From the NCBI GenBank assembly GCA_015069575.1, contig SVIH01000004.1:1-54858 (forward strand): a stretch of 54,858 nucleotides of DNA, given 5' to 3'. Below the pieces are notes generated by a model that ran no database searches, had not been told where the DNA came from, and saw only the letters and a program-made list of their open reading frames with translations. The DNA comes from Clostridiales bacterium. GTDB lineage: Bacteria > Bacillota > Clostridia > Christensenellales > QALW01. Shown piece after piece: positions 1 to 54,858 of the stretch (the stretch's first letter is position 1; every line of letters starts with the position of its first letter). The position numbers and the translations under genes were made by a program.

Positions 1-699
1 TACCTTAGGGTCGTATTCACTGCCATCATCAGAAAGCACTAAAAACTGATAGATATTGCCGTCTAAAAAGTTACGGGGGTCAAGATAATAGGCAATAACT
101 TCTTCGCAAGCCTGACGCCAGTTTCCGCTATCAAAGGAATACCAGTATTTATCGGTAAAATTATAAGCACCGTCTTCAAAGGACATCCAGGCTTCAGGGC
201 TTTGCAGAAGATTTCTGCCGATAACACATTCATTCTTCATTAAAGTTTCCCAAGTTAAATTGGTGATTAAAGGGGTAAACTTCCATGAAGGGTAAATTGC
301 GTGAAGCGTTCTTAATTTTTCCTTATAGCTATCAGGGAAATTTTTAATAGAAAGTTCAAAGGTTTCATCGGGTGTTTCGGGGATATCAACAAGGGCAATA
401 TATTTTTTCATTACAAAGCCAACGATACCGTTACCGCTGATTTTATACCATTCTTCTTTTTCAGAATTAGTGGTTGTGCCTGTTATATCAATAATCGTTC
501 CTTTTGCAAGGGAGCCGACTTTTTCATATTCGGTACCGGGACCTTTTCGCACATTAAGATTATCACTGTTTGTAGAAACAATGCCCATCAATGTAACATC
601 TGTAACTTCATAAGCATATATATGTATACCAAAACATATGCACGAAATAAAAAGCACCGTGCACAGCAATAATGAAATTGTCCCAAGACCCTTCCTCAT
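1..699 (-). CDS. SH3-domain, glucosaminidase-type cell-wall protein (N-terminal part, runs off the left edge)
   Basis: The first 233 codons of an open reading frame that continues beyond base 1. It begins with an ATG 8 nt after AAGGAG. A signal peptide (basic MRKG, then a hydrophobic stretch to about residue 29) is followed by a bacterial SH3 domain at about residues 33-92, with the typical 'NLNVRKGPGTEYEKVGSL' pattern that in this family binds peptidoglycan. From about residue 100 comes a segment (SWKFTPL, ESP..AWMSFEDGAYN-like, YYLDPRNFL) resembling the region that precedes the catalytic domain of clostridial endo-beta-N-acetylglucosaminidases (LytD/LytG type). The catalytic domain itself would lie outside the window, so hydrolase activity is inferred. 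Likely a secreted wall remodelling enzyme, transcribed alone from the promoter at 736-764. Confidence 0.8.
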   Translation of the reverse strand, partial: MRKGLGTISLLLCTVLFISCICFGIHIYAYEVTDVTLMGIVSTNSDNLNVRKGPGTEYEKVGSLAKGTIIDITGTTTNSEKEEWYKISGNGIVGFVMKKYIALVDIPETPDETFELSIKNFPDSYKEKLRTLHAIYPSWKFTPLITNLTWETLMKNECVIGRNLLQSPEAWMSFEDGAYNFTDKYWYSFDSGNWRQACEEVIAYYLDPRNFLDGNIYQFLVLSDDGSEYDPKV

Positions 700-735
700 T
701 ACTATTTCTCCTTAATAAACAAAGTTACAGCATAC

Positions 736-764
736 ATTATACCACCCAAAAATAATTTTTGCAA
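736..764 (-). promoter_or_regulatory. Promoter of the SH3/glucosaminidase gene
   Basis: On the minus strand TTGCAA (759-764), a 17-bp spacer and TATAAT (736-741), the -10 preceded by GG. The start codon lies 37 bp downstream. Confidence 0.75.
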
Positions 765-797
765 TAGTTTTGTAACAATTTGGCGAAATTTTTCATA

Positions 798-826
798 TTG
801 ATTAATATTTGGAAATATGCTATCAT
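798..826 (+). promoter_or_regulatory. Promoter of the HAD phosphatase gene
   Basis: TTGATT (798-803), 17-bp spacer, TATCAT (821-826), 33 bp before the start codon. Confidence 0.55.
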
Positions 827-859
827 AAAATATATCTATATGTTTTTTGAGGTGCACTT

Positions 860-1645
860 ATGAAATCAATAAAATGCGTTATGCTAGACCTTGACGGAAC
901 CGTATATTTAGGGGAAAATATTTTTCCTTATACCCTTGATTTTTTAAAGACTCTTGATGAACTTAATATCGGGCATATCTTTTTAACAAACAACTCATCA
1001 AAAGGAACTGACGCATACATAGAAAAATTTGCAAAAATGGGAATTTCAGCCACAAAGGAGAACATTTTAATTTCTTCCCACGCCGCCGCTGATTATATTA
1101 ACACCCACTATTTAAACAAGCGCACCTTTATTTTAGGTACGCCTTCTATGCAAAAGGAAATGAAAGAATTAGGCGTTAATGTTGTAGAAGACGACCCCGA
1201 AATTCTTTTAGCAGGCTTTGATACCGCCTTAGATTACAACCGCTTAACAAAATTCACTAACCTTGTAAATACAGGTTTGCCATATATTGCAACCCACCCC
1301 GATGCAGTTTGCCCTGCTGAAAATGGCTTTTTACCTGATTTAGGCAGCGTGATTGAACTTATTTATGCTTGCACAAAAAGGCGTCCGCAGGTTATCTGTG
1401 GTAAACCTAACGAGCAGATTTTAATCGCCGCTGAAAACAAAACAGGCTTCAAAAGGGAAAATCTTTTAATGGTTGGTGACAGGCTTACCACCGATATCGC
1501 CATCGGTGCCCACGGCGTTAAAACCGCCCTTGTTTTATCAGGCGAAGCCACGATGGAAGATGTTCCTTATGCACCACAACAGCCAACATATATATTTAAA
1601 AACATAAAAGAACTTGGCGACAAACTAAAAAAAGCCCACAAGTAA
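860..1645 (+). CDS. HAD-superfamily phosphatase, NagD-like (HAD-IIA)
   Basis: A 261-aa cytoplasmic hydrolase. The HAD signature motifs are all visible: motif I DLDGT with the nucleophile Asp10 and acid/base Asp12, motif II TNNSS at 43-47, the motif III lysine in CGKPN near residue 179, and motif IV GDRLTTDI near residue 206. The cap between motifs II and III is the C2 type of the NagD / p-nitrophenyl phosphatase subfamily, which removes phosphate from small sugar or nucleotide phosphates. The true substrate cannot be told from sequence. Monocistronic, with its own promoter (798-826). Confidence 0.88.
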   Translation: MKSIKCVMLDLDGTVYLGENIFPYTLDFLKTLDELNIGHIFLTNNSSKGTDAYIEKFAKMGISATKENILISSHAAADYINTHYLNKRTFILGTPSMQKEMKELGVNVVEDDPEILLAGFDTALDYNRLTKFTNLVNTGLPYIATHPDAVCPAENGFLPDLGSVIELIYACTKRRPQVICGKPNEQILIAAENKTGFKRENLLMVGDRLTTDIAIGAHGVKTALVLSGEATMEDVPYAPQQPTYIFKNIKELGDKLKKAHK

Positions 1646-1687
1646 AAGTTCTTTACAAAAAATTTATATTTTTCCACTTTAATGTAA

Positions 1688-1716
1688 TTGACACACCGGT
1701 ATATTAATGGTATAAA
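1688..1716 (+). promoter_or_regulatory. Promoter of the L,D-transpeptidase gene
   Basis: Consensus TTGACA (1688-1693), 17-bp spacer, TATAAA (1711-1716) preceded by TGG. Confidence 0.75.
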
Positions 1717-1799
1717 TATATATGTAATAATAGCGTTATTATATTGTACATTAACAGTAAATGGCGAATTTTATCAAGAAATTTTTAAGGAGTATATTG

Positions 1800-2909
1800 A
1801 TGAAGAAATTATTTTGCGCATTGGTTTGTTTAATATTTCTTACAGTTTGTTTTGCAGGCTGCAATAAGAATAAAAACACCTTAACAAATACAATCTCGCC
1901 TTTGCAAAATTCCAATTCACCTTCTTCAAGCGCCGGAACTACCATTGTGCCACAATCTCCTGAAGTTTCTTTAACGCCAGGGGTTACACAAACTGCTACC
2001 AATCCTACCCCTACGCCAACAATTCGCCCTGCACAAAAGGATAGTATTGTTCCAAGTGAACTTTTGCTTACAGGCTATACAACACCCCTTGATCCCAAAT
2101 CAGTAAGTTTCCCCGCCAACTATAAAATGCCTTATTATATTGAGGTTGACGTTACTAATCAGTGCGTAAATATTTTTAGAAAAAATGACGAAACAGGCGC
2201 TTACGATATTTTGCTTAACCGCTTTGTTTGTTCAGGTGGAACAAGTACACAACCTACAAAGTTAGGTCATTTCTTTATTAAATCTGAAGCCGAACAGAAA
2301 AAAGCAACCGGTCAGAGTGTTAAATACACAAGATACTATTTTAAAAAATATCAGTCCTACGCCTATTACATAACCCGTTATTCTAACGAGTTTATGTTCC
2401 ACTCCTTTACATTTGAAGAAAACGCCACAACTAAACAAATATTACCTAAAAAAGCAAGTTATTATAATATGGGCAATACAGGTAGCGCAGGCTGTTTAAG
2501 AATGTTAATGAACCACGCAAAGTGGATTTATGATAACATTGATGCAGGCACATATGTTGTTGTTAATAAAAACCGCCCAACAGATTCAAAGTTAAGAAGC
2601 GTACTTAAAAAGTATGTTCCTACTTTAGGTTATGATATGACTTCTTCTTGGAATGGCGACAGAAACAACTTAACAGGGCTTACCCGCACAGAATTTATAC
2701 AAAATCCTGATGTTATAACTCCTACACCTACACAAATACCTACACCTACACCTACACCGATTATAACATCAACGCCTACACCTACCCAGAGTGTTACTCC
2801 AACCCCTGAAAACACACCCGTTATTGCACCAACACAGGAGCCAACACCTACTGCCACTAACACACCTGACCCTGTTACACCAACGCCTACTTCGGATAAT
2901 GATAACTAA
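1800..2909 (+). CDS. L,D-transpeptidase (YkuD domain) lipoprotein with Pro/Thr-rich tail
   Basis: 369 aa. The ATG at 1800 is preferred over an in-frame ATG 39 bp upstream because AAGGAG sits 7 nt before it and it opens directly into a lipoprotein signal ending in FAGC. A Ser/Thr/Pro-rich linker leads to a YkuD catalytic domain at about residues 115-250: His201 in FMFHSF and the catalytic Cys232 in GSAGCLRM. The usual SHGC motif reads SAGC here. These enzymes form 3-3 peptidoglycan cross-links or attach proteins to the wall; which one applies here is not evident. The last 60 residues are TPTPTP-type low complexity, probably wall-spanning. Ends at a bidirectional terminator. Confidence 0.88.
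   Translation: MKKLFCALVCLIFLTVCFAGCNKNKNTLTNTISPLQNSNSPSSSAGTTIVPQSPEVSLTPGVTQTATNPTPTPTIRPAQKDSIVPSELLLTGYTTPLDPKSVSFPANYKMPYYIEVDVTNQCVNIFRKNDETGAYDILLNRFVCSGGTSTQPTKLGHFFIKSEAEQKKATGQSVKYTRYYFKKYQSYAYYITRYSNEFMFHSFTFEENATTKQILPKKASYYNMGNTGSAGCLRMLMNHAKWIYDNIDAGTYVVVNKNRPTDSKLRSVLKKYVPTLGYDMTSSWNGDRNNLTGLTRTEFIQNPDVITPTPTQIPTPTPTPIITSTPTPTQSVTPTPENTPVIAPTQEPTPTATNTPDPVTPTPTSDNDN
2720..2800 (+). repeat. Short tandem repeat coding for a Pro-Thr tract
   Basis: Repeated CCTACA-type hexamers inside the L,D-transpeptidase gene, encoding TPTP runs. Prone to slippage, so the tract length may vary between strains. Confidence 0.7.
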
Positions 2910-2914
2910 AAAAC

Positions 2915-2943
2915 AAAGCTCACTTAAATAAGTGAGCTTTTTT
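2915..2943. terminator. Bidirectional terminator between the L,D-transpeptidase and GNAT genes
   Basis: Near-perfect hairpin (AAAGCTCACTTA and its complement) with A-tract upstream and T-tract downstream. It overlaps the stop codon of the minus-strand GNAT gene, so it serves both convergent genes. Confidence 0.9.
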
Positions 2944-3403
2944 CATATGCTATTCTGTCCTGTCCGTCCTCTAATTTTATTATGCCACATCTGTAAAAAC
3001 CAATTTTTTGCAGTACATGTTGCATTACTTTATTATCTTCATGTGTATCTATTCTTAAATGTTCATTATTTGTAAAATCAACTATTTTTTTAACCAAACC
3101 TTTTATTTTACCTGAATTTGCCACACGGTGAATAACACCATAAGAAGAATTATCCCGCCATGCACCATCTATTATTTCGTATGTTGGTTCGTCCCCAACA
3201 AAATAAACAAATGCTCCTACGATTTCATTTTCTTCTTCAAAAACATATAACCTTTTTAAAAAAATATCTTCTTCTAAAATTTCCTTATTTGGATAATTAT
3301 TGCCCCATTGTGTAGGGTTTCCCGTTATTTTCATAAAAGCACGTGCTGTTTTATATACTGCAAGAATATTTAATATGTCTTCTTGTGTGGCTAACCGTAT
3401 CAT
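2924..3403 (-). CDS. GNAT-family N-acetyltransferase
   Basis: 159 aa. The start is the ATG preceded by TAGGAG at 6 nt, giving the usual GNAT N-terminus MIRLATQEDI; an ATG 18 bp upstream has no ribosome site. The N-terminal helix-loop, central strands (VGAFVYFVG) and C-terminal 'DNKVMQHVLQKIGFYRCGII' motif fit an acetyl-CoA-dependent acyltransferase fold. Similar short clostridial GNATs are uncharacterised, so the acceptor is unknown. Monocistronic, divergent from darA, with a perfect-consensus promoter. Confidence 0.82.
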   Translation of the reverse strand: MIRLATQEDILNILAVYKTARAFMKITGNPTQWGNNYPNKEILEEDIFLKRLYVFEEENEIVGAFVYFVGDEPTYEIIDGAWRDNSSYGVIHRVANSGKIKGLVKKIVDFTNNEHLRIDTHEDNKVMQHVLQKIGFYRCGIIKLEDGQDRIAYEKSSLI

Positions 3404-3429
3404 AACGTCTCCTAATAGCATTTTTTTAA

Positions 3430-3458
3430 ATTATAACAACTAAAAAATCCATTGTCAA
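3430..3458 (-). promoter_or_regulatory. Promoter of the GNAT gene
   Basis: Minus strand: exact TTGACA (3453-3458), 17-bp spacer, exact TATAAT (3430-3435). Confidence 0.85.
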
Positions 3459-3471
3459 TATAAACCTTATG

Positions 3472-3500
3472 TTGCAAAAATGGTATTTATGTTGTATAAT
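3472..3500 (+). promoter_or_regulatory. Promoter of the darA-holB-ricT-cyclophilin operon
   Basis: TTGCAA (3472-3477), 17-bp spacer, TATAAT (3495-3500) with TTG before the -10; AAGGAGG and the darA ATG follow within 35 bp. Confidence 0.78.
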
Positions 3501-3534
3501 ATGCATATAACATTTGTATTAAGGAGGTCTATAT

Positions 3535-3870
3535 ATGAAGCTTGTTATTGCTATTGTTCAGGATGAAGATGCTTCCAAATTAATAACTACTTTAATGGGT
3601 GAAGGTTACGGTGTAACTAAACTTGCAACCACAGGTGGTTTTTTAAGGGCAGGTAACACTACGCTTTTAACCGGTGTTGAAGATGAAAAACTTGACCATT
3701 GCCTTGAAATTATTGAACATATTGGCAAAAGCCGCAAACAGATTATTAATTCAAACGTTGGTTCATTTGACGGTGCACTTCTTTCAGCCGCAGCCCACGC
3801 TAATATCGAAGTAACTGTTGGTGGCGCAACAGTTTTTGTTCTTGATGTTGACCGCTTCCAAAAATACTGA
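3535..3870 (+). CDS. darA: Cyclic-di-AMP receptor DarA (PstA/YaaQ)
   Basis: 111 aa, the family's normal size. It is a PII-like trimeric protein that binds c-di-AMP; its regulatory output is still unclear in other Firmicutes. Features matching the family: N-terminal strand MKLVIAIVQDEDA, the 'YGVTKLATTGGFLRAGNTT' loop that contacts the ligand, and a C-terminal strand GGATVFVLDVDRF. Strong ribosome site AAGGAGG. The stop overlaps the holB start by one base (TGATG), implying translational coupling. darA, holB and ricT are neighbours in many Firmicutes, which supports all three calls. Confidence 0.93.
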   Translation: MKLVIAIVQDEDASKLITTLMGEGYGVTKLATTGGFLRAGNTTLLTGVEDEKLDHCLEIIEHIGKSRKQIINSNVGSFDGALLSAAAHANIEVTVGGATVFVLDVDRFQKY

Positions 3871-4775
3871 TGGATTTTGATTTAATTTTAAATTCCCCTG
3901 TTTTTAAAAACGAAAAAACGGCTCTTTTACAGGGAAAAGGCAGCCACGCATATATTATCGAAGGTGCTAAAGGCATTGGCAAAAAATCCTTTGCTTTAGC
4001 AGCTTCTTCAATGTATTTTTGTTCTGATGAAAATAAGCCTTGTTTTACCTGTTCAGGATGTAAAAAAGTCTTTCAACTTTTGCACCCTGATATTCACATT
4101 GTTACCCCTGAAAAAAATATATTAAGGGTTGATCAGGTTCGTCAGGTTCTTTCAACCCTTTATGAAAGCGCTTATGAAGGCGGTTCAAAAATATATATTT
4201 TTGAAGATTTTCATCTTGCCAATGAGCAGGCACAAAACGCTCTTTTAAAAAACCTGGAAGAACCTCCTAAATCGGTAGTTTTCTTTCTGCTTTGTGAAAA
4301 TTCACTTAAACTTTTACCTACAATACGGTCGCGATGCAAAAAAATAAGGCTTTGCGAATTTAGGGAAGAAGATATTTTAAAGCAACTTAAAAAATCTTTT
4401 CCTGATAACGAAAAGAATGTTCGTGCAGCAAAAGAATGTTTTGGTAATATTGGCACAGCAGTAAGATTAGTTCAAGACGAGGAATATAATCTTTTAAATT
4501 TGCTTGCAACTGACATTTTATCTAATTCCGGGCTGACTTATGCCCATATATCAATGATTTTTGAAAAGGAAAAAGATAACTTTTTACTGTTAGCAGAAAT
4601 TCTTGAAAACAAATTATTTGAACGATTCAGGCAAACACAGAGTCAGGACGACCTGATAAAAATAAAAGCCGTACAGGATGCACTTACGGCAAAAAGAAAA
4701 AACATTAACAGCAGCCTTATTTTTGACAGGCTTGCTTACACACTTGCGAAAGGCGGAAATATATGGCACAGGTAG
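3870..4775 (+). CDS. holB: DNA polymerase III subunit delta' (clamp loader)
   Basis: 301 aa, an AAA+ protein of the clamp-loader complex that places the sliding clamp on DNA. A P-loop GAKGIGKK is at residues 32-39. A zinc site follows, Cys51, Cys58, Cys61 and Cys64, in the CX6-8CX2CX2C arrangement of DnaX/HolB proteins. The 'NALLKNLEEPP' (Walker B/sensor region) and 'TIRSRCKKIRL' (sensor 1 with SRC motif) segments are clear. Coupled to darA upstream; its last 13 bp overlap ricT. Confidence 0.93.
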   Translation: MDFDLILNSPVFKNEKTALLQGKGSHAYIIEGAKGIGKKSFALAASSMYFCSDENKPCFTCSGCKKVFQLLHPDIHIVTPEKNILRVDQVRQVLSTLYESAYEGGSKIYIFEDFHLANEQAQNALLKNLEEPPKSVVFFLLCENSLKLLPTIRSRCKKIRLCEFREEDILKQLKKSFPDNEKNVRAAKECFGNIGTAVRLVQDEEYNLLNLLATDILSNSGLTYAHISMIFEKEKDNFLLLAEILENKLFERFRQTQSQDDLIKIKAVQDALTAKRKNINSSLIFDRLAYTLAKGGNIWHR

Positions 4776-5632
4776 TTGGAATACGCTTCCGTAATACAGG
4801 AAAAACATATTATTTTAACCCCGACGGAAAACAGATTGAAGTGGGCACAGGCGTTATAGTTGAAACTGCCCAGGGTGTTGAATATGGTGTTACTTCAGTT
4901 GCCACAAAACTGATTCCTGAAGATCAAATTGTTGCACCTTTAAAGAAAATTCTGCGGGTTGCTACACAACAGGATAACAAAAAACTTGAAGAAAATGTTG
5001 AAAAAGAAAAAAAGGCTTTAGATATTGCAGAAAAAAAGGCACAGGCACATAACCTTGATATGAAGTTTGTGCGCGTTGAATATACCTTTGATTGCGCAAA
5101 AGCAGTTTTTTATTTCACATCTGACGGCAGGGTTGATTTCAGGGAACTTGTTAAAGAACTTGCTTCAACTTTCAGAACAAGAATTGAATTAAGGCAAATC
5201 GGCGTTCGTGACGAAACTAAATTACTTGGTGGGTTAGGTCCTTGCGGACAACCCTGTTGTTGTTCACGCTTTTTAGGTGGATTTCAGCCTGTTTCAATTA
5301 AGATGGCAAAAGAACAAGGGCTTTCACTTAACCCCACAAAAATCAGCGGTCTTTGCGGCAGGCTTATGTGTTGTTTAAAATATGAACAACATCACTATGA
5401 AGCTGCACATAAGAAAATGCCCCCTGTTAATGCTGAGGTTAAAACGCCCGACGGCAACGGTAAGATTCAAGAAGTAAATGTTTTAAAAGAAACCGTTAAG
5501 GTAACCGTTACAAACGGAGATCAGATAGAACTGAAAGAATACAATTATAAAGATGTTCGTGTTACGAAGATACCGAAACAGGCAAAGCAAAAAGAAGAAG
5601 ACACAGATGCTTTTAAGGAATTGGAGGACTAA
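4763..5632 (+). CDS. ricT: PSP1-domain protein RicT (YaaT)
   Basis: 289 aa. In Bacillus, RicT is part of the RicA-RicF-RicT complex, which carries Fe-S clusters and affects RNase Y-dependent mRNA processing, sporulation and competence. The PSP1 domain covers about residues 60-180. The conserved cysteines are present: 'CGQPCCCSRFLGGF' and 'CGRLMCCLKYE'. The start (ATG at 4763, weak GGCGG site) overlaps the holB end by 13 bp. RicA and RicF partners are not in the window. Confidence 0.93.
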   Translation: MAQVVGIRFRNTGKTYYFNPDGKQIEVGTGVIVETAQGVEYGVTSVATKLIPEDQIVAPLKKILRVATQQDNKKLEENVEKEKKALDIAEKKAQAHNLDMKFVRVEYTFDCAKAVFYFTSDGRVDFRELVKELASTFRTRIELRQIGVRDETKLLGGLGPCGQPCCCSRFLGGFQPVSIKMAKEQGLSLNPTKISGLCGRLMCCLKYEQHHYEAAHKKMPPVNAEVKTPDGNGKIQEVNVLKETVKVTVTNGDQIELKEYNYKDVRVTKIPKQAKQKEEDTDAFKELED

Positions 5633-5635
5633 CAA

Positions 5636-6112
5636 ATGAAAGCAGTTATTGAAATGAAAAACGGCGGTAAAATGGTTATCGAACTTGATGAACAAAGCGC
5701 ACCTATTACAGTTAAAAACTTTGTTAAACTTTGCAAAGAAGATTTTTATGAAAACCTTATTTTCCACCGCGTTATCGAAGGCTTTATGATTCAGGGCGGT
5801 GACCCAACAGGCACAGGAATGGGCGGCCCCGGTTATCAGATTAAAGGCGAATTTTTATCAAACGGTGTAAACAATCCCCTTAAACACACCCGTGGCGTTA
5901 TTTCAATGGCAAGGTCAATGATGCCCGATTCAGCAGGCTCACAGTTCTTTATTATGCACAAGGATGCGCCTCATCTTGACGGTCAGTACGCAGCCTTTGG
6001 CAAAATGATTGAGGGTTTTGAAGTTTTAGATAAAATCGCAACCACCCCCACAGGCTATTCTGACAGGCCAATTGACGACCAGACAATTAAAAACATTACA
6101 ATAGAAGAATAA
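5636..6112 (+). CDS. Peptidyl-prolyl cis-trans isomerase, cyclophilin type
   Basis: 158 aa, a single-domain cytoplasmic cyclophilin without signal peptide. Catalytic and binding motifs are intact: FHRVIEGFMIQGGD (Arg), 'GSQFFIMHKDAPHLDGQYAA' and the FGKMIEGFEVLDKIA segment. Catalyses prolyl isomerisation during protein folding. Last gene of the darA operon, 3 nt after ricT, with a GGAGG site reaching into the ricT stop region. Transcription ends at the hairpin immediately downstream. Confidence 0.93.
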   Translation: MKAVIEMKNGGKMVIELDEQSAPITVKNFVKLCKEDFYENLIFHRVIEGFMIQGGDPTGTGMGGPGYQIKGEFLSNGVNNPLKHTRGVISMARSMMPDSAGSQFFIMHKDAPHLDGQYAAFGKMIEGFEVLDKIATTPTGYSDRPIDDQTIKNITIEE

Positions 6113-6115
6113 TTA

Positions 6116-6147
6116 AAAGAGGGTTTAAAAGCCCTCTTTATTTTTTT
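6116..6147. terminator. Bidirectional terminator between cyclophilin and LysM genes
   Basis: AAAGAGGG / CCCTCTTT stem with an 8-nt loop and T-tract on the plus side; also ends the convergent LysM gene, whose stop codon lies within it. Confidence 0.82.
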
Positions 6148-6734
6148 ATAATAACTAACTGTTGTCCCGGGTAAAGCGTGTAATCGCTTTCAATATAGTT
6201 ATATTTCATAATATCTTCAACGGTTAAGCCGTTGCTTTGCGCAATACGGTAAACTGTGTCCCCTGGTCGCACAACGTAAATAAAAGAATTTTCAGGCGGA
6301 ATCGGAATTGTTAAAATACTTCCGATTTGAATATTTCTTACATCTGTTATTTGTGGATTCAGTTGCATAATGTTTCCTGTTGTTGTTCCGTATTCCTTGG
6401 CAAGAAGATAAACTGTATCGCCTCTGCGCACCCTATGGCGCTTATAAATTATATCGTTTATAAACTGTGGCTCATCAATTTCTTCTCTTGTTACCGTTAC
6501 GTTATCATTATTTACAGGGGCGGTTTGCTTTTTGCACTGCCTTTCTACTAACTGTACAATCTGATAAAATTCTTCACTTACAGGAATTTCAACAATTTGC
6601 CCCACATCAAGATAATCAGGATCCGTTAAATTATTTATTTCTATTAATGTTTGAAGGGGTACATTAAATTTTAATGCGATACCAAAAAGAGTATCGCCTT
6701 GTTCAACTATGTACTGAAATCTGCGTGTTAGCAT
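6138..6734 (-). CDS. Triple LysM-domain protein
   Basis: 198 aa made almost entirely of three LysM peptidoglycan/chitin-binding modules, at about residues 8-52, 98-143 and 152-197. Each carries the [YV]xVxxGDTxxxIA start and a PGQ/VGQ-x-L/V-x-IP end. No signal peptide is evident. In spore formers such leaderless LysM proteins (SafA-like) act on the spore coat or cortex side; that role is only a possibility here. Strong AAGGAGG ribosome site 6-7 nt before ATG. Divergent from tyrS. Confidence 0.88.
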   Translation of the reverse strand: MLTRRFQYIVEQGDTLFGIALKFNVPLQTLIEINNLTDPDYLDVGQIVEIPVSEEFYQIVQLVERQCKKQTAPVNNDNVTVTREEIDEPQFINDIIYKRHRVRRGDTVYLLAKEYGTTTGNIMQLNPQITDVRNIQIGSILTIPIPPENSFIYVVRPGDTVYRIAQSNGLTVEDIMKYNYIESDYTLYPGQQLVIIKK

Positions 6735-6794
6735 AAAAAACCTCCTTTTTTGTTTATTTTATGCATTCATAACTTTTTTTGTGCATCAAACAAG

Positions 6795-6823
6795 TTGCTT
6801 TTTTTACTTTTTAAGAGTATAAT
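6795..6823 (+). promoter_or_regulatory. Promoter of tyrS-yigZ
   Basis: TTGCTT (6795-6800), 17-bp spacer, TATAAT (6818-6823). The start codon is 31 bp away, so there is no room for a T-box leader. Confidence 0.75.
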
Positions 6824-6853
6824 ATAAAAAAATTACTTAAGGAGTTTTTGAAA

Positions 6854-8074
6854 ATGGCACAAAATGTATTAGATACGCTTAAAGAAAGAGGCTTTGTTAA
6901 GCAAATTACATTTGAGGAAGACCTCTATAAACTTTTAGGAAGCGAAAAGGTACCTTTCTATGTTGGCTTTGATCCCACTGCAGATAGTCTTCATGTTGGC
7001 CATTTTCTTGTTTTAATGGCAATGGCACATATGCAAAGGGCAGGCCATAAGCCTATATGCTTAATCGGTGGCGGTACTGCATTTGTTGGTGACCCCAGCG
7101 GAAGAAGTGATATGCGTTCAATGATGACAAAGGATACCATTCGCCACAATGTTGAATGTTTCAAAAAGCAAATTTCAAAGTTTATTGATTTTTCTGATGA
7201 CAAAGCTATTATGGTTGATAATGGTGATTGGCTTTTAAACCTTAACTTTGTTGAATTTATGCGTGATATCGGCGTATATTTTTCAGTAAACCGTATGATC
7301 ACCTTTGAATGTTTTAAAAAGCGTATGGAAAAGGGCCTTACCTTCCTTGAATTCAGTTATATGCTTATGCAAAGTTATGACTTTTTGATGCTTTATCAAA
7401 AATATGGTTGTAAGTTAGAATTAGGCGGTGACGACCAATGGGCAAATATGCTTGGCGGTGCTGACCTTATCCGCAGAAAAGAACAGCAAGACGCTTTTGC
7501 TATGACCTTTACCCTTTTAACTAAATCAGACGGTACAAAAATGGGTAAAACTGCCGGCGGCGCAGTATGGCTTTCAGCCGAAAAAACATCACCGTATGAT
7601 TTCTATCAGTATTGGAGAAATGTTGACGATGCTGATGTTGAAAAGTGCCTGAAACTTTTAACTTTTATGCCAATAGATGAAATTAACGAGCTTTGCCAGT
7701 TTAAAGATGAGCGCATTAACAAAGCAAAAGAACGCCTTGCTTTTGAAGTTACAAAAATCGTTCATAACGAAGAAGAAGCCATTAAAGCACAAAACGCAGC
7801 CAAGGCAGCCTTTGGTGGCGGTAACGGTAGCGATATGATTGCTATGGAATTAACAAAAGAACAAGTTAGTGTTCGCGTTACCGAGCTTTTAGTTACTGCA
7901 AACATTACAAAAAGCATTGGTGAAGGCAGGCGTTTAATCGAGGGCGGTGCAGTTTCCATTGACGAAGAAAAAATTACTGACGTTAATGCTACCGTTCCCC
8001 AAAGTGCTATTGAAAAGGGTGAATTTATCCTTCATAAAGGAAAAAAAGTTCACCAGAAGATTCTGGTTTTGTAA
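6854..8074 (+). CDS. tyrS: Tyrosyl-tRNA synthetase
   Basis: 406 aa class Ic synthetase that charges tRNA-Tyr. The ATG at 6854 lies 9 nt after GGAG and is preferred over an in-frame TTG 6 bp upstream. HIGH-type motif '[11 protein letters not shown]', the tyrosine pocket around '[15 protein letters not shown]' and 'GGDDQW', and the KMSKS-type loop [10 protein letters not shown] are present. A C-terminal S4 RNA-binding domain ([15 protein letters not shown]) is complete. The last base of the stop is the first base of the next start (TAATG). Confidence 0.96.
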
Positions 8075-8694
8075 TGTATAAAACAATTTCCCAAATTGGC
8101 CAAGCCCAGCAGGTTATAAATAAATCTACCTTTTTAGCAACTGCTTTTCCTATATCAAATGAAGAAGAAGCAACCGCTTATATTCAAAAAGAAAGAAAAA
8201 AACACCCCGATGCGCGCCATGTTTGTTGGGCATATATATTAGGTGAAAAGAAGGATATAATGCGGTATTCTGACGATGGTGAACCTCAGGGCACAGCAGG
8301 TCAGCCAATTTTGCAGGTGTTAGTAAAAAAAGATATTACAAATGTTTTAGTTACAGTTACAAGATACTTTGGCGGAATTTTACTTGGCGCAGGTGGATTA
8401 ACAAGAGCATATTCGTCTTCTTGTGTAAGCGCCATTGATAACACAGGCGTTAAAACTATGGTGTTATCAAGTATCGCTGAAATAAGTTTAGATTACACCA
8501 CCTATAACCGCCTTCAAAAAGCCATTGAAAACAGCGATTATATAATAGTTAAAAATATTGCTTATAACGAAAATGTTACTTTAACCTTAACCGTAAAAGA
8601 AGAAGATTTTGAAAAATTATCCGACTTTTTTATTGAGGCTTCAGGCGGTAAAGCAACCTTAACCGAAAACGAAAAAATATTTTTACCTTGGTAA
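8074..8694 (+). CDS. YigZ/IMPACT-family protein (UPF0029)
   Basis: 206 aa. The N-terminal UPF0029 domain carries the family signatures RYSDDGEPQGTAG and 'TRYFGGILLGAGGLTRAYS'. A ferredoxin-like C-terminal domain (DUF1949) follows at about residues 130-200. Relatives of eukaryotic IMPACT are thought to act in translation or proteolysis control, but no bacterial reaction is established. Translationally coupled to tyrS. Ends at the first copy of the duplicated terminator palindrome. Confidence 0.9.
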   Translation: MYKTISQIGQAQQVINKSTFLATAFPISNEEEATAYIQKERKKHPDARHVCWAYILGEKKDIMRYSDDGEPQGTAGQPILQVLVKKDITNVLVTVTRYFGGILLGAGGLTRAYSSSCVSAIDNTGVKTMVLSSIAEISLDYTTYNRLQKAIENSDYIIVKNIAYNENVTLTLTVKEEDFEKLSDFFIEASGGKATLTENEKIFLPW

Positions 8695-8700
8695 AAAACA

Positions 8701-8728
8701 AACGGTCTATCAAAAATGATAGACCGTT
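8701..8728. terminator. Bidirectional terminator, left copy of a 28-bp duplicated palindrome
   Basis: Perfect 12-bp stem (AACGGTCTATCA and complement) with an AAAA loop, flanked by an A-tract and T-tract. It ends yigZ on the plus strand and overlaps the last codons and stop of the minus-strand SLOG gene. The identical 28 bp recur at 9339-9366. Confidence 0.92.
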
Positions 8729-9039
8729 ACTTTTTTATCTTTTTTCTTGCAATAATCAATTACAAATTTACTTCCTTTGGATTGCCCCTCCCAAAATAAA
8801 ATTATCTCATCAGCATAATCAACTATTTGTTGATTTCTTCTTAATGGTGCACCCCTACCGTATCTTTTATAATCAGGTAAAAATTCTGTAATAAGTATAT
8901 TTTTTTCTATTGCATAATCCCTTGCACAGCTATCTACTCCTTTCGCACCACCTGAAACAATCTCCGTAGTATTTTCAGGCAAATAATTTTGTAAATTATC
9001 TACTATTATGTTTCTAGATCCTACAATTGCTACTTTCAT
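8710..9039 (-). CDS. SLOG-family (DprA/YpsA-like Rossmann) protein
   Basis: 109 aa. VGSRN at residues 6-10, the phosphate-binding SGGAKGVDSCARDYA, then 'PDYKRYGRGAPLRRNQQIVD' and EGQSKGSKFVIDYC match the SLOG (DUF2493-like) fold, whose members bind nucleotides or nucleic acid-derived ligands. No catalytic role is established for this short form, which is common in Clostridia and often found in accessory regions. Start ATG 4 nt after AGGAG. Divergent from a ribbon-helix-helix gene. The right arm of the terminator palindrome codes for its last five residues (TVYHF). Confidence 0.82.
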   Translation of the reverse strand: MKVAIVGSRNIIVDNLQNYLPENTTEIVSGGAKGVDSCARDYAIEKNILITEFLPDYKRYGRGAPLRRNQQIVDYADEIILFWEGQSKGSKFVIDYCKKKDKKVTVYHF

Positions 9040-9056
9040 AATACTCCTTTTTGTTC

Positions 9057-9097
9057 GTCATTTTGACGCCATTATACCACCATTTTCGTTTTGACGC
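9057..9097. promoter_or_regulatory. Candidate operator: two TTTTGACGC repeats between the SLOG and RHH genes
   Basis: TTTTGACGC occurs at 9061-9069 and 9089-9097, exactly 28 bp apart. The right copy overlaps the -35 of the SLOG promoter and the left one lies near its transcription start. The left copy also forms a small inverted repeat, GTCA-TTT-TGAC. Placement suits autoregulation by the adjacent ribbon-helix-helix protein; binding is inferred. Confidence 0.45.
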
Positions 9098-9099
9098 AA
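9071..9099 (-). promoter_or_regulatory. Promoter of the SLOG gene
   Basis: Minus strand: TTGCGT (9094-9099), 17-bp spacer, TATAAT (9071-9076) preceded by GG. Confidence 0.7.
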
Positions 9100-9147
9100 T
9101 AATTTCGTTATAATGATGTCATAATAATGTCAGTTGGGAGTGTTTTT

Positions 9148-9321
9148 ATGGAAGATAATCGTTTACGATATACTTTGCGGATTAACAAGGACCTGTTCGA
9201 AAAATTTAAATATGTTGCAGGCGCAAACGGTCGTTCTGCTAACAAAGAAATTGAGCAGTTTATAAAAAAGCATGTTGCTCAATATGAAGAAAAATTTGGC
9301 AAAATTGATTTAGATGATTAA
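9148..9321 (+). CDS. Arc/MetJ-type ribbon-helix-helix DNA-binding protein
   Basis: 57 aa. The ATG at 9148 follows GGGAG by 7 nt; an in-frame ATG 21 bp upstream has no ribosome site. The N-terminal strand RLRYTLRINKDLFEK, helix KYVAGANGRSANKEI and helix EQFIKKHVAQYEE form a classic Arc-like dimerising DNA-binding fold, similar to phage and mobile-element Arc proteins. It is probably a repressor of the divergent SLOG promoter and of itself. No toxin-like partner other than the SLOG protein is adjacent. A TATAAT at 9111-9116 with a poor -35 could be its promoter. Confidence 0.8.
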   Translation: MEDNRLRYTLRINKDLFEKFKYVAGANGRSANKEIEQFIKKHVAQYEEKFGKIDLDD

Positions 9322-9338
9322 CTTTATAAAAAACGAAA

Positions 9339-9366
9339 AACGGTCTATCAAAAATGATAGACCGTT
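9339..9366. terminator. Bidirectional terminator, right copy of the 28-bp duplicated palindrome
   Basis: Identical over 28 bp to 8701-8728, with A-tract left and T-tract right. It separates the convergent ribbon-helix-helix gene and murA. Confidence 0.92.
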
Positions 9367-9373
9367 TTTTTAT

Positions 9374-10630
9374 TTATTCACTTACTCGTTTAATATCTGC
9401 GCCAAGGCTTTGAAGTTTTTCTACAATTTTTTCATAGCCCCTGTCAATATACTGAACGCCTGTAACGGTGGTTGTGCCTTCAGCCATCAAGCCTGCAACA
9501 ACTAACGCTGCACCGCCCCTTAAATCAAGGGCTTCAACATCAGTGCCATAAAGTTTTTCAACACCATCAATCATAGCAACGCGGTCAGTAAAATCGGTGA
9601 TTGCGCCCATTTTTCTTAACTCATCAAGATGGCGGTAGCGCTGTTCAAAAATCGTTTCAGTAATAACGCTTGTACCATCAGCTGTTGCTAAAAGCGCTGA
9701 AAACGGCTGTTGAAGGTCTGTTGGAAAGCCCGGATAAACCATAGTTTTAACTTTAACTGCTTTGGGGCGTTTTTCCATAGGAACAATACGCAGGGTATCT
9801 TCACCTTCATCGATTTTATAGCCTGCTTCAAAAAGTTTTGCAGAAAGTGATTCCATATGAGTAGGAATACAATTTTTAATCAAAATATCACTTTTTGTTG
9901 CGGCGGCAATAATCATCCATGTGCCTGTTTCAATCTGATCAGGGATTAAGGTATAGTTGCATGAGTGAAGATGCTTAACACCCCTGATTTTGATAACATC
10001 AGTTCCTGCGCCTTTAATCTTTGCGCCCATATTATTTAAGAAGTTAGCAACATCAATAACATGAGGCTCTTTTGCACAGTTAAAAATGGTTGTGTTGCCT
10101 TCTGCCTTAACTGCCGCAAGCATAATATTTATAGTTGCGCCAACGCTTACAACATCTAAAAATACTTCCGCGCCCTTTAATTCAGGTGCCTTGATTTCAA
10201 CAACTTTGGTGCTTTTAATTTTTGCACCAAGTGCTTCAAAACCTTTTAAGTGCTGGTCAATAGGACGTTTGCCGATATTACAGCCACCCGGTGGTGGAAT
10301 CTTTGCCTCGCCAAACCGCGCTAAAAGTGCACCCATTAAATAGTATGAAGCACGCATTTTTCTTGTAAGTTTTTCACTGGGGCAAACTGATTTAACTCCT
10401 GTTGGATCAATAGTTATCTGCCCCTGAACCGATGTATCAACTTTTGCGCCCAACGAACGCAAAGTTTCAGCCAAAACTTCAACATCGTCAATATCAGGAA
10501 TATTATCTATAACACAAACGCCATCGGAAATTAGTGCAGCAGGAATTATGGCAACAGCGGCATTTTTTGCGCCACTAACCGAAATTTCACCCTGCATTCT
10601 TTTCCCGCCGTTAATTATAAGCTTATCCAA
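9374..10630 (-). CDS. murA: UDP-N-acetylglucosamine 1-carboxyvinyltransferase
   Basis: 418 aa. Catalyses the first committed step of peptidoglycan synthesis, adding enolpyruvate from PEP to UDP-GlcNAc. Lys22 in SGAKNAA and the fosfomycin-target Cys117 in PPGGCNIGKRPID are present, so the enzyme should be fosfomycin-sensitive. The start must be the TTG at 10630: an in-frame TAA lies two codons upstream and the encoded N-terminus MDKLIINGGKRMQG matches the family. The leader is unusual (separate entry). Transcribed from its own promoter, downstream of parB on the same strand. Confidence 0.95.
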   Translation of the reverse strand: MDKLIINGGKRMQGEISVSGAKNAAVAIIPAALISDGVCVIDNIPDIDDVEVLAETLRSLGAKVDTSVQGQITIDPTGVKSVCPSEKLTRKMRASYYLMGALLARFGEAKIPPPGGCNIGKRPIDQHLKGFEALGAKIKSTKVVEIKAPELKGAEVFLDVVSVGATINIMLAAVKAEGNTTIFNCAKEPHVIDVANFLNNMGAKIKGAGTDVIKIRGVKHLHSCNYTLIPDQIETGTWMIIAAATKSDILIKNCIPTHMESLSAKLFEAGYKIDEGEDTLRIVPMEKRPKAVKVKTMVYPGFPTDLQQPFSALLATADGTSVITETIFEQRYRHLDELRKMGAITDFTDRVAMIDGVEKLYGTDVEALDLRGGAALVVAGLMAEGTTTVTGVQYIDRGYEKIVEKLQSLGADIKRVSE

Positions 10631-10670
10631 GTTACATTACCTGAAAATAATTTTTTCAGGTTTCCTCCTT
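10631..10670 (-). promoter_or_regulatory. Structured murA leader: SD, hairpin, AUG-UAA, UUG start
   Basis: On the minus strand AAGGAGG (10664-10670) is 33 nt from the TTG start. Between them is an 8-bp hairpin (CCTGAAAA/TTTTCAGG, 10640-10660), then ATGTAA (10632-10637), a start codon followed at once by a stop. With the hairpin folded, the SD is about 5 nt from the AUG and 12 nt from the UUG. A weak alternative SD (AGG, 9 nt from the UUG) is inside the hairpin's 3' arm. Confidence 0.6.
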
Positions 10671-10689
10671 GCAACAGTTTAATGAATAT

Positions 10690-10718
10690 ATTGTACCAAA
10701 ATTAATAGAATTTTGCAA
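10690..10718 (-). promoter_or_regulatory. Promoter of murA
   Basis: Minus strand: TTGCAA (10713-10718), 17-bp spacer, TACAAT (10690-10695) preceded by TGG. It implies a leader of about 50 nt. Confidence 0.68.
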
Positions 10719-10729
10719 TACCTTTATAC

Positions 10730-11599
10730 TTAATTTTCGGGGCAAAGAATCGCAATAATTCTTTCAAGGTCATCACGGTTATAATAGTCAATTTCAATCT
10801 TGCCTTTTTTATCGTTACCGTTTATTTTTACCTTTGTGCCCATAACCATACGCATATTATCTTCTATGATATCAAATTCAGGAATACGCTTTTTTTCCTT
10901 CTTTTTCTTGGGCTGTTTTTCGTTTATCAGGCTTTTTACCTTTTGTTCAGCCTGACGAACCGACCAACCTTCTTCAACGCATTTGTTTGCTAAAAGAATA
11001 ATTACCTTTTCGTCTTCAAGCACAGCAAACGCCCTGCCATGACCTGAAGAAATTTTCCCTTCCATAATTAAATTCTGCACACTTTCAGGCAGTTTTAAAA
11101 GCCTTAATGCGTTGGCAATATTTGGGCGCGAAGTTCCGATTTTTTCTGAAACTTCTTGCTGAGTTAAATTAAAATCTTCCATTAACGCCTTTATTGCGGC
11201 AGCCGCTTCAATAGGATTAAGGTCTTCACGCTGAAGATTTTCAATTAACGCAAGTTGACAAACTTTTTGGGGTGAAAGCTCCTTAATAATCGCAGGAATA
11301 GTTTCCATTTCTAGAAATCTTACTGCGCGGTAACGCCTTTCACCTGCAATAATTTCATACCTATCACCTGTTTTTTGAACGGTGATAGGCTGAAGCATAC
11401 CGTTTTCCTTAATTGATTGCGCCAAGGCTTCAATGGTTTCTTTATTAAAAGTTTTTCGTGGCTGAGCCTTATTTACATCAATTTTATTTACAGGCAACTG
11501 ATGAATATATTCTTTATCGATATGGGTTTGGGTTGTGATTGTTTCAAGAGAAAAATCTTCGCCAAAAACTGCACTTCTTCCTAAACCTTTTTTCTTCAT
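10730..11599 (-). CDS. parB: Chromosome-partitioning protein ParB (Spo0J/Noc family)
   Basis: 289 aa. ParB clamps load at parS sites and slide along DNA, guided by CTP binding. The N-terminal CTPase domain shows the GERRYRA box, preceded by 'AQPRKTFNKETIEALAQSIK'. A helix-turn-helix (LTQQEVSEKIGTSRPNIANALRLLKLP) sits at about residues 145-175, with SSGHGRAFA after it. A lysine-rich linker leads to the C-terminal dimerisation segment. Its ATG overlaps the parA stop by one base (TAATG). No parS-like 16-mer was noticed in this window. Confidence 0.93.
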   Translation of the reverse strand: MKKKGLGRSAVFGEDFSLETITTQTHIDKEYIHQLPVNKIDVNKAQPRKTFNKETIEALAQSIKENGMLQPITVQKTGDRYEIIAGERRYRAVRFLEMETIPAIIKELSPQKVCQLALIENLQREDLNPIEAAAAIKALMEDFNLTQQEVSEKIGTSRPNIANALRLLKLPESVQNLIMEGKISSGHGRAFAVLEDEKVIILLANKCVEEGWSVRQAEQKVKSLINEKQPKKKKEKKRIPEFDIIEDNMRMVMGTKVKINGNDKKGKIEIDYYNRDDLERIIAILCPEN

Positions 11600-12354
11600 T
11601 ATTTATTGTTCCTTTCAATAAATTCTTCGCATAGATTTTTATACGCAAGCGCCCCTTGACAGTAGCCATCAAATATCTGAATAGGCTCGCCAAAACTTGG
11701 CGCTTCGGCAAGGCGCACATTTCTTGGAATAAAGGTGTTATATACTTTTTTTGCAAAGTACTTTTTAACCTCATCAACAACCTGTTGTGAAAGGTTGGTG
11801 CGTGAATCATACATTGTGCAAACAACCCCGTCAATATCCAACTGAGGATTAAGGCGCATCTTTATTAATTTAACTGTGTTCATAAGTTGGCCTAACCCTT
11901 CAAGCGCATAAAACTCGCACTGAATAGGCACAAGCACCTTATCACTTGCAGTAAAAGCATTTACTGTTAAAAGATCTAAAGATGGCGGGCAGTCAATAAT
12001 AATAAAATCAAAATCGTTCTTTATTTTGTTTAAAGCGTTTTTTAAAAGACTTTCCCTATCCTTTAGGGCAACCATTTCAACAGTTGCGCCTGAAAGGTCG
12101 ATATTAGATGGTATTATTTTAAGATTTTGAACCTGTGTATCCATTATAACAGATTTAATATCTTCGTTATCAATAATAACATCATAGATACCCATATTAT
12201 TTTTTTCAATACCAAGACCACTTGTGGCATTACCCTGTGGATCAAGGTCAAGAAGCAGAACTTTTTTATTTTTAAGCGCAAGTCCTGCAGAAAGATTTAT
12301 GGCGGTGGTGGTTTTACCCACACCGCCTTTTTGATTGGTAACTGAAATTATCAT
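11599..12354 (-). CDS. parA: Chromosome-partitioning ATPase ParA (Soj)
   Basis: 251 aa. Deviant Walker A KGGVGKTT (residues 9-16), Walker A' DLDPQGN and Walker B IIDCPPSL are intact. ParA-type dimeric ATPases bind DNA non-specifically and are released by ParB. 'IPRNVRLAEAPSFG' is typical of chromosomal Soj rather than plasmid ParA. Its ATG overlaps the stop of the preceding membrane-protein gene (ATGA) and its stop overlaps parB, so all three are translationally coupled. Confidence 0.94.
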   Translation of the reverse strand: MIISVTNQKGGVGKTTTAINLSAGLALKNKKVLLLDLDPQGNATSGLGIEKNNMGIYDVIIDNEDIKSVIMDTQVQNLKIIPSNIDLSGATVEMVALKDRESLLKNALNKIKNDFDFIIIDCPPSLDLLTVNAFTASDKVLVPIQCEFYALEGLGQLMNTVKLIKMRLNPQLDIDGVVCTMYDSRTNLSQQVVDEVKKYFAKKVYNTFIPRNVRLAEAPSFGEPIQIFDGYCQGALAYKNLCEEFIERNNK

Positions 12355-13061
12355 TCTTCAGGCTTCTCCATATTTTCCAAAAAATCATATTGCCTGTCCA
12401 TACGGGCATTAAGTTGAATAATGCCGGACCTTACTTTATCTAATCTTTCATCAAGATCATCAATTCTGTTTATAATAGGAACAAGTTCAAATTTGGCGGC
12501 TTTACCCGGAAGTTTACGCATACAAAGCATTTTAAATTCTTCCATATATTTGGCTGTGCGTTTTTTTCTTATATTTTCAAACAACACATAAAAGAATTCA
12601 AACACACCCTGTACGATGATTAATGCAAAAAACAAACATACAAGATTTGGTATTTCTGCTATAAAGATGCCGGGTATCTTAATTGCGCCTATGCCCGCAA
12701 CAGAAAATCCGCATAAAGCAACTATTCTTGATGCGATTTTAAATAAATTTTTTGTTATAAACATATCGTTTTTTATAAGATAATTGTTTAACGCTACAGT
12801 ATCTTCGCAACAATATGCCTCATAATAATCGTTCCACATTTTTTCATAGCGTTTTGAAAGATTCAAACTTTCAATTTTTTTAATAATTTGCTCGCCCGTT
12901 TCTTCCCTTAACGCCTTTATTATCTTTCTAATAGATCTAAAACCTATTAAAGAAAGCACAACATATAAAATGAGAAGTGCAGTCATAATTAAAACTGTTG
13001 CCAAGAAAACATTCTGGCTGTTTAAATATACGGAAACAAACTGTTTAATAGCTTCTTTCAT
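12351..13061 (-). CDS. Uncharacterised membrane protein, first gene of the parAB operon
   Basis: 236 aa, not recognised. One hydrophobic segment at about residues 18-40 is followed by a charged cytoplasmic stretch (about 42-105) with helical character. Two more hydrophobic segments come at about 108-130 and 137-162, and then a charged C-terminal tail ending in a probable coiled coil (IINRIDDLDERLDKVRSGII). This layout loosely recalls MotA/TolQ/ExbB-type proteins, but no diagnostic motif is seen. Good GGAGG ribosome site. The ATGA overlap with parA and the single upstream promoter tie its production to ParA and ParB, so a membrane role in segregation or division is an inference. Confidence 0.75.
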   Translation of the reverse strand: MKEAIKQFVSVYLNSQNVFLATVLIMTALLILYVVLSLIGFRSIRKIIKALREETGEQIIKKIESLNLSKRYEKMWNDYYEAYCCEDTVALNNYLIKNDMFITKNLFKIASRIVALCGFSVAGIGAIKIPGIFIAEIPNLVCLFFALIIVQGVFEFFYVLFENIRKKRTAKYMEEFKMLCMRKLPGKAAKFELVPIINRIDDLDERLDKVRSGIIQLNARMDRQYDFLENMEKPEE

Positions 13062-13084
13062 TTTTAAAACACCTCCACTATTTT

Positions 13085-13114
13085 ATTTTAGCAGATATAC
13101 CCTACTTTTGTCAA
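13085..13114 (-). promoter_or_regulatory. Promoter of the membrane protein-parA-parB operon
   Basis: Minus strand: TTGACA (13109-13114), 18-bp spacer, TAAAAT (13085-13090). Confidence 0.68.
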
Positions 13115-13164
13115 AACAATAATAATTAAATACTGTTTATTTATATATAATACTATATCATAAG

Positions 13165-13194
13165 TTGACATTCTGCCCCAAATAAGTGTATAAT
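13165..13194 (+). promoter_or_regulatory. Promoter of the Ser/Pro-rich anchored protein gene
   Basis: TTGACA (13165-13170), 18-bp spacer, TATAAT (13189-13194) preceded by GTG. Confidence 0.78.
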
Positions 13195-13225
13195 ATAATC
13201 GTAATTTTTTTATTTTGAGGTTGTT

Positions 13226-14173
13226 ATGAAAAAATTTAAAATTTTACTGTTTATAACCATAGCAATATTACTTGCTTCTTTACCCTTTTTAAACATCGGC
13301 GCGGCAACTGTTGAAAGAAGCATTACTGAGCTTGTAAATAGCGAATACGAAATAACCGGTTCAACGCTTACAATTACCCGCGAGATTTCTACATTAGTGC
13401 AAGAGTTATTAGGTGAAAATGGCGGTAGCCTTCAGGTTGTTGTTTCAACTGACGCACCTGAAAATGCTGTTGTTTCATATACTGCCAATTTTTCCCCTGC
13501 ATCAACACTTAGTAAAGAACAGGCAAACGGACCTGTTTCGGTTATAATTACTTTTACAATTGGGAACCCCGATGCATTAACTACATTAAAAGTAACATCT
13601 GCAACCCTTATGGCAACCCCTGCAACTGTTTTGCCCACACCGGACACTTCGCCAACGGGATCTGTTGAACCTTCACCGTCAGGCTCCATTGAGCCTTCAC
13701 CTTCAGATTCGCTTGAGCCTTCTCCATCAGATATGGAAACTCCTGATTCTTCACCTATTGTAACAGATGTTATTACTGAACCAACACCTACAAAAAGGCC
13801 CACCGTTACACCGGAACCCACAAAAGATAACTACACCTCAAACAGTCAGACACAGGCTCCGCCTACATTAAGCCTTCCGCCTGATGTAACTATTGGCGCC
13901 GACTTACCTACAACCGCACCTGAAAACACTCCTGCTCCTTTTGAAAAAGTTTCCGATAGCCCTTCATTAAGTTTTACAATTGTTCTTGCAGTATTAATAC
14001 TTTTGCTTGCAGTTGATTTATTTTTAATTTACTGGCGCAAACAAATGGGCTATGGTGTTCTTATAAACAATGGAATTTCAAGGCGCAAAGTAAGAGATGA
14101 TCTTGTTGATTATCCTGAAAATACTCAATCAAGCGACCTTGACGAAACTTTAAAAAACGAAGATAACGAATAA
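13226..14173 (+). CDS. Secreted, membrane-anchored protein with Ser/Pro/Glu-rich stalk
   Basis: 315 aa, function not recognised. A signal peptide (to about residue 27) precedes a small predicted beta-rich domain at about 28-135. A low-complexity stalk at about 135-235 includes three 8-residue repeats of the type EPSPSxSx. A single transmembrane helix (about 252-272, SFTIVLAVLILLLAVDLFLI) leads to a cytoplasmic tail of about 40 residues with basic then acidic parts. The architecture is that of a wall-spanning type I protein. Similar stalks occur in the L,D-transpeptidase and the surface proteins of this window. Monocistronic. Confidence 0.75.
   Translation: MKKFKILLFITIAILLASLPFLNIGAATVERSITELVNSEYEITGSTLTITREISTLVQELLGENGGSLQVVVSTDAPENAVVSYTANFSPASTLSKEQANGPVSVIITFTIGNPDALTTLKVTSATLMATPATVLPTPDTSPTGSVEPSPSGSIEPSPSDSLEPSPSDMETPDSSPIVTDVITEPTPTKRPTVTPEPTKDNYTSNSQTQAPPTLSLPPDVTIGADLPTTAPENTPAPFEKVSDSPSLSFTIVLAVLILLLAVDLFLIYWRKQMGYGVLINNGISRRKVRDDLVDYPENTQSSDLDETLKNEDNE
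13665..13736 (+). repeat. Three 24-bp tandem repeats in the stalk region
   Basis: TTGA(A/G)CCTTC repeats begin at 13665, 13689 and 13713, each 24 bp apart and somewhat diverged, encoding an EPSPSxSx repeat. Confidence 0.7.
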
Positions 14174-14175
14174 AC

Positions 14176-14207
14176 AAAACAACGCTTAAAAGCGTTGTTT
14201 TTTTATG
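14176..14207 (+). terminator. Terminator of the anchored protein gene
   Basis: AAAACAACGCT / AGCGTTGTTTT stem, TAAA loop, then a T-tract. Confidence 0.85.
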
Positions 14208-14223
14208 CTTATTATGATATAAT
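14195..14223 (+). promoter_or_regulatory. Possible promoter of the acyltransferase gene, overlapping the preceding terminator
   Basis: TTGTTT (14195-14200), 17-bp spacer, TATAAT (14218-14223). The -35 lies in the T-tract side of the terminator hairpin. Confidence 0.5.
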
Positions 14224-14260
14224 ATTACAAAATTCAACATATTTTTAAAAAAGGTGTTTT

Positions 14261-15511
14261 ATGAAAATAAAAACTAAAGAACTTCCCTTTAGTCAGGTTA
14301 AAAAAACAGAAAAACCCCCGCACAAAAATCCCCTTAAACCAAACATTATTCTTCAGACAATTATAAGATTTCTTGCTATATTTGACCTTTGGCAAACAAA
14401 ATTTACATATACTTTTAAAGACAGGGATAAACTTGAAAATGGTCCTTACCTTATTTTAATGAATCACTCAAGTTTTATTGACCTTAAAATTGCATCAAAA
14501 ATATTTTATCCGATGCCCTATTCCATTGTTTGCACTTCTGACGGGTTTGTTGGCAAAAGTATTTTAATGCGTCTTTTAGGCTGTATCCCCACGCAGAAAT
14601 TTGTAACGGACCTTACTTTAATCCGTGATATAAAATATTCCCTTAAAAACGGGGTAAGCGTATTAATGTATCCCGAAGCAAGTTATTCTTTTGATGGCAC
14701 ACAAACGCCCTTGCCTGAAAATTTAGGGCAACTGATGAAATTATTAAAAGTTCCCGTTCTAACTGTTATTACAAAAGGCGCTTTCCATCGTGACCCCCTT
14801 TATAATGGTTTGCAGTTAAGAAAAGTACCTGTTAGCGCAACCGTTAAATGCATCGCCACAAGAGAGGATATTAAAAATCTTTCTGTTGACGAGTTAACCT
14901 CACGGCTTGAAAAAGAGTTCACTTTTGATAATTTCAAATGGCAACTTGAAAATAAAATTAAAGTTACCGAGCCTTTCCGCGCTGACGGTCTTGAACGCAT
15001 TTTATATAAATGCGCAAACTGTAAAGAAGAAGGCGTAATGAACGGCGAAGGCATAACAATTAAGTGTTCAAACTGCGGTAAGGAATATGAGCTTGACCAG
15101 TTAGGTCAGCTTTGCGCCTTACGTGGCGAAACCGAGTTTTTGCATATTCCCCACTGGTACGCTTGGGAAAGGGAATGTGTTAAAGAAGAACTTCTAAACG
15201 GCACATATCTTCTTGACACCCCTTGTAAAATCGGTGTACTGGTTGATTATAAAGCTATTTATATGGTAGGCGAAGGCAGGCTTATTCACAATAAAGACGG
15301 ATTTACCTTAACAGGCTGCGATGGTGAACTTTCTTACTCACAGCCACCACAGGCTTCTTACGGATTATATTCAGATTATTTCTGGTATGAAATCGGTGAC
15401 GTTATCTGCATCGGTGATAAAAACCGCCTGTATTATTGCTTCCCTGAAAAAGAAGGCGTTGTTGCAAAAACGCGTTTGGCAGCTGAAGAACTTTTTAAAT
15501 TAACTAAATAA
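14261..15511 (+). CDS. PlsC-like acyltransferase fused to a zinc ribbon
   Basis: 416 aa. The N-terminal half resembles 1-acyl-sn-glycerol-3-phosphate acyltransferases: the HX4D catalytic motif is NHSSFID (His69, Asp74). The second motif, normally PEGT/S, reads PEAS at 138-141. The C-terminal half is extra. It has a four-cysteine zinc ribbon (Cys251, Cys254, Cys269, Cys272; CANC...CSNCG) and about 140 further residues rich in aromatic residues and glycine, not recognised. It probably transfers an acyl chain to a lipid or glycolipid; substrate and the reason for the ribbon are unknown. The ribosome site is weak (AAGGTG). Monocistronic. Confidence 0.75.
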   Translation: MKIKTKELPFSQVKKTEKPPHKNPLKPNIILQTIIRFLAIFDLWQTKFTYTFKDRDKLENGPYLILMNHSSFIDLKIASKIFYPMPYSIVCTSDGFVGKSILMRLLGCIPTQKFVTDLTLIRDIKYSLKNGVSVLMYPEASYSFDGTQTPLPENLGQLMKLLKVPVLTVITKGAFHRDPLYNGLQLRKVPVSATVKCIATREDIKNLSVDELTSRLEKEFTFDNFKWQLENKIKVTEPFRADGLERILYKCANCKEEGVMNGEGITIKCSNCGKEYELDQLGQLCALRGETEFLHIPHWYAWERECVKEELLNGTYLLDTPCKIGVLVDYKAIYMVGEGRLIHNKDGFTLTGCDGELSYSQPPQASYGLYSDYFWYEIGDVICIGDKNRLYYCFPEKEGVVAKTRLAAEELFKLTK

Positions 15512-15517
15512 AAAAAC

Positions 15518-15545
15518 AAAACACCGTGTTTGCGGTGTTTTTTGT
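15518..15545. terminator. Bidirectional terminator between the acyltransferase and rpmE
   Basis: AAAACACCG / CGGTGTTTT stem with a 6-nt loop, A-tract on the left and T-tract on the right. Confidence 0.85.
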
Positions 15546-15555
15546 TTTGTAACTA

Positions 15556-15753
15556 TTAAAGTCCGTATCTCTTCTTAAACTTGTCAACACGGCCTGCAGA
15601 GTCAACAAGTTTCTGCTTGCCTGTATAGAAAGGATGGCACTTTGAGCAAATTTCAACTGAAAGAGAATCCTTAACTGAACCTGTTTCGAAAGTTTCGCCA
15701 CAAGCACACTTTACTGTTACCTTTTTGTAATCCGGATGGATACCCTGTTTCAT
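15556..15753 (-). CDS. rpmE: 50S ribosomal protein L31, zinc-binding type
   Basis: 65 aa, full length. The four cysteines of the zinc-binding (C+) form are present: Cys16, Cys18, Cys36 and Cys39. N-terminal [10 protein letters not shown] and C-terminal [12 protein letters not shown] are characteristic. Zinc-dependent L31 can be exchanged for a zinc-free paralogue when zinc is scarce; no such paralogue is in this window. GAGGTGAT ribosome site. Monocistronic with a perfect promoter. Confidence 0.96.
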
Positions 15754-15810
15754 TGTAGTATCACCTCATTTTCTAGGAAATCAGTTTCCTTTTTTTATTA
15801 AGCACAGATT

Positions 15811-15839
15811 ATTATACATACAAACCAAAGTAATGTCAA
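15811..15839 (-). promoter_or_regulatory. Promoter of rpmE
   Basis: Minus strand: exact TTGACA (15834-15839), 17-bp spacer, exact TATAAT (15811-15816). Confidence 0.85.
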
Positions 15840-15848
15840 ACGATTTTT

Positions 15849-16892
15849 TTAAATTTCTGTTTTTATTACCTGTCCGCGTTTATCAGAAACAAATGCTTTT
15901 TCCATAACAGCCATAACCCGTTGAACTTCTTCTAATTTTATTAAACACTCTTCTTTTTTATCAATGGCATAACAAATATTGCGATAAAAATTGTGCACAT
16001 CGGTTGTAGGCTTATCAATATCATATTCTGATAAGGTGATTTCATCCCTTGGTGCCATTGTTTTTGTAATTCCCGCAGCGTTTACAACAGGCATAATATC
16101 TTTTTCCTGCCATGCCTTAAGTTTGGCTATATGTGCGTTTTGGCGCCAGTCTTCTATTTTTAAAGTGCCTTGCTTACACTGTATATAAAATCTTGGCAAA
16201 GAGATAAAATTATATGTTCCAACTTCTATTAATGCGGTTTTACCACCTTCAAAACCAAGCACAAGTTTAAAACCATCATCAACTTCATTATTCAAAATAT
16301 GAGTAAATTTACAGTATACACTTACTACCTTTTCCTTGAAAAGTTGTAACATCTGATCAATAAGATGTACACCCCAATCAAGCATCATTCCGCCGCCGGA
16401 TTCTTTTTGGCAACGCCAGTCGCTTGGTATTCCTCTTGAACCGTGCACACGGGATTCTATATTTATAGGCTCCCCTATTTCACAGGACTCAATAACGCTT
16501 TTCACTGCTAAAAAATCAATATCCCACCGTCTGTTCTGATGAACGGTAAAGATACAGTTGTGTTTTTTTGAAGCTTCTATCATCTTTTTAAGATTTTTTA
16601 CGCTTGTTTCAACAGGTTTTTCGCAAATAACATGTTTTTTATGTTTAAATGCTTCAATAGCCAAATCTTTATGGCTATCATTTGGTGTTGCTATAACAAC
16701 TATATCAACGCTTTTATCGTTAAAAATCTCAGCGTTATCTGAATAAACTTTTATTCCCTTTTCTTTGGCTATTATGCGTCTTTCCTCTTTAATATCATAA
16801 ACGCCTGACAAAACACAAACATCGCTTTTTAATATTTGTTCTGCGTGCCATGCACCTTGTCCGCCATAACCAATAATTGCTACATTCTTCAT
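15849..16892 (-). CDS. Gfo/Idh/MocA-family NAD(P)-dependent oxidoreductase
   Basis: 347 aa. N-terminal Rossmann fold with GYGGQGAWHAEQIL (nucleotide-binding glycines near residue 8) and the family's catalytic-region motif HVICEKPVE at about 92-100. A C-terminal alpha/beta domain includes 'GGGMMLDWGVHLIDQM', whose HLID-type histidine is the usual substrate-binding residue. Members oxidise sugars, inositols or amino-sugar derivatives; the substrate is not predictable and no sugar-utilisation genes are adjacent. Monocistronic. Confidence 0.88.
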   Translation of the reverse strand: MKNVAIIGYGGQGAWHAEQILKSDVCVLSGVYDIKEERRIIAKEKGIKVYSDNAEIFNDKSVDIVVIATPNDSHKDLAIEAFKHKKHVICEKPVETSVKNLKKMIEASKKHNCIFTVHQNRRWDIDFLAVKSVIESCEIGEPINIESRVHGSRGIPSDWRCQKESGGGMMLDWGVHLIDQMLQLFKEKVVSVYCKFTHILNNEVDDGFKLVLGFEGGKTALIEVGTYNFISLPRFYIQCKQGTLKIEDWRQNAHIAKLKAWQEKDIMPVVNAAGITKTMAPRDEITLSEYDIDKPTTDVHNFYRNICYAIDKKEECLIKLEEVQRVMAVMEKAFVSDKRGQVIKTEI

Positions 16893-16922
16893 TTTCTTTT
16901 ATCCTTTTGTTTGATTAAGATA

Positions 16923-16951
16923 AGTATAGTACAAATTTTCAGCTATTTCAA
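16923..16951 (-). promoter_or_regulatory. Promoter of the Gfo/Idh oxidoreductase gene
   Basis: Minus strand: TTGAAA (16946-16951), 17-bp spacer, TATACT (16923-16928). Confidence 0.6.
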
Positions 16952-16984
16952 GACAAATATATATTATTTTTAGACAAATATTGC

Positions 16985-17012
16985 AAAAGCCAAGGATTGC
17001 TCCTTGGCTTTT
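16985..17012 (-). terminator. Terminator of cysS
   Basis: AAAAGCCAAGGA / TCCTTGGCTTTT hairpin, 12-bp stem with a 4-nt loop, directly after the cysS stop codon. Confidence 0.75.
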
Positions 17013-17017
17013 AATAA

Positions 17018-18409
17018 TTATCTTTTAACCAATGTTGAACCTTCAGGCGAATCTTTAATATCGTAACCTGCCTGATTTATTTCATCTCTTAACTTATCAG
17101 ATAATGCCCAGTTCTTTTCTTTTCTTGCCTGTGCGCGTTGTTCTAACTTTTCCAAAAGTTCTTGGGGAATATCTGTTTCTTCTTCCATCGGAACATAACC
17201 TTTTTCTAAATCAAGACCAAAAACTGCATCCATCCTAACTGCTGTATCAAAAATTTCCCTTGCGCATTTGCCTGAACGAAGAAGATTCCACAAGATTCCC
17301 AATGCCTTTGGAATATTAAGATCATCGTTTACTGCTTCAAGGAACTGATTATAAGCATTTTCGCAAAGTTCTTTTGCGCTTTCATCATTTTCAGCGTTCT
17401 TGTTTTGATTAACTGCTTCTAATAAGCGAATATATGCTTTTTGTGAAGCCTTAATTGCATCCCAGGTAAAATTAATTTTATTTCTGTAATGGGCGTTTAA
17501 GCAAAAATACCTGAATGTAAGAGGCATAATTGACTTTTTCTTTAAATCATCAACAGTATAAGTATTGCCAAGGCTCTTGCTCATTTTACCGTTATCAACC
17601 ATCATAAACTCACCGTGCATCCAGTAGTTTACTGCAGGATGACCTAAAAGCGCATTTGACTGAGCAATTTCATTTTCGTGATGAACGGGAATATGATCAA
17701 CACCGCCTGTATGAATATCAAAAGTATCGCCTAAATACTTTCTGCCCATAGCAGAACACTCGATATGCCAGCCTGGATATCCCATACCCCAAGGGCTTTC
17801 CCACTGCTGAAGATGTTCTTTAGGTGCTTTTTTCCAAACTGCAAAATCTGCAGGATGGCGTTTCTGGTCATTTACTTCAACACGAGCGCCTGCAAGTTGT
17901 TCATCAAGATCCAACTTTGAAAGAACGCCGTACTGACCGTATTTAACAATATCAAAATAAATACCATCATCAGTTTCGTAAGCAAATCCTTTTTCTTCAA
18001 GACCTTTAACAAAATCAATCATTTCTTGAATATGATCTGTTGCCTTCGGTACTATTTCAGGTAAAGAGATGTTAAGCGCCTTAACATCATTTTCAAAAAC
18101 GGAAGTATAATACGCTGCAATCTCTAAAGGAGATTTTTTTTGCTGTTTTGCAGCCTTTTCCATCTTGTCTTCGCCTTCATCAGCATCAGAAGTAAGGTGG
18201 CCAACATCAGTAATGTTCATAACGCCTAAAAGTTTATATCCGTTTAACTTTAATGTACGCCTTAAAAGGTCCATAAAAACATAAGTTCTTAAATTTCCTA
18301 TATGGGCAAAGTTATAAACTGTTGGACCGCAGGAATACATACGTACTTCATTAGGGTTAACAGTTTTTAATTCTTCTTTCTTATTTGTAAGGGTATTATA
18401 AACTAACAT
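17018..18409 (-). CDS. cysS: Cysteinyl-tRNA synthetase
   Basis: 463 aa class I synthetase. The zinc-site cysteine and HIGH motif appear together in CGPTVYNFAHIGNLR. Further zinc ligands lie in 'GWHIECSAM' and 'HHENEIAQS', and KMSKSLGN is the KMSKS loop. The ATG at 18409 (TTGGAG 6 nt upstream, N-terminus MLVYNTLTNKKEE as in the family) is chosen; the frame stays open 105 bp further upstream but runs through the promoter. No T-box leader. Confidence 0.96.
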   Translation of the reverse strand: MLVYNTLTNKKEELKTVNPNEVRMYSCGPTVYNFAHIGNLRTYVFMDLLRRTLKLNGYKLLGVMNITDVGHLTSDADEGEDKMEKAAKQQKKSPLEIAAYYTSVFENDVKALNISLPEIVPKATDHIQEMIDFVKGLEEKGFAYETDDGIYFDIVKYGQYGVLSKLDLDEQLAGARVEVNDQKRHPADFAVWKKAPKEHLQQWESPWGMGYPGWHIECSAMGRKYLGDTFDIHTGGVDHIPVHHENEIAQSNALLGHPAVNYWMHGEFMMVDNGKMSKSLGNTYTVDDLKKKSIMPLTFRYFCLNAHYRNKINFTWDAIKASQKAYIRLLEAVNQNKNAENDESAKELCENAYNQFLEAVNDDLNIPKALGILWNLLRSGKCAREIFDTAVRMDAVFGLDLEKGYVPMEEETDIPQELLEKLEQRAQARKEKNWALSDKLRDEINQAGYDIKDSPEGSTLVKR

Positions 18410-18440
18410 ACAAAACTCCAATATACATTTTATTATATAG

Positions 18441-18469
18441 ATTATACAACAATAAATGACCTTGTGCAA
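18441..18469 (-). promoter_or_regulatory. Promoter of cysS
   Basis: Minus strand: TTGCAC (18464-18469), 17-bp spacer, TATAAT (18441-18446) preceded by TTG. The leader is only about 25-30 nt. Confidence 0.75.
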
Positions 18470-18534
18470 CCGTTTTATACCTTTTTTAAGTAATTTAACA
18501 CTAAAAACAAGCATATTCTTTATCGGTGATATTT

Positions 18535-19806
18535 TTGAAAAAGAAATTATTTTTTAATATGAGTGTTTTGGCGTTAAGCAATATCTTTGTTCGAATTATT
18601 GGTATGATTTACAAGGTGTGGCTTGCTAAAGAGATTTCCCCTGTTGCTTTAGGCTTGCATCAATTATCAATGAGCGTTTATTCTGTTTTTATTACGCCTG
18701 TATCTTCAGGCTTGCCTAACGCCACAAGCCGCCTTTGTGCAAAATATTTAAAAGATAACAAGGAAAAAACTGTGCTTGCTTCAGCAGTAAAAATTGCTTT
18801 TGTTCCAATTTTTATCTCATTTGTCCTTATGCTTTTTTGCAACAAACCTATTGCAAAAATGTTTTTACACGATGAAAACGCAGGCATAATTATTCTTGCG
18901 CTTATCCCCGCTGTTACTTTAGGCGGGCTTGCCTCTTTACCTCAAGGACTTTTGCACGCAAAAGGGCGGTCATCACTGCCTGCAATTTTTGAAATAATTG
19001 AACAACTTTTAAAGATTCTTTGTGCCTTTATTTTAGTAAAGCTGTTTAAAAACACCACAGAACAAGTTCAGGCTACACTGCCTAATATTGCTATAAGCTT
19101 TGGCGGAATTATGTCTTTTTTAATGCTTTTTTCAAGCGTGAAATGGGTTGATTTAAACAAAAAAGGCTATTCTTCAGAACTTCTGGAAAATGCCCTACCG
19201 CCTACGTTTGCCCGTCTTGGAACTTCTGTTTTGCATTTAGGAACAACAACTATTTTGCCACTTGGCTTAATGGCTTACGGTTTAACAAAAGATGCCGCCT
19301 TATCCCAATATGGTATACTCACTTCTATGGCGTATCCCATTGTTTTTGCACCAATGACCGTTATTGGTGCCCTTTGTGTTGTAACTTTACCAGAAATTGC
19401 AAAAAATCTTGATAATAAAAAAGTTATAATCCATAAAGCGCGCATTTCGTTTTTAATCACTCTTATAATAACAGTTTTGTTTTCTTTATTAGTTTTACTT
19501 TTTGCGCCATATATTGCAAAAACATTTTTTAAACAGGCTATTGCCGGCAGATTTATGGTTATGCTTATACCGTCAATTATTTTTTTAGGGCTTTCACAAA
19601 TTGCCCGCACCCTTTTAAATGGACTTGGCAAGCAAAAAACTTTAATGGCAACAAGCATTGTTGATGGATGTTTTGGATTAGGTTTAACATATATTCTTGT
19701 TTGGCGTTTTGGAATTTACGGATTTATTCTTGGCAACTGCATACAGGATTTTTTGGCTTTTATAATAAATTTTTCTCTGTGCATTAAAGAAATTAAAAAG
19801 GTGTGA
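18535..19806 (+). CDS. MOP-superfamily flippase (SpoVB/MurJ/Wzx-like polysaccharide transporter)
   Basis: 423 aa, strongly hydrophobic with about a dozen predicted membrane helices. The N-terminal 'SVLALSNIFVRIIGMIYKVW' and 'SVFITPVSSGLPNATSRL' segments are typical of the SpoVB/polysaccharide-biosynthesis branch of the MOP superfamily. These proteins flip lipid-linked oligosaccharides or wall precursors across the membrane. TTG at 18535 is chosen because GGTGA precedes it at suitable spacing; a GTG at 18526 overlaps that site. Which lipid-linked substrate is moved is not determined by context (cysS is divergent, a ferredoxin convergent). Confidence 0.85.
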   Translation: MKKKLFFNMSVLALSNIFVRIIGMIYKVWLAKEISPVALGLHQLSMSVYSVFITPVSSGLPNATSRLCAKYLKDNKEKTVLASAVKIAFVPIFISFVLMLFCNKPIAKMFLHDENAGIIILALIPAVTLGGLASLPQGLLHAKGRSSLPAIFEIIEQLLKILCAFILVKLFKNTTEQVQATLPNIAISFGGIMSFLMLFSSVKWVDLNKKGYSSELLENALPPTFARLGTSVLHLGTTTILPLGLMAYGLTKDAALSQYGILTSMAYPIVFAPMTVIGALCVVTLPEIAKNLDNKKVIIHKARISFLITLIITVLFSLLVLLFAPYIAKTFFKQAIAGRFMVMLIPSIIFLGLSQIARTLLNGLGKQKTLMATSIVDGCFGLGLTYILVWRFGIYGFILGNCIQDFLAFIINFSLCIKEIKKV

Positions 19807-19831
19807 TAGTTCTTTACAGTTATCACACCTT
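19798..19831. terminator. Hairpin at the end of the flippase gene
   Basis: AAGGTGTGATA / TATCACACCTT, 11-bp stem with a 12-nt loop, containing the flippase stop codon. There is no T-tract on the plus side; T-rich sequence follows on the minus side. It may stop read-through or protect the 3' end. Confidence 0.5.
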
Positions 19832-19841
19832 ATGATAAAAT

Positions 19842-19869
19842 AAAAAAAGAGAGAACAAAACATTCTCTC
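19842..19869 (-). terminator. Terminator of the ferredoxin gene
   Basis: Minus strand: GAGAGAA, 7-nt loop, TTCTCTC, then seven T residues. Confidence 0.82.
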
Positions 19870-19907
19870 CGTAGCATTTTACGTAATGCTAAACGTACAA
19901 AAGGAAA

Positions 19908-20078
19908 TTATTCCTGTTCAGGTGCTGAAACGGGGCAAGAATCTGCACAAGCGCCGCAATCGATACAAGCGTCAGCATCAATAACATACTTACCGTCACC
20001 TTCAGTAATAGCACCAACGGGGCATGCTCCTGCGCAAGCACCGCAAGCGATACAATCATCATTAATCTTATAGGCCAT
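19908..20078 (-). CDS. 2[4Fe-4S] ferredoxin
   Basis: 56 aa, clostridial type. Two complete CX2CX2CX3CP cluster motifs are present: CIACGACAGACP at about residues 9-20 and CIDCGACADSCP at about 38-49. Total length and the acidic C-terminus (APEQE) match low-potential electron carriers used by hydrogenases, pyruvate:ferredoxin oxidoreductase and similar enzymes. Two adjacent ATGs exist (20081 and 20078); the second has better spacing (8 nt) from GGAGG. Monocistronic. Confidence 0.95.
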   Translation of the reverse strand: MAYKINDDCIACGACAGACPVGAITEGDGKYVIDADACIDCGACADSCPVSAPEQE

Positions 20079-20111
20079 CATTTTCACCTCCGCCCTATAT
20101 TCATTAGCATT

Positions 20112-20139
20112 ATTATAACATCAATTTCATATTTTGCAA
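20112..20139 (-). promoter_or_regulatory. Promoter of the ferredoxin gene
   Basis: Minus strand: TTGCAA (20134-20139), 16-bp spacer, TATAAT (20112-20117). Confidence 0.65.
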
Positions 20140-20183
20140 GCAATTTTGACAAAAATTTATGTTTTATTAAGGAACCAATTTTT

Positions 20184-20648
20184 ATGAAAAAGCAAATACA
20201 AAGTTTTCAGGTTGACCACGATTACATAGTTCCCGGCATTTATGCTTCAAGGATTGACGGTGATATTATCACCTATGACCTTCGCACACGCAAGCCCAAC
20301 AACAACGAATATATGGATAATGTTACAATGCACACAGTTGAGCATATGTTTGCTACTTTTGTGCGATTTTCTTCATTTGGCAAAAACATTATTTATTTTG
20401 GACCAATGGGTTGCAGGACAGGTTTTTATCTGATTGTAAGGGATATGACCAATGAACAAGTTCTTGCTTTAACAAAAGAAACCCTTAAAAAAATTATTGA
20501 CCATAACGGTGAAGTCTTCGGTGCTTCAAGAAAAGAATGCGGAAACTATCTTGAACTTAACCTTGAAAGTGCAAAAAAAGAATGCAAAACATACTTGAAA
20601 AATCTTGAAAGCTGGAATGATTTTAACTACAAAGGAGAAAGCAAATGA
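20184..20648 (+). CDS. luxS: S-ribosylhomocysteine lyase
   Basis: 154 aa. Cleaves S-ribosylhomocysteine to homocysteine and DPD, the autoinducer-2 precursor. Metal ligands His50 and His54 (HTVEH) and Cys119, plus the catalytic Cys77 in MGCRTGFY, are all present. It overlaps mtnN by 4 bp (ATGA), so the two enzymes that detoxify S-adenosylhomocysteine are made together. AAGGAA ribosome site. Confidence 0.97.
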   Translation: MKKQIQSFQVDHDYIVPGIYASRIDGDIITYDLRTRKPNNNEYMDNVTMHTVEHMFATFVRFSSFGKNIIYFGPMGCRTGFYLIVRDMTNEQVLALTKETLKKIIDHNGEVFGASRKECGNYLELNLESAKKECKTYLKNLESWNDFNYKGESK

Positions 20649-21331
20649 TAGGCATAATTGGCGCCATGGATATTGAGGTTAACAACCTCAAATCTTTAAT
20701 AGAAAATAAGCAATCAAAAACAATAAGCGGTATTGAATTTTGTTGGGGCACTATATATAATAAGGAAGTGGTTGTTGCAAAGTGCGGAATCGGTAAGGTT
20801 TTTGCTTCAATCTGTGCCCAGACTATGATTTTGGAGTTTAAGCCCGAATATATAATTAACACAGGTGTTGCAGGCACTTTAACAGAAGAACTTACTGTTG
20901 GTGATATCGCTCTTTCATTAAATGTTGTTCAGCACGATATGGATACATCTCCTTTAGGCGATCCTGTAGGGCTTATTTCAGGAATAAATGTTATAAACTT
21001 TAATGCAGATGAATACCTTGTTAAAAATGCCGAAGATGTTTTAAATGAAAATAATTTTAACTATAAAACAGGCGTTATTGCATCAGGGGACCAGTTTATC
21101 GCAACAAAAGAGCAAAAAGAAACTATTGTTAAAAACTTTAATGCTATTGCTTGCGAAATGGAAGGGGCATCTATCGGGCACACCGCGTTTGTAAATAATG
21201 TTGGTTTTATTGTTATTAGGGCAATTTCTGACAGCGCTGATGATTCTTCAACCCTTGATTATCCCACATTTTTGAAAATGGCTTCTGAAAATTCATTTAA
21301 AATCACATTGGCTTTGATTTCAAGAATATAA
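20645..21331 (+). CDS. mtnN: 5'-methylthioadenosine / S-adenosylhomocysteine nucleosidase
   Basis: 228 aa. Hydrolyses the glycosidic bond of SAH and MTA, supplying S-ribosylhomocysteine to LuxS. The nucleoside phosphorylase-type fold is clear: MIGIIGAMDIEV at the start, NTGVAGTL, 'GDIALSLNVVQHDMD', 'CEMEGASIGH' with the catalytic Glu, and IRAISDSADD carrying the catalytic Asp. Coupled to luxS by ATGA overlap. Confidence 0.96.
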   Translation: MIGIIGAMDIEVNNLKSLIENKQSKTISGIEFCWGTIYNKEVVVAKCGIGKVFASICAQTMILEFKPEYIINTGVAGTLTEELTVGDIALSLNVVQHDMDTSPLGDPVGLISGINVINFNADEYLVKNAEDVLNENNFNYKTGVIASGDQFIATKEQKETIVKNFNAIACEMEGASIGHTAFVNNVGFIVIRAISDSADDSSTLDYPTFLKMASENSFKITLALISRI

Positions 21332-21369
21332 TTTTTTATTTTTCACATAATATTTTTGAGGTGATTTTA

Positions 21370-21528
21370 TTGAAAGATAAAGATTTAAAAAAGTTTTTTG
21401 ATAAAAATGAAGCCGAGGAAGGTACCTCAGCCTCTATGGTAAACAGATATGGCACATATAATATTCAGCCAACTTGCGATATGGAAAATGATTTTCCTAA
21501 AATTTCTCAAGGCAAACCCAAAAAATAA
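21370..21528 (+). CDS. Small 52-aa acidic/basic protein, TTG start
   Basis: Not recognised. Opens with TTG 6-7 nt after GAGGTGAT, the same arrangement as other TTG starts here, and reads 52 codons to a TAA that sits on a terminator hairpin. The sequence begins [18 protein letters not shown] and contains a distinctive [15 protein letters not shown] stretch ending in [11 protein letters not shown]. No membrane segment. It lies 38 bp after mtnN and may be cotranscribed with luxS-mtnN. The ribosome site, full use up to the terminator and normal codon usage support a real gene. Confidence 0.65.
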
Positions 21529-21556
21529 CAGATGTGTATACATCTGTTTTATTTTT
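21527..21556 (+). terminator. Terminator of the luxS-mtnN-small ORF unit
   Basis: AACAGATGT / ACATCTGTT, 9-bp stem, 4-nt loop, T-rich tail; overlaps the small ORF's stop codon. Confidence 0.85.
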
Positions 21557-21575
21557 TATAATACATTATTTTTAC

Positions 21576-21604
21576 TTGACACTATATTTTAACAGCAGTA
21601 TAAT
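21576..21604 (+). promoter_or_regulatory. Promoter of hppA
   Basis: Exact TTGACA (21576-21581), 17-bp spacer, exact TATAAT (21599-21604). Confidence 0.88.
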
Positions 21605-21635
21605 AAAGGTTACCACTAAAAAAGGAAGTGATTTT

Positions 21636-23726
21636 TTGGAAAAATTTCTTGTAGCCTTTACATTTGTTGGCTCATTAATTGCCCTGCTTTTTGCTCTTTT
21701 AACTTCAAAAAGGATATTGAAGTTTTCGCAAGGCAATGAATTAATGCAGAAGATTTCAAAAGCAATCCGCGAAGGTGCTAATGCTTACTTAAAAAGGCAG
21801 TATAGAGTTGTTGGCATTTTCTTTGCTGTAATGTTTGTGGTGCTTTGTGTTATGGCATTGTTTAAGTTTATTACACCTTATGTACCATTTGCATTCGTTA
21901 CAGGCGGTTTTTTCTCAGCCCTTTCAGGTTTTGTTGGCATGAAAATAGCTACTTTAGCAAATGCGCGCACTGCACAAGGCGCTTCAGAAAGCCTTAACAA
22001 AGGTTTGAAGGTTGCCTTTTCAGCCGGTTCTGTTATGGGCTTTACAGTTGTTGGTTTAGGATTACTTGATATTTCTATATGGTTCTTTTTGTTAAAATAC
22101 ATATTTAATTTAGGTCCTGCTGAAATTTCAAGCGCTATGCTTACCTTTGGTATGGGCGCATCATCAATGGCACTTTTTGCCCGTGTTGGTGGCGGTATAT
22201 ATACAAAAGCGGCTGATGTGGGCGCTGACCTTGTTGGTAAAGTTGAAGCAGGTATTCCTGAAGACGACCCACGCAACCCCGCAGTTATCGCTGATAACGT
22301 TGGTGATAATGTTGGTGACGTTGCCGGTATGGGCGCCGATCTTTATGAATCATATGTCGGTTCAATTCTTTCTGCTTCAGCATTAGGCGTTGCCGCATTT
22401 AACGGCAGCATAAACGCAATGGCATTACCTATGATTTTAGCAGCCGTTGGTATCCTTTGTTCAATCTTAGGCACATTCCTTGTTAAAACTAAAGAAGGCG
22501 CAGATCAAAAATCACTTTTAAAGGCATTAAGCCGCGGAACTAATTTTTCTGCTATCTTAATTGCTATTATTTCTTTCCCTCTTGTTTACTTTATTTTACC
22601 TAAAGCAAACTGGATGATTTACTTTGCCTTGCTTGCCGGCCTTGTTGCAGGCGTGTTAATTGGTAAAGCAACTGAATATTATACTTCAGAAACCTTTAAC
22701 CCCACAAAGCGTCTTGCCGCTTCTTCTGAAACAGGAAGCGCAACAGTTATTATCAGCGGTCTTTCTTTGGGTATGCTTTCAACAGCACTTCCCATTATAA
22801 TTGTTGCTGTTTGTATTTTAGTTGCATACTTTATTTCAGGCGGTGCACAAAGCGCAAGTTTAGGTCTTTATGGTATTTCTTTAGCCGCAGTTGGTATGCT
22901 TTCAACTTTAGGAATTACCCTTGCAACTGACGCTTACGGTCCTGTTGCCGATAACGCAGGCGGTATTGCACAGATGGCAGGTCTTGATGAAAATGTTCGC
23001 AACAGAACAGATGCTCTTGATTCATTAGGAAACACCACCGCTGCAACAGGCAAAGGTTTTGCTATTGGTTCAGCAGCACTTACTGCACTAGCTTTAATGG
23101 CTTCTTATATAGAAAAAATTCAAAGCATTCCCGGTGGAGCTGAAAAAATATCAAACATCAGCCTTATGAATCCCACAGTTTTAGTTGGTTTGTTTATAGG
23201 CGCTTGTCTTCCCTTTGTGTTTGCCGCGCTTACAATGGAATCTGTTGGTAGGGCAGCACAAAGCGTTGTTATAGAAGTTCGCCGTCAGTTTAAAGAAATC
23301 GTTGGGCTTATGAGCGGAAAAGCCGATCCTGAATACGCAAAGTGCGTTGATCTTTGCACAAAGGCAAGTTTGAAAGAAATGGTTGTTCCTACCATAGTTG
23401 CAATAGTTGTTCCTGTTATTGTTGGCTTAACTCTTGGCGTTACAGGCGTTGTAGGTATGCTTGCAGGCGCAACTGCAACAGGTTTCCTTTTAGCTATCTT
23501 TATGTCAAACTCCGGCGGCGCATGGGATAACGCAAAGAAATATATTGAAGGCGGCGTTCACGGTGGAAAGGGTAGCGAAAGCCACAAAGCCGGTGTTGTT
23601 GGTGATACAGTTGGCGATCCCTTTAAAGATACTGCAGGTCCTGCAATTAACATTCTGATTAAACTGTTATCCATGGTTTCAATTGTATTTGCAACATTAA
23701 TTGTAAACTTTTCAATACTTGGTTAA
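21636..23726 (+). CDS. hppA: Membrane pyrophosphate-energised ion pump, K+-dependent type
   Basis: 696 aa integral membrane pyrophosphatase, coupling PPi hydrolysis to H+ or Na+ export. Substrate-binding motifs [20 protein letters not shown] and [15 protein letters not shown] are intact, as is the C-terminal [14 protein letters not shown]. The K+-site motif reads [11 protein letters not shown]: alanine where K+-independent pumps have lysine, placing it in the K+-dependent class. Whether it moves H+ or Na+ cannot be read with confidence. TTG at 21636 with AAGGAAGTG upstream is the start; the frame stays open 102 bp further but that stretch covers the promoter. Confidence 0.94.
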
Positions 23727-23740
23727 TAAATAAAAAATTA

Positions 23741-23769
23741 AAAGACTGCTGAATTTCAGCAGTCTTTTT
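23741..23769. terminator. Bidirectional terminator between hppA and the LURP-one gene
   Basis: AAAGACTGCTGA / TCAGCAGTCTTT, 12-bp stem with a tight loop and T-tract. Confidence 0.9.
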
Positions 23770-24243
23770 TTAATCATCTCTTTGGTCTTTTTCAGCATCA
23801 ATAGCTAAAACAAGCATTAAAGCCGGTATTGCGTCTTTTTCATCAATAACATTTATTGTATAAGTATCTGTAAATTTAAACAGTTCCTTTGTAACTGTTG
23901 CAATAATCTCGTTAGCGCATTTTTTTATAGTGTAATCCCATTCAAAAATATTGCCCTCAACCGACCATCCCATATAATCAACGCTATAAGATGGCTTGAA
24001 TAATGTTAACTCGCGCCTGATACAACCTGCATATTGATCGTTTAAATAAATTTCAAAAGTGGGCAGAAATTTAAATATTTTCTGTTTTAACTCTCCTACC
24101 AATTCACCGGTTTTATAGAACACCTGAAAGTGTCTTCCAAAACTAATTTTGCTTTTTACGGAAAAAACAACCTGATCATTTTCATCATAGATATCATAGC
24201 TATCTAAAAATGAAAACATTCTTTGCTTGAATAAAAGTTTCAT
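23770..24243 (-). CDS. LURP-one-related (YxjI/Tubby-like) protein
   Basis: 157 aa. The repeated short beta-strand pattern matches the LOR / Tubby-C-terminal-like fold: MKLLFKQRMFSFLDSYDIYD, 'VVFSVKSKISFGRHFQVF', 'GELKQKIFKFLPTFEIYL' and 'ATVTKELFKFTDTYTINVID'. Bacterial members have no established biochemical function; related scramblase and Tubby proteins bind membrane lipids. It is the last gene of a cluster, its ATG overlapping the stop of an orphan ParA gene by one base (TAATG). Confidence 0.8.
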   Translation of the reverse strand: MKLLFKQRMFSFLDSYDIYDENDQVVFSVKSKISFGRHFQVFYKTGELVGELKQKIFKFLPTFEIYLNDQYAGCIRRELTLFKPSYSVDYMGWSVEGNIFEWDYTIKKCANEIIATVTKELFKFTDTYTINVIDEKDAIPALMLVLAIDAEKDQRDD

Positions 24244-25049
24244 TAATGTTCCTTATTCCTTTTTACTGCTTGTTTATGTATTTCTTGTGCTAAGGCATCA
24301 TATTCCTGTGCGGCACGGCTTGATTTTTTGAATGCAGCAACAGGCATTCCTGCATCTTGCGCCCATTCAATCGTTGAATCAATGCGCACATAAGAATCAA
24401 ATATATAAAAATCATCCATTTCTTTTAACGAAGCAAGGGTTTGTTTAAAATAGTTCTTTCTTTCGTTTACCTTTGTAATTGCGATACCTAACACCTTAAG
24501 TTCAGGAGCAATATCGGTAACAACAGAATAAAATTCGAACATATTTGCAAGGCCGAATAATCCCCAAGGGCTTGCCTCAACAGGAATCAAAAGGTAATCC
24601 GAAGCGCACAGAAGATTCATTGCCCAACCACCTAAAGTTGGCGGTGCATCAATTAAAATATAATCATATTTACCACTTTCCTGAATATTTTTAAGCGCTT
24701 TTTTCAAGATAAGTTCTCTTTGCCATTTGGTAAAAAGCTCATACTCAATACCGCTCATAAGCGTGGATGATGGAATAATATCTAAATTTTTATAAGGAGT
24801 TTCATAAATAAAATCGCTTAAATCTTTTTGCTCTTTAACCGCATAATATAAGTTTTTATCTCCTTTGGCAATTTCAAGCACCGTTTCTTCATCAAAAAAG
24901 GAAAGTGTTAAATTAAGTTGCATATCGCCATCAATAAGCAACACTTTTTTTCCACTTTGCACCAAAGAATAACCTACATTTGAGCAAGTTGTTGATTTAC
25001 CTGAGCCACCTTTATTATTGGCAAAACATATGGTTGTGGTTTTTTTCAT
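24243..25049 (-). CDS. Orphan ParA/MinD-type ATPase
   Basis: 268 aa. Deviant Walker A NNKGGSGKST, Walker A' LLIDGDMQ and Walker B ILIDAPPTLGG mark a ParA-family ATPase, distinct from the chromosomal ParA of this window. The C-terminal 'VRIDSTIEWAQDAGMPVAAF' segment resembles ParA proteins of plasmids and cargo-positioning systems. No ParB-like partner is adjacent. ATG at 25049 with AAAGGA about 9 nt upstream and MKKTTTICFANNKG as N-terminus is preferred over upstream starts within the preceding gene. Coupled to the LURP-one gene. Confidence 0.85.
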   Translation of the reverse strand: MKKTTTICFANNKGGSGKSTTCSNVGYSLVQSGKKVLLIDGDMQLNLTLSFFDEETVLEIAKGDKNLYYAVKEQKDLSDFIYETPYKNLDIIPSSTLMSGIEYELFTKWQRELILKKALKNIQESGKYDYILIDAPPTLGGWAMNLLCASDYLLIPVEASPWGLFGLANMFEFYSVVTDIAPELKVLGIAITKVNERKNYFKQTLASLKEMDDFYIFDSYVRIDSTIEWAQDAGMPVAAFKKSSRAAQEYDALAQEIHKQAVKRNKEH

Positions 25050-25068
25050 AATATTCATTCCTTTATTT

Positions 25069-26100
25069 TTAAGGTTTACACATTCCGCAAGGAGTGTAAC
25101 CATTATTTATTGCTTCTTCCCTTGAATCAAGAATAACTCTGTTTTCTTCTTTCGGCAAACTTTTGCAGCCATTTACATGGAATTTCTTTGAGTTTTTGTT
25201 ACCGATATACCCTGTAGGCTGAAGTGCAGGCGTTGCTGTTTCACCTTCAACCGTTTGTGTTACATCGCCATATTTTACGGTTATATTTTCACCATCAGTA
25301 GAAATCAGTATCGTGCCAAGTTTATCTGTTCTTAAAACAGTTGCATCTGCTTGCAAAAGCCTTTCTGTTACCTGATTGTGCGGGTGCCCGTAAGTGTTAT
25401 CTTTGCCACAGGAAATCACAGCAAACTGTGGAAGCACCGTTCTTAAAAAGTAATAACTTGATGATGTGTTTGAACCATGGTGCCCAACCTTTAAAACATC
25501 TGCCTTAATATCTGCGCCACTATCAACAATACGCGATTCCACATCATGTTCAGCATCGCCTGTAAAAAGATATGTAATCTTTCCAAATTTCAATGTGAAA
25601 ACTATGCTTGTGTTGTTAGTATCTTCTTTAGAAGAATCCGTTGCCCACACAACATTAATTAAAGCGCTTCCTAAATTAAAGGTTTCGCCTTTTTTGCAAA
25701 TAGAAATACCGCATTGCCTGTCTGAAGCATCTTTAAATTCTTCAAAACAAACAGAATCATAATCCTTTACAGGAGAATATATTTTATTAACTGTAAAATT
25801 ATCTATAATAGCACCGAGCCCGCCAATATGGTCTTCGTGGGCGTGAGTTGCCACAACCACATCGATAGTGTTTATCTTTTTGCTTTTTATAAAGGAAATA
25901 ACATCAGGGCCGTCAGCAACATTTCCGCCATCAACAAGCATAGCGTGTTCGCCCTGAATTATCAAAGCACAGTCCGCTTGCCCAACATCAATAAAATAAA
26001 CCTGTAAAACGCCTTCAACGTTTGGGGATTCTTCTTGTGGGGTACAGGCGCAACAGAAAATAAGCAAGAAGGCTAAAAGTAATGCTAAAAACTTTTTCAT
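25069..26100 (-). CDS. Lipoprotein metallo-beta-lactamase-fold hydrolase (ComEC C-terminal-like)
   Basis: 343 aa. A lipoprotein signal ends in a cysteine-rich CCAC box near residue 20. The MBL fold has the metal motif THAHEDHIGG (about residue 93) and later GDAEHDVESR, HHGSNTSSSYYF and SCGKDNTYGHPH; it matches the extracellular ComEC/Rec2-like nuclease branch. A C-terminal extension (about 300-343) contains 'FHVNGCKSLPKE' and YTPCGMCKP, resembling the short cysteine-containing domain often attached to such lipoproteins. DNA or nucleotide hydrolysis outside the membrane is plausible. AGGAGG ribosome site 7 nt before ATG; gene spacing to the orphan ParA is 19 bp. Confidence 0.88.
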   Translation of the reverse strand: MKKFLALLLAFLLIFCCACTPQEESPNVEGVLQVYFIDVGQADCALIIQGEHAMLVDGGNVADGPDVISFIKSKKINTIDVVVATHAHEDHIGGLGAIIDNFTVNKIYSPVKDYDSVCFEEFKDASDRQCGISICKKGETFNLGSALINVVWATDSSKEDTNNTSIVFTLKFGKITYLFTGDAEHDVESRIVDSGADIKADVLKVGHHGSNTSSSYYFLRTVLPQFAVISCGKDNTYGHPHNQVTERLLQADATVLRTDKLGTILISTDGENITVKYGDVTQTVEGETATPALQPTGYIGNKNSKKFHVNGCKSLPKEENRVILDSREEAINNGYTPCGMCKP

Positions 26101-26186
26101 ATAACTGCCTCCTATCATATAATATTATTGTACCATATATTGATATATTTTTCCACAATATTTTTCATAAAAACACTATATATAAA

Positions 26187-26212
26187 AAAAGCACCGCGTT
26201 TGCGGTGCTTTT
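26187..26212 (-). terminator. Terminator of tuf copy 1
   Basis: AAAAGCACCGC / GCGGTGCTTTT, 11-bp stem with a GTTT loop, then T-tract on the minus strand. Identical to that of tuf copy 2. Confidence 0.9.
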
Positions 26213-26228
26213 AATCTGTAATTTTTAA

Positions 26229-27440
26229 TTACTTAATGATTGAGCTTACGATACCTGCGCCTACTGTTCTGCCGCCTTCACGGATAGCGAAGTGGAGACC
26301 TTCTTCAATAGCAATTTCAGTAATTAATGCGATGCTCATTGTGATGTTATCGCCAGGCATTACCATTTCTACGCCTTCAGGAAGGCTTACTACGCCTGTA
26401 ACGTCTGTTGTTCTGAAATAGAACTGTGGTCTGTAGCCGTTAAGGAAAGGAGTATGACGTCCGCCTTCTTCCTTCTTAAGAACGTATACTTCGCCCTTGA
26501 ATTCTGTATGGGGGTTGATTGTGCCGGGTTTGCAAAGAACCTGACCTCTTTCGATTTCGTCTCTCTGGATACCACGAAGAAGTACACCGATGTTATCACC
26601 AGCCTGTGCTTCATCAAGAAGCTTTCTGAACATTTCAACACCTGTTACTACTGTGCTTCTCTTTTCTTCGGTAAGACCAACGATTTCTACTGTATCCTGA
26701 ACTTTAATTGTTCCTCTTTCTACTCTACCGGTAGCAACTGTACCACGACCGGTGATTGAGAAAACGTCTTCAACAGGCATAAGGAAGGGTTTGTCTGTTG
26801 CTCTTTCAGGTGTAGGAATGTAGCTATCTACTGCATCCATAAGTTCAAAGATTGCTTTGCACCAATCATTTGCCTTAACATCTTCGCCCTTCTGTGCTGC
26901 TTCAAGAGCCTGGAATGCTGAACCTTTGATGATCGGAATGTCATCTCCGGGGAATTCATATTCTGAAAGCATTTCACGGATATCCATTTCAACGAGTTCA
27001 AGAAGTTCTTCGTCGTCAACAAGGTCTGTCTTGTTCATAAATACTACGATGTAGGGAACGCCTACCTGTCGAGCAAGAAGAATGTGTTCTCTTGTCTGAG
27101 GCATGGGGCCGTCTGATGATGCTACTACAAGGATTGCACCGTCCATCTGTGCTGCACCTGTGATCATGTTTTTAACATAGTCAGCGTGGCCGGGGCAGTC
27201 AACGTGTGCATAGTGTCTTGATTCGGTTTCATACTCAACGTGTGATGTGTTGATTGTGATTCCTCTTTCCTTTTCTTCAGGTGCTTTATCAATAGCGTCA
27301 TATGCCATTGCTTCTGCGCCACCTACTTTGGAAAGGCAGGTTGTGATTGCTGCTGTAAGGGTTGTTTTACCGTGGTCAACGTGACCGATGGTTCCGATGT
27401 TTACATGGGGTTTAGTTCTTTCAAACTTACTCTTTGCCAT
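26229..27440 (-). CDS. tuf: Elongation factor Tu, copy 1
   Basis: 403 aa, delivers aminoacyl-tRNA to the ribosome. G1 [10 protein letters not shown], switch I RGITI, G3 DCPGHADY and G4 NKTD are present, and domains II and III are complete. Protein identical to the copy at 53634-54845. This copy stands alone: no fusA is upstream, it has its own promoter, and the flanking genes (an MBL lipoprotein and a nucleoside ABC permease) are unrelated to translation. AGGAGG ribosome site in a leader that differs from copy 2. Confidence 0.98.
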
Positions 27441-27518
27441 TTAAAAAAATCCTCCTACAAAAAATTAATAAATTTTGTCCCGTTATTTCCAAATATTTGA
27501 AAATTTTAGGTTAATTCT

Positions 27519-27547
27519 ATTTTATAATATTTAATATCCTTTGTCAA
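27519..27547 (-). promoter_or_regulatory. Promoter of tuf copy 1
   Basis: Minus strand: TTGACA (27542-27547), 17-bp spacer, TAAAAT (27519-27524); the leader is about 70 nt. Confidence 0.75.
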
Positions 27548-27598
27548 ACAAAACTTATATTTTGCCTGTTTCTAATGCAATTTTTGCCGCTTTTTTTG

Positions 27599-28588
27599 TT
27601 ATCTTTCTTCGCGGAAATAGTTGATGCCAAGGCTTGCGGGCGGCTGATGCTCTCTTTTTTTACGCATACTTGTAATTACAAGCACAATTATCGTTACAAC
27701 ATAAGGAAGCATTTTAAAAAGTTCCTGTGTTTCTGTACCAAGACCTTGTATATAGTTGTTTGCATTACAAAGTGCGCCAAACAAGAACGAACCTATAATT
27801 GCCATTGATGGTTTCCACAATGCAAAAATAACAAGGGCAATAGCCATCCAACCGCGGTCACCAAATGCGTTATTTGACCATACTCCGCTTGCATAAGCAA
27901 AAACATACTGAAGTCCACCAAGACCTGCAATAGCGCTGCCGATACATGTGGAAACATATCTGTATTTTGTAACATTTATACCCGCAGCATCTGCGGTTGC
28001 AGGGTTTTCACCTACTGCACGAAGATTAAGGCCAACACGCGTTTTGTTAAGTACAAAAGCAACTATAATGGCAATAATTATCGCAAAATAAGTTAAGAAA
28101 TCATGTGAGAACAACAATTCGCCTACCCAGCCAAGTTTATCTGCAAACGGAAGTTTTGTTGCAAAAAACGAACTTGTTTTGGTTAATGCGATGGAAGGTA
28201 ATTCGCTTTTTGTGATATTAATAAGCGATGCGCCAAGAAAGTTTCCTAATCCAACGCCAAATGTTGTAAGCGCAAGACCTGTAACATTCTGATTTGCGTG
28301 AAGGGTCACAGTTAAGAAACTGTAGATAAGCCCCATTAAACTTGCACCAATAATTGTGCACAAAAGCGGAATCAATATTGCTAAAATAGCTGACATATTT
28401 GCAATATCGTTACCACATGCGTTTTCGTAAAGGAATGAACCTACAACGCCACTTATTGCGCCAACATACATAATGCCGGGAATACCAAGGTTAAGATGCC
28501 CTGATTTTTCGGTAACAATTTCACCTGTTGAGCCGTAAAGAAGCGGTGTTCCAAGAAGGATTGCACGGCATATAAACTGAACTATCAT
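27599..28588 (-). CDS. Nucleoside ABC transporter permease 2 (NupQ/YufQ-like)
   Basis: 329 aa, BPD_transp_2-type permease with about eight to ten membrane segments. N-terminal 'GTPLLYGSTGEIVTEKSG', then HLNLGIPGIMYVGAI and 'GLNLRAVGENPATADAAGIN', are typical of the second permease in BMP-dependent nucleoside importers. Its ATG overlaps the first permease stop (ATGA). Last gene of the locus; no strong terminator is seen between it and the tuf promoter. The charged MRKKREHQP tail is cytoplasmic. Confidence 0.9.
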   Translation of the reverse strand: MIVQFICRAILLGTPLLYGSTGEIVTEKSGHLNLGIPGIMYVGAISGVVGSFLYENACGNDIANMSAILAILIPLLCTIIGASLMGLIYSFLTVTLHANQNVTGLALTTFGVGLGNFLGASLINITKSELPSIALTKTSSFFATKLPFADKLGWVGELLFSHDFLTYFAIIIAIIVAFVLNKTRVGLNLRAVGENPATADAAGINVTKYRYVSTCIGSAIAGLGGLQYVFAYASGVWSNNAFGDRGWMAIALVIFALWKPSMAIIGSFLFGALCNANNYIQGLGTETQELFKMLPYVVTIIVLVITSMRKKREHQPPASLGINYFREER

Positions 28589-29694
28589 GCTTTATCCTCC
28601 TTTTTGTTTTTGCGAAATTTAATTGAATACTGAATAAAAAATTCACAGCCAACAAGCATAAGAATTACTAATCCAACCATAATTTCTGAAAATGATGAGT
28701 TAAGATAAGCGGTATCTGCAACCTTTGCAACGCCTATTCTTAAAAATACTACCAAGGCAGTCATTATAGCCATAATGAACGGGTTAAACTGTCCAAGCCA
28801 GGACATTAAAATTGCGGTAAAGCCTTGTCCGCCAACAAGATTGGTGTTTATGCTATGGTCAGTACCGGCAACAAGAAGCATACCTGTAACGCCACAAAGA
28901 GCGCCTGAAATTATCATTGTGCGAATGATAACCTTTTTAACGTTTATACCAACGTATCTGGCAGTATTTTGGCTTTCACCAACAACAGAAATTTCATAGC
29001 CCTGCTTACTGTATTTAAGATAAATATACATCAGCACCGTAATTACTGCAACAATTATGATGTTCACAAAATAATCGTTACCTGCTACCGAAGGGAAGTT
29101 ACCTGCTTTTACAGGGTTAATAACGTTTGAGCCGCCACCTTCAACATAAACGTAATAGGCAATTATCTGCGTTGCGATATAGTTCATCATTAAAGTAAAC
29201 AGCGTTTCGTTGGTGTTAAATATCGCTTTAAATATAGCGGGAATAATACCCCATATTGCACCTGCCAAAATACTTGTTACTGCAATAACTAAAATCAAAA
29301 CGCCGTAAGGAAGCTTATCGCCAAACTCAATCATACAATAGATTGATGCAAGGCCGCCAATCAGCGCCTGTCCTTCTGCACCGCAGTTCCAGAACTTCAT
29401 TTTAAAAGCAGGGGTAAGGGCTAATGCAAGACTTAAAAGAATTGCGATTTCTTGCAAATACTTCCAAAGCATAGCAGGTTTTCCTTCAAAAACCCTGCCG
29501 AACACGCCTCTGAACATTATCTGGTAAGTTTGTCCAAAGTCTTTTTTGGAAACAATCATTGAAAGAATTCCAACTAATAAAAAGGCAATTACTATTGTGG
29601 CAATACGGATAAGCCACGCTTTTAAAGGAGATAATTCATCCCGTTTAACAATACGGAAAAGAGGCTCACTATGTGTCTTAATATTTTTAGCCAT
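28585..29694 (-). CDS. Nucleoside ABC transporter permease 1 (NupP/YufP-like)
   Basis: 369 aa. Multiple hydrophobic segments begin at about residue 28. 'KMKFWNCGAEGQALIGGLAS' and 'NTNETLFTLMMNYIATQI' are hallmarks of this permease type, with 'GINVKKVIIRTMIISGALCG' as the probable cytoplasmic coupling region contacting the ATPase. Forms the channel with the NupQ-like partner. Overlaps the ATPase gene by 8 bp and the next permease by 4 bp, so translation of all three is coupled. Confidence 0.9.
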   Translation of the reverse strand: MAKNIKTHSEPLFRIVKRDELSPLKAWLIRIATIVIAFLLVGILSMIVSKKDFGQTYQIMFRGVFGRVFEGKPAMLWKYLQEIAILLSLALALTPAFKMKFWNCGAEGQALIGGLASIYCMIEFGDKLPYGVLILVIAVTSILAGAIWGIIPAIFKAIFNTNETLFTLMMNYIATQIIAYYVYVEGGGSNVINPVKAGNFPSVAGNDYFVNIIIVAVITVLMYIYLKYSKQGYEISVVGESQNTARYVGINVKKVIIRTMIISGALCGVTGMLLVAGTDHSINTNLVGGQGFTAILMSWLGQFNPFIMAIMTALVVFLRIGVAKVADTAYLNSSFSEIMVGLVILMLVGCEFFIQYSIKFRKNKKEDKA

Positions 29695-31231
29695 TATTAT
29701 TCTCCTTTCCTTCTTCTTGGGATTTGGTCATCAAAAGACCAACCTCTTCTTTTGTGGTATTTCGCGCATCAACGATGCCTGTAACTCTGCCTGAGCCAAT
29801 AACGAGAATGCGATCGCAAAGTTCAAGTAAAACGTCAAGGTCTTCGCCAACAAAGATAACTGCAACACCATTTTCCTTTTGCTCATTCAAAAGATTATAA
29901 ATGGTGTACGATGAGTTAATATCAAGACCGCGAACGGGATAAGCCGCCATTAAAACGGTAGGCGCTGCGGCGATTTCCCTGCCAACAAGAACCTTTTGAA
30001 CGTTACCGCCTGAAAGCCTACGTACAGGTGTGTTGGCACTGGGTGTAACAACCTCTAACCTTGAAATAATATCTTCGGCAAGGTTTTTAGGCTGTTTTCT
30101 TTCTAAAAACATTGATTTGCCCTTGCGGTAACTGCGAAGCATCATATTATCAACGATATCCATATTACCAACAAGACCCATACCAAGTCTATCTTCTGGG
30201 ACAAAGGAAAGACGAACTCCCATTTCCCTGATCTGTAAAGGTGTTTTATCCCTTAAATTTTCTTCTTCGTTTGTTTTAGGATCAATATAGGTTATTTCGC
30301 CCGAAGCAAGATGCTGTAAGCCTGCAATAGCTTCTAAAAGCTCTCTCTGACCTGAGCCTGCAATACCTGCAATACCTAAAATTTCACCTGATTTTGCAGT
30401 AAAGGAAACGTTTTCAAGTACGTTTGCGCCTTCACGGTTTTTACAAATAAGATTGTTTATTTTAAGACGTTCAACTGTGTTTTTAGGCTCACTTCTTTGG
30501 ATGTTAAGGCTGATTTTTTTACCAACCATCATTTCGGTAAGCTGACTTTCGTTTGTTTCCTTCGTGTTTACCGTACCAACATATTCGCCTTTTCGTAAAA
30601 CTGCAACTCTATCAGAAAGTGAAAGAACTTCGTGCAATTTATGAGTGATAATAATAATACATTTTCCATTATCACGCATACGGCGTAAAACATTAAAGAG
30701 TTTTTCCGTTTCTTGCGGGGTTAAAACTGCGGTAGGTTCATCAAGAATAAGAATGTCTGCACCGCGATAAAGCACTTTTATAATTTCAACAGTCTGCTTT
30801 TCAGAAACGGACATAGTGTATATCTTTTTATCAGGAACAAGCTCAAATCCATACTGAGATGTTATTTTTTTAATTTCTTCTGTGGAATTTTTAAGGTTAT
30901 ATTTACCATCTTCAATTCCGAGAACGATATTTTCCGCAGCAGAAAACACGTCAACAAGTTTAAAATGTTGATGTATCATACCGATTTTATAATCAAAGGC
31001 ATCCTTAGGTGAAGCAATAACCACTTCTTTTCCATCAATGAAAATCTGTCCTTCATCAGGAAAATAGATGCCGGAAATCATATTCATTAAAGTGGTTTTG
31101 CCGCTTCCGTTTTCACCTAAAACAGAAAGAATCTCACCACGGTACGCAGTAAGATTAACGTTTTTGTTGGCAACTACCTTGCCAAACCTTTTTGTTATAT
31201 TTTTAAATTCAATAGCAGGTTGTTTATTCAC
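29687..31231 (-). CDS. Nucleoside ABC transporter ATPase, two-domain (NupO/YufO-like)
   Basis: 514 aa with two ABC domains in tandem, as in sugar (RbsA) and nucleoside importers. Domain 1: Walker A GENGSGKT at about residue 39, ILILDEPTAVLTPQE as Walker B, signature MSVSEKQ. Domain 2: degenerate Walker A GIAGSGQ, signature LSGGNVQKVLVGREI, and a degenerate Walker B. The asymmetry, with one active site weakened, is normal in this family. GTG start at 31231 with GGAGG 6 nt upstream. A hairpin separates it from the binding-protein gene. Confidence 0.92.
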   Translation of the reverse strand: MNKQPAIEFKNITKRFGKVVANKNVNLTAYRGEILSVLGENGSGKTTLMNMISGIYFPDEGQIFIDGKEVVIASPKDAFDYKIGMIHQHFKLVDVFSAAENIVLGIEDGKYNLKNSTEEIKKITSQYGFELVPDKKIYTMSVSEKQTVEIIKVLYRGADILILDEPTAVLTPQETEKLFNVLRRMRDNGKCIIIITHKLHEVLSLSDRVAVLRKGEYVGTVNTKETNESQLTEMMVGKKISLNIQRSEPKNTVERLKINNLICKNREGANVLENVSFTAKSGEILGIAGIAGSGQRELLEAIAGLQHLASGEITYIDPKTNEEENLRDKTPLQIREMGVRLSFVPEDRLGMGLVGNMDIVDNMMLRSYRKGKSMFLERKQPKNLAEDIISRLEVVTPSANTPVRRLSGGNVQKVLVGREIAAAPTVLMAAYPVRGLDINSSYTIYNLLNEQKENGVAVIFVGEDLDVLLELCDRILVIGSGRVTGIVDARNTTKEEVGLLMTKSQEEGKENNNG

Positions 31232-31296
31232 GTCAAACCTCCGTCTAATTTAACTTTGAAGGAACCGCCAATTAAATTGACAATTTCTTCAAAATT

Positions 31297-31330
31297 AATC
31301 TGAGGCGAGGGGATACCCTCGTCTCAGATT
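31297..31330 (-). terminator. Long intra-operon hairpin after the binding-protein gene
   Basis: 15-position stem (AATCTGAG.CGAGGG and complement, one A-C mismatch on the transcribed strand) with a 4-nt loop and no long T-tract. It lies between the stop of the BMP lipoprotein gene and the ATPase gene. It probably stabilises the upstream mRNA and partly terminates, so that binding protein exceeds transporter. Confidence 0.7.
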
Positions 31331-31343
31331 TAAAAAGTATTTA

Positions 31344-32546
31344 TTATTCGCCGTAGTTTCTGTCAAGAAGATTGATACCATCAATTTCAACGTTGAAATA
31401 AGGTGCGCTACGATGCTTGGATTCATAGAAAACGCCGTTTTCAATAACTTCTGTATCAGGAGTGAAAGCGTCATCAGTATCAACATCAGCCTTGTAGCTT
31501 GTAAGTTTTTCATTCTTAACTGTGAAGTTAGCAGTATCAAAAACATTGATTGTGCCATCAAGAAGCTTAGCCTTAACATCAGCAAGTTTTTCTGCTGTGC
31601 CTGCAGCTGCAGCTTTAGTATTGATGTCAGTAAGAACTACTGAACCTGTCTGAATAGTACCTGTCCAGTCAGCTTCAATCTGAACGCCATCCTGAACGCA
31701 CTTAATCATGTGTTTGAAGTAAGGTGTCCAGTCAATTCTTGAAGAAACGATGAATGTGTTGGGGCAAGCAGCAACTGTTGAACCGTTGTAGGAAACGTTA
31801 GGAACGTTCTTTTCTTCGCAAGCTGTGGGAGCACCCATTGAGTCAGCGTGCTGTGAAATAAGAACACAACCGTTGTTGATAAGAGCGTTTGCAGCTTCTT
31901 TTTCCTTTGTTTCATCATACCAGGAGCCTGTGAACTTAACGTCCATTGTAACTGTTGGGCAAACTGACTTTGCGCCAAGATAGAATGATGTGTAGCCTGA
32001 AATAACTTCAGCAAATGTAAATGCGCCAACATAGCCCATCTTTGCCTTATCAGCAGTGATCTTATTGTTAGCGATCATTTCGTTAAGCTTTAAGCCTGCT
32101 GCAACACCTGCAAGGTAACGGCCTTCATAAATTGAAGCAAATGCATTGTGGAAGTTTGCAAGATCTGCAGTGTGTGCCTGAGTACCAGTTGCATGGCAGA
32201 ACTGAACATCAGTATACTTCTGAGCTGCTTCAATAAGGAATGATTCGTGTCCAAAGCTGTCTGCGAAGATAATGTCGCAGCCTTCAACTTCTATAAGTTC
32301 AACTGCAGCATCATAGCACTTTTTGGATTCGGGAATCTGTGTCTTCTGTGCGTATTCAACGCCCATTTCCTCACAAGCCTTCTTGGCTGCATCCATGAAG
32401 TTCTTGTCATAAGTTGACTGTTCATCGTGAAGGAAGATAAAACCAACTTTAAGGGTTTCTTTTTCTTCTTCGCCGCAAGCAGTAAATACTGCTGCCATCA
32501 TGATTACTGCAAGAACGATTGCGAGAATTCTTTTGAGATTTTTCAT
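31344..32546 (-). CDS. BMP-family substrate-binding lipoprotein (purine nucleoside-binding)
   Basis: 400 aa. The ATG at 32546 has AGGAG 8 nt upstream and opens into a lipoprotein signal ending VFTACG, which is why the 108-bp upstream extension is rejected. The BMP/PnrA fold begins at KVGFIFLHDEQSTYDKNF and includes 'FADSFGHESFLIEAAQKY', 'FCHATGTQAHTADLANF' and 'YEGRYLAGVAAGLK'. Family members capture purine nucleosides outside the membrane. It follows xpt and precedes the ATPase and permeases, matching a nucleoside uptake role. Confidence 0.93.
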   Translation of the reverse strand: MKNLKRILAIVLAVIMMAAVFTACGEEEKETLKVGFIFLHDEQSTYDKNFMDAAKKACEEMGVEYAQKTQIPESKKCYDAAVELIEVEGCDIIFADSFGHESFLIEAAQKYTDVQFCHATGTQAHTADLANFHNAFASIYEGRYLAGVAAGLKLNEMIANNKITADKAKMGYVGAFTFAEVISGYTSFYLGAKSVCPTVTMDVKFTGSWYDETKEKEAANALINNGCVLISQHADSMGAPTACEEKNVPNVSYNGSTVAACPNTFIVSSRIDWTPYFKHMIKCVQDGVQIEADWTGTIQTGSVVLTDINTKAAAAGTAEKLADVKAKLLDGTINVFDTANFTVKNEKLTSYKADVDTDDAFTPDTEVIENGVFYESKHRSAPYFNVEIDGINLLDRNYGE

Positions 32547-32598
32547 AATACTTTTCTCCTTTTTTATTTTTGTAATATTCAACAGTTTAAAACTGTTA

Positions 32599-33171
32599 TT
32601 ACCTGAAAGTAATTTTACCGTTATCCATATTTTCAACGATAGCAAGAGATTCAACCCTTAATCCCTGTTCTCTTAACTTATCGCCGCCGCCCTGAAAACC
32701 TTTTTCAACTGCGATGCCTACTCCCACAAGTTTTGCGTCCGCTTGCTTAATTATATCCATAAGCCCATTGACTGCTTCGCCGTTTGCCAAAAAGTCATCA
32801 ACAATTAAGATAACATCATCTTTAGAAATAAATTCTTTATTTATAGTAACCTCGTATTCCCTGTTATGAGTAAAGGAAAAAATTTTAGCAGCATAAAAAT
32901 CTTCACCGCGTTTAAGTGTTTTGTGTTTTTTGCCAAACACTACAGGAACATTACCCATATTTTGCGAAGCAACACATGCTAGCGCAATACCTGAAGATTC
33001 AACAGTTAAAATCTTGTTTACGCCCAAATCTTTAAAAAGAAACGCAAATTCCTTGCCTATTTCGTTTAAAAGCCTAATATCTAACTGCTGATTCAAAAAT
33101 CCATCAACTTTAAGAATATTGCCAGGAAGAACCTTGCCTTCATTAAGTATTTTATCCTTTAATAACTGCAT
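32599..33171 (-). CDS. xpt: Xanthine phosphoribosyltransferase
   Basis: 190 aa. Converts xanthine plus PRPP to XMP. 'NQQLDIRLLNEIGKEFAFLF', VESSGIALAC, 'PVVFGKKHKTLK' and the PRPP-binding loop VDDFLANGEAVNG match the Xpt family. Placed first in the purine uptake locus, 52 bp upstream of the binding protein gene, so imported nucleosides, once cleaved, could feed base salvage. The promoter is immediately upstream and no purine riboswitch is seen. Confidence 0.95.
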   Translation of the reverse strand: MQLLKDKILNEGKVLPGNILKVDGFLNQQLDIRLLNEIGKEFAFLFKDLGVNKILTVESSGIALACVASQNMGNVPVVFGKKHKTLKRGEDFYAAKIFSFTHNREYEVTINKEFISKDDVILIVDDFLANGEAVNGLMDIIKQADAKLVGVGIAVEKGFQGGGDKLREQGLRVESLAIVENMDNGKITFR

Positions 33172-33199
33172 ATAAAACCTCTACTTAACATATATAAAT

Positions 33200-33228
33200 A
33201 TAGTACCACAAAACACCGTCAAATTCAA
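33200..33228 (-). promoter_or_regulatory. Promoter of xpt and the nucleoside uptake genes
   Basis: Minus strand: TTGAAT (33223-33228), 17-bp spacer, TACTAT (33200-33205); about 25-30 nt leader. Confidence 0.55.
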
Positions 33229-33263
33229 GTATTTTTTACAAAATTTTCACATAACAAAACAAA

Positions 33264-33288
33264 AAATGCCGATGCAAAATCGGCATTT
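33264..33288 (-). terminator. Terminator of the P-loop-thrC-trpS unit
   Basis: AAATGCCGAT / ATCGGCATTT, 10-bp stem with a 5-nt loop, followed on the minus strand by a T-tract. Confidence 0.88.
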
Positions 33289-33294
33289 CAAAAA

Positions 33295-34299
33295 TTATAA
33301 TTTTTTTGATGCAAGGCCCATTTTTCTTTGAACTTTTGCCAGAGTTTTATTGGCTGTATAACTTGCCTTTTCGGCACCTATTGTAAAGCATTTTTCCATA
33401 TATGCCTTATCCTGCATGATGTGTTTGAAATTATCCTGAATAGGTTTGATAGTTTCAACAACAGCTTCGCCAACAGCCTTTTTGAAATCGCCGTAGCCTT
33501 TAAATTCAAAGTCCTTTTCAATTTGTTCAATGTTTTTGCCTGTGCAGGCAGAATAAATCTCAATAAGATTTGTAATTCCGGGCTTATTTACTATATCGTG
33601 CCTGATTTGATTATCAGAATCAGTAACTGCACGGGCAAATTTTTTCATTACAACATCAGGCTCATTTAAGATAGAAACAAAAGCGTTTACGTTTTCACTG
33701 CTTTTGCTCATTTTACTTAAAGGATCCTGCAAGCTCATAATTCGCGCGCCGTTTTTCTGAATATAAGGTTCAGGCACAGTAAAGGTGGGGCTGTATGCAT
33801 TATTAAAGCGGATAGCAAGATCACGGGCAAGTTCAAGATGCTGTTTCTGGTCAGCGCCAACGGGAACAAGATCTGTGTTATAAAGCAAAATATCCGCCGC
33901 CATTAAAACAGGATAACTTAGAAGACCTAAACCCACATTTGCACCTGCTTTTTTACTTTTTTCCTTAAACTGAGTCATACGGCTCATTTCACCCATATAG
34001 GTGTTGCAGGTTAAAAGCCACGAAAGTTCACTGTGCGCAGGCACGTGAGACTGAAAGAACATTACATTCTTTTCAGGGTCAAGACCGCAAGCTATATACT
34101 GGGCATAAAGCTCAACACAACGCTTTCTTAATTCCTGTGGCGTCTGCTTTACCGTTATTGCGTGAAGATCCACTACGCAAAAATAGCAGTTATAATCATT
34201 TTGAAGTTCTTTCCATGATCTTAACGCACCCAGATAGTTGCCGATAGTTACGCAACCTGAAGGCTGAATTCCTGAAAATATCGTTTTTTTATCTTCCAT
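33295..34299 (-). CDS. trpS: Tryptophanyl-tRNA synthetase
   Basis: 334 aa class Ic synthetase charging tRNA-Trp. The HIGH-type motif is PSGCVTIGNYLGAL near residue 13 and the KMSKS loop is LSKMSKSSEN near 200. 'DLVPVGADQKQHLELARDLA' is the characteristic ATP/Trp-site helix. One nucleotide separates it from the thrC stop and its GGTGA ribosome site lies inside thrC, so expression is coupled to thrC. No T-box leader. Confidence 0.95.
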   Translation of the reverse strand: MEDKKTIFSGIQPSGCVTIGNYLGALRSWKELQNDYNCYFCVVDLHAITVKQTPQELRKRCVELYAQYIACGLDPEKNVMFFQSHVPAHSELSWLLTCNTYMGEMSRMTQFKEKSKKAGANVGLGLLSYPVLMAADILLYNTDLVPVGADQKQHLELARDLAIRFNNAYSPTFTVPEPYIQKNGARIMSLQDPLSKMSKSSENVNAFVSILNEPDVVMKKFARAVTDSDNQIRHDIVNKPGITNLIEIYSACTGKNIEQIEKDFEFKGYGDFKKAVGEAVVETIKPIQDNFKHIMQDKAYMEKCFTIGAEKASYTANKTLAKVQRKMGLASKKL

Positions 34300-34300
34300 T

Positions 34301-35782
34301 TTATTTCACCGCATTAAGAATTGTTTTGGGCATATCTTCTTTGTTGCAAACCGCTTTATGTAAAACAGGCTTTGTTTTAAGTTCGGCAATTTGCTTTGGC
34401 TGTTTAACGCCCATTTTTTTAATTTCGTCTGCCGCGTCAAACTCGTCAACAGGCGCTTTGTTAAAGATTGCCTCAAGCACAGCGTGAGGGAATTTATAAG
34501 GGCTTGCAGTTGAAAGCAACACTGTAGGAGTATTATCGTTTGTTCCTTTTTTATAATCCTCATAAACCGCAACACCTACTGCAGTATGAGTATCAATGCA
34601 ATAGCTGTTTTCCTGCCACATTTTCTTTATAGCAGAAGCAGTTTTTTCTTCATCAGCATAGCCTGCTGCAAAAACGCTTGTTAATTCCTTGAACATTTCA
34701 TCGGTGATCTTATATTCACCGTTTTCCTTTAACTGCCCCATTAACGAAGCAACAAAAGTATCATCTTTGCCTGAAAGATCATATAAAAGCCTTTCAAGGT
34801 TTGATGAAATTAATATATCCATTGAAGGCGACTGTGTTTTAAAGAATTCACGGTTAGCATTATAAATGCCTGTTTCAAAAAACTCGGTTAAAACTTTGTT
34901 TTTGTTAGATGCGCAAATAAGTTTATTAACAGGAAGACCCATTTTCATTGCATAGTATCCTGCTAAGATATCGCCAAAATTACCTGTGGGAACAACAAAG
35001 TTAACTTTATCTCCCACTTTAATTTTTTTATCTTTAATCATATCAGCATAAGCGCTGAAGTAATAAACCACCTGTGGCACAAGCCTGCCCCAGTTTATTG
35101 AGTTTGCAGAAGAAAGTTTAATGTTTTGTTTTAATAAATCTTCTTTAATTGAAGTATCTGCAAAAATCTTTTTAACGCCTGTTTGTGCATCGTCAAAATT
35201 TCCATTTACTGCGCAAACAAAAACATTATTGCCTTCCTGCGTGCACATTTGTGCCTGTTGCATTTTTGAAACGCCTTCATTTGGGAAAAATACGCTGATT
35301 CCCATACCTTCAACATCGCTGAAACCTTCTAACGCAGCTTTTCCTGTATCCCCGCTTGTTGCAACAAGAATCAAAATAAGAGCGTTCTCGTTTTCCTTCA
35401 CTTTGGCATGTTTTAAAAAATGAGGCAATATCTGAAGCGCAACATCCTTAAAAGCAAGAGTTGGCCCATGATAAAGTTCCATTACAGCCGTTGAATCATC
35501 AACATAATGAAGTGGTGCAACGCCCATTTCATCAAACTTTGTATTGTATGCACTGTTAATGCAATCTAAAAGTTCGCTTTGTGAAAAATCCGTCAAATAA
35601 CGAGAGAGCACCTTAAATGCTCTCTCGGAATAAGACATTTCCGACATAGCGGCTATTTCGTCTAAGCAAATTTCAGGAAAGCTTTCGGGGACGAACAGCC
35701 CGCCTTCAACTGAAAGCCCTTGCACAAAACATTTTGCAGCAGAGTATTTCAGTGAAGAATCCCTTGTGGAAGTGTATAACAT
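34301..35782 (-). CDS. thrC: Threonine synthase
   Basis: 493 aa PLP enzyme of the long (fungal/clostridial) class, converting O-phosphohomoserine to threonine. The PLP lysine lies in HGPTLAFKDVALQ near residue 112; 'TSGDTGKAALEGF' and 'VPTGNFGDILAGYYAMKMGL' bind the phosphate. N-terminal MLYTSTRDSSLKYSAAK is typical. It follows the small P-loop gene by 16 bp and precedes trpS by 1 nt. The AGAGGAT ribosome site is normal. Confidence 0.95.
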   Translation of the reverse strand: MLYTSTRDSSLKYSAAKCFVQGLSVEGGLFVPESFPEICLDEIAAMSEMSYSERAFKVLSRYLTDFSQSELLDCINSAYNTKFDEMGVAPLHYVDDSTAVMELYHGPTLAFKDVALQILPHFLKHAKVKENENALILILVATSGDTGKAALEGFSDVEGMGISVFFPNEGVSKMQQAQMCTQEGNNVFVCAVNGNFDDAQTGVKKIFADTSIKEDLLKQNIKLSSANSINWGRLVPQVVYYFSAYADMIKDKKIKVGDKVNFVVPTGNFGDILAGYYAMKMGLPVNKLICASNKNKVLTEFFETGIYNANREFFKTQSPSMDILISSNLERLLYDLSGKDDTFVASLMGQLKENGEYKITDEMFKELTSVFAAGYADEEKTASAIKKMWQENSYCIDTHTAVGVAVYEDYKKGTNDNTPTVLLSTASPYKFPHAVLEAIFNKAPVDEFDAADEIKKMGVKQPKQIAELKTKPVLHKAVCNKEDMPKTILNAVK

Positions 35783-35798
35783 ATTAAAAATCCTCTTT

Positions 35799-36212
35799 TT
35801 AGTCTACCAGATACTTCTGCATAAATAACGGAATTTCTTCCTTATCAGCGCTTACAGAAAGTATAAGCTCTATTCTGTTTTGTGCGCAGAAATTATCAAG
35901 TTTAATGAAAAGATCTTCAAGTTCTTCAATAGGACGGTCCATATGTTTTAAGAAACCGTCAACATAAATTCTTTCAAGATCAAAGTTTGAAGCTACAAGG
36001 CCTGAAACAAATCCAAGGAAAAGATAAGCGCCTTTAATTCCATATTCATCAGTATTAATAAAACGAACCTGATGTTTAAGATCATGTATATAGCGTTTGC
36101 TGTTAAAAAGGAATGCAACGTTGCCTTTTAAGGTATCGGAAGCAATATTTGCGCTTTCAATAATCTTCTTGGTTTTTCCTGCACCTTTTTTGCCATAAAT
36201 AATTTTAATCAT
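35799..36212 (-). CDS. Small P-loop protein of unknown function
   Basis: 137 aa. Walker A GKKGAGKT at residues 7-14 starts almost at the N-terminus. The rest is a compact alpha/beta sequence with LERIYVDGFLKHM, a plausible Walker B strand ending in Asp, and IELILSVSADKE, a later strand. This suggests a small nucleotide-binding domain, perhaps thymidine-kinase-like in layout, but no substrate motif is recognised. AGGAGG ribosome site. First gene of a likely thrC-trpS transcript. A TATAAT at 36245-36250 with a poor -35 may be the promoter. Confidence 0.7.
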   Translation of the reverse strand: MIKIIYGKKGAGKTKKIIESANIASDTLKGNVAFLFNSKRYIHDLKHQVRFINTDEYGIKGAYLFLGFVSGLVASNFDLERIYVDGFLKHMDRPIEELEDLFIKLDNFCAQNRIELILSVSADKEEIPLFMQKYLVD

Positions 36213-36313
36213 AGTAAAAATCCTCCTTAATATTTGGTACTTATATTATAAACTATTTTTGAATATTTTTCCATACCTTTTTTAAAGAAAATATAAGTTT
36301 TTTTAAGTTATTT

Positions 36314-37702
36314 TTAAATATGACGGTGTTGTAAGGAAATATATAACTCAGGATCAATCTGTTTAAGCATTGTATCAAGTTCAAATGCACCCATAGCAGT
36401 ATTTCTTCCGTTAGCATATTCCTGATCAACAAGTTCCTTAAGTTTTAATACGGCAGGGTGGCGTTTATCGATAACATTGTCTCCCTTAAGATGATAGAAA
36501 CCATTTATCCAAAATGCAATTCCTGCGGTACCGCTTGTAGCATCAACTATAACTGAAGCTGGTCTGTTAAGGATTGCCTTTGTATCAAATATATTATAAA
36601 TCTCCTCATCTTTAAGCATACCATCAGCATGGATACCTGCCCTTGTTACGTTAAAGTTTCTGCCAACAAAAGGTGTGTTTGCAGGAATATCATATCCAAT
36701 AACATTTTCAAAATATTCTGCAATTTCTGTTATGGCAGAAAGATCCATGCCATCAGTTGTACCGCGAAGGGACGCATATTCAATAGCCATTGCTTCCAAA
36801 GGACAGTTTCCTGTTCTTTCGCCAATACCCATAAGCGAGCAGTTTACACCTGAACAGCCATAAAGCCATGCAGTTGCCGCATTTGTAACCACTTTATAAA
36901 AATCATTGTGCCCATGCCATTCAATTTGTTCGCTTGGAACATCAGCAAAGTGGTTAAGACCGTAGATAATACCGGGAACGCTTCGTGGTAATGAAGCACC
37001 GGGATATGAAACACCAAATCCCATAGTATCGCAAGCACGAATCTTTATAGGAATTCCTGTTTCCTTTGAAAGTTTCATAAGTTCTGATGCAAACGGAACA
37101 ACAAATCCATAAAAATCTGCACGGGTAATATCTTCAAAATGACAACGGGGAACAATATTCTGTTCAAGCGCCGCCTTAATAATAGAAAGATATTTTTCCA
37201 TTGCACCTTTGCGGGTAAGATTCATTTTTTTGAAAATATGATAGTCGGAACAGCTTACTAAGATACCTGTTTCCTTAACACCCATTTGCTTAACAAGTTC
37301 AAAATCTTTGGGGTTTGCACGGATCCAGCTTGTAACTTCAGGAAACTGTAAGCCTAATTCCATACATTTTTCAACTGCACGCCTGTCCTTTTCGCTATAA
37401 AGGAAAAATTCGCTTTGCTTAATAATTCCGTTTGGTCCGGATAAGCGGGAAAGCAGTTTATAAATTTCTACAATCTGCTCAACAGTAAAAGGTGAAGTTG
37501 ACTGCTGTCCATCACGGAAAGTAGTATCAGTTATCCATATATTTTCAGGCGTAATCATCGGAACATGGCGTTCATTGAATGCAACCTTTGGAATAGATGT
37601 GTATTCATAAAATGTCCTGAACAGTTCAGGCTCTGTAACATCCTGTATCTGATATTTATATTCGTTTTCAGACAATCTGTTATTTTTATCAATTTTAAGC
37701 AT
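36314..37702 (-). CDS. DRE-TIM metallolyase, Re-citrate synthase / isopropylmalate synthase-like
   Basis: 462 aa. DTTFRDGQQS near residue 58 is the metal- and acyl-CoA-binding start motif of the DRE-TIM family; 'EWHGHNDFYKVVTNAATAWL' carries the HGHND metal site; GIGERTGNCPLEAM follows. The long N-terminal extension and 'FVGRNFNVTRAGIHADGMLK' resemble the clade containing clostridial Re-citrate synthase, an oxygen-sensitive replacement for Si-citrate synthase, rather than true LeuA. The substrate (oxaloacetate, 2-oxoglutarate or 2-oxoisovalerate) needs phylogeny. It overlaps the aminotransferase stop by one base (TAATG). Confidence 0.78.
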   Translation of the reverse strand: MLKIDKNNRLSENEYKYQIQDVTEPELFRTFYEYTSIPKVAFNERHVPMITPENIWITDTTFRDGQQSTSPFTVEQIVEIYKLLSRLSGPNGIIKQSEFFLYSEKDRRAVEKCMELGLQFPEVTSWIRANPKDFELVKQMGVKETGILVSCSDYHIFKKMNLTRKGAMEKYLSIIKAALEQNIVPRCHFEDITRADFYGFVVPFASELMKLSKETGIPIKIRACDTMGFGVSYPGASLPRSVPGIIYGLNHFADVPSEQIEWHGHNDFYKVVTNAATAWLYGCSGVNCSLMGIGERTGNCPLEAMAIEYASLRGTTDGMDLSAITEIAEYFENVIGYDIPANTPFVGRNFNVTRAGIHADGMLKDEEIYNIFDTKAILNRPASVIVDATSGTAGIAFWINGFYHLKGDNVIDKRHPAVLKLKELVDQEYANGRNTAMGAFELDTMLKQIDPELYISLQHRHI

Positions 37703-38895
37703 TATTCAAGTCCTTCTGCAAAATCTTTAATACGGCTAAGGCCTTTTTCAATGTTTTCCATGCTTGTTGCATAAGAAAGTCGTATATGCTTATCTGCGCC
37801 AAACGCCACACCGGGAACAACCGCGGTGAGCGTTGCTTCAAGCAGATTTTCAGCAAAATCCATTGAGCCGTTTATTACTTTGCCATTATATTTTTTGCCT
37901 ATAGTTCCTTCAATGGAAACCATTGCATAAAACGCGCCTTTTGGCATATGTACGCTTAAACCTTTTATATTGTTTATAGTTTCCACCATATATTTACGGC
38001 GCCTGTCAAACTCATTGAACATTTTTTCAAAATCGGTGTTTTCGTTTGTAATAGCGCAAAGTGTTGCATGCTGTGCAATGGTATTAGGATTGCTTGTTGC
38101 ATGGCTTTGATAGTTTGCTATCATTTTTGCTATTTCTTTATTACTGATTGAATAGCCGATTCGCCAGCCTGTCATAGCAAATGCCTTTGACATACCGTTT
38201 ATTAAAATAGTTCTTTCTTTTGTATCTTCATCAATCTGTGTGATTGAAAAATGTTTTTCGCCATCATATAAAAGCGCATCGTAAATTTCATCAGAAATAA
38301 TCATAAGATCGTGTTCTTTTGCTATTTGGGCTATCTTTCGTACATCACATTCAGGAACAACTGCGCCTGTGGGGTTTGATGGTGTGTTTAAAATTATTGC
38401 AACAGTCTTTTCGTTTATTGCTTTATTAAGCGCATCAAAATCAATTCTGAAGCTGTCTTTTTCAATGGTTTCAACAAAAATAGGAACACCATCTGCCATT
38501 TTAACCATTTCAGGATAACTTACCCAGTAAGGTGAAAAGATTATAACTTCATCTCCCGGATTAAGAATCGCCTGTAAAGCGTTTAAAATAGCCTGTTTTG
38601 CACCGTTTGAAACAACAACCTGTGTAAACTCGTATTCAGTTCCGATATTTCTTTTTGTGTATTCACAAATTGCTTTTCTTAATTCGGGGGTACCTGCAGC
38701 GGCGGTATATTTTGTTTTACCCTCATTTAAGGCTTTAATTGCGCCGTCAACGATATACTGAGGCGTCTGAAAATCAGGTTCGCCTGCGCCAAAGGAAACT
38801 ACATCTTTTCCTTCTGCCTTTAATTGTTTTGCTTTTGCATCAATAGCAAGAGTTATCGATCCTTGAACTGCCTGACATTTTTTACTAATTCTCAC
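37702..38895 (-). CDS. Class I pyridoxal-phosphate aminotransferase (aspartate aminotransferase-like)
   Basis: 397 aa. GTG at 38895, with AAGGAG 6 nt upstream, is taken as start; the frame is open further but that part overlaps the upstream gene more heavily. The fold type I features are clear: 'VSFGAGEPDFQTPQYI', 'VSNGAKQAILNALQA', NTPSNPTGAV and the Schiff-base lysine in NGMSKAFAMTGWRIGYS. It exchanges amino groups between aspartate or aromatic amino acids and 2-oxoglutarate. Position before the Re-citrate-synthase-like gene fits oxaloacetate and glutamate metabolism. The start overlaps the perM-like stop by 11 bp. Confidence 0.9.
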   Translation of the reverse strand: MRISKKCQAVQGSITLAIDAKAKQLKAEGKDVVSFGAGEPDFQTPQYIVDGAIKALNEGKTKYTAAAGTPELRKAICEYTKRNIGTEYEFTQVVVSNGAKQAILNALQAILNPGDEVIIFSPYWVSYPEMVKMADGVPIFVETIEKDSFRIDFDALNKAINEKTVAIILNTPSNPTGAVVPECDVRKIAQIAKEHDLMIISDEIYDALLYDGEKHFSITQIDEDTKERTILINGMSKAFAMTGWRIGYSISNKEIAKMIANYQSHATSNPNTIAQHATLCAITNENTDFEKMFNEFDRRRKYMVETINNIKGLSVHMPKGAFYAMVSIEGTIGKKYNGKVINGSMDFAENLLEATLTAVVPGVAFGADKHIRLSYATSMENIEKGLSRIKDFAEGLE

Positions 38896-40033
38896 TTTTT
38901 TCTCCTTCTTCTGCCTGCTGTTGTGCCAAAGTAATGGCACGGTTAACAATGCCTGAAATAATTGCAACGATGGGTGCGCCTAAAAGCATGCCGGGAATTC
39001 CCATCATTGCGCCAAACACAGCAACACCTAAAAGTACTGAGATGGGACTTATATCTAAAGCATCACTGGTAAGTAACGGGGTAAGTATGTTTCCTTCAAT
39101 TTGTTGGATAACAAGCATAAAAATGCACGCCCAGATAGCGCATGACCATCCGCCTGTTGCAAGTGCAACCACCACTACCGGCGCACCGCCGATAAAGGGG
39201 CCAACATAAGGAATAAGGTTTGTTAACGCTATTAAAAGGGCAAGTATAAGCGAATAAGGTAATTTAAGTATTAAAAAACCAACATAACTTACAACGCCTA
39301 TTCCAAGGCTTGTTATAAGCCTTACAACTATATATTTTTCTACAATAATATCGCTTTCGTGCAATATGGCGCAAGCCTGATTATATTTTGATGTTTCTTT
39401 AATAAACAGGCACATAAAGCGTTTGATCGCCCTTTTGGTATTTTCATACCCATGAAGAAGCATAAAGCTTGCAACAATATAAAGCACAAAATCAAACAGG
39501 AAACTTGCCGTTTTAGTTGCTACATCGGTTAATGTTGCAACCACATTACCCGCACCTTTTGAAACAAAAGCCAATGCTTCTGCACCAATATTTGAAATTG
39601 CCTGCATTAACCTTAAGCCTGTTTCCTCATCTAACTTTTCAGAAAGATCTGTTACGGTATTTCTTGCAAACTCAATAACCATTCCTATAAACGAAGGCAG
39701 GTTTGACATAATATCATTTATATTGTTTATGATATTTGGCACCAAAAATGCAATACCTAAGCCTAACAAGCCTAAAAACAAACCAAGAACCACAACAGTT
39801 GCTACAGTATGTTGCCACTTGTGAATCTTCTTTTTTGTTGTAAAGCTTAACAGTTTTTCAACCCAGATGCAAGGATGCCTTAAAAGATATGCAGTTATAA
39901 ATGCCAGCAAAAACGGTGTTAATGCTTTAACGCCTTTTGCTAGTGCAGGCACTATTGCGCTTGTAAAATGCCACACTAAAATTGCAACAAACACAATAGC
40001 AACAGTTACCCAGAAACGTTTTTCGTTTTTCAA
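38885..40033 (-). CDS. AI-2E/PerM-family membrane transporter
   Basis: 382 aa, about seven to eight membrane segments. The diagnostic late segment is 'LIALTNLIPYVGPFIGG', followed by 'GIPGMLLGAPIVAIISGIVN'. TTG start at 40033 with AAAGGA about 13 nt upstream. PerM-family proteins are named for autoinducer-2 export in one member, but others act in Na+/H+ exchange or other efflux, so the presence of luxS elsewhere in the window is not evidence of AI-2 export. Located between typA and the aminotransferase. Confidence 0.88.
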   Translation of the reverse strand: MKNEKRFWVTVAIVFVAILVWHFTSAIVPALAKGVKALTPFLLAFITAYLLRHPCIWVEKLLSFTTKKKIHKWQHTVATVVVLGLFLGLLGLGIAFLVPNIINNINDIMSNLPSFIGMVIEFARNTVTDLSEKLDEETGLRLMQAISNIGAEALAFVSKGAGNVVATLTDVATKTASFLFDFVLYIVASFMLLHGYENTKRAIKRFMCLFIKETSKYNQACAILHESDIIVEKYIVVRLITSLGIGVVSYVGFLILKLPYSLILALLIALTNLIPYVGPFIGGAPVVVVALATGGWSCAIWACIFMLVIQQIEGNILTPLLTSDALDISPISVLLGVAVFGAMMGIPGMLLGAPIVAIISGIVNRAITLAQQQAEEGEKSEN

Positions 40034-40049
40034 TTAAACACACAATCCT

Positions 40050-41885
40050 TTATTTTCTATTATTTATTTTTGCTGCCCTGTATCTTAATGTAGGATCAAG
40101 AATTTTCTTACGTATTCTTATGTTGTTAGGTGTAATTTCAGCAAGTTCATCTTCGCCTAAATATTCTAACGCCTGCTCTAAGCTCATTCTTTTTGGCGGA
40201 ACAAGATGAAGCGCATCATCAGAGCCTGCAGAACGGGAGTTGGTCATATTCTTACGCTTGCAAACATTAACTTCAATATCTTCAGGCCTTGAACTTTCAC
40301 CAACTATCATACCGGAATATACCTGTTCGCCTGCGCCAAGGAAAAGTGTGCCCCTTTCCTGTGCGTTAAACAAGCCGTAAGTGATGGTTTCGCCTGTTTC
40401 AAAAGCAATTAACGAACCGTTCTTTCTGCCGGGCATTTCCCCTTTATATGGAGCATAGCCTTCAAAAACAGAGTTCATAACACCTTCACCGTGAGTATCG
40501 GTTAAGAAAGTTGAACGGTATCCGAAAAGCCCCCTTGCAGGAACGATAAACTCCATTCTGCGCATTGTATCGCTTAATGAAAGCATATTCACCATCTCAC
40601 CATGATTAGTACCCATATGCTGAATTACTGTGCCTGAATACTGATCAGGAACATCAACAATAACCCTTTCCATAGGTTCACAGCGTTTACCGTCAATTTC
40701 CTTATATAAAACCTCAGGCTTTGAAACCTGTAATTCATAACCCTGACGGCGCATATTTTCAATTAAAATTGAAAGGTGCAATTCGCCTCTGCCTGAAACC
40801 TTAAAGCTATCGGCAGAATCCGTATCTTCAACCCTTAAAGAAACATCTGTTTCAATCTCCCTGTAAAGACGGGCGCGAAGATGACGGCTTGTTAAATATT
40901 TGCCTTCCTTACCTGCAAAAGGCGAATCGTTAACAGAAAAAGTCATGCTAACGGTAGGCTCTGTAATCTTAACAAAAGGAAGAGGCTCGATGCAATCGGG
41001 CTTACAAAGTGTATCACCGATGTTAATTTCAGTAACGCCTGAAACTGCAACGATTTCGCCTAAATTTGCTTCTTCAACGCTTACCCTTTTTAGACCTTCA
41101 AAAACAGAAAGACTTGTTACGCGCACGTTTGCCCTTGGTGAATCTTCACCGTAAGTACAAAGTGAAACCATATCCCCTGCTTTAAGCGTTCCTCTTTCAA
41201 TTTTACCGATGCCGATTCTGCCAACGTATTCATTATAGTCAATGGTAGAAACAAGCATCTGGCAAGGCGCGTCCTTATCCCCATCGGGTGCAGGAATATA
41301 TTTTAAGATAGCATCAAAAAGGGGCGTCATATCACTGCCTAAATCGTTTGGATCAAGGCTTGCGGTACCGCTTCTTCCTGAAGCATAAATAAAGGGACAA
41401 TCAAGTTGTGAATCATCAGCGCCAAGTTCAATAAACAAATCAAAAACTTCGTCTGCTACGCCATCAGGACGGGCATCGGGCCTATCCATCTTATTAATAA
41501 CAACGATAACCTTTAATCCAAGGGCAAGCGCCTTTGATAAAACGAAGCGTGTTTGAGGCATGGGGCCTTCAAAAGCATCAACAAGAAGCACAACACCGCT
41601 TGTCATTTTTAAAACACGTTCAACCTCACCGCCGAAATCTGCGTGGCCGGGGGTATCCACAACGTTTATCTTTGTATCCTTATATCTGATTGAGGTGTTT
41701 TTGGAAAGAATGGTTATACCCCTTTCCCTTTCAATATCACCTGAATCCATCATTCTGTCCTGCAGTTGTTGGTTTTCCCTGAACAAACCGCTTTGCTTAA
41801 GCATTTCATCAACCAAAGTAGTTTTGCCATGGTCAACGTGAGCAATTATAGCAATATTTCTGATATCTTCTCTTTTCAAAATCAT
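40050..41885 (-). CDS. typA: Ribosome-associated GTPase TypA/BipA
   Basis: 611 aa translational GTPase that helps 50S subunit assembly and stress adaptation. G1 [10 protein letters not shown], switch I ERERGITI, G3 DTPGHADF and G4 NKMDRPDARP are complete. The C-terminal domain 'GRGELHLSILIENMRRQGYE' and 'ARGLFGYRSTFLTDTHGEG' separates it from LepA and EF-G. AGAGG ribosome site 2-3 nt from ATG is close but usual enough. First gene of a four-gene unit. Confidence 0.96.
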   Translation of the reverse strand: MILKREDIRNIAIIAHVDHGKTTLVDEMLKQSGLFRENQQLQDRMMDSGDIERERGITILSKNTSIRYKDTKINVVDTPGHADFGGEVERVLKMTSGVVLLVDAFEGPMPQTRFVLSKALALGLKVIVVINKMDRPDARPDGVADEVFDLFIELGADDSQLDCPFIYASGRSGTASLDPNDLGSDMTPLFDAILKYIPAPDGDKDAPCQMLVSTIDYNEYVGRIGIGKIERGTLKAGDMVSLCTYGEDSPRANVRVTSLSVFEGLKRVSVEEANLGEIVAVSGVTEINIGDTLCKPDCIEPLPFVKITEPTVSMTFSVNDSPFAGKEGKYLTSRHLRARLYREIETDVSLRVEDTDSADSFKVSGRGELHLSILIENMRRQGYELQVSKPEVLYKEIDGKRCEPMERVIVDVPDQYSGTVIQHMGTNHGEMVNMLSLSDTMRRMEFIVPARGLFGYRSTFLTDTHGEGVMNSVFEGYAPYKGEMPGRKNGSLIAFETGETITYGLFNAQERGTLFLGAGEQVYSGMIVGESSRPEDIEVNVCKRKNMTNSRSAGSDDALHLVPPKRMSLEQALEYLGEDELAEITPNNIRIRKKILDPTLRYRAAKINNRK

Positions 41886-41950
41886 AACCTCTTTAATAAC
41901 GGTATTTCAACAATTCTAAAAAAATGTATAGCACCTGATTTTGTAGTGCT

Positions 41951-41979
41951 ATTTTACCACAAAAAACCTATTCGTGCAA
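41951..41979 (-). promoter_or_regulatory. Promoter of the typA unit
   Basis: Minus strand: TTGCAC (41974-41979), 17-bp spacer, TAAAAT (41951-41956) preceded by TGG. A small hairpin (ATAGCAC and complement) followed by a T-tract lies at the start of the leader and might attenuate transcription. Confidence 0.62.
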
Positions 41980-42046
41980 CTAAATACAAATAAAAAGTAT
42001 GTATATCCTGTTAAACTTGCGCATATATTGTTACGAGGTGAAATTT

Positions 42047-42841
42047 ATGGGTGTTTCAAGAAGGACAAAACAAAAAGAATTAAAAAAAAATTTTTTTGCC
42101 ATAGCAATAATAGCAATATTTGCGATTGTTGTGTTCAGTATAAATTCAATAGGAAATTTTATTGCAACAAAAATAATTCAGCCTGTTATAAATCTTACAG
42201 AAACGAGAAATGAAAAAGTTGTAACCAACACCTTAAAAACGGAGAAATTAACATTATATTTGCTTTGCGCAGGAGAAATGCCAACCGAGGCAGAAGCGGA
42301 AACTTTAAAAACTTTTGTTTGTGAAAAAGGTGGCGGCGGCTATGTTTTTCAGCAGGATAATTCTTATTACATAATCCACTCTGTATACAAAGATAAGACA
42401 AAAGCGGAAGCCAAAGGGCAGGAACTTTCAGGAGAGTTTTCACCTTTGGTCATCACTTTAAATTTAGAAGAAACGGTTATCAAAGTTACAGGCAAGGACA
42501 CGCAGTTAAAAACGGTGTATTCATGTTTTTCTGTTTTAAACGATGTTGCCCTTACTTTAGAAAATACTTGTAATCAGATTAATAACGGTGAGATTTCAAA
42601 TCTTGAGGCAATGAAAAACTTGCAAAAATTAAAAAACAGCATTAGTGATGGGCAACAAAATTTAAAAGAATTGAATTCTTCCAACACAAAAGTGCTTGCA
42701 ATTTCAGATATGCTTGTTTTAAGCCAGACCCTTTTAAATCAGATGCCTGCAAGCGATGATGCAACTTTTAAACAACGATTAAACTATACCGCCTGCGCAT
42801 ATGTTTGCGAGTTTTATAAATTTTATTGCTCGTTAGAATAA
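42047..42841 (+). CDS. Single-pass membrane protein with SPOR-like region
   Basis: 264 aa, not firmly recognised. The ATG at 42047 (GAGGTG 7 nt upstream) is preferred over one 48 bp upstream. A basic N-terminus (MGVSRRTKQKELKKN) and one transmembrane helix (about 16-38) lead to an extracytoplasmic part. Residues about 85-130 (YYIIHSVYKDKTKAEAKGQE) look like a SPOR domain, which binds denuded septal glycan. The remainder is predicted alpha-helical. If correct, a division- or sporulation-related envelope role is possible. Divergent from typA, convergent with proC. Confidence 0.62.
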   Translation: MGVSRRTKQKELKKNFFAIAIIAIFAIVVFSINSIGNFIATKIIQPVINLTETRNEKVVTNTLKTEKLTLYLLCAGEMPTEAEAETLKTFVCEKGGGGYVFQQDNSYYIIHSVYKDKTKAEAKGQELSGEFSPLVITLNLEETVIKVTGKDTQLKTVYSCFSVLNDVALTLENTCNQINNGEISNLEAMKNLQKLKNSISDGQQNLKELNSSNTKVLAISDMLVLSQTLLNQMPASDDATFKQRLNYTACAYVCEFYKFYCSLE

Positions 42842-42855
42842 ATATCTATAAATTT

Positions 42856-42882
42856 AAAAAGCACCTTTCGGTGCTTTTTATT
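42856..42882. terminator. Bidirectional terminator between the SPOR-like gene and proC
   Basis: AAAAAGCACC / GGTGCTTTTT, 10-bp stem with TTTC loop; the proC stop codon lies at its edge. Confidence 0.88.
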
Positions 42883-43666
42883 TACCTAATTCTTTATTTC
42901 TCTCAAACGCTTTTTTAACCGCATCTTCGCAAGCAGAATATAAGCCGTTTTGTTCTAATGCTTCAACGCCTTTAATAGTGCTTCCGCCTGGGGAACAAAC
43001 ATTTTGTTTTAATATTTCAGGTGAGATTTTGCTTTCAAGCAAAAGTTTTGCAGCGCCTTCCATTGTGGCAGCGGCGTATAAAATTGCCTTATCTTCTGAT
43101 AATCCGCACTTTACACCGCCTTTTGCAAGAGCGTCAATAAACATAAACATATATGCAGGGCCACAACCGGAAACTGCTGTTCCTACATCAATTAAACTTT
43201 CGTCAATTTTATCAAGAATACCTGCAAAAGCCATATCGTTAACGAATTCATTCACGGTTCTTTCGTCAACCAAATCATTAAAATCATACATTATAAGCCC
43301 TTTGCCAACCTGAACGGGAGTATTTGGCATAATGCGGATAATAGGCAGAGAAAAACCTAAAATTTCAGTGATTTTTTCCATTTTTATGCCTGCGGCAATG
43401 CTGATGATTACAGGTTTCTTTTCTTGTAAAATATCTTTTATAGAAAGAAGAACATCTTTATACATCTGCGGTTTGACTGCAAGGAAAATTTTATCGCAAT
43501 TTTCAACCACATCATTATTCGTGCCTGCAATTATCCCAAGATTTTTTGCAAGCTCCTGAGCTTTTTCGTTTAAAAAATCTGCTAAAATTATTTCTTTTGT
43601 AGCGCAACTTAAGGCTTTTGCCAATGCGCCGCCCATATTACCGCAACCGATAAAACCGTATTTCAT
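42878..43666 (-). CDS. proC: Pyrroline-5-carboxylate reductase
   Basis: 262 aa. Last step of proline synthesis. The NAD(P) site GFIGCGNMGGALAKAL is at residues 4-19; IIRIMPNTPVQVGKG and 'AVSGCGPAYMFMFIDALA' (substrate helix) are characteristic. It lies 8 bp after proA, completing proB-proA-proC in pathway order on one transcript. Confidence 0.95.
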   Translation of the reverse strand: MKYGFIGCGNMGGALAKALSCATKEIILADFLNEKAQELAKNLGIIAGTNNDVVENCDKIFLAVKPQMYKDVLLSIKDILQEKKPVIISIAAGIKMEKITEILGFSLPIIRIMPNTPVQVGKGLIMYDFNDLVDERTVNEFVNDMAFAGILDKIDESLIDVGTAVSGCGPAYMFMFIDALAKGGVKCGLSEDKAILYAAATMEGAAKLLLESKISPEILKQNVCSPGGSTIKGVEALEQNGLYSACEDAVKKAFERNKELGK

Positions 43667-43674
43667 AAAAACTC

Positions 43675-44928
43675 CTATCTGATATGTCCGCTACCAAAAA
43701 TTACGTATTTGTAGGTGTTTAATTCTTGTAAACCCATCGGTCCGCGCGCATGGAGTTTTTGAGTGGAAATTCCCATTTCGCATCCTAAACCAAACTCTCC
43801 GCCATCAGTAAATCGGGTTGAAGAATTTACATAAACCGCAGCACTATCAATTCCGTTAACAAACATTTCTTTTGCTTGCTTATCATTTGTTATAATGGCT
43901 TCGCTATGACCTGTTGAATGTTCATTTATGTGCTTTATAGCCTCATTAACGCCATCAACGCACTTAATTGCAAGTATATAATCAAGGAACTCTGTATCAA
44001 AATCTGTTTGACCTGCACTTACCCCTGAAATAACGCTTTGACTAAATTCATCAAGCCTTAATTCAACAGGAATTTTGTTTTCACTTGCTCTTTTATCAAC
44101 AAGAACTTCTTTTAAAAGAGGCAAAAATTCTTTTGCAATTTTTTTATCAACCAGCAAAACTTCTTCAGCGTTACAAACGCTTGGGCGAGATGTTTTTGCA
44201 TTTTCAATTATTTTTAATGCCATAGGAATTTCTGCAGTTTTTTCAACATAAATATGGCAGATACCTGTACCTGTTTGTATGCAGGGCACTGTTGCATTTT
44301 TTACCACAGCATTTATAAGCCCTGCACCGCCGCGGGGAATTAAAAGGTCGATGTACTTATCCGCCGTCATCAATATATTAGCGCTTTCCCTTGTAGTATC
44401 CTGAACAAGATTAATTGCATCTTCCGTTATATTTGCCTTTTTTAATCCTTTTTTAAGGGCAGTTACAATCGCATTAGCAGAATTAAAGGCTTCTTTACCG
44501 CCCCTTAAAACGCAAACATTTCCGCTTTTTAAGCAGAGGGCTGCCGCGTCACTTGTAACGTTTGGGCGGCTTTCATAAATAATAGCAACAACGCCAAGAG
44601 GAACTGAAACCTTTGTAATTTTAAGCCCGTCTTCACGAACATTTTCTGATAAAATTCTGTTTGCGGGGTCAGATAATTTTTCAACATCCAGAATTCCTTT
44701 TGCCATACCTTCAATGCGGTTTTCGTTAAGCATAAGGCGGTCAAGCATAACATCGCTTACGGTTCCTTTTGCTTTTTCAACATCCTGCCTGTTAGCAATC
44801 AGAATTTCTTCCTTATATTCAATAAGTGCTTGGGCCATACATTGTAAACCCATATTTTTCTGTTGGGTTGTAAGCGCCGAAACCTCATATTTTGCTTGTT
44901 TTGCCCGGGATAACATTTCTAACATCAT
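43675..44928 (-). CDS. proA: Glutamate-5-semialdehyde dehydrogenase (gamma-glutamyl phosphate reductase)
   Basis: 417 aa. Reduces gamma-glutamyl phosphate with NADPH. The aldehyde dehydrogenase-like fold includes 'PNVTSDAAALCLKSGNVC', LIPRGGAGLI and the catalytic cysteine in TSRPSVCNAEEVLL. The C-terminal 'STRFTDGGEFGLGCEMGIST' is diagnostic. Two adjacent ATGs at 44928 and 44925; the first gives an ATGA overlap with proB and follows GGAG at 6 nt. Confidence 0.96.
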   Translation of the reverse strand: MMLEMLSRAKQAKYEVSALTTQQKNMGLQCMAQALIEYKEEILIANRQDVEKAKGTVSDVMLDRLMLNENRIEGMAKGILDVEKLSDPANRILSENVREDGLKITKVSVPLGVVAIIYESRPNVTSDAAALCLKSGNVCVLRGGKEAFNSANAIVTALKKGLKKANITEDAINLVQDTTRESANILMTADKYIDLLIPRGGAGLINAVVKNATVPCIQTGTGICHIYVEKTAEIPMALKIIENAKTSRPSVCNAEEVLLVDKKIAKEFLPLLKEVLVDKRASENKIPVELRLDEFSQSVISGVSAGQTDFDTEFLDYILAIKCVDGVNEAIKHINEHSTGHSEAIITNDKQAKEMFVNGIDSAAVYVNSSTRFTDGGEFGLGCEMGISTQKLHARGPMGLQELNTYKYVIFGSGHIR

Positions 44929-45692
44929 ATTTTCTCCGTAAATTTTGTGCCAACACTTTTACCGTCAATTATATCGTAAATATCCATTGGCCTATTTCCA
45001 TTGGTAATAACCATATCACAATCTGCTTCAAAGCACATTTGTGCTGCGCGAATTTTTGTTTGCATTCCACCTGTACCAAGTCTTGACCCGATACCCCCTG
45101 CAAGAGAAACTATACTTTCATTAATCTCATTAACAACAGGAATAAGTTTTGCATCTTTATTTTTGTGGGGATCGCTTGTATAAAGCCCATCAATATCAGA
45201 AAGCAAAATCAACAGTTGCGCCTTTACGCTTTTTGCAACTATTGCCGCCAGAGTATCATTATCACCTATAACAATTTCTTCCGTTGCAACGGTATCGTTT
45301 TCGTTAATAACAGGAATTACTTGAAGTTCCAACAATCTGTTAAGAGTATTGGAAAAATTGCTGTGCCTTTCTTCATTTTCAATATCAGCGCCTGTTATTA
45401 AAAGTTGCGCAACAGTATGATTATATTCAGAAAACAACTTATCGTAAATATACATAAGTTCACACTGACCAACTGCAGCGGCCGCTTGTTTTGTTGGGAT
45501 ATCAGTTGGTTTCTGCTTTAAACCAAGTTTTCCAACGCCCATTCCAATAGCGCCTGAAGAAACCATTATTACCTGATGCCCTGCATTTTTTATATCACTT
45601 ATTACCTTGCAGATTTCTTCAACACGCTTAATGTTAAGGTGCCCCGTTGAATGTGCAAGAGTGCTTGTTCCGATTTTAATAACTACACGCAT
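44925..45692 (-). CDS. proB: Glutamate 5-kinase, short form without PUA domain
   Basis: 255 aa. Phosphorylates glutamate in the first step of proline synthesis. 'MRVVIKIGTSTLAHSTGHLN' begins the amino-acid kinase fold; 'GAIGMGVGKLG', 'PVINENDTVATEEIVIGDND' and 'GTGGMQTKIRAAQ' are all present. The C-terminal PUA domain of the 367-aa enteric enzyme is absent, as in many Firmicutes. The ATG at 45692 (TTGGAG 8 nt upstream) is preferred to one 18 bp upstream. Confidence 0.95.
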   Translation of the reverse strand: MRVVIKIGTSTLAHSTGHLNIKRVEEICKVISDIKNAGHQVIMVSSGAIGMGVGKLGLKQKPTDIPTKQAAAAVGQCELMYIYDKLFSEYNHTVAQLLITGADIENEERHSNFSNTLNRLLELQVIPVINENDTVATEEIVIGDNDTLAAIVAKSVKAQLLILLSDIDGLYTSDPHKNKDAKLIPVVNEINESIVSLAGGIGSRLGTGGMQTKIRAAQMCFEADCDMVITNGNRPMDIYDIIDGKSVGTKFTEKI

Positions 45693-45769
45693 TTTTATTT
45701 CTCCAAACAAATAAATATACTAACATTATACACTTAAAACCCTAATAAATAAAGCGTTTTTTTAAAAAA

Positions 45770-45796
45770 TTTCCCACGAAAATTATTCGTGGGAAA
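45770..45796 (-). terminator. Terminator of the CNNM/CorC gene
   Basis: TTTCCCACGAA / TTCGTGGGAAA, 11-bp stem with a 5-nt loop and T-tract on the minus side. Confidence 0.88.
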
Positions 45797-45800
45797 ATAA

Positions 45801-47129
45801 TTAATCTTGTTCTGCTTCTTCGTTTTGAGTTTTAACCTTAACTAAAATCTCCTGTGTTTTAATTTCGTCAGCAACTAAAACTGTAATGGTAAGATTTTGA
45901 TAATCAAAGGAATAATTTTCTTCCGGTATCATTCCGCAAACCTCAGTTACCCAACCATTAACGGTAGTAGACTCAATTTCTTCGTTTTCATCTAAGCCAA
46001 AAAACTCAAAAAACTCGTCAATTTCAAGGGTTGTAAGCACTTTATATTCGTCAGCGCCTATTTTTTGGAAATTTTCAATTTCCTCATCTTGTTCATCCCA
46101 GATTTCGCCAACAATTTCTTCTAAAATATCTTCCATTGTAACAAGGCCTGCAGTTCCGCCATATTCATCAACAACAATAACGATGTGGTTGTGGTCCATC
46201 TGCATTTCTTTAAAAAGCGAATCAAGATGCACGGTTTCAGGAACAAAGGTAGGTTCAAAAATAGCATCTTTAAGTTTAAAATCAGGCTTTTGATAATTTA
46301 ACACAAAATCCCTTGCATATAAGATACCTGTAATGTTATCAACAGTTTCGCTATAAACAGGAATTCGTGAATATCCGCTTGAAACAATCAAATCAATGAT
46401 TTCGCTATATTCAGCATCATCGGAAATAAGTTCAATGGCGTTGCGGGGCGTCATAACATCGCCCGCAGTTAAATGGTCAAGTTCAAACACATTTTTAATG
46501 TATTCAATATTATCTTTGTTTAGCGTGCCATCTTCTGCGCCGGCATCAAGCATAATAACGATATCTTCTTCTGAAACGGTTTCTTCTTGTTCATTAGGAT
46601 CAATACCAAATAAACGAAGTATTCCGTTGGTTGAAACAGTTAAAAACCATACAACAGGTTTTAATAGGCCTGTTAAAAACAGTATAAAACCACTCACTTT
46701 ATCGGCAAGTTTTTCAGCGTTTTTCATGGCAATACGCTTTGGAACAAGTTCGCCTAACACAAGGGTAAAGTATGATAAAATAAGTGTTATCACAATAACC
46801 GCAATGCTATCAACAGTGCCCGCAAGACCAATATTAAGATTAAACGTTTCTAAAACCCATTTTGTAAGAGGTTCTGAAAAACTGTCTGCCGCAAAAGCGG
46901 AGCCTAAAAAGCCCGCCAAAGTAATACCCACCTGAATTGTTGATAAAAACTTTGTTGGATTTTTTAATAATTTAATCATCTTTTTTGCTTTTTTATCGCC
47001 ATCTTCCGCTTTGGCTTTAACCTTATTTTCGTTTAAAGAAACCACAGCAATTTCAGCCGACGCAAAAAAAGCGTTTATTAATATAAGAATCAGTTGTAAT
47101 ATAATTTGTAATATAATTTTTTTATTCAT
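45801..47129 (-). CDS. CNNM/CorC-family membrane protein (hemolysin-like, CBS domains)
   Basis: 442 aa. The DUF21 (CNNM) transmembrane domain spans about 1-190, with 'LSTIQVGITLAGFLGSAFA' and 'LSYFTLVLGELVPKRIAMKN' as its core helices. A CBS pair at about 205-325 includes VMTPRNAIELIS and the Mg-ATP-type 'GYSRIPVYSETVDNITGILY'. The CorC_HlyC domain ends the protein. Members export Mg2+ or are linked to Mg/Co homeostasis; the hemolysin label is historical. The ATG at 47129 follows GGAGG by 5 nt. The 5' leader is unusually long (separate entry). Confidence 0.92.
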   Translation of the reverse strand: MNKKIILQIILQLILILINAFFASAEIAVVSLNENKVKAKAEDGDKKAKKMIKLLKNPTKFLSTIQVGITLAGFLGSAFAADSFSEPLTKWVLETFNLNIGLAGTVDSIAVIVITLILSYFTLVLGELVPKRIAMKNAEKLADKVSGFILFLTGLLKPVVWFLTVSTNGILRLFGIDPNEQEETVSEEDIVIMLDAGAEDGTLNKDNIEYIKNVFELDHLTAGDVMTPRNAIELISDDAEYSEIIDLIVSSGYSRIPVYSETVDNITGILYARDFVLNYQKPDFKLKDAIFEPTFVPETVHLDSLFKEMQMDHNHIVIVVDEYGGTAGLVTMEDILEEIVGEIWDEQDEEIENFQKIGADEYKVLTTLEIDEFFEFFGLDENEEIESTTVNGWVTEVCGMIPEENYSFDYQNLTITVLVADEIKTQEILVKVKTQNEEAEQD

Positions 47130-47296
47130 TTTATCCTCCAATATTTTTATTTTGCGCTTTTTTACATACGCAAATTTGCCGTTAAAAAGGCGTTTTCTTT
47201 TAAAATATCAGAAAAAAATGAATTCGTTGCATAATCTTTTAATGTGCAACTTCGGGGAAGCGGATCCGTAAAACCATCTCCTTAAATTATTATAGT
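47130..47296 (-). promoter_or_regulatory. Long 5' leader of the CNNM/CorC gene, candidate regulatory RNA
   Basis: About 165 nt separate the predicted transcription start from the ATG. The first half is relatively GC-rich for this genome (47241-47275) and can form small stems: CTTC/GAAG, then GTTGCA/TGCAAC with a 13-nt loop. A further TTTGCG/CGCAAA stem is near the start codon. It does not match the M-box, yybP-ykoY, fluoride or c-di-AMP consensus as recalled. A 12-codon reading frame (MVLRIRFPEVAH) begins within it, too close to its AAGGAG to be convincing. Confidence 0.4.
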
Positions 47297-47302
47297 AAAA
47301 TA

Positions 47303-47331
47303 ATTATACCACATAATGTTTTTTTGCGCAA
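47303..47331 (-). promoter_or_regulatory. Promoter of the CNNM/CorC gene
   Basis: Minus strand: TTGCGC (47326-47331), 17-bp spacer, TATAAT (47303-47308) preceded by TGG. Confidence 0.7.
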
Positions 47332-47360
47332 GTGTGCGGAAGTTATAAACAACAAAACAA

Positions 47361-47388
47361 AAAACGAAGGTGTTTCCACCTTCGTTTT
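47361..47388 (-). terminator. Terminator of the 1108-aa surface protein gene
   Basis: AAAACGAAGGTG / CACCTTCGTTTT, 12-bp stem, TTTC loop, T-rich on the minus side. Confidence 0.9.
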
Positions 47389-47397
47389 AATTGTTTA

Positions 47398-50300
47398 TTA
47401 GTCTTCTTTTCTCTTTTTAGAAACTACAACAAGTGCAATAGCAGCAAAAGCAACGGTTGCGATTAATGCAACGGGAAGAACATCGCCTGTGTCTGCGCCT
47501 GCAGCAGTGTAAATAATTTCATAGCTGAACTTTGTACTCTCACTGTTCTCAAATGAAGCAAAGTTAGCTACTTCAGCTTCTGCAAAGTACAATGTGAATT
47601 TAGCACCTTCTGGCACTGTGCCATCTTCAGTTTTAACACTGAATTTAGCAAGAAGCTTGCTGATTTCAACTTCGCTATCGTCTGTTAATTCAACTTTACC
47701 ATCCTTAGTATCGCAAACATACTTGATTTCTGCAATCTCACCTGCAGGAATGGTAATATATTCTGAATCAGCGCCTGCAACACTCTTCCAAGAACTACCG
47801 TCGCTTGTTGTTACGGTTGCAACAAGGTCAACCTTAACCATAATATCAAAGTCGTTGCTGTTCTTAATCTGGTATGTTTTAATAATCTCGCCGTTTTTAA
47901 CGTCTTCGGCTTTAACAATACCTGCGCCGGTTGAGAAATATGCTGATGCTGTATCAAGATCTTTTAATGCGGTAACTTTAAGCCCTGTAGGAATTTTCGG
48001 TGCTTCTACTGCGGGAAGTTCATATACAGGTGCAAGGGTCATACCGCTTGATGCGATAGGGTTGCTGTAAATAATATCAAGCTCTTCGTTTGCTTTAATA
48101 TAAATCTTATCGTCTTTCTTTAAGTCAGCATCCTTAAAGTTAAAGCGCAAGAACACCTTTGCAAGATCGTATTCTTTTTCTTTAATGGTAACCTTGCCGT
48201 TTACAACATCAATAGATGCCTTAACTTCTGCCTTCTGACCGATTGCGATTGAAACTGTGTCACTTGAAGGACCCCACCAACCGCTATCCTTAATCTGAAG
48301 GGAAGGTGTAACAACAAGCATCTTTGATGTTTTGTTGTAAATGGTATAAGTAATTTCTTTTTTGCCTGTAAAGGTAGGATCTGCATCAAAAACGCCTTCT
48401 GATGTGATAAAGTAATCAACCTTTTTATCTTCAGGCACAGTAAGCACGATGCCTACGGGCTTCTGGGGTTCCGGTGGGAACTCGTAAGCTAATTCCTTAT
48501 TAACGCCGCCTGCAACGAATTTTGTCATAACGAAATCTTCGATATCACCGTTTGAAGGAACAATAATAACAGAATCTTTATCCTTTGTGGCTCCGCCGTC
48601 AAAATTAAGTGTAAAGCGTAAGCGGATAAGGTTAAGCGCACCGTTTAAGCTACCGTCTGCCTTTAATTTAGCAATACCGTTTTCAACATTTACAAGTGCA
48701 GAAAGGTCACCCTTATATCCTGCAGGAAGTGTAATTTTTGTATGAGTTTCAGCATCACCGCTATGAGTTGTTGGATTATTTGTGCCATCATCAGTTAAAT
48801 CTAATAAAACAGTAATAAAGAATTCAACTGTAACAGTCTTATTACTTGTGTTATAAACAATATAGTCTAATTTCTTCTGTCCTGTGAATGAAGGATCTGC
48901 TTCCCAGGGTGAATTGTTGTAGTCGTTTACACCGATTGCACCTGTTGCCTTGTCTTCTTTTGCAATAAACTGAATACCGATAGGAGTCTTAGGTGTAGCC
49001 AAGGTTAATGCATCATCAGGTAACTGATAAACTACTTCCTTATCAACGCCACCTGCTGAGAACTTTGTAATAATAAAATCTTTGCTATTGCCATCTGCAG
49101 GAGCAATGATTACAGAATCACCAATATTTGCTCCGCCTGCAAATTCAAGTGTAAAGCGTAATCTGATAGTATTTAATGCGCCGTTTAAACTATCGTCAGC
49201 CTTCATTTTAACTGTGCCGTCTTCAACATTTACGTAAGCTGAAAGATCGCCCTTATATCCTGCAGGAAGTGTTATTGTACCGATAGTTTCAGCATCGCCG
49301 TTCTTTGTAGTTCCGCCTGACAGCATTGTAATATAAAGAGTAACCTTAACTTCCTTGCTGCTTGTATTATAAACAACATAGTTTAATTTCTTCTGTCCTG
49401 TAAAGGAAGCATCGCTTGCCCAGGGTGAGTTACCGTAATCGTTTACGCTAACTGCACCTGTTGCCTTATCTTCTTTAACACTATATTTAATACCAACGGG
49501 AGCCTGAGTGGGTTCCACTGGTGTTTCAGGTGATGTAACAGGAGTTGTTACAGGGGTTGTTACGGGTGTTGTTTCAGGTGTAGGTGTTGCCATCATCTGA
49601 AGGCTGGGGAACTCACTAGCGAGTACCTTTGCAAAGCCGTTGTTTGATGTAGTACCATAGAACATTGGGTCATTAATGTTTGCAGTTTCAATATAATAAA
49701 CTGCACCCATAGTTAAATTTTTATAGTTAATGTTAAAACGAACACGGATATCGCTTGCATTGATTTCCTGTCCATCAAGTGTAAGCTTACCGTTTGTAAC
49801 GTTAATTGAGTTTGTTAAAACAGCCTTACTGTTTGCAGGAATTGTAATATCGCTTGTGGAAAGATTGTTTCCTGCATTATAACCCCAATATGCACGTCTT
49901 GTAAAACGCAAACCAACAGAAACTTCTGTATCATTTGGGTTATAGAATGTATATGAAACCGTAAGTGCGCCTGTAAAATCAGGGCAATCTTCAAAAACAG
50001 CACCGTCTTGCTTACCGGCTGCAGTGCCGAAAACAATCATACCTGCGTTTGCATCAGTATTCTGTGTAACAGTTAACTTAACGCCCTTAACATTAACGGG
50101 ATTAGCACCGTACATCTTTGTAACGGTAAAAATGTATTGTGTATCGTTGGCATTTTTGCAGAACAATGCACTAACTTCATTAAGTGCTTCAACTATAAAC
50201 TGACGATCATTTGAATGATTGTTTTTCTGATCAATACGAACATTTAAACTTGCGCCGTTGCCGATTGCATAAGTTGTAACGCCATCGTTCTTTGTAACCT

Positions 50301-50724
50301 TATTATCTGCAGTTACAGGAATCTTTATTGTATATATCCTTGCACTGTTTGCAGGTATTGTCTGTTCGTTAGAATCATTTTCGTTTCCGGGATATGACTG
50401 TTGCAATACTTGCCATCCGCCAGAATTAACGTATGAATACGCAGAGACATTAATTGAAACAGAATTAAGGTTATAAATCTTGTATTGAAGAAGTAAGTAA
50501 CGTTCTGTGTTATTGCCAACTGTTTCTTCAATAATATCATCTGTTGTAATTCCAGTAAATTGGGCTATCATTGTCTTGTTACTGTGTGTTAAATCAGAGA
50601 CAAGTCTAATAGCCGTTACATCTGTTGATGCGGGCGTCCATGCTTCATTACTTGCAAGAGAAACAATACCAACGCAACCAAACACAATTGCAAGCGCAAG
50701 AACAACGCTTAAAAGTTTTTTCAT
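47398..50724 (-). CDS. Large repeat-containing surface protein, TGD-type C-terminus (1108 aa)
   Basis: Family not recognised. Signal peptide MKKLLSVVLALAIVFGCVGI to about residue 24. Six related modules of about 150-180 residues follow, at about 25-195, 210-385, 418-590, 595-780, 785-935 and 940-1070. A Thr/Pro linker (TPETTPVTTPVTTPVTSPE) separates modules 2 and 3. Modules 3 and 4 are close copies (KEDKATGA, SPW, FTGQKKL). Shared features include an aromatic-rich 'Y-x-[VI]-YN' strand and a '[NV]-G-K/T-[VA]' turn before an LRF motif, suggesting beta-sandwich domains. The C-terminus has TGDVLPVALIATVAFAAIA and KKRKED: hydrophobic anchor plus basic tail, but no LPXTG. Monocistronic, next to a paralogue. 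Confidence 0.8.
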   Translation of the reverse strand: MKKLLSVVLALAIVFGCVGIVSLASNEAWTPASTDVTAIRLVSDLTHSNKTMIAQFTGITTDDIIEETVGNNTERYLLLQYKIYNLNSVSINVSAYSYVNSGGWQVLQQSYPGNENDSNEQTIPANSARIYTIKIPVTADNKVTKNDGVTTYAIGNGASLNVRIDQKNNHSNDRQFIVEALNEVSALFCKNANDTQYIFTVTKMYGANPVNVKGVKLTVTQNTDANAGMIVFGTAAGKQDGAVFEDCPDFTGALTVSYTFYNPNDTEVSVGLRFTRRAYWGYNAGNNLSTSDITIPANSKAVLTNSINVTNGKLTLDGQEINASDIRVRFNINYKNLTMGAVYYIETANINDPMFYGTTSNNGFAKVLASEFPSLQMMATPTPETTPVTTPVTTPVTSPETPVEPTQAPVGIKYSVKEDKATGAVSVNDYGNSPWASDASFTGQKKLNYVVYNTSSKEVKVTLYITMLSGGTTKNGDAETIGTITLPAGYKGDLSAYVNVEDGTVKMKADDSLNGALNTIRLRFTLEFAGGANIGDSVIIAPADGNSKDFIITKFSAGGVDKEVVYQLPDDALTLATPKTPIGIQFIAKEDKATGAIGVNDYNNSPWEADPSFTGQKKLDYIVYNTSNKTVTVEFFITVLLDLTDDGTNNPTTHSGDAETHTKITLPAGYKGDLSALVNVENGIAKLKADGSLNGALNLIRLRFTLNFDGGATKDKDSVIIVPSNGDIEDFVMTKFVAGGVNKELAYEFPPEPQKPVGIVLTVPEDKKVDYFITSEGVFDADPTFTGKKEITYTIYNKTSKMLVVTPSLQIKDSGWWGPSSDTVSIAIGQKAEVKASIDVVNGKVTIKEKEYDLAKVFLRFNFKDADLKKDDKIYIKANEELDIIYSNPIASSGMTLAPVYELPAVEAPKIPTGLKVTALKDLDTASAYFSTGAGIVKAEDVKNGEIIKTYQIKNSNDFDIMVKVDLVATVTTSDGSSWKSVAGADSEYITIPAGEIAEIKYVCDTKDGKVELTDDSEVEISKLLAKFSVKTEDGTVPEGAKFTLYFAEAEVANFASFENSESTKFSYEIIYTAAGADTGDVLPVALIATVAFAAIALVVVSKKRKED

Positions 50725-50775
50725 AATTTGATCGTTCCTTTTTTTATAAATTTTTTAAGATGTATATACAGATTA

Positions 50776-50805
50776 ATTATAATATATTTGTTAACCGTTT
50801 GTCAA
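50776..50805 (-). promoter_or_regulatory. Promoter of the 1108-aa surface protein gene
   Basis: Minus strand: TTGACA (50800-50805), 18-bp spacer, TATAAT (50776-50781). The sequence around the -35 (AAATATTGACAAA) is shared with the promoter of the neighbouring paralogue. The rest of 50806-50930 is AT-rich with nothing recognisable. Confidence 0.75.
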
Positions 50806-50930
50806 TATTTTTTGCTAAAAAAATTTATTAATTTTTTTATGTATTTTTTGGTTTTTTTGCTTATTTCTTACATCAAAATTTACGCTGTGATTTTTTTGTG
50901 TTATATCTTGTTTTTTGAATAATTTACAAA

Positions 50931-50956
50931 AAAATAACGGAGACATTTTGTCTCCG
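50931..50956 (-). terminator. Terminator of the 785-aa surface protein gene
   Basis: CGGAGAC / GTCTCCG stem with a T-tract on the minus side. Confidence 0.85.
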
Positions 50957-50978
50957 CTATTATTGTTTAAAAATGTTA

Positions 50979-53336
50979 TTAGTCTTCTTTTCTCTTTTTA
51001 GAAACTACAACAAGTACGATAGCAGCAAAAGCAACTGTTGCGATTAATGCAACGGGAAGAGCGTCGCCTGTGCCTGCGCCACCTGCTGTGTACACAAGTT
51101 CATAATCCCATCTTGTGCTATCTGAAAGTGTTTCAAATCCTCTTGCATATTCTTCGCCAAAGAACACAGTAACTTTTGTGCCTTCTTCAACTACAACGCC
51201 ATCGTTTTTGAGTGTAAATCTTGCAAAGAGTGAAGTAATGGGTAATTCCTCTTCCATAACAATAACTTTGCCATCGAAGGTTTCGCATTCAAATGTAACT
51301 TCGCCTGTTTCGCCTGCTTCGATAGTAACAAATGTGCTGGTTTCAGCGCCTTCAGGTGTTCTCCATGAATTCTGACGATCAACCTTAACAAGTGCCTGAA
51401 GTTCCATTTTAATCATAATATCAAAATCGTTATTGTTTTGTACTTTAACGGTTTTTATGAGTTTATTGCCCTGAACATCTTTCTGAGAAGCAATTCCGCC
51501 ACTTGTTGATGTTATAAAGTATGCATTGTTAAACGCAGTATCTTGAAGGGCAGTAACTGACATACCTGATGGAATCTTTGGAGCTTCTACTTTAGGAAGA
51601 TCTGCTTTACCAAGCATTGTCTTTACAAATTCAGGTTCATTTACATAATTTTTAATGAACCAATCGTTTTCATCTTCTGTAAGAGATGCAACAATGAATT
51701 CGTTGCCTGCATTTTTGTTAGCTTCAGCAAACTTCACATTAAAGCGAATACGAAGCTGGCTTAATGTTGCTGTAGCGCCCTGTGCAGCATCAAGAGTTGT
51801 AACGCCGTTAACAAAAGGAGTTGAAATAGTCATATCCTTATATTTACCGGGTTCGATTACAACTTTAACTTTTCCTTCAAATGTGTTTGCGCCAACACCT
51901 TTGTTGTTGTTGAAAAGAAGTTCAACTGTTAATTTTGTGTTGCTTGTGTTGAAAACACGATAACTATGAGTGATGGTTCCGTTAAATGTAGGATCATCGC
52001 TCATGTATTTACCTATTGCACTCCAGTTGCAAAGGTTATACTGTGTTGTTTTTGAAGATTTTTCTACAAACTTAGCGCCGATAACTTTTCCGTCAGGAGT
52101 AGGTGCAGGTGTTACAACAGGTGTGGGTGTTGCAACAGGTGTGGGTGATGGTTTTGCTTTACGATATGCTTCTATTGTAAAGTCTGCACTATCTTCCCAC
52201 TGTACACCGTTTTGAAGTTCGGGCATTTCTACTGTGAAATATTCGCCTGCTGCAAAGTTGCTGCCTGAAACAATACCAATGCGAACATAAAGGTTTTCAA
52301 GATCTACAACTTCGTCACTAGCATCAATTTTTGCCTTACCGTTTGCATCAACATTTACCTTTACAGTAATTTCTCTTGTTTGACCTGCTGTAAATGTTTT
52401 TCGACCGGTATCTTTACCATCAACATATGTTGAGCTTCCATCTGCTTTATAACCCATCATATATGTCTGGGTTTTAATTTCGTGGTTTGTATGGTTTGTT
52501 ATAGTAAATGTTTTAACGATAGTTGTGCTTGTGCCATCCCAATCAGCGCTTGTGAATATTCCAGCCTTAACAGTTGCGCCCCTTTGTGAATAGAATGCAG
52601 TTGTTGCATTAACCGGATTAATTGCAGTAAACTTATAGCCTGCATGTACTGTGTTAGGATCGGGTGTAGCTGTTGCTGTAGATGTAGCAGTAGATGTAGC
52701 TGTTGTTGTAGATGTAGCAGTAGATGTAGCTGTTGTTGTTTCTGTAGGTGTTGCAGCAGGTTGACCAACGGCCTCAAAAGAAACATATGCGTTTTCTTCC
52801 CATGCTGCACCGTTTTTAAGAGAATCCATTTCAATTATGAAATATTCATCTTTTAAAAGCTGATATCCTGCTGTGTTTTTAAGGCCTACACGAAGGAAAA
52901 GTTTTTCGGGCTCAATGGTGCTGCCATCAACCAAAACTGCTTTTCCTGTAGAATCTACAGTAAACTTTATAGTAACATCTTTGCTTCCGTTTTTAGGAAT
53001 TGTATGTATAGCATTGTTTGCTCCGTTTGCCTTTGATACGGTGCCGCTTGTGTTACCAAACATATATGCCTGTATTTGTATATCGTGGTTATTGGGGTTT
53101 ACAACGGTGAACACTTTTGACACTGATAGTGTTGTGCCATCCCAGTCAGCACTAGTAAACACTTCTGCCTGTGCACCTACCGCCATAGTAGTGCTAAGAT
53201 TCTGACCAACAGTAACATTTTTCTTAGCAGTAATTTTGTAGCCGGGGTTTGTAGTACCGCCATCTGCAATAGCAACCATGCTTACGCAGCCAAGAACCAT
53301 TGCTAATGCAAGAACGAAACTTAATATTTTTTTCAT
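50979..53336 (-). CDS. Large repeat-containing surface protein, TGD-type C-terminus (785 aa)
   Basis: Paralogue of the neighbouring 1108-aa protein; function unknown. Signal peptide MKKILSFVLALAMVLGCVSM. Four modules at about 30-195, 232-395, 420-600 and 605-745. The first two are near-duplicates (GYKIT/GYKFTA, FTSADWDGT). Two low-complexity linkers separate modules: TATSTATSTTTATS-type after module 1 and PTPVATPTPVVTPAPTP after module 2. The last module and C-terminus closely match the paralogue (NDFDIM, TGDALPVALIATVAFAAIV, KKRKED). Probably a secreted, membrane- or wall-anchored adhesin or structural layer protein. The ribosome site (AAGGAG, 14 nt before the ATG) is distant, though GGAAGAG lies nearer. 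Confidence 0.8.
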   Translation of the reverse strand: MKKILSFVLALAMVLGCVSMVAIADGGTTNPGYKITAKKNVTVGQNLSTTMAVGAQAEVFTSADWDGTTLSVSKVFTVVNPNNHDIQIQAYMFGNTSGTVSKANGANNAIHTIPKNGSKDVTIKFTVDSTGKAVLVDGSTIEPEKLFLRVGLKNTAGYQLLKDEYFIIEMDSLKNGAAWEENAYVSFEAVGQPAATPTETTTATSTATSTTTATSTATSTATATPDPNTVHAGYKFTAINPVNATTAFYSQRGATVKAGIFTSADWDGTSTTIVKTFTITNHTNHEIKTQTYMMGYKADGSSTYVDGKDTGRKTFTAGQTREITVKVNVDANGKAKIDASDEVVDLENLYVRIGIVSGSNFAAGEYFTVEMPELQNGVQWEDSADFTIEAYRKAKPSPTPVATPTPVVTPAPTPDGKVIGAKFVEKSSKTTQYNLCNWSAIGKYMSDDPTFNGTITHSYRVFNTSNTKLTVELLFNNNKGVGANTFEGKVKVVIEPGKYKDMTISTPFVNGVTTLDAAQGATATLSQLRIRFNVKFAEANKNAGNEFIVASLTEDENDWFIKNYVNEPEFVKTMLGKADLPKVEAPKIPSGMSVTALQDTAFNNAYFITSTSGGIASQKDVQGNKLIKTVKVQNNNDFDIMIKMELQALVKVDRQNSWRTPEGAETSTFVTIEAGETGEVTFECETFDGKVIVMEEELPITSLFARFTLKNDGVVVEEGTKVTVFFGEEYARGFETLSDSTRWDYELVYTAGGAGTGDALPVALIATVAFAAIVLVVVSKKRKED
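52678..52740 (-). repeat. 30-bp tandem repeat (two copies) coding a Thr/Ala/Ser linker
   Basis: The 30-bp unit at 52678-52707 is repeated exactly at 52708-52737, itself built of a GTAGATGTAGC half-repeat. It encodes TATST runs; copy number may vary. Confidence 0.75.
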
Positions 53337-53388
53337 TTTTATCTCTTCCTCTCCTTATGATATATATCTACGATATATTTACACTGCT

Positions 53389-53418
53389 ATAATATCATAA
53401 TTTTTATATATTTGTCAA
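53389..53418 (-). promoter_or_regulatory. Promoter of the 785-aa surface protein gene
   Basis: Minus strand: TTGACA (53413-53418), 18-bp spacer, TATTAT (53389-53394). It implies a leader of about 45 nt. The remaining intergenic part up to 53583 is AT-rich; a small ACGCA/TGCGT hairpin with T-tract at about 53511-53533 faces the plus strand and serves no known gene. Confidence 0.65.
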
Positions 53419-53591
53419 TATTTTTTAATATTTTTTTAACGGAATTTTATGGCTTTAATCCTTGTTTTTTGAACATTTGTTTCTGTTATAAAATTTATAT
53501 GCTTATAACTAACGCAAAATGCGTCTTTTTTTAATTAACTTTTTATATTTTTTGCGCATTTTTGCGAATTTTTGTTTGGTTTTTATATAAA

Positions 53592-53617
53592 AAAAGCACC
53601 GCGTTTGCGGTGCTTTT
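53592..53617 (-). terminator. Terminator of tuf copy 2
   Basis: Same AAAAGCACCGC / GCGGTGCTTTT hairpin as tuf copy 1. Confidence 0.9.
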
Positions 53618-53633
53618 AATCTGTAATTTTTAA

Positions 53634-54845
53634 TTACTTAATGATTGAGCTTACGATACCTGCGCCTACTGTTCTGCCGCCTTCACGGATAGCGAAGTGG
53701 AGACCTTCTTCAATAGCAATTTCAGTAATTAATGCGATGCTCATTGTGATGTTATCGCCAGGCATTACCATTTCTACGCCTTCAGGAAGGCTTACTACGC
53801 CTGTAACGTCTGTTGTTCTGAAATAGAACTGTGGTCTGTAGCCGTTAAGGAAAGGAGTATGACGTCCGCCTTCTTCCTTCTTAAGAACGTATACTTCGCC
53901 CTTGAATTCTGTATGGGGGTTGATTGTGCCGGGTTTGCAAAGAACCTGACCTCTTTCGATTTCGTCTCTCTGGATACCACGAAGAAGTACACCGATGTTA
54001 TCACCAGCCTGTGCTTCATCAAGAAGCTTTCTGAACATTTCAACACCTGTTACTACTGTGCTTCTCTTTTCTTCGGTAAGACCAACGATTTCTACTGTAT
54101 CCTGAACTTTAATTGTTCCTCTTTCTACTCTACCGGTAGCAACTGTACCACGACCGGTGATTGAGAAAACGTCTTCAACAGGCATAAGGAAGGGTTTGTC
54201 TGTTGCTCTTTCAGGTGTAGGAATGTAGCTATCTACTGCATCCATAAGTTCAAAGATTGCTTTGCACCAATCATTTGCCTTAACATCTTCGCCCTTCTGT
54301 GCTGCTTCAAGAGCCTGGAATGCTGAACCTTTGATGATCGGAATGTCATCTCCGGGGAATTCATATTCTGAAAGCATTTCACGGATATCCATTTCAACGA
54401 GTTCAAGAAGTTCTTCGTCGTCAACAAGGTCTGTCTTGTTCATAAATACTACGATGTAGGGAACGCCTACCTGTCGAGCAAGAAGAATGTGTTCTCTTGT
54501 CTGAGGCATGGGGCCGTCTGATGATGCTACTACAAGGATTGCACCGTCCATCTGTGCTGCACCTGTGATCATGTTTTTAACATAGTCAGCGTGGCCGGGG
54601 CAGTCAACGTGTGCATAGTGTCTTGATTCGGTTTCATACTCAACGTGTGATGTGTTGATTGTGATTCCTCTTTCCTTTTCTTCAGGTGCTTTATCAATAG
54701 CGTCATATGCCATTGCTTCTGCGCCACCTACTTTGGAAAGGCAGGTTGTGATTGCTGCTGTAAGGGTTGTTTTACCGTGGTCAACGTGACCGATGGTTCC
54801 GATGTTTACATGGGGTTTAGTTCTTTCAAACTTACTCTTTGCCAT
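53634..54845 (-). CDS. tuf: Elongation factor Tu, copy 2
   Basis: 403 aa, identical in sequence to the protein of the first copy, with the same GTPase motifs. The upstream 13 bp in the window (GAGGAAAATTAAA before ATG) differ from copy 1. The closely placed GAGGA ribosome site would fit a position behind another gene such as fusA, but that gene would be outside the window. Downstream lies its terminator and then the surface-protein locus, not the S10 ribosomal operon. Confidence 0.98.
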
Positions 54846-54858
54846 TTTAATTTTCCTC

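Follow-up and report, generated by a model that had tools for sequence, protein, structure and literature searches.

Two adjacent, probably surface-tethered proteins of a Clostridiales bacterium built from a repeated, genus-level module

A module absent from the searched domain libraries is repeated four times in protein A and six times in protein B, the products of two adjacent minus-strand genes of a Clostridiales bacterium. The genes lie in the 54,858-nucleotide stretch of DNA analysed here (the window) and are bounded by tuf and by a transporter gene, which, from reading its sequence, we take to be of the CorC/HlyC type. Both proteins are very probably surface-tethered chains of sandwich modules, and such chains would probably take the form of a stalk or rod. 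The whole explanation that we lean towards is one of tethered, stalk-like proteins of sandwich modules that perhaps hold glycans; from the features described below we infer a rod shape, wall display, strong expression and the job itself. The module family is probably new, and the overall layout of such surface proteins is known.

The repeated module and its remote kinship

Protein A (50979-53336, minus strand, 785 aa) begins with a signal peptide (residues 1-25, 53262..53336), placed by hydropathy, and continues with the type I module A1 (52761..53246, with FTSADWDG), a Thr/Ala/Ser-rich linker encoded by a tandem DNA repeat (52644..52760), the type I module A2 (52158..52643), a Pro/Thr linker (52086..52157), the type II module A3 (51606..52085), module A4 (51087..51569) and a C-terminal tail (50982..51104). 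In protein B (47398-50724, minus strand, 1108 aa), a signal peptide (residues 1-25, 50650..50724) precedes module B1 (50131..50622), module B2 (49615..50088), a Thr/Pro linker (49495..49614), the near-duplicates B3 (49015..49494) and B4 (48475..48981), module B5 (48013..48456), module B6 (47503..47988) and the tail (47401..47523). The modules were delimited by profile analysis of A and B and measure about 145-170 aa; the cleavage places of both signal peptides are putative. An earlier note on this DNA had counted about six copies in B and four in A, which agrees with the present result, but its word "giant" is too strong for two proteins that are large.

The modules do align with one another. 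In a leave-out test, each module was scored with a profile from which it was absent, together with its closest partner in the cases of A1/A2, A4/B6 and B3/B4, and all ten were recovered at 23.8-62.5 bits, with B1 the weakest. Shuffled modules (100 per module, 1,000 in total) reached at most 10.2 bits, and the 32 other proteins of the window at most 15.5 bits; this top score belonged to an L,D-transpeptidase whose tail is rich in Pro and Thr, a match which was judged to be compositional and rejected as a relative. Several single pairs are not significant when compared directly (A4-B1, z -0.5; B1-B4, z 0.2; A1-B4, z 0.5). Amino acid identity is 67% for B3/B4, 41% for A4/B6, which are each other's nearest relatives, 35% for A1/A2, and 12-27% for all other pairs, so that of the near-duplicate internal pairs proposed earlier only B3/B4 deserves the name. 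The motif that the earlier note gave for the module (FTG...YN, NGK, LRF) describes B2-B5, which are of type II, and comes close to A3, but does not apply to A1, A2 or B1, and the only residue invariant across 18 aligned modules is one Asn. Linkers rich in Thr/Pro or Thr/Ala/Ser are likewise confined to three of the eight junctions (A1-A2, A2-A3 and B2-B3); the remaining five are 6-14 residues each.

The ends and the last module are common to A and B and the inner modules differ, a pattern that suggests duplication plus shuffling, as had been proposed, and sister proteins do combine the module with other domains. In a tree of 18 modules, A1 and A2 group with C1-C3 of a sister protein (support 96/94) and B3 with B4 (96/98), the pairing of A4 with B6 is less sure (93/77), and the deeper forks lack resolution. 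B3/B4 would represent one later event after the duplication and shuffling. A recent duplication can be claimed for this pair at most, and even here it was not very recent, as the DNA matches in two blocks of 183 nt at 76% and 181 nt at 75% identity.

The earlier statement that the module is not a recognised one holds for the libraries searched: nothing in Pfam or NCBIfam reached a curated cut-off, neither an Fn3-like or Ig-like profile nor that of a known carbohydrate-binding module (CBM) family, and the best PDB sequence found with an 18-module profile had E 0.034. No publication title on the module was among the literature-search matches listed. AlphaFold, with the 18 modules as input, gave confident, mainly beta sandwich models for B5 (pLDDT 84.9) and A1 (pLDDT 90.6). 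Foldseek found no match to either model at E <= 0.001, and VIA-align returned best Z scores of 6.6 and 7.3, with viral jelly rolls on top, a level at which, by the tool's own note, a common arrangement may be all that is meant. In the first list, CBM22 (Z 6.5) and CBM4 (Z 6.1) were tied with the top viral rows; in the second, CBM rows (Z 5.1-5.9) stood below the viral rows (7.1-7.3). The fold search thus yields only generic sandwiches, and no family can be named from the fold.

By hhalign, the module scored 85% against three Fn3-like (PF14310) domains and 95% against three modules of surface proteins of genome G035, both rough values from few sequences, and the similarity spans 59-73 columns of the roughly 150-aa module. 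Eight proteins with partial module matches, out of seven of eight genomes, were scanned with Pfam. The partial match overlaps the Fn3-like domain of family 3 glycosidases in L048, L051 and L068, fn3_5 of a subtilase in L047, and a CARDB-like region below the cut-off in L046; L054 has no Pfam family, L049 has below-cut-off families only, and L069 has Pfam families that score best elsewhere than in the module match. Weak matches overlapping PF14310 or PF06280 thus occur in four of the seven scanned genomes. What links the module to Fn3-like (PF14310), fn3_5 (PF06280) and CARDB-like Ig/Fn3 domains is a weak similarity of profiles in the central strands, whereas the module reaches none of their curated cut-offs and its full-length copies are found only in this genus. 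The module is probably a remote, lineage-specific Ig/Fn3-like sandwich. A relationship to the CBM_4_9-like stretches of sister proteins was considered but found no support in profile comparison, as hhalign gave a probability of 0.2% (unrelated) between the module profile and the CBM-like profile of the genus; the latter profile retrieved only thioredoxins from the PDB sequences, at E 0.46 or worse.

The search in other proteomes that the earlier note had called for bears out this narrow distribution. The module is present in two of the three genomes of the genus, with no match in G001, the third. This genome has 16 matches at E <= 1e-3 in five proteins (four in A, six in B, four in protein C, and one each in protein D and the C10 protein). 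Across the order, matches at E <= 1e-3 occurred in 8/297 genomes; those of this genome and of G002, also of the genus, are full-length, and those of the six others are partial, with <=25 bits. Class and phylum were scanned at E <= 1e-4: three of 391 genomes matched in the class, this genome in full and two partially at <=25.1 bits, and in the phylum this genome was the only match among 398. Queries with the C-terminal pair and the type I modules found no relative in a genome contig collection, and none was found in collections of viral contigs, plasmids and phages; such collections may omit records from this genome or very near it, and the genome contig and viral contig searches start from short exact patterns.

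Matching ends and signals of expression

A surface location, as earlier suggested, agrees with the hydrophobic segments of A and B, which are confined to the two termini, the C-terminal one standing just before a final KKRKED. The ends also match as claimed: the C-terminal residues, about 41 in number, are 85% identical (90% over 126 nt in DNA), and the signal-peptide DNA is 75% identical over 72 nt. The tails read GAGTGDALP in A and GADTGDVLP in B, followed by the hydrophobic run and KKRKED. They have no LPXTG motif before the hydrophobic segment, and the NCBIfam LPXTG model has no match to either protein at E <= 10 and one below cut-off to a sister protein of G001. Other features of sortase substrates are present, namely the hydrophobic segment, the positively charged end and sortase genes in the genome. 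Three genes exceed the Pfam sortase cut-off, one nearest to class D and two to class B, and none reaches a class-model cut-off. Apart from the missing LPXTG, the tail resembles a sorting signal. Lipoprotein anchoring is also possible, because a Cys recurs in the signal peptides of A (residue 17), B, C, E, F and the G001 protein, though not in that of the C10 protein; the LPAM_1 match (Pfam) had only E 2.6. One class B-like sortase gene (L072:1372-2268) adjoins, by eye, a conjugation-type ATPase and a recombinase-like frame, a neighbourhood that is perhaps an integrative element.

The tail forms a small family of its own. A profile built from A, B, D and the G001 protein matched five proteins of the genus at E <= 1e-4, namely these four and, as an independent match, a CBM_4_9 protein of G002; there were further matches, many of them weak. 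The tail peptide alone retrieved A and B only, and a tail DNA pattern retrieved A, B and one further site, with one site also for the backward control.

Each gene has its own promoter-like site and 3' terminator-like hairpin, all on the minus strand. The site of A (53389..53418) reads TTGACA-18-TATTAT (11/12) and that of B (50776..50805) TTGACA-18-TATAAT (12/12), both preceded by AAAAAATA; the hairpins lie 3' of A (50933..50961), 3' of B (47361..47388) and in the gap between tuf and A (53592..53617). Promoter-like sites are as frequent in the region as expected by chance (21, against a shuffle mean of 21.8), so weight should be placed on their place and quality and on the shared AAAAAnTATTGACA context. 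Spread over three genomes of the genus, this context precedes the genes of A, B, C, F and the G001 protein (including L036:10090 on the minus strand and L038:2753), and it was not seen upstream of E.

Codon adaptation, calculated with seven translation genes as reference, is 0.633 for A, 0.628 for B, 0.627 for C and 0.631 for D, values exceeding those of 30 of 32 window genes (mean 0.500, sd 0.076, the second tuf at 0.785 included). When every reference gene was scored against the set without itself, the values were 0.63-0.77, and a putative rplJ frame gave only 0.529, so codon adaptation, a weak proxy, suggests but does not show that A and B are highly expressed. The two tuf genes of the window (26229-27440 and 53634-54845, both minus strand) are identical in DNA (1212/1212 bases), which may reflect gene conversion, a recent duplication or an effect of the assembly.

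Sister proteins and the company of the module

Elsewhere in the genus, the module stands next to other domains in related proteins. Protein C (L035:8584-12981, 1465 aa), directly 3' of rplL, has three type I modules, two stretches that resemble CBM-like domains by eye and alignment, though without a Pfam match, one more module and a different C-terminus. A small reading frame 3' of it (L035, about 13001-13110) starts MKNIYVSPELDIIEIKASQVLTGKSGDFDLGGEGEED and encodes a short acidic peptide. Protein D (L007:125-1384) consists of a CBM_4_9 stretch, one module and a tail with TSD for TGD; its CBM_4_9, which just exceeds the Pfam cut-off, has E 3.8e-6 when the domain is scanned alone and is absent from the whole-protein Pfam scan at E <= 0.1. 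D lacks an intact start, as its frame is broken near the contig end (L007:1-190). Directly 3' of D lie two tandem glycosidase genes (L007:1414-6051) with apiosidase-like, DUF5060 and F5/8 type C domains. The C10 protein (L099:890-1780), which shares 39% identity with D across 282 residues, has a signal-peptide-like start, a CBM_4_9 (E 1.4e-5, exactly at the Pfam cut-off) and a divergent module (E 2.5e-4). In protein E of G002, modules occur together with a cohesin (E 2.6e-9) and a dockerin (E 1.8e-8). In this 1.59-Mb genome, a membrane-tailed cohesin protein (L075:367-1893) adjoins a dockerin protein (L075:1903-3030) whose front part has no Pfam family and is glucosaminidase-like by eye.

Two further proteins share the tail family and not the module. 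A 686-aa protein of G001 has nearly the same tail as A and B and the same promoter context, with three stretches alignable with the CBM-like ones, in which Pfam finds nothing; the C19 protein of G002 has a CBM_4_9 and a related C-terminal tail. In both, CBM-like stretches take the place that the module has in A and B, but only that of the G002 protein is a Pfam CBM_4_9. The company of the module in other proteins points to glycan handling, which was not among the earlier proposals.

Possible roles of A and B

What do A and B do at the cell surface? Both would be secreted, probably well expressed, and tethered at the C-terminus through a tail that is either sorting-signal-like or membrane-held. 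Between signal peptide and tail, the chain would be a row of four or six beta-sandwich modules, part of which Thr/Pro/Ala linkers may space. The module would belong to a fast-diverging genus-level family, probably of remote Fn3-like/Ig-like descent, that spread among several surface proteins by duplication and shuffling. The most likely job of such chains would be to hold glycans, or to place glycan-binding or glycan-cutting partners at the cell surface. A glycan-holding role, by the modules themselves or with partners, is suggested by architecture alone and we propose it tentatively: a Pfam scan of A and B shows neither a CBM, cohesin or dockerin nor a catalytic domain, and the profiles of the module and of the CBM-like stretches are unrelated. 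It would go further to regard the module as a new, genus-restricted carbohydrate-binding class, and A and B as strongly expressed multivalent nets with four and six sites that hold polysaccharide for neighbouring glycosidases and cohesin/dockerin partners, and this we consider doubtful. A likeness to cellulosome-type scaffoldins exists only through protein E with its modules, cohesin and dockerin, since A and B carry neither of the latter.

Other roles can be drawn from the same features. Fn3-like and Ig-like domains often serve as spacers, and the modules might be neutral ones that bind nothing and only project or stiffen, with a functional partner docking elsewhere. The single invariant Asn and the fast drift in sequence would suit this. 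Yet A and B consist only of modules, linkers and ends, so that only a tip module or partner of different function would give them something to project, and we regard pure spacing as unlikely. A fibrillar adhesin for protein or cell targets, in which the modules serve as the stalk and B1 or A1, at the N-terminus, is the adhesive tip, seems equally improbable to us. Fibrillar adhesin-like proteins are described as having tandem stalk-like domains and a surface anchor (Monzon et al., PMC8286594, PMC9210967), a layout matched by the signal peptide, tandem stalk-like modules and putative C-terminal anchor of A and B, and B1 is the most divergent module. From that description A and B differ in a module without a Pfam match at cut-off and a tail that is not LPXTG. 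No adhesive Pfam family was found in them at E <= 10, the domains that co-occur with the module concern carbohydrates, and A1 groups with A2 and C1-C3, so that A1 is no special tip. The adhesin suggested by the earlier note is plausible in the sense of a stalk, but with no known adhesive domain. Periscope proteins also line up tandem folded domains in one anchored chain, but their repeats are described as highly identical (PMC9704523), and those of A and B, at 12-67%, are too different for the class as described there.

The earlier note also offered a paracrystalline layer, that is, a structural coat in which A and B form a dense layer with the modules as lattice units. An immunoglobulin-array S-layer has been reported in Deinococcus radiodurans (PMC10120038), and the repeated predicted sandwiches, the raised codon adaptation, the good promoter-like site of each gene and the adjacency of two paralogues could fit such a coat, the expression signals indirectly. 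Pfam at E <= 10, however, finds no SLH or CWB2 wall-binding domain in A or B; diverged modules with Thr/Pro linkers would suit flexible chains better than a lattice, and sister proteins join the module to CBM_4_9 or to cohesin and dockerin. A coat is accordingly quite improbable in our judgment, and the preferred reading is still that of tethered, stalk-like chains that perhaps hold glycans.

In either case, a beta-sandwich module absent from the searched domain libraries is used by one genus of small genomes in several surface proteins. Should the module serve only as a stalk, it would join the lineage-specific stalk domains already known. Glycan binding would instead make it a further class of binding domain and illustrate how polysaccharide may be held by proteins, here A and B, that carry no known CBM.
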